Assembly (NCBI RefSeq): GCF_937129435.1 | Contig: NZ_CAKZNF010000016.1 | Location: 1 to 64,000 of the forward strand | DNA from: an uncultured Parasphingopyxis sp. | GTDB lineage: Bacteria > Pseudomonadota > Alphaproteobacteria > Sphingomonadales > Sphingomonadaceae | Reading direction: 5' to 3' | Length of the DNA stretch: 64,000 bases | Shown: piece by piece, positions 1 to 64,000 of the stretch | Numbering within the stretch: the first letter of the stretch is position 1 | Layout of the letters: every line of letters starts with the position of its first letter | The notes under the pieces: generated by a model | Told to the model about the DNA's origin: nothing | Seen by the model: the letters and a program-made list of their open reading frames with translations, nothing else | Database searches by the model: none | Program-made: the position numbers and the translations under genes

Positions 1-2
1 TA

Positions 3-612
3 TATGGCGCCGACGACGCTGCCATCCTGACCGCGCTCGGCCTCCACGCCCTCCAGCATCGGGGCCAGGAAGCGTGCGGGATCGCGACCCATGACGGATC
101 GCGTTTTCACATCGAGCGCTATCTCGGCCTGGTCGGGGAGAATTTCACCTCGCCCGACATGCCGCAGCGCCTGCCGGGCCGTGTCGCGATCGGCCATGCC
201 CGCTATTCCACGCAGGGTGCATCGGTCTTGCGCAATGTCCAGCCGCTCTTCGCGGATGTCCGCGGTGGCGGTATCGCCCTCGCCCATAATGGCAATCTGA
301 CCAATGCCCGCGTGCTGCGCGAGGAACTCGTCAGCCACGGCGCCATCTTCCAGTCGACCTCCGATTCGGAGGTCGTGCTGCATCTGGCCGCCCAGTCGAA
401 AAAGACCAAGCTGACCAATCGCGTCCTGCAGGCGCTCAAACAGGTCCAGGGCGCCTTCGCCTTCGTGGCGCTGGTCAATGACCGGCTGATCGCGGCGCGC
501 GACCCCTACGGTATCCGTCCGCTGGTCATGGGTTCGCTGGGCGATGCCGTGATCTTCGCTTCGGAAACCTGCGCACTGGACATGGTCGGCGCCACCTTCA
601 TCCGCGTCGTCC
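3..612 (+). pseudogene. purF: Amidophosphoribosyltransferase, N-terminal fragment (cut by the window start and by a junction at ~611-616)
   Basis: Frame 3 reads YGADDAAILTALGLHALQHRGQEACGI...GHARYSTQG...ALAHNGNLTNA...TSDSEVVLHL...RDPYGIRPLVMG...FASETCALDMVGATFIR, typical PurF glutaminase domain. Homology stops abruptly after FIRVVPP; the PRTase half is absent. Confidence 0.85.
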
Positions 613-1613
613 CGCCCCTGGCGCTCGCCCTCTTCCCGGGTCGCGGCGATCAGTGGGTCGAGCTTGCGGGTTTCGACGTCAAGGCGCTCGTAGAGCAGCC
701 CTTCCCTCAGTCCATAGGCGGATACGATCAGATTTCCGAGATTGGCCTGCTTGACGAGTTGAGAGAGGATAGCCGCGCCGTCCGTCAGGTTCGGAATACG
801 CTGCGAGGCGATTGAGGGAACGACCGACAGTTTCGACATGTCGATGCGGGCGAGCAGCCTGACCAGTGCTGCGGGTCGGTCTGGCTTCATCACATAATGA
901 TGGACGATCGGCAGCGGAAACTTGGTCCGGTGCATGTCGAGCCGCGCAAGCGCGCGCCATGAGCCGCCCACCAGATAGAGCGGTTTTCCCTCGCATTTGT
1001 GCACCCAGTCCGCCTGCTTCAGCGCCTTGGCAACGGCGCGTTTGAGCGCGCCCTTCTTCCGTTTTTCGCGCAGATCGGCAACGCGCAGGACACCGAGCGG
1101 AAAGGACACGGTTTCTCTGACCTCACCATTCTTGACGCGTGCCAGCTCCAGGCTTCCGCCTCCCAGATCGCCGACCAGGCCGTTTGCATCGGGAATTGCC
1201 GAAAGGACCCCCATGGCGGCGAGGCAGGCTTCGTCCTCGCCCGAAAGCAAGCGCACCGAAAGGCCGATCTGCTCCAGCATGGCGATGAAATCGCCGCCAT
1301 TGGGCGCATCGCGGACCGCCGCCGTCGCCACGGTGCGCAGGTCGGTGACGTCCATCGCTGTCGCCAGCATGCGAAAGCGGCGCAGCGTGACCATGGCATC
1401 CTCGATCGCCTCGTCGGAAAGCCCGCCATCCTCGCGCATCCGCTTGCCGAGGCCGATCATCACCTTTTCGTTGAAGAGGAAACTCGGCATCCGGCCCGGC
1501 CCGTCGAAGACGACGAGGCGGATCGAGTTCGACCCGATGTCGATGACGGCGACCCGCCCGAGGCCCGGGACGATCGGCGCCCTTGCCGGCGTAATATAGG
1601 AAACGGTCGCCAT
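613..1613 (-). pseudogene. ppx: Ppx/GppA family exopolyphosphatase, C-terminally truncated at the purF junction
   Basis: Reverse frame from ATG at 1613: MATVSYITPARAPIVPGLGRVAVIDIGSNSIRLVVFDG...DLGGGSLEL...SAYGLREGLLYERL...DPLIAATREEGERQGR, then antisense purF. Not in the ORF track because no stop occurs before the window start. Confidence 0.8.
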
Positions 1614-1707
1614 ATCAGCCCGTATCGTCTCCCCGGATCGCACGCATAGCGTTTCTCCCTCGGTGTAAACGAGTCTCTAGGCTGTAGGGTCCGTACCGGC
1701 CACCGGC

Positions 1708-3879
1708 TTATCCACGCCGCGCGACGCGGAGCTTTTTCGGCATCGATCCCTGTTCCTGCAGCGCCGCGCCGCGGCCCGAAAGCGAGGGGTTGGTCATGAA
1801 ATAGCGATGCAGGTTGAACGGCCGTCCCTGTGGCTCGACGCGGGTATAGTTGCCCTCGCCGTCAAGCTCCCAGCTCTGTTCATTGTCGATCAGGTTGGCG
1901 ACCATGACCTGATCGAGGATCTGAGCGTGGACAGTCTCGTTCTCGATCGGCATCATATATTCGACGCGGCGGTCGAAATTGCGGGGCATCCAGTCGGACG
2001 AGCTGATGAAGACCTTGGCCTTCTTGTTCGGCAGGTCGGCGCCATTGCCGAAACAGAAGATGCGGCTGTGTTCTAGGAAACGCCCGATCACCGATTTGAC
2101 GCGGATATTCTCGGACAGGCCGTCGATACCCGGCTTCAGACAGCAAATGCCGCGAATGACGAGATCGATCTGCACGCCGGCCTGGCTTGCCTCGTACAGC
2201 TTGTCGATGATCAACGGATCGACGAGCGAGTTCATTTTCGCCCAGACCGCGCCGTCGCGCCCAGCTTTCTCATGCGCGATCTCGTCGTCGATCAGCTTCA
2301 TCAGGTCATTGCGCATGTCGCGCGGGGCCATCGAGATCAGCTCGAAATTCTCCGGCTGCACATAGCCGGTGATGTAATTGAACAGCTGCGCCGCATCGCG
2401 CCCCGCCTTCGGGTTTGCGGTGAAGAAGCTCAAATCGGTGTAAATCTTGGCGGTGACGGGGTGATAGTTGCCGGTGCCGAAATGGCAGTAGCTGGTATAG
2501 CCCTCGCCTTCCTTGCGCACGACCGTCGTCACCTTGGCGTGCGTCTTCCACTCGATGAAACCATAGACGACCTGTACGCCCGCGCGTTCGAGCGCATTGG
2601 CCCAGAGCAGATTCTGTTCCTCATCGAACCGCGCCTTCAGTTCGACCACGGCGGTCACCGATTTGCCCGCTTCCGCCGCGTCGATCAGCGCGCGGATCAC
2701 CGCCGATTGTTTGCCGGCTCGGTAAAGCGTCTGTTTGATCGCCACGACATCGGGGTCGTCTGCGGCCTGTTTCAACAGCGCGACGACGACGTCGAAGGTC
2801 TCATAGGGGTGGTGGACGACGATGTCCTTCGCCTTGATCGCCGCAAAACAATCGCCGCCATGCTCACGAATGCGCTCGGGGAAGCGCGGGCTGAACGGCG
2901 TGAATTTGAGATCGGGCCGGTCTTCCTCGACCAGGAATTCGAGGTCGGCAATGCCGAGAAAACCGCTCGATTCGGCGACGATGGCGTCCTCGCCGCCCAT
3001 TTCGCGGCGGATCAGCTCGTCGAGCTCATCGGGAATATCGGCTTCGAGTTTGAGCCGGATGACACGGCCGCGACGGCGGCGCTTGATGGCGCTGCGGAAA
3101 TAGCGGACGAGGTCTTCGGCCTCTTCCTCGACCTCGATATCGCTGTCGCGGATGATCCGGAATCCGCCCTGCCCTTTGACCTCATAGCCGGGGAAGAGCA
3201 GCCCGGTAAAGCGGCGGATGATGGTCTCGATCGCGATGTAACAGGCAGTCTCGCCCGGCACGCGGACGAAGCGCGGCAAGGTCGTCGGCAGCATCAGCAA
3301 TTCGCGGATGGGCGCGCCATCGGACTTGCGCTCCAGATCGAAAACGAGGCTCAGCCCTTTGTTCGGGATGAACGGAAAGGGGTGAGCGGGATCGAGCGCC
3401 TGCGGCGTCAGCACCGGAAAGATGTGCTCGCGAAAATGGTTTTCGAGCCAGGCATCGGTTTCCGGCTCCACGCCGTCCTGATTGAGGACATGGATATCGG
3501 CGTCGGTCAGAGCCGCGCGCAGTTCTTCCCAAACCCCCTGTTGCGTATCCATCAGCGAATTGACGCGCGTGGCGATCGCGCTCAGCTGCTGCGTCGGCGT
3601 CAGTCCGTCGAACGACCGCAGCTCGACACCCTGGAGTTGCTGGCCTTTGAGCCCCGCCACGCGGACCATGAAGAATTCGTCGAGATTGTTGCCCGAGATT
3701 GACAGGAAACGCAGCCGTTCGAGCAGCGGGTGCGCCGGGTTGCACGCTTCCTCAAGCACGCGTTCGTTGAACTGCAGCCAGGACAGTTCGCGATTGAAAT
3801 AGGTGTTCTCCGAGCCCGGTTCGGTCTCGATCTCACGCGAGAAATCCTCGGTGATATGCTCGGGATTATAGTCGTCCAT
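1708..3879 (-). CDS. ppk: Polyphosphate kinase 1
   Basis: 723 aa ORF: YFNRELSWLQFNERVLEEA, RDMRNDLMKLIDDEI, IRGICCLKPGIDGLSENIRVKSVIGRFLEHSRIF, SSSDWMPRNFDRRVE. Confidence 0.97.
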   Translation of the reverse strand: MDDYNPEHITEDFSREIETEPGSENTYFNRELSWLQFNERVLEEACNPAHPLLERLRFLSISGNNLDEFFMVRVAGLKGQQLQGVELRSFDGLTPTQQLSAIATRVNSLMDTQQGVWEELRAALTDADIHVLNQDGVEPETDAWLENHFREHIFPVLTPQALDPAHPFPFIPNKGLSLVFDLERKSDGAPIRELLMLPTTLPRFVRVPGETACYIAIETIIRRFTGLLFPGYEVKGQGGFRIIRDSDIEVEEEAEDLVRYFRSAIKRRRRGRVIRLKLEADIPDELDELIRREMGGEDAIVAESSGFLGIADLEFLVEEDRPDLKFTPFSPRFPERIREHGGDCFAAIKAKDIVVHHPYETFDVVVALLKQAADDPDVVAIKQTLYRAGKQSAVIRALIDAAEAGKSVTAVVELKARFDEEQNLLWANALERAGVQVVYGFIEWKTHAKVTTVVRKEGEGYTSYCHFGTGNYHPVTAKIYTDLSFFTANPKAGRDAAQLFNYITGYVQPENFELISMAPRDMRNDLMKLIDDEIAHEKAGRDGAVWAKMNSLVDPLIIDKLYEASQAGVQIDLVIRGICCLKPGIDGLSENIRVKSVIGRFLEHSRIFCFGNGADLPNKKAKVFISSSDWMPRNFDRRVEYMMPIENETVHAQILDQVMVANLIDNEQSWELDGEGNYTRVEPQGRPFNLHRYFMTNPSLSGRGAALQEQGSMPKKLRVARRG

Positions 3880-3936
3880 CGCACGGTTCTAATCCGAAAA
3901 CTGTTGCAGGTCGATGAAATCGCGCGGTGATGGCGA

Positions 3937-4545
3937 TCAACGATCTCGTGACGGCCGCAGTTCGTCCAATGCGTCGCGCGCCAACGCACGGCTGATTCGG
4001 CGGCCGCTTTCCATCGCGATCCGGTCCATCGCCTCGATCAGCCGAAACAGGCCGAAATGCGTGCGCTCCATACGGGTCAGCAAATAGTCGACGACATCGG
4101 GCCCGACATCGAGGCCGCGCGAGGCAAAGTGCCGGACAATCCTGCCACCGATCAGCATGTCGCTCGGTTCGCCGATCTCGACCTTGGGCGTTGCGGCCAT
4201 GCGCGATCGCAGGTCGGGCAACCGGATATGCCAGACCGGTGGCGGGGCGTTGGCGACGATAAGCAGCGGCTTGTGCTCGGCCTGGGCGCGGTTCCACGCG
4301 TGGAAGATCTCCTCTTCATCGCCCAGATCGGCGTCGTCGAAGACATCGCCGCCGCTTTTCCGCGCGAACAGTCGTGCCAGAGTCGAGCGGCCGGACTTGC
4401 GCGGCCCGGTCAGCAGGCTGATGCGAACCGGCCAGAGCGACCAGTGTTCGAGATGGCGGACGGCGTCCCGGTTGCTCTCGTCAAGGATGAAGGCATCGTC
4501 ATCCGCTTGATCGGGCCAATCGAGCGGTAGCGGGATCTGCCTCAT
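3937..4545 (-). CDS. DnaA-related / HdaA-like protein
   Basis: 202 aa RQIPLPLDWP...LLTGPRKSGRSTLARLFA...DVFDDAD...LPDLRSRMAATPKVEIGEP; sits upstream of ppk as commonly seen in alphaproteobacteria. Confidence 0.8.
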   Translation of the reverse strand: MRQIPLPLDWPDQADDDAFILDESNRDAVRHLEHWSLWPVRISLLTGPRKSGRSTLARLFARKSGGDVFDDADLGDEEEIFHAWNRAQAEHKPLLIVANAPPPVWHIRLPDLRSRMAATPKVEIGEPSDMLIGGRIVRHFASRGLDVGPDVVDYLLTRMERTHFGLFRLIEAMDRIAMESGRRISRALARDALDELRPSRDR

Positions 4546-5849
4546 TCGTCCTCGCTGCCGCCGCCCTCTTGCGCCGGAGGTTGCTGGGGAGTCGGTTGCG
4601 GTGGCGGGGCGGCGCGGCTGATACGCAGCGTCCCCGCTCCGCGCTGTACCTGGAACCCGCGTGCGGCCAACGCCGAGGCGAGTGCGTCGAGATCGCCGAT
4701 ATAGGTGACCTCCATCAGCGAAAGCCCGCCGATCGCCAGGCTCGATGTCGTGGCCGCGCGGACGCCCGGTGTGCCGCGGACGGCAGCTTCGGAGCTGCGA
4801 ACCGCATCGGCATTGGGCGTTGCGACCTGGATGGTATAGCGGCCCGTGGCCGTCGCCTGCTCGTCATTGACGGCTTCGGGCGGCGTGCGATCCGCAATAC
4901 TGGCTTCCATTTCTTCGAATTCGTCCTCGAGTTCCTCTTCGTCGATACCGAATTCAAACTGCAGCGACGGATCGGGGGTCAACCGGCCATCGGCAAGCGC
5001 CTGTCGGAACAGCTGGTCCATACGCTGAACCCCGGCATCGAGCAGCCGATCCAGGCTATCGGCATTGCGGACGCGGAGCGAAAACTGGCCGAGCTTGCGC
5101 CGGTCGGGACCATGATAGCCGATAAACGTGCCGGTCACCGGGCCGCCGGGATAGCTGTAGCGAAGGTGGACGACCGGGATGATAACGTCCGCAGCGCCAT
5201 AGGAATCGAGCAGGAAACGCCACCATCCCCGCCCGGGCCGCTGCGTCTGTCCGACGGTAAGCAGCAGCGGTGTCGGATTGGTTGCCGCGGCGCGCACATA
5301 GTCGATCGAGCTGTCGCCGGTGCGGAAGCGCACCCAGGCGCGCATCCAGGCGTTACGTTCCTCGAAGCTCTGCGGCGTGTTGCCGATCCACATGACGGGA
5401 ACGGTGAGCAGCGGCGGCGAGCGGCTGACCTGCCCGCGCGAACCCAGATACTGGCTGACGCGCGCACGGTCGAACATCACTCCGAGCCGCGCGACATAGC
5501 GCGTCGGGCCGATCTGTTCTTCCTCGATGATGATTCCCGAAACGATGCCGTCCAGTGCGCTGTCGCTGAGCGCGGGTGCGCCGCTCGCCGATCCGCCGGT
5601 CATTCGCGCGTAGAGCATTCGCCAGCCCTGCCGCTGTGCTTCCTCCCAGCCCTTGCGTTGCGCGTCGAACGCATCCTCGCCCGTGACATCGACGGTGATC
5701 CCGGTCACTTCGAAATTGCTCGAGCTGTCGGTCGAAACCCCTGTCTCGCTCCCGCCTTCGCCGCGCTGCGCCAGCACGAGCGATCCAGCGCCTGCGAGCA
5801 GCGCCAGAATTGTCAGCGTCGCGATGACGGGGCGGCGGAGGAAAAACAT
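4542..5849 (-). CDS. DUF2066 domain-containing protein with N-terminal signal/TM segment
   Basis: ORF 4542..5885; likely start MFFLRRPVIATLTILALLAGAG at 5849; overlaps the hda-like gene by 4 nt. Confidence 0.6.
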   Translation of the reverse strand: MFFLRRPVIATLTILALLAGAGSLVLAQRGEGGSETGVSTDSSSNFEVTGITVDVTGEDAFDAQRKGWEEAQRQGWRMLYARMTGGSASGAPALSDSALDGIVSGIIIEEEQIGPTRYVARLGVMFDRARVSQYLGSRGQVSRSPPLLTVPVMWIGNTPQSFEERNAWMRAWVRFRTGDSSIDYVRAAATNPTPLLLTVGQTQRPGRGWWRFLLDSYGAADVIIPVVHLRYSYPGGPVTGTFIGYHGPDRRKLGQFSLRVRNADSLDRLLDAGVQRMDQLFRQALADGRLTPDPSLQFEFGIDEEELEDEFEEMEASIADRTPPEAVNDEQATATGRYTIQVATPNADAVRSSEAAVRGTPGVRAATTSSLAIGGLSLMEVTYIGDLDALASALAARGFQVQRGAGTLRISRAAPPPQPTPQQPPAQEGGGSEDE

Positions 5850-5911
5850 GCGGTGTCTAATGGCGAGTTGGGGTTGGAAATCCAAGTGTAATGCGGCTAG
5901 TCGCTTGGCGC

Positions 5912-7018
5912 ATGAACGCCAAGCATAATCAGCCCGAACCCTATAGCTATGAAAAGGCCGGGGTGTCGATTGCCGCGGGAAATGCGTTGGTGAAGGCGAT
6001 CGCGCCGCTTGCTCGCGCGACGGCGCGTCCGGGCGCGGATGCCGATCTCGGCGGCTTCGGCGGCTTCTTTGATCCGAAGGCGGCGGGATATGCCGATCCG
6101 CTACTGGTGGCGGCGAACGATGGGGTCGGGACGAAGGTGAAGCTGGCGATCGATCATGACCGGCATGATGCGATCGGGATCGACCTGGTCGCCATGTGCG
6201 TCAACGATCTGATCGTGCAGGGCGCCGAGCCGCTCTTCTTTCTCGATTATTTCGCCACCGGGAAGCTCGACAACGGCGTCGCCGAACGGGTCGTCGCAGG
6301 GATCGCAGAGGGCTGCAAGATTGCCGGTTGCGCGCTGATCGGTGGCGAGACCGCGGAAATGCCGGGCATGTATGCCGCGGGCGATTACGACCTTGCCGGT
6401 TTCTGCGTCGGGGCCGTCGAACGCGGCGAGCAGTTGACGGGCGAAGGCATTGCGCCGGGCGATATGGTGCTTGGTCTCGCTTCGTCGGGCGTCCATTCGA
6501 ACGGCTATTCGCTGGTACGGCGTCTCGCCGCCGACAAGGGCTGGAAGCTCGACCGCCCTGCCCCGTTCGACCACGAAACGCTACTCGTCGACGCGCTGAT
6601 CGCGCCGACGCGAATCTATGTCAAATCTCTGCTGCCGCTGATCCGCGAGGGCCGGATCAAGGGGCTCGCGCATATTACGGGTGGCGGGCTCCTCGAAAAT
6701 ATCCCCCGTGTGTTGCCCGATGGCTGTCATGCCCGGATCGATACCGATGCCTGGGAGCAGACTGCGCTCATGGCCTTCCTACAGGCGCAGGGTAATATCG
6801 AGCCTGCCGAGTTGGCGCGCACCTTCAATTGCGGAATCGGCATGGCGTTGATCGTGGCGCCGGACATGGCCGATGACGTGGCGGCGGCGCTCGAGAGAGC
6901 CGACGAAACGGTCGAGCGTATCGGGACGATCGAAGCGGGGACGAAAGGCTGCACCGTCTCCGGCTCTGCCGACAGCTGGGCCGCGCTCGAGGACTGGAGC
7001 ACCACGCATAATGGCTGA
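5912..7018 (+). CDS. purM: Phosphoribosylformylglycinamidine cyclo-ligase
   Basis: [15 protein letters not shown]...[10 protein letters not shown]...[30 protein letters not shown]...[11 protein letters not shown]. Confidence 0.96.
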
Positions 7019-7976
7019 ACGCGCCCGCGTCGCCATTTTCATCTCCGGCCGCGGGTCGAACATGGCGGCGCTGATCTATGCCGCCAAGCACGAAGAGTGT
7101 CCGTTCGAGGTGGTGCTCGTCGCATCGAATGATCCCGAAGCGCGCGGAATCGCCTTGGCCCGGGCCGAAGGTATCGACACCTTCGTGCAAAGCCATAAGG
7201 GGCACGAGCGGGCCGCGTTCGACGAGATCATGGAGCATGCGGCGCGCGATGCCGGCGCCGATTACATCGTTCTCGCCGGCTATATGCGGATCCTGTCGGA
7301 GGCGTTCGTGTCGCGCTGGAAAGGGCGGATGCTCAACATTCACCCTTCCCTGCTGCCCAAATATCCAGGGCTCGACACCTATGCACGGGCCATTGAAGCC
7401 GGCGATTCCCTATCGGGTTGCACGGTCCACCTTGTTACCGGCGAGCTCGATAGCGGCCCGATCCTCGGACAGACCGAGGTGGCGATCCTGCCGGACGACA
7501 CGCCGGATCGGCTGGCGAGCCGGATCCTGATCGCCGAGCACCAGCTCTATCCGCGCGTTCTAGCCGATTATGTGTCGCGCGAGCTCGATCCGGATTGGCT
7601 CGTCCAGAAAGTCGGCGAACTGGCGCTGGAGCTGCCGGAAACGCACGCGCGAACCTCGCACGGTGCGCCCGGCTGGCGGGTGGGCACAGAGAAATCGGGC
7701 AAGTTCTTTGCCTATGTCTCGATCCACCATCATGGCGAGGAGACCGTCGCGCTGCTCGTCAAAACCAGCGGACCCGACGAAATGGCTGCACTGATCGAAG
7801 CCGAACCCGATCTCTACTACAAGCCCGCCTATTACGGGGCGTCGGGATGGATCGCAGTACGGCTCGACACCGGCACCGTAGACTGGGACCACATTGCCGG
7901 ATGGCTCCGGAAGAGTTGGAGCGCGGTTGCTCCAAAGAAGATCTCCGGGTTGATTGCTGTGGCGGAAGAGTTTTGA
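7011..7976 (+). CDS. purN: Phosphoribosylglycinamide formyltransferase fused to a C-terminal MmcQ/YjbR-like domain
   Basis: N-terminal [16 protein letters not shown]...AGYMRILS...[25 protein letters not shown]-terminal [21 protein letters not shown]...[19 protein letters not shown]...[13 protein letters not shown] resembles MmcQ/YjbR. One uninterrupted frame; start overlaps purM by 8 nt. Confidence 0.88.
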
Positions 7977-7995
7977 AAATCTATAGCAAAAATCC

Positions 7996-8568
7996 TCAGC
8001 TTTGCTGCTTTCGCAATTTCAGTACAGCCACGACCAAGTAGAGCACTGCAACAAGCCCTGCCGATGATACGAGGATCGTATCAGCCAGACTACCACCCCA
8101 GCCGGAAATCCTAGAGCCTGCAATAGCCGTACAAATGACGATCACTCCGATGATCGCTCGCCAAGGGAGACGCGTCAGTGAAGGAAAATAATCCGAGCGG
8201 CGCGGACCAACGAGCGGTGCATCGCGCAGAAGACTGTCTCTGAAGGCTGCGAAAGCGCGGTAGGCCATGATTTGTCGAACAAAGACTGGCGCAATTCCGA
8301 TCAACATGATGGCCCAGATGATGCGTTGATCAGTCGCATTCTCTATGTCTATCAATACGACGATCACGACCAATGACACGATTGTCAAAAAGCTGATAAT
8401 CACTTGGCGCCAAAATGGCCAACCGGTCGGCAAAATCAATTCGCGATATCGGTCAATAAGCTGCTTACGTTGTTCAGCCGTGACGAGCTTCTTTCCGTCA
8501 GGCGTTGCGAGCAAAAAACCGTCCTCAACGGCCTCGAAACGAGCTTTGTAGAAGGCGATATAGTCCAT
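7996..8568 (-). CDS. Hypothetical multi-pass membrane protein
   Basis: 190 aa ORF with about four hydrophobic segments; no family recognised. Confidence 0.6.
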   Translation of the reverse strand: MDYIAFYKARFEAVEDGFLLATPDGKKLVTAEQRKQLIDRYRELILPTGWPFWRQVIISFLTIVSLVVIVVLIDIENATDQRIIWAIMLIGIAPVFVRQIMAYRAFAAFRDSLLRDAPLVGPRRSDYFPSLTRLPWRAIIGVIVICTAIAGSRISGWGGSLADTILVSSAGLVAVLYLVVAVLKLRKQQS

Positions 8569-8574
8569 TCGTTC

Positions 8575-8997
8575 CTAACCGACGATTTCATCCTCGTCGA
8601 AGAAGAAGGCGATCTCGATTGCGGCATTCTCGTCGCTGTCCGAGCCGTGAACGCTGTTGGCCTCGATCGACTCGGCGAAGGTCTTGCGGATGGTGCCTTC
8701 ATCGGCGTCGGCGGGGTTGGTGGCGCCCATGATCTTGCGGTTGCGGACGACGGCGTCTTCGCCTTCGAGCACCTGCACGACCACCGGGCCCGAGGTCATG
8801 AACTCGACGAGTTCGCCGAAGAACGGGCGTTCCTTGTGAACGGCGTAGAAGCCCTCGGCCTGTTCCTGCGTCATATGGATGCGCTTTGAGGCGACAACGC
8901 GCAGGCCGGCCTCTTCCAGCATCTTGGTGACGGCGCCCGTCAGGTTGCGGCGCGTGGCGTCGGGTTTGATGATCGAGAAAGTGCGTGTCACGGCCAT
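8575..8997 (-). CDS. ndk: Nucleoside diphosphate kinase
   Basis: [51 protein letters not shown]...[35 protein letters not shown]; 140 aa. Confidence 0.97.
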
Positions 8998-9085
8998 GGC
9001 GGCGAATGCTCCGAAAAAGTCTGAAGTTGGGGATTGCTGCGCCCGATAGGGGCAGATGTGCGCGCGTGCAAGCCTTCTTGGCGTC

Positions 9086-9523
9086 TTACGGGCCCTGCCG
9101 CCAGCGGCCGCCCTCGCGCTTCCAGTAGCGGGGCTCCGCATCGTCCTTGCCGGCAAGCGATCGCCATGCCTGGCGCGCCTCGTCGAGCGTTGCATTGTCG
9201 AACAGGTAGAAGACACGCTCGAAACCGAGTGCTTCATCGCGCCAATGGCCGTCCGCGATCATCGCGAACCTAGCGCCATTGGGCGCGTCGACGGCATCCG
9301 AGAGGAGGATCGGCTGGTTCGCATCGCCCTTCCCTTTCGACTGCGCGTGCGGGAGGTACGAGGCCGGGTCACGCGTCCAGAGCTGCTCGTCGAGCAGCGC
9401 ACGCAAGCGATCGTCGCCGCAGATCAGCAACAGCCTCTCGCCCGTTTCCAGCACTTTCTCGGCCAGCTGCGGTACGACATCCTCGATCGGTGTACCGGCA
9501 AGTTCATAGAAATCGACCTGCAC
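9086..9523 (-). CDS. holC: DNA polymerase III subunit chi
   Basis: GTG start [35 protein letters not shown]...[23 protein letters not shown]; downstream of pepA. Confidence 0.85.
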
Positions 9524-9533
9524 GCGCCCGCGA

Positions 9534-11036
9534 TCAGCTTTCGAAATTGTCGGCGACGAAGCGGTCGAGCAGCCGGACGCCGAAGCCCGTCGCGCCCTTG
9601 TCCCAAAGGTTCGACGCACTCTTCATCCAGACCATCCCGGCAATGTCGAGATGCGCCCATTTGACGCCGTCCTGCACGAAGCGCTGCAGATATTGCGCCG
9701 CCGTGATCGAACCGGCCTCGCGCGGACCGACATTCTTCATATCGGCGATCGGCGAATCGAGCAGCTTGTCATAGGCCTTGCCGAGCGGCATCCGCCACAG
9801 CTTGTCGCCGCTCGAGGTGCCCGCCGCAAGCAGCTGTTCCGCCAGCCCGTCATCGTTCGCGAAGCATCCGCCATGCTCGAAACCGAGCGCGATGATCATC
9901 GCCCCGGTCAGTGTGGCGAGATCGATCATCACATCGGGCCGGTAATTCTCCTGCACCCAGTGCATCGCGTCGCACAGCACCAAGCGCCCTTCGGCATCGG
10001 TGTTCAACACCTCGACCGTCTGACCCGACATCGTCGTGACGACATCCGCAGGCCGTTGTGCATTTCCGTCGGGCATATTCTCGACAAGCCCGCACACGCC
10101 GATGACGTGCGCCTTGGCCTTGCGTCCCGCCAGCGCGCGCATGGCGCCCGCGACGGCGCCCGCTCCGCCCATGTCGAACTTCATGTCCTCCATGCCCGGC
10201 CCCGGCTTGATCGATATGCCGCCGGTATCGAATGTGACGCCTTTACCGACAAGGGCCAGCGGCTTATTCTGTTCGCCATCGGTACCGTCCCAGCGCATGA
10301 CGAGCAGTTGCGGCTCGCGCACCGAACCCTGGGCCACGCCGAGCAGCGCGCCCATGCCGAGTTCGGCCATTTCGTCGCGGCCCAACACCTCTATCTTTAC
10401 GCCGAGTTCCTCGAGCGGCCTGCACCGTTCGACGAAGCTCTTCGGGTAAAGGATGTTCGGCGGTTCGGTAACCAGTTCGCGCGCAAAGGCGATCCCGGCG
10501 AAGACATGCTCATGCGCCGCCCAGCGACCGGCCTCATCCTCGTCCGCGACGACCGTGATCGTTCGCAGGGTCGGTTTCGCCTTGGCCTTTTGCCGCGTGC
10601 GATATCGATCGAGCCGCCAACCGCGCTGCAAAGCGCCATAGGCCATGCGCGATCCGGTGTCCGTGCTGCTATCCGACGACGCGTCGATGATCATCGTCTT
10701 TTCGCCCGATGTGAGCAGTTTCGCCGCCACCGCTCCGCCGGCATTTTCATAGCCGTGATCTTCACCCGACCCGACGCCGGCGAGCAGAACGCGCCGGGGC
10801 TCGCCGTCATAATCGGTGACAATCTCCACGATGGATGCCGTGTCGCCGTTGAAACGCGCCGCCTGCGCCGCCCGGCGCAAATGCGCCGCGACTTCCTCAC
10901 TCAAGCCGTCCAGTGCGGCATCGATCCCGCCCTTCTTGCTGACGGGCAGGACGAGCGCATCGGGGCTGTCGGGACGGGACGAGGCAAAACGTACGGAGAT
11001 CGAAATCGCTATTCTCCTGTCGGGAATTGAAATCAC
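9534..11036 (-). CDS. pepA: Leucyl aminopeptidase (M17)
   Basis: 500 aa with VGKGVTFDTGGISIKPGPGMEDMKFDMGGAGAV and NTDAEGRLVLCDA. Confidence 0.96.
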   Translation of the reverse strand: MISIPDRRIAISISVRFASSRPDSPDALVLPVSKKGGIDAALDGLSEEVAAHLRRAAQAARFNGDTASIVEIVTDYDGEPRRVLLAGVGSGEDHGYENAGGAVAAKLLTSGEKTMIIDASSDSSTDTGSRMAYGALQRGWRLDRYRTRQKAKAKPTLRTITVVADEDEAGRWAAHEHVFAGIAFARELVTEPPNILYPKSFVERCRPLEELGVKIEVLGRDEMAELGMGALLGVAQGSVREPQLLVMRWDGTDGEQNKPLALVGKGVTFDTGGISIKPGPGMEDMKFDMGGAGAVAGAMRALAGRKAKAHVIGVCGLVENMPDGNAQRPADVVTTMSGQTVEVLNTDAEGRLVLCDAMHWVQENYRPDVMIDLATLTGAMIIALGFEHGGCFANDDGLAEQLLAAGTSSGDKLWRMPLGKAYDKLLDSPIADMKNVGPREAGSITAAQYLQRFVQDGVKWAHLDIAGMVWMKSASNLWDKGATGFGVRLLDRFVADNFES

Positions 11037-11156
11037 AACGGAATTGATCTGTCCGGATAGCGGAACGGCGGGCGTCTGGCAAAGACGATTGCAGCGCGGG
11101 CGCGCGGGTGCGATAGGCGCGGCAGAAGCCGGACTTTCATCCGATACAGGTATTCA

Positions 11157-13442
11157 GTGACGCGTAAGACGATATTCTGCCTCAGCGTGCTTCCGTTGGC
11201 GATGGTGGCGCAAGCCGCCATGGCGCAGGGCACGGGCGACGGCGATCCGTTCGATCCCGATGCCTCCCGGTTGATCCCGCCGGTGGATCTGACGGATGAG
11301 GAGCTTCCGCCGCTCGAAGCCTCGATGGAGCCCGACGAGATCGTCTTCAGCGCTCAGATGATCGAATACAACCAGGCGAGCGATGTCGTGACCGCGAGCG
11401 GCGACGTTCATCTCGTGCGCGACGGCGTCCGTTTGCGTGCCGACCAGGTCGTCTGGAACCGGAATACCGGCGAGGTGATCGCCAGCGGCAATGTCGCGGT
11501 GCGCTCGCCCGAGGGCGATTCCGCCTATGCCGAGCGGGCCGAACTGACCGATACGCTGCGCGACGGCATGGTCGACAATCTGCTGATCGTGCTGGAAAAT
11601 GGCGGCAGACTGGCCGCGCAGGCCGGAGCGCGCGACGACGGCGTCTCGATCCTCGATAACGCGGCCTACACCCCCTATCGCGCGCTCGACGACGAAGGCG
11701 AGCCGCAGGAGCCGAGCTGGTATATCACCGCCGCGCGCGTCATCCACGATCCCGAAACCAACCGGATCCGATACGAAGACGCGCGGTTCAATCTTTTCGG
11801 GCTGACCATTGCCGCTTTGCCGAGCTTTTCTCATCCCGATGGGTCCGAGGGCGGCTCGACCGGCTTTCTGGTCCCCGATTTCCGGCTCAGCCGCTCAAAC
11901 GGGCTCGAAGTCGAATTTCCCTATTATATCAATCTCGCGCCCAATCGTGACGCGACGATCACGCCGCATATCTATACCGGTGTGCTCCCCGCGATCGAGG
12001 CGGAATACCGGCATCTCGCTGCCGAGGGTGCGTTTCAGATTGCCGGCATCGCCACATACAGCTCGCGGCGCCCCATCAATCCGCCCGCCGGCTTCGTCTT
12101 CGATGGCGACAATGACTTTCGCGGCTATATCGAGGCCAACGGCCGCTTTCAGTTTACGCCATATTGGTCGGTCACCGGTTCTACCCGGCTGACGACGGAC
12201 GACACTTTCCTGCGTCGTTACGATATCTCGCGCGACGACCGGTTGCGGTCGACGGTCGAGGCCGAGCGGATCGGCGAGAACAGCTATTTCTCGATCGCCG
12301 GCTGGGCTGTGCAGGATTTGCGCGCGACAGCGGACGGCGGCCAGCAGCCCATCGCCATCCCCGCGATCGACTATCGCCAGCGTTTCGCGGACGGACTGAT
12401 TGGCGGCACGGTCAATCTGCAGGCGAACAGCCTTGGCATCATCCGCACCGACGGACAGGACACGCAGCGGGCATTCGCCAGCGCGCAATGGGACTATCGC
12501 CGGATCACGAGTCTCGGTCAGGAATTCTCCCTGACGGCATTGGTGCGCGGCGATGCCTATCATTCGGACGAGAACGCCGACACCATCACCGGGCTCTATG
12601 CCGGCGAGGAAGGCTGGCAGTTTCGCGGAATCGGTGCGGTCGCCGCCGATATCCGCTGGCCGTTCGTCGGCGAACTGTTCGGCGGTATCCAGCGCGTGAC
12701 GCCGCGCGTCCAGATCGTCGCCACGCCCGATCTGTCGAACCTCGAAGTGCCGAACGAGGATTCGCGGTCGATCGAGCTGGAAAATGCCAGCATCTTCGCG
12801 ATCAACCGCTTTCCCGGTTACGACCGGTTCGAGGATGGGGTTCGCATGACCTATGGCGGCGAATATGCGCTCGATCTCCCACGCTTCTCGCTGCGGACCA
12901 GCCTTGGCCAGAGCTACCGTCTCACGCGCAAACCCACCCTGTTTCCGTCCGGAACCGGACTTTCATCGCGCTTTTCCGATGTCGTGGGCCGGACCGAGAT
13001 TCGCTATGGGCGGTTCCTTGCGCTCACCAGCCGTTATCGGATCGACAAGGACAATCTCGATATCCGTCGTGCCGAACTCGACCTGACGGTGGGATCGCGC
13101 ACGACCTATGTCGAGCTGGGCTATTTGCTTCTCGACAGGGATATCACCCTCAACATCGAGGATTTGCGCGATCGCGAGGAATTGCGCGCGGCGGCGCGCG
13201 TCGCGATCGGCGATTACTGGTCGATCTTCGGTTCGGCCGTCGTCGATCTCACCAGCCGCAGAGAAGACCCGCTATCGCTTGCCGACGGGTTCGATCCTGT
13301 TCGAACGCGTCTGGGCTTCGGCTATGAGGACGAAGGGCTCGAATTCGGGTTCACCTGGCGGCGAGACTATGACGACACCGGCGATGCGCGCCGCGGCGAC
13401 ACCTTCCTCTTCCGGGTGGCGTTACGCAATCTTGGACGCTAA
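11157..13442 (+). CDS. lptD: LPS-assembly protein LptD
   Basis: 761 aa, signal peptide, OstA-like N-terminus (SAQMIEYNQASDVVTASGDVHLVRDGVRLRADQV), long beta-barrel C-terminus; followed by surA. Confidence 0.92.
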   Translation: MTRKTIFCLSVLPLAMVAQAAMAQGTGDGDPFDPDASRLIPPVDLTDEELPPLEASMEPDEIVFSAQMIEYNQASDVVTASGDVHLVRDGVRLRADQVVWNRNTGEVIASGNVAVRSPEGDSAYAERAELTDTLRDGMVDNLLIVLENGGRLAAQAGARDDGVSILDNAAYTPYRALDDEGEPQEPSWYITAARVIHDPETNRIRYEDARFNLFGLTIAALPSFSHPDGSEGGSTGFLVPDFRLSRSNGLEVEFPYYINLAPNRDATITPHIYTGVLPAIEAEYRHLAAEGAFQIAGIATYSSRRPINPPAGFVFDGDNDFRGYIEANGRFQFTPYWSVTGSTRLTTDDTFLRRYDISRDDRLRSTVEAERIGENSYFSIAGWAVQDLRATADGGQQPIAIPAIDYRQRFADGLIGGTVNLQANSLGIIRTDGQDTQRAFASAQWDYRRITSLGQEFSLTALVRGDAYHSDENADTITGLYAGEEGWQFRGIGAVAADIRWPFVGELFGGIQRVTPRVQIVATPDLSNLEVPNEDSRSIELENASIFAINRFPGYDRFEDGVRMTYGGEYALDLPRFSLRTSLGQSYRLTRKPTLFPSGTGLSSRFSDVVGRTEIRYGRFLALTSRYRIDKDNLDIRRAELDLTVGSRTTYVELGYLLLDRDITLNIEDLRDREELRAAARVAIGDYWSIFGSAVVDLTSRREDPLSLADGFDPVRTRLGFGYEDEGLEFGFTWRRDYDDTGDARRGDTFLFRVALRNLGR

Positions 13443-13527
13443 GCCTGCGTTCAGGATAAATCTGTTTGAGCTCATCCACGACATTTGCCGGTTGCGACTG
13501 GCAACAGAACGGACATTGCTACTAGAA

Positions 13528-14892
13528 ATGACGACCATGAATGCACAGCGTTTTAAGCGCGGGATGATTGCCATTGCCTCGACGGCGGGCCTCGGCCTGC
13601 TTGCCTTTGGTGCCGCCGCACAATCACCGATGGACGATCTGAACAGCGCCTCGGTCCTCGACCTGCCCGAACAGTTTCGCGTGTTCAGCGAATATGACCC
13701 GAACATTCGCAAGCCAACGGCGATCGTCAATGGCGAGATCATCACGCGAACCGATGTGGACCAGCGCCTTGCGCTCGTCCTCGCGGCCAATGGCGACGTC
13801 CAGATTTCCGAAGAGGAATTGCAACGGCTGCGCATCCAAGTGCTCAGCAACCTGATCGACGAGACGTTGCAGATCCAGGAAGCGGCCGCGAATGAAATCG
13901 AGATCACCGATGCCGAAGTCGAGCAGACGCTGCAGCGCGTGAGCGGAAACTTTGCGTCCGAAGACGTGAACTTCGCCGATTATCTTCGCCAGCAGGGCTC
14001 CTCGCAGCGCTCGATCGAACGCCAGATCGAAGGCGAGCTGGCTTGGAACCGCCTGCTGCGTCGCTACGTTAATCCGCGAATTAACGTCAGCGATGCCGAG
14101 GTCGAGGCCGTCCGCGAGCGGCTCGAAGCCTCGCGCGGCCAGACCGAATACCGGATCGCGGAAATCTATCTGAGCGCGCGGCCGGACAATGAAGCGCAGG
14201 TCCGGGCCAATGCCGAGCAAATTCTCGAGCAGCTTCGCCGAGGCGCGTCGTTCCCGGCCTATGCGCGGCAATATTCCGAAGCGTCGACGGCTGCTGTGGG
14301 TGGCGATCTCGGCTGGGTGCTGCCCGGCCAGTTGCCGACGGAACTCGCTCAGGTGCTGCCGCAAATTCCCGTCGGCGCGGTGAGCCCGCCCATTCCCGTA
14401 CCCGGCGGCTTTTCGATCATCGCGATGGTCGACCAGCGCCAGATCCTTTCGGCCGATCCGCGCAATGCGGTGCTGAGCCTGAAGCAGATCACCGTGAACT
14501 TCCCTCCCGGCACTACCGAGGCGGATGCGACGCCGGTCGTCACGCAGCTTGCCGAGGCCTCGCAATCCAGCGGTGGCTGCGGTGCGGCCGAAGCGCTGGC
14601 GCAAAGCGTCGGCGGGACCGTGGTGCAGAATGATTCGGTGCAGATGCGCGATCTTCCGCCGGCGCTGCAGCAAGCGATGGTGGACCTCCAGATCGGCCAG
14701 TCCTCGCCGCCATTCGGCTCGATCGAGGACGGTGTGCGCGTGTTGGTCCTGTGCGGCCGCGAATCGGGTGCGCCGAGCCAGAGCCTCGATCCCGAGCGGA
14801 TCATGGCCTCGCTCCAGGATTCGCGCAGCAGCCGGATGGCGCGCAACTATCTCCGCAATCTGCGCCGTGATGCGGTGATTGAGTATCGCTGA
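13528..14892 (+). CDS. surA: Peptidylprolyl isomerase / periplasmic chaperone SurA
   Basis: Signal peptide; TAIVNGEIITRTDVDQRLAL; parvulin-like YSEASTAAVGGDLGWVLPGQLP. Confidence 0.9.
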   Translation: MTTMNAQRFKRGMIAIASTAGLGLLAFGAAAQSPMDDLNSASVLDLPEQFRVFSEYDPNIRKPTAIVNGEIITRTDVDQRLALVLAANGDVQISEEELQRLRIQVLSNLIDETLQIQEAAANEIEITDAEVEQTLQRVSGNFASEDVNFADYLRQQGSSQRSIERQIEGELAWNRLLRRYVNPRINVSDAEVEAVRERLEASRGQTEYRIAEIYLSARPDNEAQVRANAEQILEQLRRGASFPAYARQYSEASTAAVGGDLGWVLPGQLPTELAQVLPQIPVGAVSPPIPVPGGFSIIAMVDQRQILSADPRNAVLSLKQITVNFPPGTTEADATPVVTQLAEASQSSGGCGAAEALAQSVGGTVVQNDSVQMRDLPPALQQAMVDLQIGQSSPPFGSIEDGVRVLVLCGRESGAPSQSLDPERIMASLQDSRSSRMARNYLRNLRRDAVIEYR

Positions 14893-14908
14893 TCTGGGAG
14901 GGTCCGCA

Positions 14909-15916
14909 ATGGCGCCGATAGCGGTATCGCTCGGCGACCCGGCAGGGATCGGGCCGGAAATTATCGGCAAGGCGTGGAGCGAGCGCACACGGCATAGCCT
15001 GCCTGTTTTCTTCGGTGTCGGGGATGCCGGCGCGCTCAAGCGCTTCTGGCATGGCCCTGTGGTCGAAATTTCCGAACCCGCGGAGGCGGACGCCGCGTTC
15101 GACAAGGGCGTGCCCGTGCTCGCGGTCGAGAATGACGAGCGTGTCGTCGGCGGTGAACCGACCGCGCAGGGCGCGCGCTGCGCACTCGATTCTCTCGAAA
15201 TGGCGGTCGGGCTGGCGCGATCCGGTGCCGCGGGGGCGGTCGTGACCGGCCCGGTCGCGAAATCGCGACTCTATGACATCGGCTTTGCCCATCCCGGACA
15301 GACAGAGTTCGTCGCCGAACGTTGCGGCGTCGCGCTGTCGAACACGGCGATGTTACTGGCCGGGCCCTCGCTGCGCACCGTCCCGATCACCACGCATATG
15401 CCCTTGCGCGACGTGCCGGACGCATTGACGCCCGATCTTGTCATGACCAAGGGCCGTACGACGGCCCGCGGACTGGAGCGCAATTTCGGCATCGCCCGTC
15501 CGCGCCTCGTTTTCTCCGGCCTCAACCCGCATGCGGGAGAATTCGGTGCACTGGGTCGCGAAGAAATCGACATTCTCGAACCCGCGATCAGCCAGTTACG
15601 CGAGGAAGGCATAGACGCCAAGGGTCCGTTCGCCGCCGACACGATGTTCCATCCCGAGGCGCGGATGAAATATGATTGCGCGCTGTGCCCGTCGCACGAC
15701 CAGGCGCTGATTCCCTTGAAAACGCTGCATTTCGACGAAGGCGTCAATATGACGCTGGGCTTACCGATCGTGCGGACAGCGCCCGATCACGGGACGGCGT
15801 TCGAGATCGCCGGCAAGGGCAAGGCCAATCCCGGCGCCATGATCGCTGCCATCGGCCTGGCGGCGTTCTGTGCCCGCAAGCGTTCGGCCTACGACGCGCA
15901 ACAAGCGGCGGCGTGA
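14909..15916 (+). CDS. pdxA: 4-hydroxythreonine-4-phosphate dehydrogenase
   Basis: [22 protein letters not shown]...[13 protein letters not shown]...[16 protein letters not shown]. Confidence 0.95.
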
Positions 15917-16734
15917 CTGAGCTGCCGCCGCTGCGGGATGTGATCGCGGCGCATGGTTTGTCCGCGAGCAAGGCGCTCGGCCAGAATTTCCTTCTCGATA
16001 CGCAATTGCTGGATCGGATCGCTGCGGTGCCGGGCGATCTCACCGATGAGACGGTGTATGAAGTCGGACCGGGACCGGGTGGGCTGACACGGGCGCTTCT
16101 CGCACGCGGTGCCAATGTGGTCGCGGTCGAAAGGGACCGGCGTTGCCTCGCGGCTCTTCAGCAAGTCTCGGATCATTTCGACGGCCGGCTGACCGTTATT
16201 GAGGGCGACGCGCTCAGGGTTGACGAAGCGCAGGTTACGGGCGGCGCTGCGCATATCGTCGCCAATCTGCCCTATAATGTCGGAAGTGCGCTGCTCGTGC
16301 GCTGGCTGACGGAGGAACGCTGGCCTCCCCGGTGGAAATCGGCGACGCTGATGTTTCAGAAAGAGGTGGCGGAGCGCATCGTGGCGAAACCGGGCAGCGC
16401 CGCGTTCGGGCGCCTCTCCGTTCTCGCGCAATGGCGCAGCGATGCGTCGATCGCGCTCAACGTCCACCGATCGGCTTTCGTGCCGCCGCCCAAGGTCATG
16501 TCGGCCGTCGTGCACATTGTGCCGCGATCCGCTCCGCCGGATGTCAAAGGACCGGTCATCGAACAGGTCACCCAGGCCGCATTCGGGCAGCGGCGCAAGA
16601 TGTTGCGGCAAAGTCTGAAATCGGTTCCGCGTGCGCTTGATGCGCTCGAATCGCTTGGCATCGATCCAACGCGCCGGGCGGAGACGCTGGCCGTGGACGA
16701 TTTCGTCGCTATCGCTCGGGAAATCGGCCCCTAG
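15913..16734 (+). CDS. rsmA: 16S rRNA (adenine1518/1519-N6)-dimethyltransferase
   Basis: GTG start; [23 protein letters not shown]...[15 protein letters not shown]...[14 protein letters not shown]. Confidence 0.95.
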
Positions 16735-17249
16735 GGCGTGTTGGCCGGCTCGCCGTCGGAAGCCGTTGTCGCTTCCTGCGCTGCCAGCTGCGGCGCGGGT
16801 GGCCCGGCGGCAATCGTGGCGGCAAGGCTCGTCGCCTCTTCGCAGCTCGTTTCGCAAAGCGCCTCGATCCGGTCGAGATTACGTTGCGCCCGATCCATCG
16901 AACCGCGCTGAACAAAGACCTGCCCCTGCCCTTCGAGCGCGGCAAGGTCGTTTGGCTCGATCTCGAGCGCCTCGCGATAATAGCGGATCGCCAACCCGGG
17001 AAGCTCCTGCGACAGCGCCACTTCGGCGAGTGCGACATAGCCGTCGCGATTGCGCGGATCGACCGCGATGCCCGTTTCGATCAGATCCTGCGCCATCTCG
17101 GCATTGCCGGACGACAGCGCGGCGCGGCCTTCGGCGACCAGCGAAGCGGAACGCGGATCGATCTGGTCGTCGGCCAACTGGCCGTAGACCGTGCTCGAAG
17201 CGGTCGCAAATGCAAGCGAGATGGCAATGGCGAGGGGCGAGAAACGCAT
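16731..17249 (-). CDS. Tetratricopeptide-repeat secreted protein
   Basis: Signal peptide [19 protein letters not shown], then TPR-like helices [29 protein letters not shown] / [27 protein letters not shown]. Confidence 0.65.
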
Positions 17250-17287
17250 AATCAGCTCCAACACTGTTTCCGGCTGTTTCGCCTCGT

Positions 17288-18472
17288 CTAGCATGCCCGT
17301 TGCAGCCTTGCGAAGAAAAAGCCGTCGGTTCCGTGCCGCGCCGGAGACAAAAGCCGCCCGTTCGCGGTCACGATTCCATGATCGATAGCCGGTTCCACCT
17401 TTCGGAAATCCGAACGGCGAGCGAGAAACGCCGAAATCTGCCCCTCCCCCTCTTCGTGCAGCAGCGAGCAGACGGCATATAGCAAATGCCCGCCCGGCCG
17501 CACCAGATCGGCGCCGTAATCGAGGATATGGGCCTGCAGCGCGGCAATGCGTCCGATCCGCTCCGGTGTCAGCCGCCAGCGCGCCTCCGGATTGCGGCGC
17601 CATGTCCCCGTACCGCTGCAAGGCGTATCGATCAGGACAAGGTCTGCCGTGTCCCGAAGGTCGCCGAGTACCTCCCTCTCTCGCCCCGGATTAAGGAGGC
17701 GTGTTTCGACATCTTCGATACCCGTGCGTTCGGCGCGCGGTGCGAAGGCGCGAAGCCGTTGCCGGTCGGTATCGCAGGCGATGAAGCGCGCCCTGCCCTC
17801 CACCCTATCGTGCATGGCCAGCGTCTTGCCACCGGCCCCGGCACACAGGTCGACGACAGTCATCCCGCGCTCGGCACCCGCAGCATCGGCGACCAACTGG
17901 CTACCCTCGTCCTGAATGTCGATCAGGCCTTCGTGAAACAGGTCGTGCTGTTCCACCGGAAATCCCGATGGCAGGCGGATGGCGCGGTCGCTCAGCCTCC
18001 CAGGTTCACCGCTGCCGAGCCGTTGCAATGCCTCATCGCGTCCGATTTTCGAGCGGTTGATGCGAATGTCGAGCGGCGCGCGGTCCGATAGGGCCAGAAT
18101 ATCGCCATGATTCAGCGCGGGATCGAACCGGTCACGCAGCCATTCGGGCAGATTCGATGCCGGCTCCCCTGCTTCGCCGTCCATGATCGGTTGCGGCCCA
18201 TAGTCCGAGCCGTCGAAGGCCTCGCGCAGCCGGCGTTCGTCGCCCGCCAGACCGATCATCGCCGCCCTGCCGCTTTGCGGCGGCGCGCCATGACGGCGAA
18301 TCGCGTCATAGACGTGTTCGCGAATGGCGCGGCGATCCTTCGATCCGGCATAGCGCCGTTGTTTGAAGGCGCGCTTCAGGATCACATCGGCCGCAGCGCC
18401 GTCGCCCTTGGTCGCTTCGATGATCTCGTCGAGAATCTCTATCGCGGTCTGGACGCGCGCTGCGGGCGTCAT
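17288..18472 (-). CDS. RsmB/NOP family RNA m5C methyltransferase
   Basis: DEGSQLVADAAGAERGMTVVDLCAGAGGKTLAMHD...LIDTPCSGTGTWRRNPEARWRLTPE...YAVCSLLHEEGE. Confidence 0.9.
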   Translation of the reverse strand: MTPAARVQTAIEILDEIIEATKGDGAAADVILKRAFKQRRYAGSKDRRAIREHVYDAIRRHGAPPQSGRAAMIGLAGDERRLREAFDGSDYGPQPIMDGEAGEPASNLPEWLRDRFDPALNHGDILALSDRAPLDIRINRSKIGRDEALQRLGSGEPGRLSDRAIRLPSGFPVEQHDLFHEGLIDIQDEGSQLVADAAGAERGMTVVDLCAGAGGKTLAMHDRVEGRARFIACDTDRQRLRAFAPRAERTGIEDVETRLLNPGREREVLGDLRDTADLVLIDTPCSGTGTWRRNPEARWRLTPERIGRIAALQAHILDYGADLVRPGGHLLYAVCSLLHEEGEGQISAFLARRSDFRKVEPAIDHGIVTANGRLLSPARHGTDGFFFARLQRAC

Positions 18473-18478
18473 ATGCGC

Positions 18479-19981
<1,503 letters not shown>

Positions 19982-20006
19982 CTATAGGCGCGCATCGCCG
20001 CTGTTA

Positions 20007-21455
20007 CTAGCGCGGCTCGGGAGAATATCGCGCAGGATCGGCGAGCGCGCGGCCGAGCGCGATATGCAGCAGCACATCCTCATAGGCACCGCCCAGTTCG
20101 AGCGTGTCGTCGAAATTGTCGTCCGGTCCGTGATAGGGGCCCTGAAGGAACGCGTTGAGACGCTCGTAATCGGTGAAGGAACCGCCCGCCATGATCGACG
20201 GGACGCCGCGTTCCAGCAGCACCCAGCCGTCCTGACGCCGGACGAACGCATTCGGGTCTTCGCTGTCATAAATTTCGCGGCCCAACTGCCGGGCGACACC
20301 GTCGACAATCGGATCGAGCGCCGTCATCCCACGGCCCACGATCCCCACCGGGGCGCCGCGTGGGCCGATAGCGATGGTATCGAGGTTGAGCGCCGCCACC
20401 AACCGGTCGAGCGGCAATGATGGATCGTCGGCCCAGGCTTCGGCGCCCAGCAGACCGAGCTCTTCCGCCGTGGTCGCCACGAAATAGATGTCGCGCGCGG
20501 GTCGTGGCCCCTCTCCCAGCGCGTCGGCGACTTCGATCAATGCGGCGGTGCCGCTCGCATTGTCGACGGCGCCATTGCAGATCGCATCTTCTTCACCGGG
20601 CCGGCAGACACCGAAATGGTCATAATGGGCCATGAAGACGACGGCCTCTTCTCCCCCGTCCGAGCCCGCCAGCCTGCCAACGACATTGTATCCGGTATAG
20701 GGCTGCACTTCGGTTGCCACATCGAGCGACATCGTCAGGTCAAGTGCGACGGGTGCGTCGGGCACATCCCGCTCATATCCGCCGGCCCGGAGCAAAGTTC
20801 TCCCCGCGTCAGGCGAGGCATAGCCATCGATGACGGCATGCCGGCGGCCTTCCAGCGTTGTGCTGCCAGCAGAGAAATAGCGCTGATATTGCTCCCAATC
20901 CTCGTCGCTTTCGGCAATCACGATAACGGCCTTTGCCCCGGCGTCGGCCATAGCCTCGATCCGCGAACTTGCACGAGGCGGTGCGGGGACGCCTTCCGGT
21001 GCACCGGCGCGAATGACGACGATGGCTCCCTCGATGACCGAGCGGAGCGCACCATAATCCTCTTCGATCCCGTAGCCCGCATAGACGACCGGCTCATCGG
21101 TCAGGACGTCGTGCGCAGCGGAGCCGGTAAGGAGCAGGTCATCTTCACTCCATTCGCCCGATCGACCGCCACCGGCCCATCGTCCCGTCGCCTGTATCGG
21201 CCGGCGCTCTATGAGTTCGATAGGCTGATAGAAGCTGCCTTTCCATCCGGGGCGAAGTCCCGCTTCGGCGAATTGCGCTGTGATATAGTGGGCGGCCACC
21301 GCTTCGCCGATGGTTCCCGGTCGGCGGCCCTGGAAATTCTCGCTCGCCAGGATTTCGACATGGCGGCGATATTCGGCTTCGCTGGCTTCGCTGTGCGCCG
21401 GGGTGGGAAATGTGAAGGAAAATGCCGCAACGGCGGCGAAAATACGCCTGATCAT
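20007..21455 (-). CDS. M28 family peptidase, secreted
   Basis: Signal peptide; VVFMAHYDHFGVCRPGEEDAICNGAVDNASGTAALIEVADAL and TTAEELGLLGAEAW. Confidence 0.88.
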   Translation of the reverse strand: MIRRIFAAVAAFSFTFPTPAHSEASEAEYRRHVEILASENFQGRRPGTIGEAVAAHYITAQFAEAGLRPGWKGSFYQPIELIERRPIQATGRWAGGGRSGEWSEDDLLLTGSAAHDVLTDEPVVYAGYGIEEDYGALRSVIEGAIVVIRAGAPEGVPAPPRASSRIEAMADAGAKAVIVIAESDEDWEQYQRYFSAGSTTLEGRRHAVIDGYASPDAGRTLLRAGGYERDVPDAPVALDLTMSLDVATEVQPYTGYNVVGRLAGSDGGEEAVVFMAHYDHFGVCRPGEEDAICNGAVDNASGTAALIEVADALGEGPRPARDIYFVATTAEELGLLGAEAWADDPSLPLDRLVAALNLDTIAIGPRGAPVGIVGRGMTALDPIVDGVARQLGREIYDSEDPNAFVRRQDGWVLLERGVPSIMAGGSFTDYERLNAFLQGPYHGPDDNFDDTLELGGAYEDVLLHIALGRALADPARYSPEPR

Positions 21456-21631
21456 GCGCGAGCCATGGCGTGCAAGCGGGGGCGGTGCAAGCGTGACGGC
21501 TTCATGGATTCGACGAATGACGGCCTTGGTCGGCCAGCGTACCGTCGATCATGTGCACCGAAAGGCTTGGCAGCGGGCCCGCGCCGTTCCAATATGTTTC
21601 CCACAACGCGGTCGCGCGGGGAGAAGCAACC

Positions 21632-22600
21632 ATGGAAGCGCTCGTTACACTTTTCGGGATTGTCGCGATCCTGGCGATCATCTTCGTTATCGCTGGGATC
21701 AAGATCGTCCGGCAGGGCTATAATTACACGATCGAGTATTTCGGCCGTTTCACCGGCGTCGCACAGCCCGGATTCAACTTCTACATGCCCTTCTTCTATC
21801 GCGTCGGCCGCAAGGTGAACATGATGGAACAGGTGCTCGACATTCCGGGGCAGGAGATCATCACCAAGGACAATGCGATGATCTCTACCGACGGTGTCGT
21901 GTTCTTTCAGGTGCTTGATGCGGCGAAGGCGGCCTATGAGGTGTCGGACCTGTATGTGGCGATCCTCAACCTCGTGACGACGAACCTGCGTACGGTGATG
22001 GGATCGATGGACCTCGACGAAACGCTTTCGAAGCGCGACGAGATCAACGCGCGCCTGCTCGCGGTCGTCGACGATGCGACGACGCCCTGGGGCGTTAAGA
22101 TCACCCGCGTCGAGGTCAAGGACATTCGCCCGCCGATGGATATCGTCGAGGCGATGGGGCGGCAGATGAAGGCCGAACGCGAGAAACGCGCGGTGATCCT
22201 TGAGGCCGAGGGGCAGAAAACGTCCGAAATCCTGCGCGCCGAGGGCGAAAAGCAGTCTAACATCCTCGAGGCCGAGGGCCGGCGCGAAGCCGCGTTCCGC
22301 GATTCCGAGGCGCGCGAGCGCGAGGCCGAGGCCGAAGCGAAGGCCACGCAGATGGTGTCCGACGCGATCGCGGGCGGCAATGCGCAGGCGATCAACTATT
22401 TCATCGCGCAGGACTATGTGAAGACGGTCGGCGAGTTCGCCCGCTCGCCCAACGCCAAGACGATCCTGTTCCCGGTCGAAGCGACGCAGCTCATCGGCAC
22501 GCTGGGCGGGATTGGCGAGCTGGCCAGGGAAGCGCTGGGCAACAATGATTCGACGACCGCGCCCGGTCGTCCCCCCTCGGTCCGGCGCGACGGGAGCTAG
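21632..22600 (+). CDS. SPFH/Band 7 domain protein (stomatin-like)
   Basis: GIKIVRQGYNYTIEYFGRFTGVAQPGFNFYMPFFYRV...EQVLDIPGQEIITKDNAMISTDGVVFFQV; followed by an NfeD-like gene. Confidence 0.92.
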   Translation: MEALVTLFGIVAILAIIFVIAGIKIVRQGYNYTIEYFGRFTGVAQPGFNFYMPFFYRVGRKVNMMEQVLDIPGQEIITKDNAMISTDGVVFFQVLDAAKAAYEVSDLYVAILNLVTTNLRTVMGSMDLDETLSKRDEINARLLAVVDDATTPWGVKITRVEVKDIRPPMDIVEAMGRQMKAEREKRAVILEAEGQKTSEILRAEGEKQSNILEAEGRREAAFRDSEAREREAEAEAKATQMVSDAIAGGNAQAINYFIAQDYVKTVGEFARSPNAKTILFPVEATQLIGTLGGIGELAREALGNNDSTTAPGRPPSVRRDGS

Positions 22601-22605
22601 GCTGA

Positions 22606-23067
22606 ATGAGCTGGGAGGATTTCACCAACGCCGAGTCGATCTGGGTACTCGTCGGGCTCGTCCTGCTGATCCTCGAGATGATCGCGCCCGGCGCCTATCT
22701 GATGTTCATCGGCGGGGCGGCATTGCTCACCGGAATATTGGGGTTCGTCTTCCCGCTTCCGTTGATTGCGGAGCTGGCGATCTTCGCTGTCTGTGCGGTG
22801 GGATCGGTTTATGTCGCGAAGCGCTGGTTCGACGTCTATCCGATCCTGTCGTCCTCGCCGCTTCTCAATTCGCGCATCGCGCAGATGATCGGGCAGACAG
22901 TCACGGTGGTCGAGCCGATCGAGCACGGCCAGGGGCGCGTGAAGGTCGGCGACAGCGTGTGGTCGGCCAGCGGACCCGATGCCGAAGTCGGGACGAAAAT
23001 GAAGATCACCGGCGCCGAAGGCAACCGGCTCGAAGTAGCACCGGTCGAAGCGTTGCCTAAACCCTAG
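22606..23067 (+). CDS. NfeD family protein
   Basis: SIWVLVGLVLLILEMIAPGAYLMFIGGAALLTGI plus OB-fold-like C-terminus; paired with SPFH gene. Confidence 0.88.
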   Translation: MSWEDFTNAESIWVLVGLVLLILEMIAPGAYLMFIGGAALLTGILGFVFPLPLIAELAIFAVCAVGSVYVAKRWFDVYPILSSSPLLNSRIAQMIGQTVTVVEPIEHGQGRVKVGDSVWSASGPDAEVGTKMKITGAEGNRLEVAPVEALPKP

Positions 23068-23074
23068 ATTTCGC

Positions 23075-23392
23075 TCAGCGCTTGAACAGGCCCTTGGCCA
23101 TATCGGTCAGGTCGTTGATCGGATTGCCGTCCCCATCCTTGTCGATCATCCCTGAGAATTTCGACAGCGAGCCTTCGCCGCCGATCTGATCGACGATCCG
23201 GCTCAGCGTGCCGGTATCGAGACCCGTTTTGGCCGATGCGAGTTCCACCGTGTCGCCGTCCTCCTGATGCGAAAGACCGAGCGCCGAGATCGCCTTCTCT
23301 GCCATCGAGGGATCGATTCCGACTTTTTCGGCGAGGTTTTTCACATCGTCGGGCGCGCCGCCGATGCCTTGCAGGATCGAATTGAGGTCCAT
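23075..23392 (-). CDS. Small hypothetical protein, DUF937-like, with DxDxDG loop
   Basis: 105 aa MDLNSILQGIGGAPDDVKNLAEKVGID...KFSGMIDKDGDGNPINDLTDMAKGLFKR. Confidence 0.6.
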   Translation of the reverse strand: MDLNSILQGIGGAPDDVKNLAEKVGIDPSMAEKAISALGLSHQEDGDTVELASAKTGLDTGTLSRIVDQIGGEGSLSKFSGMIDKDGDGNPINDLTDMAKGLFKR

Positions 23393-23421
23393 GAATCTGC
23401 TCCTCCTAAGTCGCGGGTCCG

Positions 23422-25026
23422 TCAAGCGGCCGCGGGCGTCGGGGCCGCCTCGCGTACACCCTGATCGACATGCTCCTCGAACTGGGCGAAATTGTCGATG
23501 AAGAGCTTGACCAGCTTCGCTGCGGTCTCGTCATAGGCCGTGCCGTCGTCCCAGGTCGAACGCGGATCGAGGATCGCATCGTCGACACCCGGCACGGAAA
23601 CCGGAACCTCGAAGCCGAAATTCTCGTCGGTGCGGAATTCGGCATCGTTGAGCGATCCGTCCAGCGCCGCGTTGAGCAGCGCGCGCGTAGCCTTGATCGG
23701 CATCCGGCTGCCGGTGCCGTATTTGCCGCCGGTCCAGCCGGTGTTGACGAGCCAGCAATTGACGCCGCCCTTGGCGATGCGCTCCTTGAGGAGGTTGCCG
23801 TAGACGCTGGGGTGACGCGGCATGAATGGGGCACCAAAGCATGTCGAGAAGGTCGCCTCCGGCTCGGTGACGCCGATCTCGGTTCCGGCGACCTTGGCAG
23901 TGTAGCCGGACAGGAAATGATACATTGCCTGGTCGGGCGTCAGCTTGGCGATCGGGGGCAGCACGCCGAACGCGTCGGCGGTCAGCATGATGATGTTCTT
24001 CGGCACCGGGCCGAGATTGTCTTCCGAGGTGTTCGGAATGAAATCGATCGGATAGGCGCCGCGGCTGTTCTCGGCGAGGCTCGAATCGTCGAAATCGAGT
24101 TCGCGCGTCTCGGGATCCATGACGACATTTTCGAGTACGGTGCCGAAACGCCGCGTGGTCGAATAGATTTCCGGTTCCGCCTCTTCCGACAGCCGGATCA
24201 TCTTGGCATAGCAGCCGCCCTCGAAGTTGAAGACCGCCGTGTCCGACCAGCCATGCTCGTCGTCGCCGATCAGCGTGCGGCTCGCATCGGCCGACAGCGT
24301 CGTCTTGCCCGTGCCCGACAGACCGAAGAAGACCGCCGTGTCGCCCTCGGGCCCGATATTAGCCGAACAGTGCATCGGCATCACGCCCTTGGCGGGCAGG
24401 AGATAGTTGAGGATGCCGAAGACCGATTTCTTCATTTCGCCGGCATAGGCAGTGCCGCCGATCAGGATGAGCTTTTCGGAGAGATTGACCGCGATCACGG
24501 TCTCACTGCGCGTACCGTGCCGATCGGGGTCGGCCTTGAAGCTCGGCAGGTCGATGATGGTATATTCCGGTTCGAAACCGCCAAGTTCATCGGCTTCCGG
24601 CCGGCAAAGCATCGTGCGGATGAACAGATTCTGCCATGCCAATTCGTTGATCACGCGGACGCGCACCCGGTGTTCAGGCTGCGAACCGCCATGGAGATCC
24701 TGCACGAACAGCGTTTCGCGCTCGCCCACGGCTTTCAGGAAATCTTCCTTCAATGCCGCGAAATGCTCCGGCATCATCGGTACGTTGACCTTACCCCACC
24801 AGACGGTGTTCTCGGTTTCGGCGTCCTTGACGATGAACTTGTCGTTGGCCGAGCGGCCCGTGTGCTTGCCGGTTTCGACGACGAGCGGGCCGTGTTTGGC
24901 GAGGTGGCCTTCCCCCCGCTGCAGCGATGTCTCGACGAGCGGGGCGGTTTCCAAGTTCCAGTGAAGTTCGGCCCCGGTTTCAATGCCTTGGGCGGCGAGG
25001 TCGAATGCGGGTTTGCGGTCGGACAC
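23422..25026 (-). CDS. pckA: Phosphoenolpyruvate carboxykinase (ATP)
   Basis: [46 protein letters not shown]...[12 protein letters not shown]. Confidence 0.97.
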
Positions 25027-25221
25027 GGTTTTCCTCCGGATGATCTGCACAGCATAGCGGGCGGCGAACGGGCACCGCGCTGTCTTTCCTTTGCCTAAGC
25101 ACGGCTACGGCACGAATTCAACGCATGAAGCGCCGGTTGGGGGATATTTCGCGCCCATTGCTCCCCGCTCTGTGCATGGCTAGTCACACGCACATAGATC
25201 CGGAGGATTACGAAAAATTTC

Positions 25222-25929
25222 ATGACCGCCACCATCGCGCTTGTCGACGACGACAAGAACATCCTCACATCGGTATCGATCGCCTTGCAGTCAGAGGGCT
25301 TTGCGACGCGCATCTATTCGGATGGCGAGACCGCGCTGAAGGCGATCGTCGACAACCCGCCCGATCTCGCCGTCCTCGATATCAAGATGCCGCGGATGGA
25401 CGGGATGGAGCTGCTCCGGCGCCTGCGCGAAAAAACGGCCGTTCCGGTCATCTTCCTGACCTCGAAGGATGACGAGCTGGACGAAGCGCTTGGTCTCGCC
25501 ATGGGAGCCGACGATTATATCTCCAAACCCTTTTCGCAGCGGCTGCTGATTGCGCGGATTAAGGCGATTCTCCGGCGGGCCGAGCTGTCGGCGGGTAAGC
25601 GGGACAGTGATACCGACGAACCGGCCGAAACGATCGTGCGCGGCCGCCTCGAAATGGATCCGGCGCGGCACCGCGTGAACTGGGACGGCGACAATGTCAC
25701 GCTGACCGTGACCGAATTCATGATCCTCGAATCGCTGGCTCAGCGCCCCGGCATCGTGAAATCGCGCGACCAGTTGATGGACGCCGCCTATACCGACGAC
25801 GTCTATGTCGACGATCGCACCATCGACAGCCATATCAAGCGGCTCCGGCGCAAGTTCCGCCAGGTCGATCCCGAATTCGACGCGATCGAGACGCTCTACG
25901 GTGTCGGCTATCGATTCGCCGAAGAATAA
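25222..25929 (+). CDS. ChvI-like OmpR/PhoB-family response regulator
   Basis: [25 protein letters not shown]...[20 protein letters not shown]...winged-helix C-terminus. Confidence 0.92.
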
Positions 25930-25930
25930 C

Positions 25931-27481
25931 GTGCGTCATCGCGACGAACTCGAGCTGCGCTGGTCGGCCCGATGGTCGCTCACCAGCCGCATTCTCGCTG
26001 TCAACATCCTCGCTCTGGCGATGCTGGCCGGGAGCTTCTTCTGGCTCGACAGCTATCGTATCCGCTTGCTCGACGAACGCCTCGCCCAGACCCAGACAGA
26101 GGCCGCGCTGATCGCCAGCGCGCTCGATGGCGTCGGGGGCGCCGAACGTGAACGGCTGGCCGTCGAACTCGGCGAAAGCAGCCGCAACCGGATTCGGATA
26201 TATGCCCAGGAGGGCCCGTTGTTGCTCGACAGCTGGGCGCTGGGGCCACCCACATATGAAATGCGCGACCCGGCGACCGAGCCCTGGAAACGCCACGTTG
26301 CCCGGTGGATGGATCAGGCCATCGAGACCGTCGTCGGTGCCGAAAGACTGCCGCCTTATCCCGATCCTGCCGTCGATACGCTTTCGAAATGGCCTTCCGC
26401 GGTCGCAGCGCGCGACGGGAACCCGGAATCTTCGCGGCTGATGCTGGCCGAGGATCGGACGCCGATGGTCGCGGCGGCCGTGCGCATGCAGGACGAAGAC
26501 GGTGCGGTGCTTCTCGTCACCGGCAATGCGCGCGACATTCGCGGCAATGTGCGCGACGAGCGGCTGCGGCTGGCCATCATCATCGCGATCGCGGCGTTGA
26601 TCTCGGTGCTGCTCTCGCTCTTCCTGGCGCGTACGATCGTGCGGCCCTTGCGGCGGCTGGCCTTGGCCGCTCAGCGGGTGCGGCTGGGGCGCGCGCGTGA
26701 GGTGGTCGTGCCGCGCCTTCCCTCGCGCCGTGACGAGATCGGCCTGCTGGCGCGGGCACTGTCGGACATGAGCCAGGCTTTGCGGCTCAGGATCGACGCG
26801 ACCGAGGCTTTTGCCGCCGATGTGGCGCACGAACTCAAAAATCCGCTCGCCTCGCTGCATTCGGCCGTCGATTCGCTCTCGCGCGTCGACGATCCCGAGC
26901 TCCAGAGGCAGCTGCTCGATGTGATCCGGGACGATGCGCGGAGGCTCGACCGGTTGATCACGGATATCGCTGATGCATCGCGACTCGATGCGGAACTCAG
27001 CCGCGCCGACTTCGAAATCGTCGATATCGGCCGCCTCGTCGAAACCATCCTCGCAGCGCGCGAGGCACGGGGCCTCGACGGCAACGTCAAGATCGCCTTT
27101 GCCCGTCCGCGATTGGGGGCGGCGCGCGTGCTGGGAGACGAATCGCGGCTGGCGCGCGTCATCGGAAACCTGCTCGACAACGCGGTGTCCTTTTCGCCTG
27201 AGAATGGCATCGTGCGAATCGGCGCCACCGGCGACGGCGAGAATGTTGTGGTGACCGTGGAGGACGAAGGCCCGGGCGTACCCTCCGATATCCGCGACGA
27301 AATATTCCTGCGCTTCCATTCGATCAGGCCCGAAAAGGAAGATTTCGGCAAGCATTCGGGTCTGGGTCTCGCTATCGCAAAGACCATAGTCGAAGGCCAT
27401 GACGGGACGATCCGCGTCGAGGATCGCGACGATTCGTCGCGCGGTGCGCGTTTCGTTATCATCCTGCCGATGGCATCATGA
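25931..27481 (+). CDS. ChvG-like sensor histidine kinase
   Basis: Two TM segments, HAMP, AFAADVAHELKNPLASLHSAVDSL, NLLDNAVSFSP, KHSGLGLAIAKTIVEGHDG; GTG start. Confidence 0.92.
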   Translation: MRHRDELELRWSARWSLTSRILAVNILALAMLAGSFFWLDSYRIRLLDERLAQTQTEAALIASALDGVGGAERERLAVELGESSRNRIRIYAQEGPLLLDSWALGPPTYEMRDPATEPWKRHVARWMDQAIETVVGAERLPPYPDPAVDTLSKWPSAVAARDGNPESSRLMLAEDRTPMVAAAVRMQDEDGAVLLVTGNARDIRGNVRDERLRLAIIIAIAALISVLLSLFLARTIVRPLRRLALAAQRVRLGRAREVVVPRLPSRRDEIGLLARALSDMSQALRLRIDATEAFAADVAHELKNPLASLHSAVDSLSRVDDPELQRQLLDVIRDDARRLDRLITDIADASRLDAELSRADFEIVDIGRLVETILAAREARGLDGNVKIAFARPRLGAARVLGDESRLARVIGNLLDNAVSFSPENGIVRIGATGDGENVVVTVEDEGPGVPSDIRDEIFLRFHSIRPEKEDFGKHSGLGLAIAKTIVEGHDGTIRVEDRDDSSRGARFVIILPMAS

Positions 27482-28419
27482 CCGATCGCGACGAACCCCA
27501 ACGCATCCTCCTCGTTACCGGCATGTCCGGTGCGGGCAAGTCGACCGCGCTGCGCACATTCGAGGATATGGGCTGGGAAACGGTCGACAATCTGCCGCTG
27601 AGCCTGTTCGATCAACTTCTCGAATCGCCCCGGTCGCTTGACCGCCAGGCGGCCGATCGATCGATCGCCATCGGAATCGACAGCCGCACGCGCGGTTTTG
27701 ACGCCGGTGCGATCGTCGAGCGCATCAAGACGCTGGAATCCGATCATGATTTCCGGATTGAGACGCTGTTCCTCGATTGCAACGCTGCCGAGCTGGAACG
27801 TCGTTTCTCCGAGACGCGCCGCCGCCATCCGCAGGCGCAGGACCGGCCCGCCGCGCAGGGAATCCTGATCGAACGCGACATGATGATGCCGCTCCGCCGC
27901 TGGGCCGAGCATGTCATCGACACGTCCGACAGCTCCGCGAACGATCTGCGTGTCGAGCTGCGCAACCGTTTCTCGCGCCAGGCCGGACAGGAGATGACGG
28001 TGACCATCGCCTCTTTCGGCTTTGCGCGCGGAATCCTGCGTAACGCCGATATGGTGTTCGACATGCGCTTCTTGCGCAATCCGCATTGGGACGAGACGCT
28101 CAGGCCGATGACGGGAAAAGACGAGGCAGTGGGCGACTATATCGCCGAGGATCCGGCCTATGAGGATGCGGTCGGGCGGATGGAGGAACTGCTGGTCACC
28201 TTGCTTCCGCGCTACCGCGCCGAAGGAAAGGCCTATGTTACCATCGCATTCGGCTGTACAGGCGGCCGCCATCGTTCGGTGCACGTTGCCGAGCGTGTTG
28301 CACAACGGTTGCGTGATAGCGGATTTTCGCCCACGGTCGCGCACCGCGATTTGGCCCACCCGTCACTCGATACGATCGAGCGGACGGCGGGGGACGGAAA
28401 CGGGAACGCAGGTGGCTGA
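27478..28419 (+). CDS. rapZ: RNase adapter RapZ / YvcJ-type nucleotide-binding protein
   Basis: LLVTGMSGAGKSTALRTFEDMGWETVDNLPLSL...VTIASFGFARGILRNADMVFDMRFLRNPHW...IAFGCTGGRHRSVHVAE. Confidence 0.94.
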   Translation: MTDRDEPQRILLVTGMSGAGKSTALRTFEDMGWETVDNLPLSLFDQLLESPRSLDRQAADRSIAIGIDSRTRGFDAGAIVERIKTLESDHDFRIETLFLDCNAAELERRFSETRRRHPQAQDRPAAQGILIERDMMMPLRRWAEHVIDTSDSSANDLRVELRNRFSRQAGQEMTVTIASFGFARGILRNADMVFDMRFLRNPHWDETLRPMTGKDEAVGDYIAEDPAYEDAVGRMEELLVTLLPRYRAEGKAYVTIAFGCTGGRHRSVHVAERVAQRLRDSGFSPTVAHRDLAHPSLDTIERTAGDGNGNAGG

Positions 28420-28824
28420 ATGATCGGTTTGGTTCTGGTGACGCATGGCAATCTTGCCCGCGAGTTCATCGTCGCGATGGAACATGTTGTCGGCGCACAA
28501 AAGCAGATCGAGGCGGTCTGCATCGGTCCGGACGACGATATGGAGGAGCGCCGCGAAGACATCGCCAGGGCCGTGAAAGAGGTCGACAGCGAGCGGGGCG
28601 TGATCATCCTGACGGATCTGTTCGGCGGAACGCCGTCGAATCTGTCGATTTCGCTGATGGAGCCCGATCGGGTCGAGGTTATCGCCGGGATGAACCTGCC
28701 GATGCTCATTCGGCTGGCCGGCGCGCGGCAGTCGATGGACGTCGCCGATGCGGTCACGGCAGCGCGTGAGGCAGGAACGAAATATATCTCCGTCGCTTCC
28801 GAAATCCTGGGGCAGGCGGCGTGA
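28420..28824 (+). CDS. PTS EIIA (mannose-type) protein
   Basis: MIGLVLVTHGNLAREFIVAMEHVVG...RGVIILTDLFGGTPSNLSISLM. Confidence 0.9.
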   Translation: MIGLVLVTHGNLAREFIVAMEHVVGAQKQIEAVCIGPDDDMEERREDIARAVKEVDSERGVIILTDLFGGTPSNLSISLMEPDRVEVIAGMNLPMLIRLAGARQSMDVADAVTAAREAGTKYISVASEILGQAA

Positions 28825-29096
28825 CCAGCCGCGTCGAGCGGACGGTCGTGATCGCCAACCAGCGCGGTCTGCACGCGCGCGCGAGCAGCAAATTCGTGAC
28901 GCTCGTCAGCGAGCTCGAGACGGAGGTCGAAGTCAGCCGGGAGGGCAATGTTGTGGCGGGTTCGTCGATCTTAGACCTGATGATGCTCGGCGCGGCCATG
29001 GGCGATTCAATCGTTATCGCCGCTGAGGGGGACAATGCGGAAGAAGCGGTGAATCGGCTCGCCGATCTGGTCGAGTCCAAATTCGGGGAGGAATGA
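28821..29096 (+). CDS. HPr family phosphocarrier protein
   Basis: VVIANQRGLHARASSKFVTL (His15-type site) and VVAGSSILDLMMLGA (Ser46-type site). Confidence 0.94.
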   Translation: MTSRVERTVVIANQRGLHARASSKFVTLVSELETEVEVSREGNVVAGSSILDLMMLGAAMGDSIVIAAEGDNAEEAVNRLADLVESKFGEE

Positions 29097-29099
29097 CCC

Positions 29100-29900
29100 C
29101 TGCCCCGCGACATCACGGCGTTTTCCAATCCGACGATCAAACTGGCCCGTTCGCTCCGCGACAAGAAGCATCGCCGGCGTGAAGGCCTGTTTCTCGTTGA
29201 AGGGTTGCGCATCCTGTCCGAAGCGCAGGACAGCGGGCGGCTTCCCGAGCAAATCTTCTTCGCGGCCGAGAGCGAAGCGCATGCGCGGGTCGATGGCCTG
29301 ATCGCGGCCGTCGAGGCGGCAGGTGGCGATGCCGTGCGGACGACACCGGCGCTGATCTCCAAATTGTCGGGCAAGGACAATCCGCAGTCGGTCGTCGGCG
29401 TTTTTCGCGAATGGGACGTTTCGCTTGAAGCGATCGAGCGAGACACCGCTCCGATCTGGATCGTCGCCCAGGCACTGCGCGACCCGGGCAATCTCGGGAC
29501 GATCCTGCGAACCGGCGATGCCGTCGGCGCGGGCGGCCTGATCCTGATCGACGATTGTACGGATCCCTTTTCGGTGGAGGCGGTGCGTGCCTCGATGGGG
29601 GCCATCTTTACGCAACGCATAGCGATGGCGCGGTGGGATGATTTTCTGCCCTGGATTCGCGGCGGCGCCGGGCAATTGATCGGAACCTCTCTGGAAGGCG
29701 CTATCGACTATCAGGAACCGCGATATGAGCGACCGGCCTTCCTGTTGGTCGGCAATGAATCCGCCGGGCTTCCCGCGGACTATGCTGCGCAATGCGATAT
29801 CACGGTCAAAATCCCGATGATGGGCCGGGCGGACAGCCTGAACGCGGCGATGGCGACGGCCGTGATGGCCTATGAGTTGCTCAACCAGTTTCGCCGATGA
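29100..29900 (+). CDS. TrmH/SpoU family RNA 2'-O-methyltransferase, apparent CTG start
   Basis: (L/M)PRDITAFSNPTIKLARSLRDKKHRREGLFLVEGLRIL...QALRDPGNLGTILRTGDAVG...LLVGNESAGLP...VKIPMMGRADSLNAAMATAV. Confidence 0.88.
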   Translation: MPRDITAFSNPTIKLARSLRDKKHRRREGLFLVEGLRILSEAQDSGRLPEQIFFAAESEAHARVDGLIAAVEAAGGDAVRTTPALISKLSGKDNPQSVVGVFREWDVSLEAIERDTAPIWIVAQALRDPGNLGTILRTGDAVGAGGLILIDDCTDPFSVEAVRASMGAIFTQRIAMARWDDFLPWIRGGAGQLIGTSLEGAIDYQEPRYERPAFLLVGNESAGLPADYAAQCDITVKIPMMGRADSLNAAMATAVMAYELLNQFRR

Positions 29901-31081
29901 GCGCCGTTCGCCGCCGCCTCGTCCTCTATCTGAGCGGCTTCGATCCGCGCGGCGTGCGCTATTATCATCAGCTTTACCGGGCGGAGGCGGACAAGCAGGC
30001 GGCGCTCGGCGGCTATCGGATTTCGGTAGGAAGGCGCGAGCGGATCGACGACCACTTGCTGCGCTGGGACCTGCGCTATGAAGACGCTGAGGGCGCAGTC
30101 GAAACCGAATATCTCTATTGCGAGTGGGACGACATCGTCCGCCGCTTCTGGGTCAAGCATCCGCTGAAGCTGGCGCGCGTGACGCTCAGCGCGTCGCTCC
30201 ATGCGCTGCGGAACGGGATCTTTCAGAACACATTGCGGTGGAGTTGGCCTGCCTTTGTCACGGCCACCATGCCGGCGCTGCTCTTGGTTGGGCTGATATT
30301 GCTGACGCTCGCCTTTGCCGGCGCGGGTTATGCGCTGTTCGGATGGGCAGGGCTGGCTGGCGGATTAATCCTCGGCTTCGGCCTGTTGTGGCTCGCCTAT
30401 CGTCTGGAGCAGAAGTTCAACCTGACCTGGGTCGGGCGGATACTCGGTTTCCACGAAGCCGAGGACAAGAGCGGCACCGAGATGCTCGAAAAGCGCCGTG
30501 ACGATTTCGCGGTCCTGTTGCGCGAACGGCTGGCGCGGGGCGGCGTCGACGAGATTCTCGTCGCGGGGCACAGCTATGGCGCGGCCTTGGCGATCTCGGT
30601 CGTTGCACGGGCGCTCGGTTCGGTGACGGCCGACACCCCTCGCCTGTCGCTGCTGACGCTCGGCCAGACGGTGATGTGGCTCGCCTGGCTCCCCCAGGCG
30701 GAACGGACTCGCGCCGAGATCGCGGCGGCGGCCTGCGATGACCGGATCGACTGGATCGACATCTCCGCTCCGCCCGATGGCGCCTGCTTCGCGCTCGTCG
30801 ACCCCTATACGGCGATCGGAGACCGGCAAACCGACCGCAAGAACCCCAAGCTCCTGAACGCGAAGTTCCACGAGATCATGGCCGATGAGGATTACGCCAA
30901 AGGCTCGCGCGACTGGATGCGCCTGCATTTCCAGTACATTATGGCCGGTGCAAAACCCGCCGAGTACGACTATTTCGCCACTACAGCGGGACCGCAGACG
31001 CTTGGCGATCGTTTCGCGACCCGCTCGTCGGTGCGCGATTTCACCCGCCTGCGGCGAGGGTCTATGAAGGACGTCCGATGA
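29897..31081 (+). CDS. Membrane-anchored alpha/beta-hydrolase-like protein
   Basis: VLYLSGFDPRG, two adjacent TM segments, LVAGHSYGAALA nucleophile elbow. Confidence 0.65.
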   Translation: MSAVRRRLVLYLSGFDPRGVRYYHQLYRAEADKQAALGGYRISVGRRERIDDHLLRWDLRYEDAEGAVETEYLYCEWDDIVRRFWVKHPLKLARVTLSASLHALRNGIFQNTLRWSWPAFVTATMPALLLVGLILLTLAFAGAGYALFGWAGLAGGLILGFGLLWLAYRLEQKFNLTWVGRILGFHEAEDKSGTEMLEKRRDDFAVLLRERLARGGVDEILVAGHSYGAALAISVVARALGSVTADTPRLSLLTLGQTVMWLAWLPQAERTRAEIAAAACDDRIDWIDISAPPDGACFALVDPYTAIGDRQTDRKNPKLLNAKFHEIMADEDYAKGSRDWMRLHFQYIMAGAKPAEYDYFATTAGPQTLGDRFATRSSVRDFTRLRRGSMKDVR

Positions 31082-32460
31082 CGGCCTTTGTCCCTCCCAA
31101 GCCCGCAGGCAATCCCAGGAAGCTCGGTCCGGTCGCGCGCTTCTTCCGCAGCTTCCATTCCTCGACAGCGCCGCTCTACGCCAACAGCTATTCGATGAAG
31201 CTCGGCGAGGTCCGCCTGCCGCGCCGCACCATGTATTTCGTCAATCAGCCCGATCTGGTGCAGGAAATCCTGCTCGGCGACGTCGATCGCTATCCCAAGT
31301 CGGATCTGATGGCGACGATGCTCGAACTGCTGCTTGGCGAGAGTATCTTCGTTTCGAACGGCGATCTGTGGAAGCAGCAGCGGCGGATGATGGACCCGGC
31401 GTTCGAGGCGACGCGGATCAAGGCGATCTTCCCGCTGATGCGCGAGGCTGCCGAGGCGATGGCGGCGCGGTTCGATGAAGGCGCGGTCGGGGCGGACACG
31501 CAAGCCGATCTCGAAATGACGCATGTCACGGCCGATGTGATCTTCCGCACCATCTATTCGCGCGCGTTCACCCGCGAAGAAGCAGAAACGATCTTCGAAA
31601 ACTTCGAAATTTTCCAGCATCTCGCCTGGCAGCATGGTGTTTGGACGCTGGCGGGCGTGCCGCAGAAACTGTCGATCGGGCGGTTGCGGGCGAAGAAATC
31701 CGCGGCGACGATCCGCGAATTGCTCCACGCGCCGGTGCGCGAACGGCTGGCGGCGATCGGGCGAGGCGAGGATGTGCCGCAGACGGACATGCTCTCGGCC
31801 TTCATTCGCGCCGAAGATCCCGAAACCGGCAAACGTTTCGACGAACGCGAGCTCGTCGACCAGATCGGCATCATGTTCCTTGCCGGTCACGAGACATCGG
31901 CCTCGGCGCTCGCTTGGGCGCTCTATCTGATCGCGCAATGCCCCGATGTGCAGGCGCGGATGCAGGCGGAGGCCGATACGGCTTTCGCCGACGGCCAGCT
32001 GGAATTCGCAAAGCTCCGCCATCTCGGTTTCACGCGCGATGTCTTCCGCGAAACGCTGCGACTCTACCCGCCCGTCTCCTTCATCCCGCGCGACGCGACC
32101 GAGGAGCAGGTGATGCGCGGCAAGCATATCATGCCCGGCTCGATCCTGTTCGTCTCCCCGCTGCTCGAACACCGGCATACCGAGCATTGGGACGATCCCG
32201 ACACGTTCGATCCCGACCGATTCTCGCGCCCTGAAACGCGGGCGTCCGAGCAAAAGGCCTATTTCCCCTTCTCCAAGGGCCCGCGTGTTTGCCTCGGCGC
32301 GGCCTTTGCGCTGCAGGAGGCGGTGATCATCCTCGCGACGATCCTGCGCGAGTGGACCGTGACGCCGGTCGAAGGCCATGTACCCGAACCCATTGCCCGG
32401 CTGACGTTGAGGTCGGAAAATGGTATCAGGTTGAACTTCGAACGGAGGGACCGGTCATGA
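31078..32460 (+). CDS. Cytochrome P450
   Basis: AGHETSASALAW (I-helix), ETLRLYPP (ExxR), FSKGPRVCLGAAFALQE (heme Cys). Confidence 0.96.
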   Translation: MTAFVPPKPAGNPRKLGPVARFFRSFHSSTAPLYANSYSMKLGEVRLPRRTMYFVNQPDLVQEILLGDVDRYPKSDLMATMLELLLGESIFVSNGDLWKQQRRMMDPAFEATRIKAIFPLMREAAEAMAARFDEGAVGADTQADLEMTHVTADVIFRTIYSRAFTREEAETIFENFEIFQHLAWQHGVWTLAGVPQKLSIGRLRAKKSAATIRELLHAPVRERLAAIGRGEDVPQTDMLSAFIRAEDPETGKRFDERELVDQIGIMFLAGHETSASALAWALYLIAQCPDVQARMQAEADTAFADGQLEFAKLRHLGFTRDVFRETLRLYPPVSFIPRDATEEQVMRGKHIMPGSILFVSPLLEHRHTEHWDDPDTFDPDRFSRPETRASEQKAYFPFSKGPRVCLGAAFALQEAVIILATILREWTVTPVEGHVPEPIARLTLRSENGIRLNFERRDRS

Positions 32461-32555
32461 TCAAGGCTTTGGCCATCGCCGCCATGCTCTCGCTGGCCGC
32501 CTGTGCGACCTATGCCGGCGGGGAACCGCAATATCCGGATCCGATCTATGATTAG
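32457..32555 (+). CDS. Putative small lipoprotein (32 aa)
   Basis: MIKALAIAAMLSLAACATYAGGEPQYPDPIYD with lipobox LAAC; ATGA overlap with P450 and 8-nt overlap with the next ORF. Confidence 0.45.
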   Translation: MIKALAIAAMLSLAACATYAGGEPQYPDPIYD

Positions 32556-32997
32556 GGCCGTGCCGGGCATTGCGGCGGCCGCTACTGCACTGGCGCTGTC
32601 CGCGTGCGAGGACGCGCCTTCCACCTCGGTCGAGGACACGCCGAGCATCGTCGCCGAGGACGATGCCGGCGATGCCGACTGGGCACCGACGAGCCCGCCC
32701 ATTTTCCGCGGAGTTGGTCAGGAACCCGGCTGGATCGTCCGCATCTATCCCGACTATATCGTCTACGAAGCCGATTACGGCGAACGCACCGTCCGCGTCC
32801 GCACGCCAGAGGCCGAAGCCGGCGAAGATACCGTCCGCTATGTGACGGACGAGCTGACGGTCGAGATCGCGGACGGCGAATGCGCCGATGTGATGAGCGG
32901 CGCCCGTTATGGCGCGAGTGTCACCGTGATCGAGGATGGGCGGTCGTTGAGCGGATGCGGCGGCGAGGAATTGGCTTCGGCCGAAGAGGTGAATTAG
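32548..32997 (+). CDS. Putative lipoprotein, COG3650-like
   Basis: MIRAVPGIAAAATALALSACEDAPS lipobox; FRGVGQEPGWIVRIYPDYIVYEADYGERTV. Confidence 0.6.
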   Translation: MIRAVPGIAAAATALALSACEDAPSTSVEDTPSIVAEDDAGDADWAPTSPPIFRGVGQEPGWIVRIYPDYIVYEADYGERTVRVRTPEAEAGEDTVRYVTDELTVEIADGECADVMSGARYGASVTVIEDGRSLSGCGGEELASAEEVN

Positions 32998-33060
32998 CCG
33001 CGCCGCCTGGTCAGAAACCTCGTCCCGGCTTCCGTTGGAATGGCGGCACTCATTTGAGGA

Positions 33061-34464
33061 TTATTCCGCCGCCTCGTCGGCATCTTCATCGTCATTGTCG
33101 GGCCCCGGCAGGGCATCGATCTGCGATTCGCGCGCGATCGTCTCGACAGGAGGGATGTCCTCCAGTTCGCGCTTGCCCGTCTCGATATCGAGCTCCTGAA
33201 ACTTGCGAGCGGTTGAGACCACATTGCGATCGAAGCTGCCGATGAACTTGTTATAGTTGTTCACCGCCGTGTTGAGCCCGCTGCCGACCGTCTTCAGGTG
33301 ACCGGCGGCCACCGCGATGCGGTCGTACATCTCCTTGCCGAGCTGGCCGATCTGCTTGGCCTCGCGCGCCAGCCCCTCCTGCCGCCATACCGCTGCGACC
33401 GTGCGCGCAATGGCGATCAGGTTTGTCGGTGTCGCGAGAAGGACACGCTTGTCGAAGGCATGGTCCCAAAGCGACGCGTCGTGCTCGAGCGCAGCGGTCA
33501 GGAAATGCTCGCCCGGCACGAACATGATGACATAATCGGGCGCTTCCTCGAACTGATCCCAATAGGCCTTGCGTGACAAGCCATCGATATGCGTTTTCAT
33601 CGACGCGCAATGCTGCGCCAGCGCCGCCTCTCGCCCTTCGTCGTCATCGGCGTTGAACGCGTCCTGATAGGCGTTGAGCGACACCTTTGCATCGATGACC
33701 AGCGAACGCCCTCCAGGCACCGTCACGACCGCATCGGGGCGCAGCCGCCCGTCTTCGGTGTTGATACTGTGTTCGGTGACGAAATCGGTGTGTTCGGCTA
33801 GCCCGCAGCTTTCGAGAACATTCCTCAACTGTTGCTCACCCCAACGGCCGCGCGCCTTGGGTGCGTTGCGCAGAGAATTGACGAGTCGGGCGGCCTCGGC
33901 CTGAACGCGTTCCTGCCCGGCTCGCATCTGCTCGATCGTCGATTTGATGTCGCCATAGGCCTCGGTGCGCTCGCGCTCGACCTTGCCGACCTGTTCCTCA
34001 TAGGCCTTCAAGCGCTCGCCGACCGGCAGGAGTAACGCCTTCAGCTTGGCCTCGTTGCGCTCGCCTGCCTGGTTGAAACGGCTGTCGGCGTCCTCGATGA
34101 ACTTCTTGCGTGCTTCGCCGAGCATCTTTTCGCCGACTTCGCGGAACTGGCCGGCCAGCAGGTCCTTCGCCTCGCGCAATTCGGCGAGGCGCGCCTCGAA
34201 GGCCCGGTCGCGTTCCTCGGCGGCGGCCTTCAACCCTGATAGTTCGCGCTGTGCCGCATCCCTCTCGTCGCGCACGCCATCAAGCATGGTGCGAAGGTCC
34301 GCGACCGTCTGCCGCCCCTGCTCTTCGGCGATACGCACTTCCTCGCGCAGCCGCGCATTATCCTCGCGTAGCGGTGCCGTCGTCCGTCCGGCGGCAAACC
34401 AGCCGAGCAATGCGCCAACGACAAGTGCGACGATGGCAAGAATGACGGTAATGAGCGGGTCCAT
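33061..34464 (-). CDS. rmuC: DNA recombination protein RmuC
   Basis: N-terminal TM, coiled coil, then APKARGRWGEQQLRNVLESCGL...PDAVVTVPGGRSLVIDAKVSLNAY...VMFVPGEHFL. Confidence 0.93.
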   Translation of the reverse strand: MDPLITVILAIVALVVGALLGWFAAGRTTAPLREDNARLREEVRIAEEQGRQTVADLRTMLDGVRDERDAAQRELSGLKAAAEERDRAFEARLAELREAKDLLAGQFREVGEKMLGEARKKFIEDADSRFNQAGERNEAKLKALLLPVGERLKAYEEQVGKVERERTEAYGDIKSTIEQMRAGQERVQAEAARLVNSLRNAPKARGRWGEQQLRNVLESCGLAEHTDFVTEHSINTEDGRLRPDAVVTVPGGRSLVIDAKVSLNAYQDAFNADDDEGREAALAQHCASMKTHIDGLSRKAYWDQFEEAPDYVIMFVPGEHFLTAALEHDASLWDHAFDKRVLLATPTNLIAIARTVAAVWRQEGLAREAKQIGQLGKEMYDRIAVAAGHLKTVGSGLNTAVNNYNKFIGSFDRNVVSTARKFQELDIETGKRELEDIPPVETIARESQIDALPGPDNDDEDADEAAE

Positions 34465-34565
34465 GGTTTTCCCGGCAAGTTGGAACGTAAGGGGAACTTA
34501 TGCCGTGAGACAGCAGCGCGCAAGCGCCAATCCGGGCGGCGCTGTGAGCGAGATCAGGAAATTGG

Positions 34566-34649
34566 ACTCACACAAAGGCGCGAAGACGCAAAGAAGAATT
34601 GGATTACGCCGCGCGCGGAGTCTTCATGCCCTAGCGTTTTTGCGTGAGA
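34566..34649. repeat. Imperfect inverted-repeat element, CACAAAGGCGC-type extragenic repeat
   Basis: Arms TCACACAAAGGCGCGAAGACGCAAAGA and, inverted, TCTCACGCAAAAACGCTAGGGCATGAAGA between rmuC and def. Confidence 0.6.
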
Positions 34650-34654
34650 TAAAA

Positions 34655-35221
34655 CTACGCCGCCTGAAGCCGCCGCGCCTTTTCCAGCTTTTTCATCAAC
34701 ATGGTGCGCTTCATCCGCGACAGGTGGTCGATGAAGAGGATGCCTTCGAGATGGTCCATCTCGTGCTGCAGGCAGGTGGCGATCATGCCTTCGAGGCGTT
34801 CCTCGAACTGGTTGCCATTCTCGTCCATCCAGCGAGCGACGCACCAATCGGGGCGATCGACATCGGCGAACTGGTCGGGGACCGAGAGGCACCCTTCCTC
34901 ATAGGCGCGCATTTCGGTCGCCGTTTCGAGGATCTCGGGATTGATGAAGACGCGCGGATCCTTGATCACCTCATGCTCGTGATCGCAATGTTCGCCATGG
35001 GCGTGATCGTGATCGTGCGGCGCCGGTTCCTGCAGGTCGATGACGAGAATGCGCTTCGGCACGCCGACCTGGATCGCGGCGAGGCCGATGCCCGGCGCAT
35101 CGTACATCGTTTCGAACATGTCGGCGATCAGCGTGCGTGTCTCGTCCGTCACCTCGTCGATGGGCTCGGAAACAGTGCGCAACCGTGGATCGGGCGCCTC
35201 AAGGATCGGTAGAATGGCCAT
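34655..35221 (-). CDS. def: Peptide deformylase
   Basis: GIGLAAIQVG, EEGCLSVPD, CLQHEMDHLEGILFIDHLS. Confidence 0.96.
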   Translation of the reverse strand: MAILPILEAPDPRLRTVSEPIDEVTDETRTLIADMFETMYDAPGIGLAAIQVGVPKRILVIDLQEPAPHDHDHAHGEHCDHEHEVIKDPRVFINPEILETATEMRAYEEGCLSVPDQFADVDRPDWCVARWMDENGNQFEERLEGMIATCLQHEMDHLEGILFIDHLSRMKRTMLMKKLEKARRLQAA

Positions 35222-35263
35222 AGGGAGAATTTAAGCCGATAGCGGTTGCGTTTCAAGTTGCCG

Positions 35264-35860
35264 CTAAGACACGGGTCTCCGCGCCCTGAGCGCCTGTGCC
35301 AGCGTCCCTTCATCGAGATAATCGAGCTCGCCGCCGACAGGCAGGCCATGGGCGAGTTGGGTGACACGGACGGGGTGGCTCTCGAGCCGTTCGGCCAGAT
35401 AGTGCGATGTCGTCTGCCCCTCCAGCGTCGCGTTCATCGCCAGGACCACCTCGTCGACATCGCCGTCCGCCACGCGGGCGATCAAAGCATCGATGCCGAG
35501 ATCCTCGGGCTGAACACCGTCCAACGCGGAGAGCCTCCCGCCGAGCACATGAAACTTGCCGGGAAACAGCCGCGACCGATCGAGCGCCCAGAGATCGGCA
35601 ACCTCCTCGACGACGCAGAGCGATCGCTGGTCGCGCTTGGCATCGGTGCAGATGCCGCACGGATCGCTGGTGTCGACATTGCCGCAGATATGGCAGGTCG
35701 CCAGCTTGTCCGCGACGTTTTCAAGCGCGCGCAACAGCGGGGTCAGCACCGCCTCGCGCTTTTTCAGGAGGTGCAGCACCGCCCGCCGCGCCGATCGCGG
35801 ACCGAGGCCCGGCAGGCGTGCGAGCGCCTGGGTCAGCTGATCGATTTCCCGCGATGCCAT
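35264..35860 (-). CDS. recR: Recombination protein RecR
   Basis: [68 protein letters not shown], Toprim-like region. Confidence 0.95.
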
Positions 35861-35903
35861 GCGGGCGATATAGAGGCTGGTACTGACTGCGCGCCACCCC
35901 AAA

Positions 35904-35993
35904 ACCGTATGGGCTGAGCTTGTCGAAGCCCTGCCCTTTCTACTAACCCGGCCCAAGGCAAAAACAGCCCTTCGACAGGCTCAGGGCAAACGG
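35904..35993. repeat. Imperfect palindromic dispersed repeat (GGGCTGAGCTTGTCGAAG family)
   Basis: CCGTATGGGCTGAGCTTGTCGAAGCCCTGCC and inverted CCGTTTGCCCTGAGCCTGTCGAAGGGCTG. Confidence 0.75.
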
Positions 35994-36008
35994 AAGTATC
36001 GAATCGCC

Positions 36009-36914
36009 ATGCGCATCATCTTCATGGGAACGCCCGATTTCGCCGTCCCGGCGCTCGAAGCGCTGGTCGAGGCGGGACACGAGGTTGCCGCCGTCTACAG
36101 CCAGCCGCCGCGCCCTGCCGGACGGGGGAAGCAGTTGCGCGCATCGGCTGTGCATGAACGGGCCGCGGCATTGGGGCTCGAAGTCCGCACGCCTGCCAGT
36201 CTGAAGAGCGACGAGGAAAAGGCCGCCTTCGCCGCGCTTGAGGCCGATATCGCGGTGGTCGCGGCCTATGGGCTGATCCTGAACCAGGCGATCCTCGACG
36301 CGCCCGCCCATGGCTGCCTGAATATCCATGCCTCGCTCCTTCCTCGATGGCGGGGGGCGGCGCCGATCCAGCGTGCCATCCTTGCCGGGGACGCGGAGAC
36401 GGGCATCACGATCATGCAGATGGAACGCGGCCTCGATACCGGGCCGATGCTCGCCAAGCGCCTGACCCCGATCGCAGACAAGGCAGCCGGTGAGTTGACG
36501 GAAGAGCTGGCGGCGATGGGCGGCGGGCTGATCGTCGAAGTGCTCGACGATCTCATCGCCTTTCCGCCCGCCGAACAGAATGAGGAAGCGGCGACCTATG
36601 CCGCGAAGATCGAGAAGGCGGAGGCAAGGCTGGATTTCACGCGGAAAGCGCTTCTGGTGGAGCGTAGCGTCCGCGCCTTCAATCCGATTCCCGGCGCATT
36701 CTTCGAAATCGGAGGCGAGCGGTTCAAGGTCCTCGCCGCCGACATCGTCGATGAACACGGCGAGCCCGGCACCGTGATCGACGAACGGATGGCCATCGCT
36801 TGCGCGGATCGCGCTATCCGGCCGACACTGGTCCAGCGCGCGGGTAAGGGCGCGATGCCGATCGACGAGTTGCTGCGTGGCTATCCCGTGGCCCTCGGCA
36901 CACGTCTCGCATGA
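36009..36914 (+). CDS. fmt: Methionyl-tRNA formyltransferase
   Basis: [19 protein letters not shown]...[12 protein letters not shown]...[21 protein letters not shown]. Confidence 0.97.
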
Positions 36915-37651
36915 CGCGATACCGGCTGACGATCGAATATCATGGCGGCCCGTTCATGGGCTGGCAGCGCCAGCCGCACGGCCCCAGCGTGCAGCAAGCC
37001 ATCGAAGAAGCGATAACCGAAGTGACCGGTGAGACGGTCCTCGTCTATGGCGCGGGACGCACCGATGCGGGCGTACATGCCGAAGCCATGGCGGCGCATG
37101 TCGATGTCGAGAAGGATATCACGGGGTTTCGGCTCGGCGAGGCTATCAATGCCACGTTGCGCGAGGCCCCGATCGCCATACTCGGTTGCGAGGCCGTGGA
37201 TGACAATTGGCACGCCCGATTTTCCTGCATCGGTCGCCGCTACGCCTATCGGATCGTCAACCGGCGCGCGCCGCTGGCGCTCGAACGCGGGCTCGCCTGG
37301 CGTATTCCGCAACAGCTCGATGCCGAAGCGATGCACGATGCTGCGCAGCATCTGGTCGGACGGCACGACTTCACGACATTCCGGTCGGCACATTGCCAGT
37401 CGGACAGTCCGGTGAGGACGCTCGACCGGCTCGATGTCGAACGCGATGGCGAGCGTGTGACGGTTCATGCGGCGGCGCGCAGTTTTCTGCATCACCAGGT
37501 GCGGTCGATGGTTGGATGCCTTGCGCTGGTCGGCCAAGGCAAGTGGAGCGGGGATGACTTGAAGGCGGCGCTCGATGCAGCGGATCGGACGACGCTCGGC
37601 CTGAATGCGCCGCCCGAGGGTTTGTATTTTGTCGAGGCCGTTTACCCGTAG
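36911..37651 (+). CDS. truA: tRNA pseudouridine synthase A
   Basis: [47 protein letters not shown]. Confidence 0.96.
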
Positions 37652-37654
37652 TGC

Positions 37655-39544
37655 TCAGGCGAAGATGCGCGTGAACGATCGTTCGAGCATCAGCAATTGC
37701 CAAAGCAGCCGGCCATGCTCGACGCGTCCCGACTGGTGCTCCTCGACCACCCGGCCAAGTGCCGCGCGATCGAACCAGCCCGTCTCGGCCAGCGTCGTGC
37801 TCGCGGCGACGCGCCGCGCTTCTTCTGCCAGCGGGCCGCGAAACCAGGCGCTGATCGGCGTGACGAAACCCTGTTTACGACGGTAGAGTATCTCATCGGG
37901 CAGATAGGCCGCCATTGCCTTCTTCATCAGCCACTTCCCCTGCCCTCCCCGCACACGCTGCTTGACCGGCAGGCTGGCGGCGAATTCGACCAGCCGGTGA
38001 TCGAGTAAAGGTTCGCGTGCTTCGAGGCTTACCGCCATGCTCATGCGATCGACCTTGGTCAGGATATCGCCGGGCAGCCAGATCTTCAGATCGGCATATT
38101 GCACGGCAGCCAACCCGTCTTCCGCGGGCGCGTTTTCGATGCAGCTTATGTATCGGTCCTCGGCACGATGCCCCTGCAATGCTGCGCGGAATCGATCGCT
38201 GTAAAGTGCGTCGCGCTGCGCGGGACCGGTGACTCCCACCGATGCCGCATAGGCCTCCGCACCGGAGCGCGCGAGGCCCTGGAAAGTCGATTTCGCGCGC
38301 AGCATTTGCGGCGCCCAATCGAGCTTGGGATAGAAGCGGCCTACCGTCCCGAAGACGGGTTTCCGCAACGCTGACGGCACAAAACCGCGCACACGCTCTT
38401 CGCCCGCGTGAAAGATGTGCCGACGATATCCCGCGAACGCCTCGTCCGCGCCATCGCCTGACAGCGCCACCGTCACCTTCTCACGCGCCAGCTCGCAGAC
38501 GCGATAGGTCGGCAGCGCGCTGGCGTCGGCAAAGGGCTCGTCGAAGGCTTCGACCAGCGTATCGATCAGCGCGAAATCGTCGGCGGCGACGATGCGTTTG
38601 CGATGATCGGTCGCGAAGCGGGCGGCCACCTGGTCGGCAAATCTCGTTTCGTCGTGATCGGCTTCGTCGAAACCGATCGAACAGGTCTGCACGGCCTCGC
38701 GCGAGCGTTCGGCCATCAGCGCCACGACCGAACTGCTGTCGACGCCACCCGAAAGGAACGCGCCCAGCGGAACGTCGGCGATCATCCGGCTCGTCACAGC
38801 CTCGCGCATGTGCGCCGTGCATTCCTCTTCGGCATTGGCGGTCGAGCGTCGTCGGGGCGCGAACGTAGCGTCCCAATAGGCGCGCGGCGCCGGCTTCGGG
38901 TTGCCCGATCGAAGTGCGAGCATATGCGCCGCGGGAAGTTTCTCGACACCCGCGACGAAGCAGGCGTCGTCGGGCACATAGCCCCAGGCGAGGAAATCCT
39001 CGATCGCCTGTTCGCTGGGCCGCCGCCGCAGCAAGGGATGCGCCAGCAGACCCTTCAGCTCGGAAGCAAAGATCAGGCTGCCGTCCGAAACCTCCGCATA
39101 GTAGAGCGGTTTGACGCCGAGACGGTCGCGCACCAGCCCGAGCGTCCGCTCACGCTGATCGTATATCGCGAAGGCGAACATGCCGTGCAGCTTCTCGACG
39201 CAGCCTTCGCCCCATTGCCGCCAGCCGTGAAGGATGACTTCGGTATCGCTCGCCGTGGTAAAGACATGGCCGAGCGCTTCGAGATCGGTGCGCAGCTCGC
39301 GGAAATTGTAGATCTCGCCGTTGAACACGATGACGAAGCGTTCGTCCGCCGTTGCCATCGGCTGGTCGCCGCCGGCGAGGTCGATGATCGACAGCCGGCG
39401 ATGGCCAAGGCCGATGCCCTGTGCCGTCCACACGCCCGATCCGTCCGGCCCGCGATGGGCGAGAATATCGGTCATCGCCCTGACCCGGGCCGGATCGACG
39501 GGCTTGGCGGTTTCGAGATGGAAGATGCCGGCGATTCCGCACAT
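37655..39544 (-). CDS. XrtA-associated amidotransferase (asparagine synthase family)
   Basis: MCGIAGIFHLE...GPDGSGVW...SGGVDSSSVVALMAE...ALSGDGADEAFAGYRRH; next to exosortase. Confidence 0.9.
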   Translation of the reverse strand: MCGIAGIFHLETAKPVDPARVRAMTDILAHRGPDGSGVWTAQGIGLGHRRLSIIDLAGGDQPMATADERFVIVFNGEIYNFRELRTDLEALGHVFTTASDTEVILHGWRQWGEGCVEKLHGMFAFAIYDQRERTLGLVRDRLGVKPLYYAEVSDGSLIFASELKGLLAHPLLRRRPSEQAIEDFLAWGYVPDDACFVAGVEKLPAAHMLALRSGNPKPAPRAYWDATFAPRRRSTANAEEECTAHMREAVTSRMIADVPLGAFLSGGVDSSSVVALMAERSREAVQTCSIGFDEADHDETRFADQVAARFATDHRKRIVAADDFALIDTLVEAFDEPFADASALPTYRVCELAREKVTVALSGDGADEAFAGYRRHIFHAGEERVRGFVPSALRKPVFGTVGRFYPKLDWAPQMLRAKSTFQGLARSGAEAYAASVGVTGPAQRDALYSDRFRAALQGHRAEDRYISCIENAPAEDGLAAVQYADLKIWLPGDILTKVDRMSMAVSLEAREPLLDHRLVEFAASLPVKQRVRGGQGKWLMKKAMAAYLPDEILYRRKQGFVTPISAWFRGPLAEEARRVAASTTLAETGWFDRAALGRVVEEHQSGRVEHGRLLWQLLMLERSFTRIFA

Positions 39545-39550
39545 GGGCGG

Positions 39551-41092
39551 CTAGTCGGCCAAGCCGGGCACGCGGTCAACCAGTCCCATGATACCGCCGC
39601 TATCGGCGAGAAAGGCGTCGATCGCAGCGCGCGCGTCGCGCCCTTCGGCGGAAATCGTGATACCGATGGCACGGCGGCTGCCACCCATCAGCCGCGTCCG
39701 AAGAGTGGTCAGCTTCGCCCGATTGGCACTTCCCGTCGCGGGTGCATCGCCGACGACATAGCTGTCGATCACTTCGCGATTGACGGGTCCCGGTGCGGTG
39801 ATGCGGTAGGCATGGCCGCCTTCCACGGGCGCGCTGTCGTCGACCCAGGACCACTCGCTTTCCGCCGGCAGCCCGCCCTGGCCGAAACCCACCAGTTCGC
39901 GCCCCTCGTCCTGATCGGAGAAGTAACCGATGGCGAGGTCGATCGGCGCGTGGTCGCGATGGCGATAGCGCGCGGTGACGATGGCATCGGCGCCGTCATA
40001 GGTGGCGGTCCATTCCGTGTCCGAGCGTTGCGACATCGTCTCCCAACCCTCGATCGACGGCGCGGCAAGACCGGTGGGCACGGGGACTCGACCGCTCTGC
40101 GCCATCGCGGCGCTCCACGCGACCGGCAATATGGCGATGATCAGCGCGAGACCGGACACGATGCCGATCCTGCTTGTCGATTCCTGCGCGACCGATCCCG
40201 GCTGTAGTTGTCGCGGATCGAAGGCCGGTTCGTCCAGCTCGCGATCGATGAAACGCCAGCCGATCGCCATGACAATGGCAATGACCAGTGCGAAGAAGAA
40301 CCAGCCATAGACGACATGGTCGAAGCTTTCGGCGAAGCCGATGCCGCTGCTGTCTGCGATGTAGATCGTGCCGAACGCGCGAATGCCGTTGGCGATGATG
40401 GGGACTGCGATACATAGCGCCATGAAACCGATACGGCGCGGCCAGGTGGAGAAGCACAGATTGGCCATCAGTGCGCCGAGCGCGACCATGGCAATCAGGA
40501 ACATAACGCCCGAACAGGCCTCGGCGACCTCGAAATAGCCTGACGGTGTGGTGATGAAGACGCCCTCGATATGCGCGGGCAGGCCGAACAGGTTGAGCAG
40601 GACCATAGAGAGGTCGGCGGTGATCAGCTGGAGAGCGGGCACGAATTCCTCGCCCACCGGAACGAGGAAGAACATATAGAACAGCGGGAACAACAGACCG
40701 CGTGCGACGGTGGTTCCCAAAATGGCGACGACGCTGCCCTGGAGCATCATGACGAGCCCGAGGTGACGTGCCACGGCGACCGCCGCGGCTTCGCCCAACA
40801 ACCAGCCCGTAGCGCCCGCCCCGACGATCGCGAGGCCCAGTAGAGACGTCTGCGGCGTGAGCTCGGCGAGTTCGGCGCGGCGTTGCCAGACGAGCCATCC
40901 GAGCAACGGCAGGATCAGAAGACAGTGGTTGAAGGTCGAACTCGTCCACCAGATCGCCGTCATGTCGGCGGCGTCGCGGAAGAAGATTGCAAGGATCAGC
41001 GCCGCCACGATGCCGAGTGCGGTGAGATGCCGCACCCAACCGTCCGGGAGGGCGATAGGACCCATCCCGCGCGCCTGCTGCAACGTCGTCAT
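39551..41092 (-). CDS. xrtA: Exosortase A with C-terminal EpsI-like domain
   Basis: VAEACSGVMFLIAM (Cys), ANGIRAFGTIYIA (Arg), DHVVYGWFFF (His), multiple TMs, C-terminal EpsI-like region. Confidence 0.93.
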   Translation of the reverse strand: MTTLQQARGMGPIALPDGWVRHLTALGIVAALILAIFFRDAADMTAIWWTSSTFNHCLLILPLLGWLVWQRRAELAELTPQTSLLGLAIVGAGATGWLLGEAAAVAVARHLGLVMMLQGSVVAILGTTVARGLLFPLFYMFFLVPVGEEFVPALQLITADLSMVLLNLFGLPAHIEGVFITTPSGYFEVAEACSGVMFLIAMVALGALMANLCFSTWPRRIGFMALCIAVPIIANGIRAFGTIYIADSSGIGFAESFDHVVYGWFFFALVIAIVMAIGWRFIDRELDEPAFDPRQLQPGSVAQESTSRIGIVSGLALIIAILPVAWSAAMAQSGRVPVPTGLAAPSIEGWETMSQRSDTEWTATYDGADAIVTARYRHRDHAPIDLAIGYFSDQDEGRELVGFGQGGLPAESEWSWVDDSAPVEGGHAYRITAPGPVNREVIDSYVVGDAPATGSANRAKLTTLRTRLMGGSRRAIGITISAEGRDARAAIDAFLADSGGIMGLVDRVPGLAD

Positions 41093-42318
41093 GCCGCTTG
41101 GCTTGTTTCAACGGTTGGTGGCGATACGCCGAGCATGTCGTCGAGCGGTGCGAGGACGCTGTCCCAACTGTATCGCGAAACGACATGCTTGCGTGCTGCC
41201 GCGCCAAGTCGATCGCGGCGCTCGGCATCCTCGATCAACCCGATCACCGCGTCGGCCTCCGCCGTCTTTTCCGCGACGACCAGATCGCGGTCCGGAACAG
41301 CATCGATGCCTTCGAACGCGGCCTTCGACGCGACGATGGCTTTTCCCATCGCCATCGCTTCGAGCACCTTGTTCTGAATGCCGCGCGCGATCCTCAGCGG
41401 AGCCACGATCACGTCGGCGGCGGCCAGCCATGACCGGATATCCACCACGCCGCCCGTCACGATAACACCCGGCTGCGCCGTGATTTTCTCGACTTCGGCA
41501 GTCGGTTTGCGCCCGACGATGGCGAACCGCGCGTCGGGAACCGCGTTTCTGATCGCAGGGAAGCTGTCGTTAGCGAAACTTGTCACGGCGTCGATATTGG
41601 GCCGGTAATCCATCTGGCCGGTAAAGACGATTAGTGGGCCGTTCCTGCGAATCTCGGCATCGGGGATGGCCAAGCTGGGGTCGAAAAAGCGAAAGTCGAT
41701 TCCGTTTTCCAACGCCTGGACGGCGTTTGCGCCGAGACCGCTATGCTCGCGGAACAATGCCGCCTCGGTCTCGCTCACGAAAAGGCTGCGATTGGCCCGC
41801 CGAGCAACGTTCTTTTCAAAGGCGAACAGCTTGCGGGCCTCTCTGCGATACATCCAGCGCATCGGTCCATGGGCATCGTCAGCGTAGTCCGAAAATTTCG
41901 CCGAATCCATGTCGACGAAATCCATGATGAACTGCCGTCCGCCGAGATCGATCGGAACATATTGTGCCATCTGGCCCGAGAAAACAAAGACAGTGTCGAT
42001 ATCCCGTTCGCGCAGCAGTTCTGATACCTTTGCGCGGACGGCTGCGCTGTTGAACGCGGTCAGCGATACCGGCTTTCCGGTCGCAAGCGCCTTGAGTGAC
42101 GAAACGGCCGTCGAAGTGCGGCGCGACTCGACATGAAGCGAGGAGACCATCGGCCGCAGCGTCTCGCCATGCGCCATATCCTCGTCGTCATCGGCGAAGC
42201 AGACACAATGTACTGGCGCGATCGTGGTCAGCTTTTTGAGGATGTTGAAGGAGCGGATCTTGTCGCCGCGATCGGGCGGGAAAGGAATGCGATGCACCAG
42301 GAACAGGATATCGCCCAT
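41089..42318 (-). CDS. XrtA-system glycosyltransferase (TIGR03087-like)
   Basis: MGDILFLVHRIPFPPDRGDKIRSFNILKKL...GIDFRFFDPS...FTGQMDYRPNIDAV...GIQNKVLEAMAMGKAIVAS. Confidence 0.9.
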   Translation of the reverse strand: MGDILFLVHRIPFPPDRGDKIRSFNILKKLTTIAPVHCVCFADDDEDMAHGETLRPMVSSLHVESRRTSTAVSSLKALATGKPVSLTAFNSAAVRAKVSELLRERDIDTVFVFSGQMAQYVPIDLGGRQFIMDFVDMDSAKFSDYADDAHGPMRWMYRREARKLFAFEKNVARRANRSLFVSETEAALFREHSGLGANAVQALENGIDFRFFDPSLAIPDAEIRRNGPLIVFTGQMDYRPNIDAVTSFANDSFPAIRNAVPDARFAIVGRKPTAEVEKITAQPGVIVTGGVVDIRSWLAAADVIVAPLRIARGIQNKVLEAMAMGKAIVASKAAFEGIDAVPDRDLVVAEKTAEADAVIGLIEDAERRDRLGAAARKHVVSRYSWDSVLAPLDDMLGVSPPTVETSQAA

Positions 42319-43385
42319 CAGCCCAGACCCTTGGCGATCATCGGGCCGAGCCGGTTCGCGACGACCAGCGGCAGCTTCTGCCAGAGCTTCACCTGCAGCC
42401 GGTATTTCGGGCTGTTGGGATTCATCTCGCGCGGTGCCGCGCCGCCTGCCGTCTTGCCGGCATAGACAAGGGGTTCGGGGTCGAAGCCCCAATTCTTCTT
42501 GTAGTGATACGGCCCCGTCCCGACTTTCGAGCGCCCGAAATCGAACCGAGTGCAGCCCTTGGCGCGCGCATGGTTCATCAATGCGAAGTACATCATCTCG
42601 TTCGCGCGCAGGTTGCGTGCGTCGAACAGTCCGCCGCCCCAATAGGGCATGACCGTGCCGTTGAAGTACAGGCTGAGGACGGAGGCGACCGCCCTGCCCT
42701 CGTGCCGCACCGTTAGGACATCCGCATCGTCGCCGAAACGATCGAGCACAGCATCGAAAAGGCTCTTCGGGAAGACCGGCGTGCCGAGATTGCGGACGCT
42801 CGTTGCATAGATGGCATAGTGACCCGCTCGTTCGGTTTCGCCGGACCCGGTCGTGATCTCGAGTCCGTTCTTCATCGCCTTGCGGATCTCGGCGCGCTGC
42901 TTGCGCGGCACGGCCTTCAGTTCGTCGTCTTCGTTCGCTTCGAGATCGCGGACGAAGCCGGCATAGGTGCCTTGGCGCGTCGCCCATGCTTTGGGCAGCA
43001 CCCCGCCGCGCAGCTCGACCTCGGGGCAGCTTAGCCGCTGCGCCAATTTCCAAGCCGCGTCAGCGAGCGCATTGGAATTGGCGCGATTGTGCGCGAGGAC
43101 ACCGCCACCCACCGCGAAACCGCTCGACACGAGCGCGCGGCCGAACAGTGGCGAGTGCATTTCATGCAGTGGAAGGAGCCCGCGTAGCTCGCCCGCGCGC
43201 TCGGCAAGCAGCATATGCGGCGTCTGGCCGCAGGCCTCTTCGATCGCCTTGAGCCAATCGGTCAGGTGAAACGGCGTCCCCTCCGGCATCTCGCGGACAA
43301 AGGCGTCGATGCGGCGGCATTCCTCCGCATCGTGAAGATCGGCTGCACGGACTCGCAATTTGTGAAGGGTCAGCGGTGCATTCAC
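42318..43385 (-). CDS. XrtA-system FemAB-like acyltransferase
   Basis: GTG start; RKQRAEIRKAMKNGLEI...YWGGGLFDARNLRANEMMYFALM...FDFGRSKVGTGPYHYKKNWGF. Confidence 0.88.
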   Translation of the reverse strand: MNAPLTLHKLRVRAADLHDAEECRRIDAFVREMPEGTPFHLTDWLKAIEEACGQTPHMLLAERAGELRGLLPLHEMHSPLFGRALVSSGFAVGGGVLAHNRANSNALADAAWKLAQRLSCPEVELRGGVLPKAWATRQGTYAGFVRDLEANEDDELKAVPRKQRAEIRKAMKNGLEITTGSGETERAGHYAIYATSVRNLGTPVFPKSLFDAVLDRFGDDADVLTVRHEGRAVASVLSLYFNGTVMPYWGGGLFDARNLRANEMMYFALMNHARAKGCTRFDFGRSKVGTGPYHYKKNWGFDPEPLVYAGKTAGGAAPREMNPNSPKYRLQVKLWQKLPLVVANRLGPMIAKGLG

Positions 43386-44227
43386 TGGATCGTCGCTTTC
43401 TGCAGTTCGACGACATGATCGACCCGGCCCCATTCGAATTCCCTGAGCAGGCGTTCGAGCTTGCCTTCCATTGCGCGGAGGCGGCTGTAGTGGCGGACTT
43501 TCGACTTGATCGGCGCATTGTCGACCCGCGGCTGATCGGGATCGATCTCCCAGGGGTGAAAGTAGAAAATGGCGGGACGCCCGTCCTCGCCGTTTACCTG
43601 CCGGATGGCCCAGTGCGAGAAGCGATAGGGCAGCAGGCGGAAAAACCCGCCGCCGCCCGCAGCCAGCGTCTTCGATCCCAGCTTCGCCGTCGTCACGGGA
43701 ATTTCAATCAGATCGGTGTCGGTGACTGGACGAAAAGCGAAACGCGGCGCTTCGGGCCAGCCATAATGATCATGGGCGACCGGGGCGACGCTCGAGGAAT
43801 AGGCATAGCCCTCCTCGGCAAGCACTTCGTGTGCCCATGGCGTGCGCGCGTCGATCGAGAAACTCGGCGCGCGGTAACCTGTCAGCTTCGTGCCGGCCGC
43901 ATGTTCGATCGCAGCGCGCGATTGGCGCAGATCGGCGCGGAATTCCTCGGGCTCGAAGGTGAAAACGCGGCGATGATCCCATCCATGGCTGGCGATTTCA
44001 TGGCCTGCCTCGACGATACGGCGGATCAGTTGCGGATAGCGTTCGGCGACCCAGCCCAATGTGAAAAAGGTCGCCTTCACTCCTGCCCTGTCGAACAGCG
44101 CCAGCACCGCGTCGCTATTGCGCTCGACGCGGTGGTTCAGCCGGTCCCAGTCGCCGCGATCGATAACGGTCTCGAACGCGCCGACCTGGAACCAGTCTTC
44201 GACATCGACGGAAAGCGCGTTGATCAT
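43382..44227 (-). CDS. XrtA-system polysaccharide deacetylase (DUF3473)
   Basis: ALSVDVEDWFQVGAFE...KATFFTLGWVAERYPQLIRRIVEAGHEIASHGWDH...FYFHPWEIDPDQPR. Confidence 0.93.
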   Translation of the reverse strand: MINALSVDVEDWFQVGAFETVIDRGDWDRLNHRVERNSDAVLALFDRAGVKATFFTLGWVAERYPQLIRRIVEAGHEIASHGWDHRRVFTFEPEEFRADLRQSRAAIEHAAGTKLTGYRAPSFSIDARTPWAHEVLAEEGYAYSSSVAPVAHDHYGWPEAPRFAFRPVTDTDLIEIPVTTAKLGSKTLAAGGGGFFRLLPYRFSHWAIRQVNGEDGRPAIFYFHPWEIDPDQPRVDNAPIKSKVRHYSRLRAMEGKLERLLREFEWGRVDHVVELQKATIQ

Positions 44228-44271
44228 GGGCGAAGCTTGCCTCCTGGTTGGGGCCTCCTTGCCGGGGCCGA

Positions 44272-45456
44272 TCAGGCCGCCGACCCGCGCACGACGCCGA
44301 ATTGCGGCCGGGCTTCCTCTTCCTCGACCCAATCGACAAGCAGCGTCAAGACACGGCGGAGCGCGGCGTCCTGTTCTTCGAGGCGGGCCTCGATGGCTGC
44401 AAGCCGATCGTCCTGGCGGACCTCGTGATCCGAATGCTGTTCGGTCTCCGGCTCCTCGGTCTCGAAAACAACGGGCTCGTTGTCCGGCGCAATCGGATCA
44501 TGGACCGGCTGCTGCGGCGCGAGCGACGCGAATTCATCGGGGCGCTCGAGAACGGGATCGTCGGCAAATTCGTCTTCCTGCTCCAGTTCCGGCTCCGGCT
44601 CTGGTTGAGAAGCCTCGGCGGCATGTTCATTGGCCTCGCGCGGCTCTTCGCCGGCCAGATCGTCGAGCACGGCCTGCACCGCCGCGCCGTCGATCGTCGT
44701 CCGCTCTTCGACGGCTCCGAAGAGCAGCACGCGCGCCATCAACGTGTTGAGACGACGCGGGACGCCACCCGTGGCCACATAGAGAGCGGTATAGGCATCG
44801 GCCGTGAATTGCGGATTGCCCTGCCATCCGGCGATGGAGAGCCGGTGAACGACATAGGATTCGATTTCTTTCGCCTGCATCGGCTCCAGATGATGCGTCG
44901 CGATCACGCGCTGGCGCAGCTGTTCGAGGTTCGGTGCGGATTTGATCCGTTCGCGGAACTCGGGCTGGCCGAGCAGGAAAATCTGCAAGAGCGCCCGCCC
45001 GCCCGACTGGAAGTTGGAGAGCATCCGCAACTCTTCGAGCGCCGAGATGCCGAGATTCTGGGCCTCATCGACGATGAGCAGCGTACGTTTGCCCTCGCGC
45101 GCCTGGCCATGGAGGAAGCGTTCGATCCGGTCGAGCAGCTGCGCCTTTTCCGCGCCATTGCTGTCGATGCCGAGCTGCTGTGCGACGAGGCGCAGCATGT
45201 CATCGCCCTCGACCTGGGTCGAGACGATCTGCACGGCCGTCAGCCGCGCGCTGTCGATCGTCGCCATCAGATGGCCGACCAGCGTCGTCTTGCCGGCGCC
45301 GATATCGCCGGTGATGACGATAAAGCCTTCGCCCTGCGCGAGGCCGTAGCCGAGATAGGCCATCGCCTTGCGATGCGTCTCGCTTTCGAACCAGAAACGC
45401 GGATCGGGCGTGAGCTGAAACGGATTGCCGTTCAGGCCGTAATGATCGCTATACAT
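44272..45456 (-). CDS. XrtA-system AAA ATPase (ExeA/GspA-like)
   Basis: MYSDHYGLNGNPFQLTPDPRFWFESETHRKAMAYLGYGLAQGEGFIVITGDIGAGKTTL...LLIVDEAQNL. Confidence 0.92.
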   Translation of the reverse strand: MYSDHYGLNGNPFQLTPDPRFWFESETHRKAMAYLGYGLAQGEGFIVITGDIGAGKTTLVGHLMATIDSARLTAVQIVSTQVEGDDMLRLVAQQLGIDSNGAEKAQLLDRIERFLHGQAREGKRTLLIVDEAQNLGISALEELRMLSNFQSGGRALLQIFLLGQPEFRERIKSAPNLEQLRQRVIATHHLEPMQAKEIESYVVHRLSIAGWQGNPQFTADAYTALYVATGGVPRRLNTLMARVLLFGAVEERTTIDGAAVQAVLDDLAGEEPREANEHAAEASQPEPEPELEQEDEFADDPVLERPDEFASLAPQQPVHDPIAPDNEPVVFETEEPETEQHSDHEVRQDDRLAAIEARLEEQDAALRRVLTLLVDWVEEEEARPQFGVVRGSAA

Positions 45457-45488
45457 ATCGTCTTTCCTCTCGGGCGTTCGTCCCGTTC

Positions 45489-47117
45489 CTAAAATCCGTA
45501 GCGCATGCCGACGAGCAGCGAGCCGAGCCAGTCGGTGTCCTGATCCTCGATCTGGTTGGCGAAGAGGCCGGCAGAGGCCTGCGCGCTCAGACCCCGATAC
45601 AGGTTGACGCTGTAGGTGGCCGAGCCGCCCGCGCCGAACACATCGGGCTCGCCGACGATCCCGCTATTATACCAGTTCGCGTAGAGGCTGCCGCCGAGGT
45701 TCGAATTCGGAGAGAGCGCGTAGCCGAGATCGCCCTGCAGCGCGAAGACCTCGTCGGTCACCGCGTCGAGCGCGAAATTGGCGGCCGTCGCCGGCGCGAA
45801 ATAGCGGCGGTTCTGATAGCCGCCACCCAGACCGTAGCTCCACGGCCCGCGGCCGCCCGACCAGGCGAGGCTGACGCCCCGGCTGCGGAAATTGGCGCTG
45901 TTGAGCGACTGGAAGTCGTTGCCGAAACATCCGCCTGCATTGTCGCCACCCGCGCCGAAGGCGCAGCCGTTGAACTGGTTGAAGCCGTTGCGGCCGACGG
46001 TGAAGTCGGTCGGCAGACCGGCCAGCGTGTTGGTCGTCTGGCGGCCGAAGCTTTCGACGGTGTTGTAGACCGACAGGTTGAGGTTGCTGAACTGGCTCGC
46101 CGCATAGTTGAGCGACCCGGCATAGTATGTCGTGTCGTAACGATCGCCGACCACGGCCATCAGTTCGAGACGCGAGCTCGGGCGCCACAGGATGCCGCCG
46201 TCATAAATGAAACCGTCGGTCTCGAAGGCGAGCAGGCGCGGCGAGTTCGGGTCGCTCTGGAAACGGCCATTATTGTCGAGCACGGGATTGCCGTTCGCAT
46301 CGACGAGCACGTCGCGTTGCGTAACCTCGATATTCTCGTAGCCGACGCCGCCGATGATCGCGAGATCCGGCGTCACGGGTACGGTGACGTCAAGGCGGGC
46401 ATAGGTGCCTTCGTAACGCTGATCAAGCTGGTCGGCGTCCTCGCGCTCGTAACCGCCGGTCGCCGTCCAGCCGAAGGGCAGTTGCTCACCGGCCACCATG
46501 CCGACACTGGCATAAGCCTGATGATAGGTCGTATGGTCGACATAATCGACCGCCGGCTGGTTGGGATCGGTGTTCGCGTTCAGATTGTCTTCGACATGCG
46601 TATAGGCGATCCGATAGCCGGCGCCGATCTGAAGCGGACCCGCATTGGTCGAGAGCGTCGGCCCGCCGTAGAGGGAATAGACCTGCGTGCTGTTGGCATT
46701 GTCGCCGATCAGCGCGCCAAGATCGTCGCCGCCGATTTCGGTGCGTGCCCGTGCGGCGAGTGCACCCGCTTCGAGGCTGAGGCCGCGCGTCAGGCCGACA
46801 TTGGCACGCAGAAGACCGCTATGCACATCGTCATCGGCGAGATCGTCGTCCCAGGCGATACGCCGTTCGTAGCGATAGCTGGCTCCCACTTGGACGCGGC
46901 GCGTGTCCATCGACGCATCGACGCCAGCGGCGACGGCGGTGTAGGTCAGGACGTCATCGGCGAGCGGATCGTCATTGCTCAGATCGAAGCTCAGCACCTG
47001 CTGGACCTCGACATAAGGATTGACCTCCACGCGCTGCGCCTGTGCCGGAGCGGCCATCAAGCCGGCCCCGGTGGCGAGCGCCGCAGCGCTAGTCAGATTG
47101 GTTGAAAATCGACGCAT
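45489..47117 (-). CDS. XrtA-system outer-membrane protein (TIGR03016-like)
   Basis: Signal peptide, beta-barrel-like alternation, terminal aromatic ...LVGMRYGF; position in the XrtA cluster. Confidence 0.82.
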   Translation of the reverse strand: MRRFSTNLTSAAALATGAGLMAAPAQAQRVEVNPYVEVQQVLSFDLSNDDPLADDVLTYTAVAAGVDASMDTRRVQVGASYRYERRIAWDDDLADDDVHSGLLRANVGLTRGLSLEAGALAARARTEIGGDDLGALIGDNANSTQVYSLYGGPTLSTNAGPLQIGAGYRIAYTHVEDNLNANTDPNQPAVDYVDHTTYHQAYASVGMVAGEQLPFGWTATGGYEREDADQLDQRYEGTYARLDVTVPVTPDLAIIGGVGYENIEVTQRDVLVDANGNPVLDNNGRFQSDPNSPRLLAFETDGFIYDGGILWRPSSRLELMAVVGDRYDTTYYAGSLNYAASQFSNLNLSVYNTVESFGRQTTNTLAGLPTDFTVGRNGFNQFNGCAFGAGGDNAGGCFGNDFQSLNSANFRSRGVSLAWSGGRGPWSYGLGGGYQNRRYFAPATAANFALDAVTDEVFALQGDLGYALSPNSNLGGSLYANWYNSGIVGEPDVFGAGGSATYSVNLYRGLSAQASAGLFANQIEDQDTDWLGSLLVGMRYGF

Positions 47118-47119
47118 TT

Positions 47120-48058
47120 TCAGTCCCCATAGCCATAATAGCTGGCAAATCTCTTGCCGTTCGGTGTGAAGGTGACGCCATTCAGCAGCAGCTGAATGTG
47201 CCGGCATCCGTCGAGCAGACCGAGCGCCTCGCGCAGTTCCGCTTCGTCGGTGGTGTCCGCCTTGACGACCATCACCGCCTGGCCCGCATGCGCGGCAAGC
47301 GCGGAGGCGGCCGATGCCGATAGAGCGGGCGGCGAATCGAAGATCATGATCCGCGTGGGGCTTCGCGAGATCAGGCGGTCGAGCACGTCGCGCGTACGCT
47401 GCGACGCGATCAGTTCGGTGGCATCGTGGGACTGGCGCCCCGCCGGCAGCACCGAAAGGTTGGGAATGTCGGTGTGGATGATGCAGCTCTCCGCATCGAC
47501 CGATGGGTCGGCAAGCGCATCCATCATGCCCGGACCGTCCTCAAGGCCGAACAGGCCTGGAATCTCGGGCTTCGAAAAATCGCAATCGACGAGCACGACA
47601 TCGAGGTCTTTTTCGCGCGCCATCGAGAGCGCGAGATTGACCGAACAGAAGGTCTTGCCCTCATCGGGCTTGGCCGATCCGACGAGGATCATGCGGCCAT
47701 TCTGGATCGGCTGACCGGCCTCGCCCGCCGCACGCAAGAGCAACTGACGCTTGACGATGCGGAACTCCTCGGCGAGCGCGCCGGGGCGTTCGTCGGGCAG
47801 AATGAAACCACCCTCGGCAAGCCGGGCGCGATTGACGGTTCCATGACGTCCTGAGGCGGGAGGCGTGTCGTTGAACGCCTCGCGGAACATATCGGACGGG
47901 CGCGCCGCGGGCTGCGTCGGCGTGAAAACTTCGCGCTGCTGCGCCGCCGGAGTGGCTTCGGCCTGTGCCGCGCCGCGAAGCGCCGCCGCGAAATCATATT
48001 TCTGCGCCGCGCGTTCGAGCAGCGAACCGGAGGCTTGGATGGAGCTGTGTTTGTTCAT
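47120..48058 (-). CDS. XrtA-associated tyrosine autokinase (CpsD/CapB-like)
   Basis: RMILVGSAKPDEGKTFCSVNLALSMAREKDLDVVLVDCDFSKPEIPGLFGL, DSPPALS. Confidence 0.9.
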   Translation of the reverse strand: MNKHSSIQASGSLLERAAQKYDFAAALRGAAQAEATPAAQQREVFTPTQPAARPSDMFREAFNDTPPASGRHGTVNRARLAEGGFILPDERPGALAEEFRIVKRQLLLRAAGEAGQPIQNGRMILVGSAKPDEGKTFCSVNLALSMAREKDLDVVLVDCDFSKPEIPGLFGLEDGPGMMDALADPSVDAESCIIHTDIPNLSVLPAGRQSHDATELIASQRTRDVLDRLISRSPTRIMIFDSPPALSASAASALAAHAGQAVMVVKADTTDEAELREALGLLDGCRHIQLLLNGVTFTPNGKRFASYYGYGD

Positions 48059-48069
48059 CGTATCGCTCC

Positions 48070-49641
48070 TCAGGCGGCCATGCCGCGTTGAATGAACTCG
48101 ACCGCCATCAGCATGCCGAACACGCCGCCAAGCGCGACCGAGGCAATGGCGAAGCGGCGGAATTTCTGGCGGCGCGAGGCTGCGGTCGTCGCACTGACGA
48201 CTTCGGTGATCGCACCGAGTACGGGCAGCCCCGTGCCGGTGCCGAGCCGACGCGCGGTGGCATAGGTGTTCTTGAGCTGGCTCTTCGCAAAGGCGGCCGC
48301 GACGCCCGCGCCGATGGCTGCGAACAGCACGAGGATCAGCAGCAGCGGACGATTGGGCGACACGGGTGCCGTCGGCGCGCTGGGCGGATCGACCACACGA
48401 TAGGTCCCGGTATCGGTTTCGAGCGCGACATCGCCGCGCAGGCGGATGCGTTCGCGGTCCGCGACGAGGTCGGTATACTGCGCCTGCAACGCCTGATAGT
48501 CGCGATCGAGCTGCTGCTGTTCGGCGAGCGATGCCGGATCGGAGGCATCGCCATTGTTCAGCATCTGGATCCCACGCCGAAGCTGGTCGCGACGCGCGGT
48601 CAGCGCGGCGACCTGCGCCTGCCGGTCGGCCAGCATCGAACGCAGCGACATGTACAGCGGATTGGCCGTCGAGCCGCCGCCCACAGTGCGGCCTGCGCTT
48701 CCGCCGCTGCCTTCGCCCGCCGCTGCGGCACGGGTGCGCGCAATCTGACGATTGAGCGCCTGCACATCGGGATGCGAATCGGTCCAGCCACGGCCGCGCG
48801 CATCGGCGAGCTGCGATTCGAGCGCCTGCAATCGTGCGGTGTTCGGTCCTGCAGCACCGGCGCCGCCCGGAATATAGGTGCCGGGCGTGCTGACCGTTGG
48901 CGGGGTCGCAGCGAGCTGCGCCTGTACGGTCGACAAAGAGCTCTGCGCGGCGGCGAGATCGGACTCGATGTTCCGGAACTCGGCGCGCGCCTGTTCGATA
49001 CGCTGGGTGATCGTGCCGGTGCCGGGCAACAGCCCTGCAAACTGGGTTTCAAAGACCGCGCGACGCTCTTCCAGCTCACGCAACCGGCTCTCGCGCTCGG
49101 CGATCTGACGATCGAGAAATTCGACCGACTGGGTCGCTTCCTGCCGGCTGCCGGCAAGGTTGCGCTCGACGAAAACGTCGATCAGCGACTGGTTGATTTC
49201 GCGCGCCAGACCCGGCGCGTTCCATGAGACGGACACTTCGAACATGTTGCCCGGCTCGCCGATGCGGGTCGGGTCCTGTTCGGCGGCGACGGTGACGCGG
49301 CCCTTGAGCTGCGTTGCGAGCGAACGAATCTGTTCCGGCGTCGCCGCTTCGCTGGCGAGTTCGGTGCGCCGTACGACCTGTTCGAGATTTTCGGTCGAGG
49401 CGAGCGTCTGGCGAATACGCTCGATATTGGCGCGCTGTTCGCGCTCCGAGACACCGATTTCGGTCGACAGCACATTTTGCTGTTCGACATAGATGCGCGA
49501 ACGCGACTGGTAGCTGTTCGGGATCAGCGCGATCACGAGCCAGCCGAGCGCGGCCACGGCCCAGGCGACGCCCAGCGCCATCCAGCGATGCTGCCAGATG
49601 CCGTGCAGGGCCAGCCTTATCTCTTCGTAAATTCCGTTCAT
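48070..49641 (-). CDS. XrtA-system chain-length determinant protein (Wzz/PCP family)
   Basis: N- and C-terminal TM, long coiled coil, SWNAPGLAREINQSLIDVFVERNL, VDPPSAPTAPVSPNRPLLL. Confidence 0.9.
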   Translation of the reverse strand: MNGIYEEIRLALHGIWQHRWMALGVAWAVAALGWLVIALIPNSYQSRSRIYVEQQNVLSTEIGVSEREQRANIERIRQTLASTENLEQVVRRTELASEAATPEQIRSLATQLKGRVTVAAEQDPTRIGEPGNMFEVSVSWNAPGLAREINQSLIDVFVERNLAGSRQEATQSVEFLDRQIAERESRLRELEERRAVFETQFAGLLPGTGTITQRIEQARAEFRNIESDLAAAQSSLSTVQAQLAATPPTVSTPGTYIPGGAGAAGPNTARLQALESQLADARGRGWTDSHPDVQALNRQIARTRAAAAGEGSGGSAGRTVGGGSTANPLYMSLRSMLADRQAQVAALTARRDQLRRGIQMLNNGDASDPASLAEQQQLDRDYQALQAQYTDLVADRERIRLRGDVALETDTGTYRVVDPPSAPTAPVSPNRPLLLILVLFAAIGAGVAAAFAKSQLKNTYATARRLGTGTGLPVLGAITEVVSATTAASRRQKFRRFAIASVALGGVFGMLMAVEFIQRGMAA

Positions 49642-49687
49642 GCCGTTCGCTTCGCCTTTCCGCGAGAAATGAGATCAGCCCGTTCGA

Positions 49688-50332
49688 TCAGAACATGCTC
49701 TCGGGAATGATGATGACGTCGCCGGGCTGCAGCTCGACATTGGCGCTGGTGTCGCCGCGGCGGAGCAGGCTCGAAATGCGCAACGCATATTCGCGCTGCT
49801 GCCCGCTGGCCCGATCGTAACGGACGAGGCGCGCGCGGTTGCCCGAAGCGAATTCGGACAGGCCGCCGACGGCAATCATCGCGTCGAGCAGCGTCATATT
49901 GGCGCGATACGGGATCGAGGCCGGTTCCTCCGTGGCGCCGATCACGCGTACGCGCTGGGCATAGGTGCCGGCAAATTCGTTGACGATGACGGATACCCGC
50001 GGCTCGGTGATATACTGGCTCAGCATCACCGCGATGTCGTCGGCGAGCATGGCCGGCGTCTTTCCGACGGCGACCATGTCCTGGATCAGCGGCGTCGTGA
50101 TGCGGCCGTCGGGGCGCACCTGGATTTCCTCGGCGCCCAGTTCGGGGTTGCGCCAGACGAAGATGGTCAGCTTGTCGAGCGGGCCGATGACATAGTCCTC
50201 GCCCGGGCCCTGGTTGCTGCTGACGAACGATGCCGGCGGCAGTTCCTGTCCACCGCCGCTCATGCAACCGGACAGCGCCGTGGCCGAAAGGCCAAGAAAC
50301 AGAAGCGATTTCGACTTGGTGAAGTTACGCAT
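49688..50332 (-). CDS. XrtA-system polysaccharide export lipoprotein (Wza-like)
   Basis: Lipobox LSGC; YVIGPLDKLTIFVWRNPELG...VQVRPDGRITTPLI...LLDAMIAVGGLSEFA...LQPGDVIIIPESMF. Confidence 0.9.
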   Translation of the reverse strand: MRNFTKSKSLLFLGLSATALSGCMSGGGQELPPASFVSSNQGPGEDYVIGPLDKLTIFVWRNPELGAEEIQVRPDGRITTPLIQDMVAVGKTPAMLADDIAVMLSQYITEPRVSVIVNEFAGTYAQRVRVIGATEEPASIPYRANMTLLDAMIAVGGLSEFASGNRARLVRYDRASGQQREYALRISSLLRRGDTSANVELQPGDVIIIPESMF

Positions 50333-50442
50333 TTCGGGCCCTCATGTTTCGGGCCGTCTTCTGGTGCGCTCGATCGTCGCGCACACTCCGGCCCTCTTGT
50401 CATGGGCCGCTATGCAGCGCGAACGGTTAAAATCGCGTTGAG

Positions 50443-51690
50443 CTAAATGGTTACTTTTCCGCCCTTAACCACGATCTCTGCGGCATTGGGATGGCTGAGG
50501 AAGTTTTGCGGGCTGGCGCTTAAACCATATGCGCCCGAGGCGAAGACGGCGACGAAATCGCCGATGTCCGCGCGCGGCACGGCGATCTGGTTGGCAAGGC
50601 GGTCGAGGGGCGTGCAAAGCGGGCCGACGATCGAGGCGGTTTCGACCGGCTCGGCACCCATTTGGCTGGCGATCGCAACGGGATAGTTGCGCTTCATCAC
50701 CATACCGAAATTGCCGGTTGCGGCGAGATGGTGGTGCATCCCGCCATCGGTGACGAGGAATATCTCGTCCTTGCTTTGCTTGCGGTCGAGGATTTGCGCG
50801 ACATAGACGCCCGCCTCACCGATCAGCCAGCGGCCGAGTTCGATCATGAACTGCGTGTCGCGGAGAATATCGGGGCGCGACGTCAAGGCGTCATCGAGCG
50901 TCATGCCGACCGCATCGACGTCGAGCGGCGTATCGTTCGCCGTATAGGGAATGCCGAAACCCCCGCCGAGATTCACGGTTTCCGGCGCTTTTCCGATCTC
51001 GTCCGCCAGGTGTGCCGCCAATGCGATACTGGCGGCCTGACAGTCTGCAATCGCGCCGGCGTCGAGCGACTGGCTGCCCGAATAGATATGGAAACCGCGC
51101 CAGTCGGCACCGGCATCGAGCAGTTTGCGCCCGAGCGCGGGCACGCGATCCTGGTCGATGCCGAAGGGCTTGGCGCCGCCGCCCATGCTCATCCCCGACC
51201 CCTTCAGCTCGAAATCGGGATTGACGCGGATGGCCAGTCGCGGCGTGACGCCAACCCGTTCAGCCGCTGCCAACGCCCGATCCGCTTCGGTTTCCGATTC
51301 CAGATTGAGCGTTGCGCCGAGCGTGAGCGCCAGTTCGATCTCTTCGTCGCGCTTGCCGGGGCCGGCAAAGCTGACGTCATCCATAGCCGCGCCGCAATCG
51401 CGAACGGTGGCCAGCTCGCCGCCCGAAGCCATGTCCAAGCCATCGGTGATCGGAATAAAATGTTTTATGACAGCCGGATGAGGATTGGCCTTCACAGCAA
51501 AATGCAGGTGCACGGCTTCAGGGATTGCTCCACGAAACCGCTCGACCTGCGCCGTCGCGAGGTCGAGATCATAGGCGTAGAATGGCGTTTTCCCCGCCTT
51601 TCCGGCCAATTCGGATACGGTGAAGCCGCCGATCCGCAATTCGCCCCGCTGATTTGCGAAGGCCAGTGGAATGGGGCCGATCGGCTTCAT
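50443..51690 (-). CDS. PLP-dependent decarboxylase, exosortase A-associated (TIGR03099-like)
   Basis: TPFYAYDLDLATAQV...HFAVKANPHPAVI...VNLGGGFGIPY...MVGPLCTPLD-like segment SIVGPLCTPLDRLA. Confidence 0.88.
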   Translation of the reverse strand: MKPIGPIPLAFANQRGELRIGGFTVSELAGKAGKTPFYAYDLDLATAQVERFRGAIPEAVHLHFAVKANPHPAVIKHFIPITDGLDMASGGELATVRDCGAAMDDVSFAGPGKRDEEIELALTLGATLNLESETEADRALAAAERVGVTPRLAIRVNPDFELKGSGMSMGGGAKPFGIDQDRVPALGRKLLDAGADWRGFHIYSGSQSLDAGAIADCQAASIALAAHLADEIGKAPETVNLGGGFGIPYTANDTPLDVDAVGMTLDDALTSRPDILRDTQFMIELGRWLIGEAGVYVAQILDRKQSKDEIFLVTDGGMHHHLAATGNFGMVMKRNYPVAIASQMGAEPVETASIVGPLCTPLDRLANQIAVPRADIGDFVAVFASGAYGLSASPQNFLSHPNAAEIVVKGGKVTI

Positions 51691-53195
51691 GCGGCGAATT
51701 CCTTCTCGATGGCCGTTCGGTCCAGCTTTCCGTTCGGATTGCGCGGCAGTTCGTCCTGCCACACAATGTCGCGCGGCTGCATGAAATTCGGCAATTCGGC
51801 TTTCAAATAGCGTCTGAGCGCTTCGTCCTGCACGCCATCGCTGCCCCGGACCACCAGCTTGATGGCCGCGCCCAGTCGCTCGTCGGGCACCCCGAATGCC
51901 ACGGCCTCTGCAACCATAGCACTGGCGACAGCGGCATCTTCGATTTCGCTGGGGCTCACGCGGTTCCCGGCGGTTTTTATCATCGAATCATCGCGGCCGA
52001 CGAAGCGCAGAAAACCTTCCGCATCGCGTATGACCGTATCGCCCGACCAAACGGCCGTGCCGCCATATTCGGAAAATGAGGGCGCCGGTTTGAAGCGGAT
52101 CGCCGTGCGCTCGGGATCCTGCCAATAGCCTTGTGCGACGAGCGGGCCCGCATGGACGAGTTCGCCCGGTTCGTCCGGCGCCGCTTCGCTGCCATCCGGC
52201 GCGACGACCATGGTTTCGGCAAAGGGAATAGCCCGGCCGATGCTTTCGGGCATCGCATCCAGCAGCTCGGGATCGAGGGTGGTGGAGCGAAACGCTTCGG
52301 TCAGCCCGTACATGGAGTGAATGCGCGCCGCAGGCCAGGTGTCACGCATCTTTCGTACCAGCGGCACGGGCAGCTTGCCGCCGGAATTGGTGAGCGTGCG
52401 GAGCTGTCTTGCGACGTCATCCTCCCATTCGAAGTCGACAAGCTGCACCCAGAGCGGCGGGACGCCTGCAAGAACAGTGACGTCATAGCGGCCAACCGCC
52501 TTCATCACGTCGCGCGGCATCAGATAATCGAACGGGATGACGCTTGCCCCGGCATACCAGCTGGAAAGCAGCTGATTCTGTCCATAGTCGAAGCTGAAGG
52601 GCAATACGCACAACGTCCGGTCGTCCGCCGCAAGCCCAAGATAATGCGCCACACTGACGGCACCGAGCCACATATTGGCATGGCTGAGCATCACACCCTT
52701 GGGCCGCCCGGTCGAGCCCGATGTGTAGAGAATCGCCGCCAGTTCGTCGGGTGAAGCATTGGACGGCGTCATCGCGTCACCCACAAGGGCGACGTCACCT
52801 TCATCGGCCGTGCGGCAGCCGGTCGGCACGTCGCCTTCTTCCAAAGATCTAAGGCGACTCGCACCAGCGATGAGCAGCTTGGCTCCGCTATCGGCCAAGA
52901 TATGCGCGACTTGCGCCCGTTTCAGCAGCGGATTGACCGGGACATGCACCAAACCCGCCCGCGCGGCGGCCAGCGGCATGATGCAGGCGAGCCGCGTCTT
53001 GTTGAGCCAGCTCGCGACGCGATCGCCCGGAATGAGCCCCTGCCCCGCCAGCCATGACGCCATCGCGCCTACGGCGGCATCGAGTTGGCCATGCGTCATG
53101 CTGCCCGTCTTGTCCGTCAGCGCGATCGCATCGCGCGCGCCGCGCAACGTCAGATGGTCGAGCGGCTTGGGCTCGGGATTTAAGTCTTTCGTCAT
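51687..53195 (-). CDS. Acyl-CoA ligase (AMP-forming), exosortase A-associated (TIGR03098-like)
   Basis: AAILYTSGSTGRPKGVMLSHANM, YGLTEAFRSTTLDPE, GDTVIRDAEGFLRFVGRDDSMIKTAGNRVSPSEIE. Confidence 0.92.
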   Translation of the reverse strand: MTKDLNPEPKPLDHLTLRGARDAIALTDKTGSMTHGQLDAAVGAMASWLAGQGLIPGDRVASWLNKTRLACIMPLAAARAGLVHVPVNPLLKRAQVAHILADSGAKLLIAGASRLRSLEEGDVPTGCRTADEGDVALVGDAMTPSNASPDELAAILYTSGSTGRPKGVMLSHANMWLGAVSVAHYLGLAADDRTLCVLPFSFDYGQNQLLSSWYAGASVIPFDYLMPRDVMKAVGRYDVTVLAGVPPLWVQLVDFEWEDDVARQLRTLTNSGGKLPVPLVRKMRDTWPAARIHSMYGLTEAFRSTTLDPELLDAMPESIGRAIPFAETMVVAPDGSEAAPDEPGELVHAGPLVAQGYWQDPERTAIRFKPAPSFSEYGGTAVWSGDTVIRDAEGFLRFVGRDDSMIKTAGNRVSPSEIEDAAVASAMVAEAVAFGVPDERLGAAIKLVVRGSDGVQDEALRRYLKAELPNFMQPRDIVWQDELPRNPNGKLDRTAIEKEFAA

Positions 53196-53256
53196 CGCTT
53201 GGCGTTAGGTCCCGTTTCGAATTGCCGCGTCGTGCGGCGCCCGGGATAGCGCCAAG

Positions 53257-54249
53257 ATGGTTGACGTAAAGTTATTCGATACGCTCGACGCCGTCGCCGC
53301 CGATGCGGACGGCGCGCTCGACCGTGCGAAGCAACCCGGTCTCTACAATCGGCTCGAATGGTATCGCCGCACCGTCAAAGACGGAAACCCGCATGCGCCA
53401 TTGGTGGCCAGGGCGCGCAACGCCAAGGGAAGCGCCTGGCTCTTCCTCGATCGCAAGCCTGGCGGCGCCCAAGCGCTGGCAAGCTGGTATACGCTGGATT
53501 TCGGTCTTTCCGGCGAGGGCGAGACCGAAGCGTCGACCGAGGCATTGGCGCGCAACCTCAAGCATCTCGCGCGTATCGAACTCTCGCCCGTCGGCGACCC
53601 CGAACCGATCGCCCGAGCATTTCGGAATGCGGGTTGGAAAGTGTTCGTCGAACCGAAGACCGAAAACTGGTTCCATCGCATGCCGAACGACTTCGAGACC
53701 TATTGGGCGAGCCGGCCGAGCCGGCTGCGCAACACGGTCAAACGCAAGGCGAAAAAGGCGAATCTCGACATTCGTATCCATCGGACGTTCGACGAGGCCG
53801 CATGGGACGATTATCGGACGATCTACGCGCAGAGCTGGAAAGGCGAGGAAGGCAGCTGGCCCTTCATGCGCGACTTCGCAGAGACGGAAGGAAAAGCCGG
53901 GACACTCAGGCTGGGCGTCGGGTATATCGACGGCGAACCGGTAGCCGCTCAGCTATGGACGGTCGAAAACGGTCAGGCGACGATCCACAAGCTCGCCTAT
54001 ACCGAAGCCTCGAAGAAGCTTTCGCCCGGTTCGATCCTTGGAGAGGCGATGTTTCGGCATGTCATCGAACAGGATGCGCCCGCCATTATCGACTATGGGA
54101 CGGGCAGCGAGCCCTACAAAGCCGATTGGATGGACGAAGTCCGGACGCTCTATCGCATCGAAATGTTCAATCCGCGCCGCCCCGGTGCATGGTTTGCCCT
54201 GGCGAAGCGCCTGATTTCCGGCCTTGTCCGGCGCGGCGCACAAGGCTAG
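53257..54249 (+). CDS. GNAT/CelD-like acetyltransferase
   Basis: RPSRLRNTVKRKAKKANLDIRIHRTFDEAAWDDYRTIYAQSW...IDGEPVAAQLWTVENGQATIHKLAYTE...IDYGTGSEPYKADW. Confidence 0.82.
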   Translation: MVDVKLFDTLDAVAADADGALDRAKQPGLYNRLEWYRRTVKDGNPHAPLVARARNAKGSAWLFLDRKPGGAQALASWYTLDFGLSGEGETEASTEALARNLKHLARIELSPVGDPEPIARAFRNAGWKVFVEPKTENWFHRMPNDFETYWASRPSRLRNTVKRKAKKANLDIRIHRTFDEAAWDDYRTIYAQSWKGEEGSWPFMRDFAETEGKAGTLRLGVGYIDGEPVAAQLWTVENGQATIHKLAYTEASKKLSPGSILGEAMFRHVIEQDAPAIIDYGTGSEPYKADWMDEVRTLYRIEMFNPRRPGAWFALAKRLISGLVRRGAQG

Positions 54250-54280
54250 GCGAGCCGCAAACAGGGCGTGAGGAAATTTC

Positions 54281-54553
54281 ATGACGTCAACCGGAGCCGA
54301 AAAGGTCGATCAAACGCTGCGGGCGGTGCTTGTCGACGTGCTGGGGCTGAGTGCGGACGAAGTCGGCAAGTTCGACGAGGGAACCGAGCTTTTCGGCGCG
54401 ATTCCGGAGCTCGATTCGATGGCGGTCGCCGGATTGCTCACGGAAATCGAGGAACGGCTCGGCATCTGGATCGACGATGACGAATTCGAAGCGGAAATGC
54501 TTGAAACTTACGGCAATCTCCTCGTCTTTTCGCGAGACAAGGCGCTCCAGTGA
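54281..54553 (+). CDS. Acyl carrier protein, exosortase A-associated
   Basis: 90 aa; LFGAIPELDSMAVAGLLTEIEERLGI with the DSM phosphopantetheine Ser motif. Confidence 0.9.
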   Translation: MTSTGAEKVDQTLRAVLVDVLGLSADEVGKFDEGTELFGAIPELDSMAVAGLLTEIEERLGIWIDDDEFEAEMLETYGNLLVFSRDKALQ

Positions 54554-55242
54554 GCCCGCCTGAGCCGCGCTATCGCGAATATGCCTGGCGCGACGGGCGC
54601 GAATGGATGCTCGAACTGGGGCCGGAGAACGGTCCGCGGCTGCTGATCCTTCCGCCCCTGCTCGAGGAGCTCAATCGCTCCCGAAAACTGCTGACCGACA
54701 TGATGCGCGACCTCGCGGTCGCCGGGATCCTCAGCGTGCTTCCCGATCTGCTCGGCACGGGCGAAAGCCTTCAGACGATCGATGCCACTGATTGGGAGGA
54801 CTGGCGTGACGCCATGACGTCACTCGTCCAGGAGCAGCAGTTTTCCGGCATTTTCTCGCTCCGCGGCGGATGCCTGCTCGACGACTGCAGTACCGTAAAA
54901 GCGATGCGCTTTGCGCCCGTTGCCGGGAAAAACCTGATCCGCGACCTGATCCGCGCGCGCGGCGTTACGGACAAGGGTTTCGACGCAGTAGCGCAGAAGG
55001 CCGTGTTCGAGACCGGACCGACCATGCTCGGCGGTTATCCGGTGCCGGTCGCGCTCGCCCGCGCGCTCCGCGACGCCGATCTGCCCGAGCGCGCCGATGT
55101 CACCACCGGCCGTTTGGAAAGCGACGTTCCCGACGCCGATTTCAAGATCGACGGCACGCCGGTCTGGCGGCGTGCCGAACCGAGCGGATCACCGGAATTC
55201 TCGCGCGCGCTCGCCAATAAAATCGTCGATTGGTTAGCCTGA
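54550..55242 (+). CDS. Exosortase A-associated hydrolase 2-like protein (TIGR03101-like)
   Basis: LILPPLLEELNRSRKLLTDMMRDLAVAGILSVLPDLLGTGES; between ACP and hydrolase 1 genes. Confidence 0.82.
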   Translation: MSPPEPRYREYAWRDGREWMLELGPENGPRLLILPPLLEELNRSRKLLTDMMRDLAVAGILSVLPDLLGTGESLQTIDATDWEDWRDAMTSLVQEQQFSGIFSLRGGCLLDDCSTVKAMRFAPVAGKNLIRDLIRARGVTDKGFDAVAQKAVFETGPTMLGGYPVPVALARALRDADLPERADVTTGRLESDVPDADFKIDGTPVWRRAEPSGSPEFSRALANKIVDWLA

Positions 55243-56060
55243 TGCGCAACCTGTTTGCCATTCCATGTGAAGAAGATTGGCTCGGCGCCACGCTGGACGC
55301 CGCGGATGGCGAGACCGGCGTTCTCATGGTCATCGGCGGCGGTCAGACGCGTATCGGCGCACATCGGGGCTTTGCACAGCTCTCTGCGGCGCTGACAGAG
55401 GCCGGCTATCCCTGCCTGCGTTTCGACCGCCGGGGTGTTGGCGATAGTTCGGGCGAAGATCCGGGCTTCGAAGACACCCTCCCCGAAATCCGCGCAGCGG
55501 CAAGCGCTTTGCGGGAGAAATGCCCGTCCGTCCGCAGCGTGATCGGCTATGGCCTGTGCGACGGCGCGACGGCGCTGGCCTTGCACGGCGCGGCGGCTGG
55601 GCTGGACGGCATGATCCTCGCCAATCCCTGGGTCGTCGAGGCGCAGGCGAACGAGCCGCCGCCTGCCGCCATCGGCAAACATTATCGTGAGCAATTGATG
55701 AGCCTTGATGGCTGGAAGCGCCTGCTGACGGGCGGGATCGATTACCGAAAGGCCGTCCGCGGCGTCATGAAGATCGTCAGGAAGCCCAAGTCCGAAGGCG
55801 CCGGCAGCCTGGCGGAGCGCACGGCCGCTGCCATGGCGTCAGGGCCCCTGCCCGCTCATGTCGTGCTCGCCGAGGGCGATGCGACGGCGATCGCCTTCGA
55901 TCACGAATGGCGAAAGGGCGCGATGCAGGCTCTTTCATCGGAACCGCGCTTCACCTGCGACCTGATCGATACCGACGCCCACAGTTTCGCGCATGACGGC
56001 AATTTCGAACGGCTGCGCGATAGCTGCCTGTCGGCGCTGGAGCGGTTTAAGGCCGCATAG
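55242..56060 (+). CDS. Exosortase A-associated hydrolase 1 (TIGR03100-like)
   Basis: VMVIGGGQTRIGAHRGFAQLSAALTEAGYPCLRFDRRGVGDSSGE...VIGYGLCDGATALAL. Confidence 0.88.
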   Translation: MRNLFAIPCEEDWLGATLDAADGETGVLMVIGGGQTRIGAHRGFAQLSAALTEAGYPCLRFDRRGVGDSSGEDPGFEDTLPEIRAAASALREKCPSVRSVIGYGLCDGATALALHGAAAGLDGMILANPWVVEAQANEPPPAAIGKHYREQLMSLDGWKRLLTGGIDYRKAVRGVMKIVRKPKSEGAGSLAERTAAAMASGPLPAHVVLAEGDATAIAFDHEWRKGAMQALSSEPRFTCDLIDTDAHSFAHDGNFERLRDSCLSALERFKAA

Positions 56061-56078
56061 AGCCGCCTGCGATCGCGC

Positions 56079-57032
56079 CTACCAGGCGTGATCAGCAGAT
56101 CCTGTCAGGAAACGCTCGGCATCGAGTGCCGCCATGCAGCCCGTCCCGGCCGCCGTGACGGCCTGACGGTAGATCTTGTCCATGACGTCACCGCAGGCAA
56201 ACACGCCCGGAACGCTCGTCCGTGTGCTGCCCGTCGCGACCTGGATGTAGTTGTCGTCGTCGAGATCGAGATGCCCCTTGAACAGGCTTGTCGCGGGATC
56301 GTGGCCGATGGCGACGAACGCGCCTTCCGCGTCGATCTGCGTGATCGCATCGGTCTTCGTGTCCTTGAGATCGATGGCGACGAGGCCGAGCGGATCGCCG
56401 TCGCCCACAAACTTGTCCACCGTCTTGTCCCACATCACGCTGATATTCGGATGATCGAAAAGCCGGTCCTGCAGCACCTTTTCGGCGCGCAGCGAATCGC
56501 GGCGATGGATCAGCGTCACATCGTCGCTGTGATTGGTAAGGTAGAGCGCTTCCTCGACCGCCGTATTGCCGCCGCCGATGACCGCGATCTTCTTGCCCTT
56601 GAAGAAAAAGCCGTCGCACGTGGCACAGGCCGAAAGCCCCTTGCCGCGCAGCAGCGTCTCGCTCTCAAGGCCCAGCCAGCGCGCCTGCGCGCCCGTCGCG
56701 ATCACGACAACATCGCCATGATAAACATCGCCGCCATCGCCCATCAGCTTGAACGGACGCTCCGAAAAATCGACTCCGCTGATATTGTCCCAGACGAGCT
56801 TGGCGCCGCAATTTTCCGCCTGCTTCTGCATCTGCTCCATCAGCCAGGGACCCTGGATGATGTCGGCGAAGCCCGGATAGTTTTCGACCTCCGTCGTCGT
56901 CATCAGCTGCCCGCCGGGTTCTACGCCCTGGATGACGATCGGCTCCATATTGGCGCGCGCGGCATAGATGGCGGCGGAAAGGCCGGCGGGGCCGGAACCG
57001 AGGATCAGCATTCTGGATTTATGGTCGGCCAT
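56079..57032 (-). CDS. trxB: Thioredoxin-disulfide reductase
   Basis: ILGSGPAGLSAAIYAARANMEPIVIQG, GLSACATCDGFFFKGKKIAVIGGGNTAVEEALYL, GVFACGDVMD. Confidence 0.96.
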   Translation of the reverse strand: MADHKSRMLILGSGPAGLSAAIYAARANMEPIVIQGVEPGGQLMTTTEVENYPGFADIIQGPWLMEQMQKQAENCGAKLVWDNISGVDFSERPFKLMGDGGDVYHGDVVVIATGAQARWLGLESETLLRGKGLSACATCDGFFFKGKKIAVIGGGNTAVEEALYLTNHSDDVTLIHRRDSLRAEKVLQDRLFDHPNISVMWDKTVDKFVGDGDPLGLVAIDLKDTKTDAITQIDAEGAFVAIGHDPATSLFKGHLDLDDDNYIQVATGSTRTSVPGVFACGDVMDKIYRQAVTAAGTGCMAALDAERFLTGSADHAW

Positions 57033-57132
57033 GGTCTCGTCCTGCGTGGTTGTGCCGGACGAGATAGCCTCGCCCCGCCGCTGCGCAAGCGACAGGCGCG
57101 CAGCCATTGCTTGATCCCCGGAAAGAGGAAAT

Positions 57133-57178
57133 TGGTAGCGGAGGAGGGACTCGAACCCCCGACACGCGGATTATGATT
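57133..57178 (-). pseudogene. 3' fragment of tRNA-Met(CAT), probable att-site remnant
   Basis: Reverse complement AATCATAATCCGCGTGTCGGGGGTTCGAGTCCCTCCTCCGCTACCA: part of the anticodon arm with CAT, variable loop, T arm, 3' acceptor strand and CCA. The 5' half is absent. Confidence 0.85.
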
Positions 57179-57208
57179 TTAACGGAAACATCGCGGAGAC
57201 GCGTCTAC
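57135..57208. repeat. att-like direct repeat, copy A (tRNA remnant plus AACGGAAAC...AGACGCGTCTAC)
   Basis: Shares GTAGCGGAG, GATTATGA, AACGGAAAC and AGACGCGTCTAC in the same order and orientation with 59278-59330. Confidence 0.65.
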
Positions 57209-58332
57209 ATCGATTGTGCCACACATTTCGGCATAGTTAATTCGAAGCGAGTTTCAGAGCGGTCAGAGAACACCCGCACTTCACCACCGTGAGCCTGAGC
57301 GATTTCCTTCACGATGAAAAGGCCCAAACCCAAGCCCTTCTCGCGATTTGAAACCTCCCCACGCTGGAAGGGCATGAAAAGCTTTTCGCGAGCCGCTTCA
57401 GGGATTGGGTCGCCCTGATTGACAACACCAAGGTGCAATTGATCGCGTTCGACCCGCGCTTCTAGCACAATAGGTTTGGACCGATCTCCATATCTGACTG
57501 CATTAGCCAGGAGGTTAGAAACAAGCTGTCCAATTCGGTGGGTATCGCAATCGACCTCTTCCAAATCCCAAAGTTGGCAATTAATTTCTACATCAGTAGC
57601 GACGGCTGTTATCTCTTGGACCACGTGATGCAAAACGTCTGCTAGACTGTCTTTGTTTGAGTAGTCGAGCGGGATGCCCGTCCCCAACCGCCCCCTGGCG
57701 AAATCGAGCACGTCGTCGATCAGGTCACTAGCGCGCACGAGACTTTTCCTCATCTCCCCTATTACGGTCGATGTGCGTTCGTCCGCTTCTGCATGTCGCT
57801 CCAATATCCGCGTCCCAGCCGCTATCGCCGCGAGCGGATTGCGCAGATCATGACCGAGAACGGCAATGAATTGATCCCGCAGCTCCAGTTGCGAGTGTTC
57901 ATTCTTAAACCGCTCTTCAGCCCTGACCCTAGCCTCGACCAACGAGCGCTCGAATTTCAATCGTTCGGTCGCTTTAAACAGCGTGAGCCGGGTAAACAGG
58001 TGCTCCCCGTTCGGTCCCCGCTTCTCCTTGGCATTCCCAATAACGGGAATCTTGTCAGCGTCACCAAGTTGCAGGTCGAACGCGATCTCGTGAGCTTCGC
58101 CTTGCAGCCGCAGCATCGGTGCGAGATGCGTCTCGAAAGCGATCTTGCCACCGAACGACAGGATCGTATGGACCTGCTTGCCCACCAAGTCGTCCGGTGA
58201 GCAGTCCAACCAGTCGGCCAAAGTTTGATTCACCTTCGCAATCCGCGCATCCGGAGTGACTGAGAGATACCCGCACGGAGCTTCGTCATAGAGCTCCGCT
58301 AGGTTCTCAGTTGGAATATCTGAGGAAGTCAC
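57205..58332 (-). CDS. PAS domain-containing sensor histidine kinase
   Basis: N-terminal PAS-like ELYDEAPCGYLSVTPDARIAKVNQTLADWLDCSPDDLVGKQVHTIL; HisKA LRDQFIAVLGHDLRNPLAAIAAG; HATPase NLLANAVRYGD and REKGLGLGLFIVKEIAQAHGG. No TM segment seen. Confidence 0.9.
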   Translation of the reverse strand: MTSSDIPTENLAELYDEAPCGYLSVTPDARIAKVNQTLADWLDCSPDDLVGKQVHTILSFGGKIAFETHLAPMLRLQGEAHEIAFDLQLGDADKIPVIGNAKEKRGPNGEHLFTRLTLFKATERLKFERSLVEARVRAEERFKNEHSQLELRDQFIAVLGHDLRNPLAAIAAGTRILERHAEADERTSTVIGEMRKSLVRASDLIDDVLDFARGRLGTGIPLDYSNKDSLADVLHHVVQEITAVATDVEINCQLWDLEEVDCDTHRIGQLVSNLLANAVRYGDRSKPIVLEARVERDQLHLGVVNQGDPIPEAAREKLFMPFQRGEVSNREKGLGLGLFIVKEIAQAHGGEVRVFSDRSETRFELTMPKCVAQSM

Positions 58333-59116
58333 GGATCGCGTTAGTTACCTCGTCTGGCGCACTAAGATTAGGGCAGTGCCCGGTCGCGCGAAGCAACCTG
58401 TATTCGCTGTTCGGCAATTTGGCGTGGACATATTGCCCGACTACTTCTGGAGCGATGATGTCTTGCTGGCATTGAAGAATGAGGGTCCGTGCGGTGACGT
58501 CCGGCAGATCCTTCCGGTTATCTCCGTAGAATGTCACCCTAGCGAATTCACGAGCGATGTCCGGGTCGGTTGCGCAAAACGATTTCGTCAACCGTTCACC
58601 CAATTCCGGTCTATCGTCGTTGCCCATAATCTGGGGTGCCATTGCCGCCGACCAGCCGAGGTGGTTCTCATCGAGGAAGCTTATCAATTCTTCGATCTGC
58701 GTATTTGAGAAGCCTCCCACGTAATCGTCGTCGTCGATGTAACGGGGCGATGGGCCGACCATCACGATCTCGCTAAAAAGATCCGGTCCCTTGATCGAAG
58801 CGAGGGCGCCGATCATGGCGCTGACAGAATGTCCAATGACTACAGCATTCCGAAGGTCAAGCGCGTCCCCGATCTCGACCAGATCTGACGCATAGCCATT
58901 GAGCGTCGAATACTTGGCTGAATCGTACGCAGATAAATCTGAGTGCCCAGCACCTACGTGATCGAAAAGCACGACTTGAAAGTCTGCCTCGAATTTGCGC
59001 GCGACGTCCTTCCACATGTGTTGATCACAGCCGAAGCCGTGAGCAAAAACTAGCGCTCGTCCCTCGCTGCCGCGCACCGACACATTGTTTCGAGTTAGAA
59101 CGAGATCATCCCCCAT
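58307..59116 (-). CDS. RsbQ/KAI2-type alpha/beta-hydrolase
   Basis: LTRNNVSVRGSEGRALVFAHGFGCDQHMWKDVARKFEADFQVVLFDHVGAGHSDLSAYDSAKYSTLNGYASDLVEIGDALDLRNAVVIGHSVSAMIGALASIKGPDLFSEIVMVGPSPRYIDD...LILQCQQDIIAPEVVGQYVHAKLPNSEYRLLRATGHCPNLSAPDE follows B. subtilis RsbQ (recalled) nearly end to end; Ser/Asp/His triad positions present. Confidence 0.92.
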   Translation of the reverse strand: MGDDLVLTRNNVSVRGSEGRALVFAHGFGCDQHMWKDVARKFEADFQVVLFDHVGAGHSDLSAYDSAKYSTLNGYASDLVEIGDALDLRNAVVIGHSVSAMIGALASIKGPDLFSEIVMVGPSPRYIDDDDYVGGFSNTQIEELISFLDENHLGWSAAMAPQIMGNDDRPELGERLTKSFCATDPDIAREFARVTFYGDNRKDLPDVTARTLILQCQQDIIAPEVVGQYVHAKLPNSEYRLLRATGHCPNLSAPDEVTNAIRDFLRYSN

Positions 59117-59246
59117 GCTCGGGGGTTCTAGAACTCTTTGCAGATTTCGCAAACTGCGATGAAGTTATGGATTGGTGAGAGCCAATGCTCGGTTTTTGAT
59201 AGGTGGCCTTCAACATCGTCCCTCCTCGCCCTCGAAGTCCACATCC

Positions 59247-59264
59247 TTTTCATAGATATGAAAA
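59247..59264. repeat. Small inverted repeat TTTTCAT-AGAT-ATGAAAA
   Basis: 7-bp perfect arms with 4-nt loop, extendable by outer ACAT/ATGT with a CC bulge; upstream of the RsbQ-like gene. Confidence 0.5.
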
Positions 59265-59277
59265 ATGTGAGCACGGA

Positions 59278-59330
59278 GTAGCGGAGCCGCAGATTATGAA
59301 CCCAACGGAAACGTGCGTAGACGCGTCTAC
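59278..59330. repeat. att-like direct repeat, copy B (degenerate) ending in the perfect palindrome GTAGACGCGTCTAC
   Basis: GTAGCGGAGCCGCAGATTATGAACCCAACGGAAACGTGCGTAGACGCGTCTAC; copy A with the T-arm portion missing. Confidence 0.65.
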
Positions 59331-59385
59331 GTAGACTTAAATGGTTTGTAGCGTCGGCTCTTGGCGATACTCTCTTATCCGGCGG

Positions 59386-59416
59386 GCGTCTGGTTTTGGG
59401 TGGAAAGCGGACATGG
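59386..59416. repeat. Degenerate palindromic repeat, GTCTG-n-TTGGGTGGA-n-GGACAT family
   Basis: GCGTCTGGTTTTGGGTGGAAAGCGGACATGG; relatives at 60955-61016 (inverted) and 61225-61252. Confidence 0.5.
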
Positions 59417-59489
59417 ACTCGTAGCCACTAAAACGTCTGTGCTTGGGCCGGTTTTGCCGGGAGGCTACATAGCTCTACCGGTTTAGCGG

Positions 59490-60806
59490 CTATGGTTGGC
59501 GGGCCAGATCCTCGCGCCGCCGATCTATGCTCGTAAATGTGCCATCGGAATGCGATATTTCGAGTTTTTCAATGCGGCCATTGTCGTCTCGTATGAACCG
59601 ATAACGCCGGAGCGGATTTTCGGCGCTGTAGAACAGATCGTTATCAATCGGCACGAGCGCTCGTGCTGGCCTGCTTCCAACCTGAACTTCCAAGCCCGTT
59701 TCGCTTAGAATGACGACCAACCGGCCGTATATGCCTTCAAAATCAGACAGATCCATCTCGGGAACGCTACGTTCATCAAGAGCCGACCGCGCCCATGCCC
59801 AATCGAGCTGATAGACCGCGTTTCCGCTTTCTAATGCCGCATCCAGGGCAAGAATCTGGCCGCGTCGCAACGCATCATCGGCGGAAGTGGCAACATCGGG
59901 AAGGACTCCCACGCCTTCCCAATTTGTGCCAGTGATCGGGTTGATCGTCGAACCTATCGAGATGAAAACTTCAAATCCGCTTCCCGCGTCGAATACGCCC
60001 CCCGGATTCGCGGCACCACTGGAGGGCTCGCCGATTATGGTGGCACGACCCACAGCCTGCAGCGAATAAGCCAACGCTTCGGGAGCGGGTCGCGTTCTAG
60101 CACTGATCAAGATGTAGAGCGGAACATCGACGCGAGGCGCCGGGTAGGGGACAACTGGCATTCTATCTTCCCGGCCCGATCGCGACTGGTATATACTGTG
60201 CACCAAGGCGCCTGGCTCCGTAAATGCGCTAATCAGATACCCGACCATCCATGGAGATCCACCAAAGTTGTCCCGGAGATCGATGATCGTAGCGTCGGTG
60301 TGTGACACGAGATCCAGTGCTCCCTTGGCGCTCCGCAAGGCTGGATCGTCAACATTATTGAAATCGATGTTGGCGAACGAGGCCATATCGATATATCCTA
60401 TATTGCCCGGTAGTATTTTAACCTCGCGAAATCCAAATCCGGATCGACGGACGGCGTCTTCAATTCCGTAGAGTAGCTGTCCTCTCTGATCCCTTGACAC
60501 GACAGTTTCCGAATCTCGGCTGCGCGGCGACCAAGAGACGTCGAAATGCCGATCATGCGGGGTCAGAAAGTTGGTCAGTGCGGTAGCGAGTTCCCGCGGG
60601 TCGGATATGGAATCCCATGTGCCCGCTGCACTCGCCGCGCGTAATTCACCAGAGATCGCTTCGGCTCGCGCCTCATTGTAGAAATTTGTTTCGATAAGCG
60701 CGGCGACGTCGTTTGCGACGATGCGCGAATTCATCTGTTGTGCGTGAGATGGTGAAAGGGCGAGCACCAGCGCGGCCAACCAAATCACAGCAAATCGCAT
60801 ATTCAA
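59490..60806 (-). CDS. S41 family peptidase-like protein, secreted, catalytic Ser apparently lost
   Basis: Signal peptide; GNIGYIDMASFANIDFNN, IDLRDNFGGSPWMVGYLISAF, ILISARTRPAPEALAYSLQAVGRATIIGEPSSGAANPGGVFD. Confidence 0.82.
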   Translation of the reverse strand: MNMRFAVIWLAALVLALSPSHAQQMNSRIVANDVAALIETNFYNEARAEAISGELRAASAAGTWDSISDPRELATALTNFLTPHDRHFDVSWSPRSRDSETVVSRDQRGQLLYGIEDAVRRSGFGFREVKILPGNIGYIDMASFANIDFNNVDDPALRSAKGALDLVSHTDATIIDLRDNFGGSPWMVGYLISAFTEPGALVHSIYQSRSGREDRMPVVPYPAPRVDVPLYILISARTRPAPEALAYSLQAVGRATIIGEPSSGAANPGGVFDAGSGFEVFISIGSTINPITGTNWEGVGVLPDVATSADDALRRGQILALDAALESGNAVYQLDWAWARSALDERSVPEMDLSDFEGIYGRLVVILSETGLEVQVGSRPARALVPIDNDLFYSAENPLRRYRFIRDDNGRIEKLEISHSDGTFTSIDRRREDLARQP

Positions 60807-60954
60807 ATCACCTCCCGAAAAAAGCTAGATCGGAATTTGGGCTGCCGCAACGGTGCACCGGTCCGATCCGCGATAGTCTCGACGAAGGTTGAAGTGATTT
60901 CGACACACGCCGCCAACCGGCCCATTGGCGGACCATGGACAACTTTGTAACGAA

Positions 60955-61016
60955 CGTCTGTCATCCACCCAGTGCAGACATCCCACGTCTGTCATCCACC
61001 CAGTGCAGACATCGCA
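60955..61016. repeat. Two tandem 31-bp units CGTCTGTCATCCACCCAGTGCAGACATCSCA
   Basis: Units 60955-60985 and 60986-61016 differ at one base; each has GTCTG/CAGAC inverted ends. Confidence 0.8.
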
Positions 61017-61224
61017 CATTTCGAGGAACACAGGCAAGCTGCCGGTCCGCTTCCAGGAGGACCGCAAAGCCCCTCGAATGTCTGACATGGGGCGCTCTGC
61101 AGTCATCATATGGGCCCTACGCTAGCGTCTGCTATTGGGACGTTTGCTGACCGACCGGTTTTGGTTTTCGCCAGGATACACCAGCCGGGCCGCCATCCAG
61201 CTCGCCGTTGAACGCGGTAAGGTT

Positions 61225-61252
61225 CCGTTGTTGGGTGGGAAAGCGAACATCG
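61225..61252. repeat. Degenerate member of the TTGGGTGGA repeat family
   Basis: CCGTTGTTGGGTGGGAAAGCGAACATCG resembles 59386-59416. Confidence 0.4.
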
Positions 61253-61668
61253 AAGCGAAGCCTTGGCGTGGCGGCAAAACCGGGTGCGGTTCAAAACCAT
61301 GGTTCGGCGATAACCAAAATTATAAGCAACGCCACGTTTACAACTGCCAGGCCGATCAATTCGCCTCGAGACGTTGGCCGATCATACAAAATACCCGGCT
61401 CGCCAGTAGTTGAAACCTGAGACAAGCGACTGGCGGACGAATGGCTTTTGCCATGTCGCGCCAGCCCCGCTTGCCTGCGCGGTTTGACATGCTCCTGCAC
61501 TCTGGGTCGTTCATGCATCGCGCTGCAGGATAGCTACCAATGATTAAAATTTGCAATTTCCGTTGAGATTCAGCGAGCGATTGATTTGCGAACGGGCACT
61601 GGCCCCTTTCTACGGTTACGTTCAAGAGAGACTGCGGCAGCCCAACGCACCGAGGAGCTGGTGCTCGT

Positions 61669-61869
61669 TTATTCCGTCTGTGTCCGAACATTTTTTGCGA
61701 GTGTCTTGAACCGATCGCCATTTGGCTGTCGAACCGTCAGCGTCCAGTTTCCCCCACTGCTCTCGTGCAAATCTTCCACTACGCCGGCCTTGCCTTGATG
61801 AACACCGCCGACGACGGTGCACTTGTCGCCATTTTGGATTGAGGGATTCGCGCTCCCGTTATTAATCAT
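61669..61869 (-). CDS. Small KOW-motif protein (66 aa)
   Basis: MINNGSANPSIQNGDKCTVVGGVHQGKAGVVEDLHESSGGNWTLTVRQPNGDRFKTLAKNVRTQTE; KOW-like GDKCTVVGGVHQGKAGVVEDL. Confidence 0.6.
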   Translation of the reverse strand: MINNGSANPSIQNGDKCTVVGGVHQGKAGVVEDLHESSGGNWTLTVRQPNGDRFKTLAKNVRTQTE

Positions 61870-61903
61870 CCCAATTCCTCCCGATTGGTAGCTTTCCGGT
61901 CGA

Positions 61904-62509
61904 CTATCGTAACGGTCGATAAACAAGCCGCATCCAGCGCGCTTCCTCTCCTCCCATATCGGGAGAAAAGTAATCGTGGATCTCTGCATTTCCTTCCCGA
62001 TGAATCTGGACACGCAACGGAGTGGATTGGCCGACAATTCTGTTTGTTACGCTGCCTTCAAGTTGACCGGTGCCGTCGGCTGCCAGCCTACCATGCAGCG
62101 TAGCGACACCGGTGCCGGTTGTATCCATCCAAACATACCAATGTTGCTGCAACGACGTATCGTATCCGGTGAAGCCCCGGCCTTCGAACGCATCATTGAC
62201 TTCCGCAAGCCCCTCCACGTGCAACTCCAAGACTCTGCCGCCCAGAACAATTGACCGGGTGGCTGCCAACTCGGTGTCAACGGGATCGACGTCGGGTGAA
62301 AACCAGACCGTCGAGCTTAACGTATACCGCCCAGCCATGGCCGCCAAATGATCATGCTGCTGTTGCAGGTCCGTTGACGAGCGCCGGTCCGCGATGAACG
62401 CTTCTGCCTGAGTTCCAACGGCACCTCCGGCATCCGTGCAGAAGAGCAGCAGGGTCGTCGCCAAGAGTAAGGTTTTTGCATTCAATTGCTGTGCCATGAT
62501 CGCAATCAA
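61904..62509 (-). CDS. DUF1579-like secreted protein
   Basis: Signal-like N-terminus; HDHLAAMAGRYTLSSTVWFSPD...FEGRGFTGYDTSLQQHWYVWMDTTGTGVATLHG. Confidence 0.65.
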   Translation of the reverse strand: MIAIMAQQLNAKTLLLATTLLLFCTDAGGAVGTQAEAFIADRRSSTDLQQQHDHLAAMAGRYTLSSTVWFSPDVDPVDTELAATRSIVLGGRVLELHVEGLAEVNDAFEGRGFTGYDTSLQQHWYVWMDTTGTGVATLHGRLAADGTGQLEGSVTNRIVGQSTPLRVQIHREGNAEIHDYFSPDMGGEEARWMRLVYRPLR

Positions 62510-62522
62510 CCCACCTTATTCC

Positions 62523-63074
62523 CTAGTCCTCGGCTGCCCTCATCTGATGTTGCGACAAGATGCGTTGCCAGTCTTCGGGCGACAATTGTGGCGGCGGTTC
62601 GCCCGGTTGCGCGCCGACCTCCCGAAAGAAATTTGCAATATCGGGCTCGGGAAAAATAAACAGTATCGTGCTGTCGCTTTCCCCGTCGCTGGAAACGCCG
62701 TGCCGGGTGCCTGGGGGGATGACCATCAATGTTCCCGGTTCAGCTTCCGCTTGCGTCGATCCCAGAGTGAGCGTGGGACGCCCCTCGTGCACGAAGATAA
62801 CTTCTTCATAACCATCGTGAATATGAACCGGGATTCCGGTGCCATCAGGTATATGTTCCGTTCCGACCATCAATCCGGTTGCACCGCTGTTTTCAGTCGT
62901 CACTTTTAGGATCGCACTGCGTCCATCGGGGAAAAGCAGCGCCTCACCGTCGTGAGGCGCCAATATGAGTGGACCGCCCGCTGAAGAAGAGGTTGTATCA
63001 CTTTCAATCGGGTGTGATTGTGCGAGGCTTGGCAAGGCCACCAATATGGTTAGCGCAGAAAAGAATGTTTTCAT
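62523..63074 (-). CDS. Cupin domain-containing secreted protein
   Basis: Signal peptide; IPVHIHDGYEEVIFVHEGRPTLTLGSTQAEAEPGTLMVIPPGTRHGVSSDGES. Confidence 0.85.
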   Translation of the reverse strand: MKTFFSALTILVALPSLAQSHPIESDTTSSSAGGPLILAPHDGEALLFPDGRSAILKVTTENSGATGLMVGTEHIPDGTGIPVHIHDGYEEVIFVHEGRPTLTLGSTQAEAEPGTLMVIPPGTRHGVSSDGESDSTILFIFPEPDIANFFREVGAQPGEPPPQLSPEDWQRILSQHQMRAAED

Positions 63075-63385
63075 GCCGCCGTCTTTCTCCGATGCGAGCG
63101 ATCATTCGCTGATCAGCACCGGTCTCATACCATAATCTTTGTCCGAATTGCACAGGAACCGACGAGGTTGGCGTCACACAGGCTACCCAGCAGCGGAACA
63201 CATGCGGCAAACCGAAGTCGCTCGTGAGTGACCGCGATTTAGGTGTGTTTTCGACCTCGTCGCGATGCACCTTCAGTTGCTCGCGAGTTGACGGTTGCAG
63301 AGCAGCCAGAGCTAGATGTCCGCTTTCAGATCGAAAACCTCGAGCTTTGTTGAAGACTGTTGGCGCACTTGGATGAGGAACAGCC

Positions 63386-63895
63386 ATGACAACGCAAGCG
63401 AGTGAACAGCGCGATACTGACGCGACCCATATTCTCTCGAGCGACCATCGGACGGTCGAGGACCTGTTCGAGAAATACGAAAATGCCTCAGGCACCGATC
63501 GCAAGCGCGAGATTGCAGAGAAAATCTGCACCGAACTGAAGATCCATGCGCAGATCGAGGAAGAGATTTTTTACCCCGCACTCGAAGGCAAGATCGACCA
63601 GGACTTGCTCAAAGAGGCCTATGTCGAGCACGATGGTGCAAAGGTGCTCATCAACCAGATTGCCGAAGGCGGACCCGATGAAGAGTTTTACGACGCCAGG
63701 GTGACGGTGCTCAAAGAGCAGATCGAGCACCATGTGGAGGAAGAGGAAAAGCAGCGCGACAATATGTTCCAGCAGGCGCGCGCTGCCGACGTCGACCTCC
63801 ATGCGCTTGGTGAGAAGCTGATAACCCGCAAGGAAGAACTCAAAGCGCAGGCCGAAAAGCAAGGCCTGCCGCGTGCCGAGCTAACCACCGCCTAG
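63386..63895 (+). CDS. Hemerythrin HHE domain protein
   Basis: ILSSDHRTVEDLFEKYENA...LKIHAQIEEEIFYPAL...YVEHDGAKVLINQI...QIEHHVEEEEK. Confidence 0.92.
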   Translation: MTTQASEQRDTDATHILSSDHRTVEDLFEKYENASGTDRKREIAEKICTELKIHAQIEEEIFYPALEGKIDQDLLKEAYVEHDGAKVLINQIAEGGPDEEFYDARVTVLKEQIEHHVEEEEKQRDNMFQQARAADVDLHALGEKLITRKEELKAQAEKQGLPRAELTTA

Positions 63896-64000
63896 GAATT
63901 TCGATCTGGAAAGTGAGCGACGGAATCGGTTGTTCTGAGGTCGACAGAACCCCCGGCCCCACGCAACCCATAGAAACCTATGCCGTATTTATACGTTGCC

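Follow-up and report, generated by a model that had tools for sequence, protein, structure and literature searches.

The RsbQ–RsbP system of Bacillus subtilis, in which a hydrolase (RsbQ) is paired with a PAS-domain protein (RsbP), is part of a wider class of bipartite modules. The survey by Nadezhdin, Brody and Price (2011) comprised 45 RsbQ/RsbP-PAS pairs, whose outputs are phosphatases, diguanylate cyclases or, in Gram-negative bacteria, histidine kinases; the Gram-negative examples of RsbQ with a PAS-histidine kinase include an Erythrobacter protein (PMC3183031). The RsbP class of PAS domains is defined by nine residues (C10, L13, L48, b53, a55, h56, n59, E72, and P86), and in B. subtilis the exchange F55A in RsbP abolishes signalling as well as RsbQ binding (PMC3183031). 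Two models have been proposed for the module: either the hydrolase passes a product to the PAS domain, or the hydrolase itself acts as the receptor and transmits the signal through contact (PMC3183031). A search of the open-access literature found no later study of the RsbQ-PAS kinase branch.

Here, we analyse such a pair in a stretch of 64,000 nucleotides (“the window”; positions 1 to 64,000 of contig NZ_CAKZNF010000016.1, assembly GCF_937129435.1) from an uncultured Parasphingopyxis sp. of the Sphingomonadaceae. The RsbQ gene is directly upstream of the PAS gene, and both reading frames have the coordinates, strand and overlap given in a preliminary description made from the sequence (Table 1); translational coupling across this overlap is probable.

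Table 1. Features of the hydrolase–kinase locus and of the adjoining island end (window positions)
Feature	Position	Strand	Remarks
RsbQ-type alpha/beta hydrolase, 269 aa	58307..59116	-	putative triad S97, D219, H247; 1wom E 4e-91; ATG at 59116, alternative TTG start possible at 59152
Soluble PAS-HisKA-HATPase histidine kinase, 375 aa	57205..58332	-	GTG start at 58332; phospho-acceptor H161 in HDLRNPL; Pfam, AlphaFold, Foldseek
RsbP-type PAS, about kinase residues 10-120	57973..58305	-	Ala65 = RsbP F55 position, Phe60 = RsbP position 50
26-nt overlap, hydrolase stop / kinase start	58307..58332	-	different frames
46-nt 3' tRNA-Met fragment, right end of island	57133..57178	-	identical to positions 32-77 of intact tRNA-Met
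att-like direct repeat, copy 1	57165..57213	.	overlaps tRNA fragment and kinase stop; families D2, D3
att-like direct repeat, copy 2	59288..59335	.	upstream of hydrolase, about 83% identical, degraded

The preliminary description had called the hydrolase RsbQ/KAI2-type and listed four RsbQ motifs, GFGCDQ, GHSVS, QQDIIAPE, and GHCPNLS, all of which are present in the sequence. Among structures in the PDB, B. subtilis RsbQ (1wom) is the best match by far (phmmer; E 4e-91, 308 bits over 261 residues, 6-266), followed by a bacterial homologue with 241 bits and by plant KAI2/D14 proteins with about 200 bits or less. The triad motifs around S97, D219, and H247 are invariant among seven hydrolase orthologues, and a whole-genome comparison with the hydrolase revealed no other protein above 36 bits. 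Judged by these matches, the hydrolase is a true RsbQ orthologue.

The kinase consists of one N-terminal PAS domain followed by HisKA and HATPase_c, as had been described, with Pfam matches of 9e-15 for HisKA, 2e-20 for HATPase_c and, weakly, 2e-4 for PAS_9; its output is thus HisKA/HATPase_c and not the PPM phosphatase of RsbP. In an AlphaFold model built from a 26-sequence alignment (mean pLDDT 84.9), PAS residues 20-120 reach a pLDDT of about 95–97 and are followed by a continuous helix, 121-180, which includes H161 and provides the helical or coiled-coil link to the output that is typical of the module. Best full-length Foldseek matches are soluble PAS/LOV kinases (e.g., YF1, 4gcz), and the absence of a transmembrane segment is borne out by Kyte-Doolittle analysis, in which the highest 19-residue mean is 1.02. 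The H-box HDLRNP, the N-box and the G2 box are invariant; the G1 box reads NQGDPI, unlike the textbook DxGxG, which counts against a standard kinase output. The PAS domain has no DIT motif.

Pairing of hydrolase and PAS gene is obligate in the genomes surveyed. Among 201 genomes of the family, nine hydrolase matches were above the cut-off; seven genomes, including that of the window, carry an RsbQ orthologue with at least 62% identity, and the kinase follows directly downstream in all seven, compared with neither of the two paralogues at 34–35%. In a wider survey of the 80 best-scoring RsbQ homologues from GTDB species genomes, a sample biased to close relatives, an RsbP-like PAS gene lies downstream in all 78 cases with enough downstream DNA. 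The PAS domains of other RsbQ partners are 32–80% identical to that of the window, which, together with the confident AlphaFold fold, confirms the domain that Pfam matches only weakly. As for outputs, kinases of the HisKA class are widespread in Alphaproteobacteria. Hybrid kinases bearing a C-terminal receiver come from Mesorhizobium, Chelativorans, Methylobacterium and Microvirga; in Actinomycetota there are outputs that look phosphatase-like, an assignment made by reading the sequences. Within 8 kb at 12 loci of the near clade of the window, only hydrolase and kinase recur, with no conserved third gene. RsbQ identity, the conserved pairing and a soluble kinase output therefore stand from the hydrolase-PAS-kinase sensor put forward in the preliminary description, and the coupling is not a new one, since the pair falls inside the published RsbQ-PAS-histidine-kinase class (PMC3183031). 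The preliminary description had overlooked three features treated below: the alanine at the position of the RsbQ-binding aromatic residue, the stand-alone receivers that often adjoin the pair in relatives, and the genomic island.

The pair is, hence, ordinary in kind and soundly evidenced, with one oddity—a natural equivalent of F55A. RsbP numbering was transferred to the PAS domain of the window from the published spacing rather than by alignment to the RsbP sequence; the anchors P62, H59, basic 53, C10, L13, L48, E72, and P86 all fit without gaps, and in this numbering eight of the nine class residues are kept (C10, L13, L48, K53, F56, H59, E72, P86), while position 55 is occupied by alanine instead of an aromatic residue. 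Of 95 sequences compared, 41 have F at position 55, 36 have Y, 13 A, three L, and one each H and V. Alanine is found in 13/13 sequences inside the clade of the window versus 0/82 outside. As these 13 sequences make up exactly one clade of the hydrolase tree (support 100/99), the change most simply arose once and was then kept during divergence to a PAS identity of about 50–80% within the clade.

The same clade has gained an aromatic residue close by: phenylalanine is present at position 50 in 12 of the 13 Ala55 sequences compared with one of the 82 others. This gain makes it probable that the F-alpha interface was remodelled and not lost; given that an ideal helix would separate positions 50 and 55 by about 140 degrees, we infer remodelling rather than assert it. 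No hydrolase column that could compensate, i.e., one conserved to at least 85% inside the clade and at most 15% outside, was detected. Considering that alanine at position 55 destroys RsbQ binding in B. subtilis, contact between hydrolase and PAS domain in this clade is not guaranteed. A natural F55A-equivalent clade with an aromatic residue five positions away is, in turn, a ready-made test of RsbQ–PAS contact.

The partner response regulator is of interest, as none had been noticed adjacent to the pair, and indeed no receiver domain is encoded in positions 55000-73068 of the contig. Neighbourhoods were compared at 43 HisKA-type loci, 31 of them outside the clade of the window. At 13 of the 43 loci, 14 stand-alone receiver genes in all are found no more than 0.7 kb from the pair, compared with six in the rest of the flanking DNA, which is four times as long (p about 9e-7). 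All 13 loci are among the 31 outside the clade of the window, inside which no stand-alone receiver was found within 0.7 kb. Some of these receivers are encoded 3–65 bp behind the kinase in the same orientation (Sphingobium, Novosphingobium, two loci of genome G739), others are convergent, with 2 bp between the stops, or divergent upstream of the pair; they are single-domain proteins of more than one subtype. A three-gene hydrolase-kinase-receiver unit, with the receiver directly beside the pair, is present at loci L008, L009, L010, L011, L022, L071, L091, L146, and L147. The presence of a stand-alone receiver so close at 13 of these 31 loci suggests a receiver-only response regulator as the partner of RsbQ-linked kinases. 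For the Gram-negative branch, the downstream partner has so far been missing, and receivers that adjoin or are fused to the kinases of relatives are a pointer to it. The genome of the window encodes 23 receiver domains, of which an orphan single-domain receiver of 134 aa (C52:21890-22219) is closest to most of the neighbouring receivers (30–41% identity); it is a candidate partner of the window kinase, unproven because neither the window nor its clade has an adjacent receiver.

The pair is located at the right end of an island that is inserted in tRNA-Met and measures at least about 16 kb. This is evident from a tRNA-Met fragment adjoining trxB, from the intact copy and its arrangement in congeners, and from the GC content, which is 63.5% (sd 2 per kb) up to the fragment, drops there to 55% and stays low. 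According to a near-exact search for the 3'-end pattern, the sole intact tRNA-Met of the genome is in another contig (C9; L166:7329-7405), and the DNA upstream of it in congeners adjoins an intact tRNA-Met and then trxB. In congeners, the same tRNA-Met site is either intact or differently interrupted; it is an insertion hot spot. ARAGORN reports no tRNA in the window, because only the 3' fragment is left. No integrase was found beside the island end, and the nine phage-integrase matches of the genome are on other contigs. In genome G759, the pair lies about 5 kb downstream of an intact tRNA-Met, with neither a tRNA fragment nor a clear GC drop seen.

The hydrolase-kinase pair is bracketed exactly by two att-like direct repeats that contain a palindrome of the GTAGACGCGTCTAC type, and 38 matches in 48 positions would be expected by chance at about 2e-14 per position pair. 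Since the second, degraded copy is situated just upstream of the hydrolase, the repeats suggest that the pair came in separately, as a 2.1-kb unit without an integrase of its own. Horizontal acquisition on the island fits the patchy distribution of the pair. Other island cargo (59490-63895 and L167) comprises an S41 peptidase, a DUF1579 protein, a secreted cupin and a hemerythrin-domain protein, as well as likely carotenoid-oxygenase-like and thiolase-like proteins, recognised by reading the sequence only. At 60954-61015, a 31-nt unit is present in two tandem copies (97% identical). At 51687-56060, there is a row of genes for an acyl-CoA ligase, a GNAT/FemAB-like protein, an acyl carrier and two hydrolases, which we take to resemble an exosortase/PEP-CTERM-associated set.

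Taken together, the pair very probably is an RsbQ-PAS bipartite sensor with cytosolic histidine-kinase output that was acquired horizontally on the tRNA-Met island, and we include the following signalling path in this reading. The hydrolase would bind, and perhaps slowly cleave, a small molecule and touch the PAS dimer at its F-alpha face, a contact that would be remodelled in the clade of the window by alanine for the essential aromatic residue at 55 and phenylalanine at 50. The change would travel along the continuous helix 121-180 and set autophosphorylation of H161, from where the phosphate would pass on, most likely to a stand-alone single-domain receiver whose gene lies elsewhere. That the hydrolase might supply or bind a ligand read by the PAS domain corresponds to one of the two published proposals.

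It is possible, albeit somewhat short of an even chance, that the Sphingomonadales-centred clade uses a rewired interface, with an Ala55/Phe50 surface or pocket orthogonal to that of RsbP, and that its members are natural specificity variants signalling to an orphan receiver. Alternatively, the PAS domain might have given up direct RsbQ contact, the hydrolase merely making a diffusible product that the PAS domain binds, with position 55 free to drift. A residue that blocks RsbQ binding in B. subtilis (PMC3183031) and is fixed in all 13 clade members, together with the lack of a compensating hydrolase column, is what this would predict; yet Ala55 is invariant instead of drifting, Phe50 accompanies it in all members but one, the other null positions (L48, Y/H59, E72) are retained and the hydrolase-kinase pairing is kept at 12/12 loci, which makes loss of contact unlikely.

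Less probable still is that the pair is non-functional or a cargo remnant of a decaying island with no current signalling role. The low GC content, the broken tRNA copy, the degraded att repeat and the rarity of the orthologue in the family would suit such a remnant, but both reading frames are intact, the catalytic motifs have persisted, and across the clade hydrolase and kinase have stayed together as a unit with 50–80% identity. An unrelated metabolic esterase that has a kinase as its neighbour by accident is a barely credible identity for the hydrolase: its Pfam matches do include the general Abhydrolase_6 and Abhydrolase_1, but RsbQ is the top structural match by a wide margin and kinase/PAS adjacency is universal among the orthologues surveyed.

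Compared with known systems, the bipartite sensor of the window shares with B. subtilis RsbQ-RsbP an orthologous hydrolase and a PAS domain of the RsbP class, but its output is a histidine kinase instead of a PPM phosphatase, and it is without the sigma-B partner-switch output. With the plant karrikin and strigolactone receptors KAI2 and D14, it has the hydrolase family and catalytic motifs in common, whereas these proteins are less similar to the window hydrolase than is RsbQ, and their partner is an F-box protein rather than a PAS kinase. Soluble PAS/LOV kinases of the YF1 and FixL type match its single PAS domain, continuous signalling helix and HisKA plus HATPase; their PAS domain, however, contains an internal flavin or haem, while that of the window is read together with a separate hydrolase. 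The closest counterpart is the Gram-negative module of Nadezhdin and colleagues, which agrees in the RsbQ gene immediately upstream, the N-terminal RsbP-type PAS domain, the single HisKA/HATPase output, the Gram-negative host and the lack of a DIT motif (PMC3183031). From this module, the pair of the window differs in its location on a tRNA-Met island and, against the published class-defining residues, in carrying alanine at the F55 position and phenylalanine at position 50.
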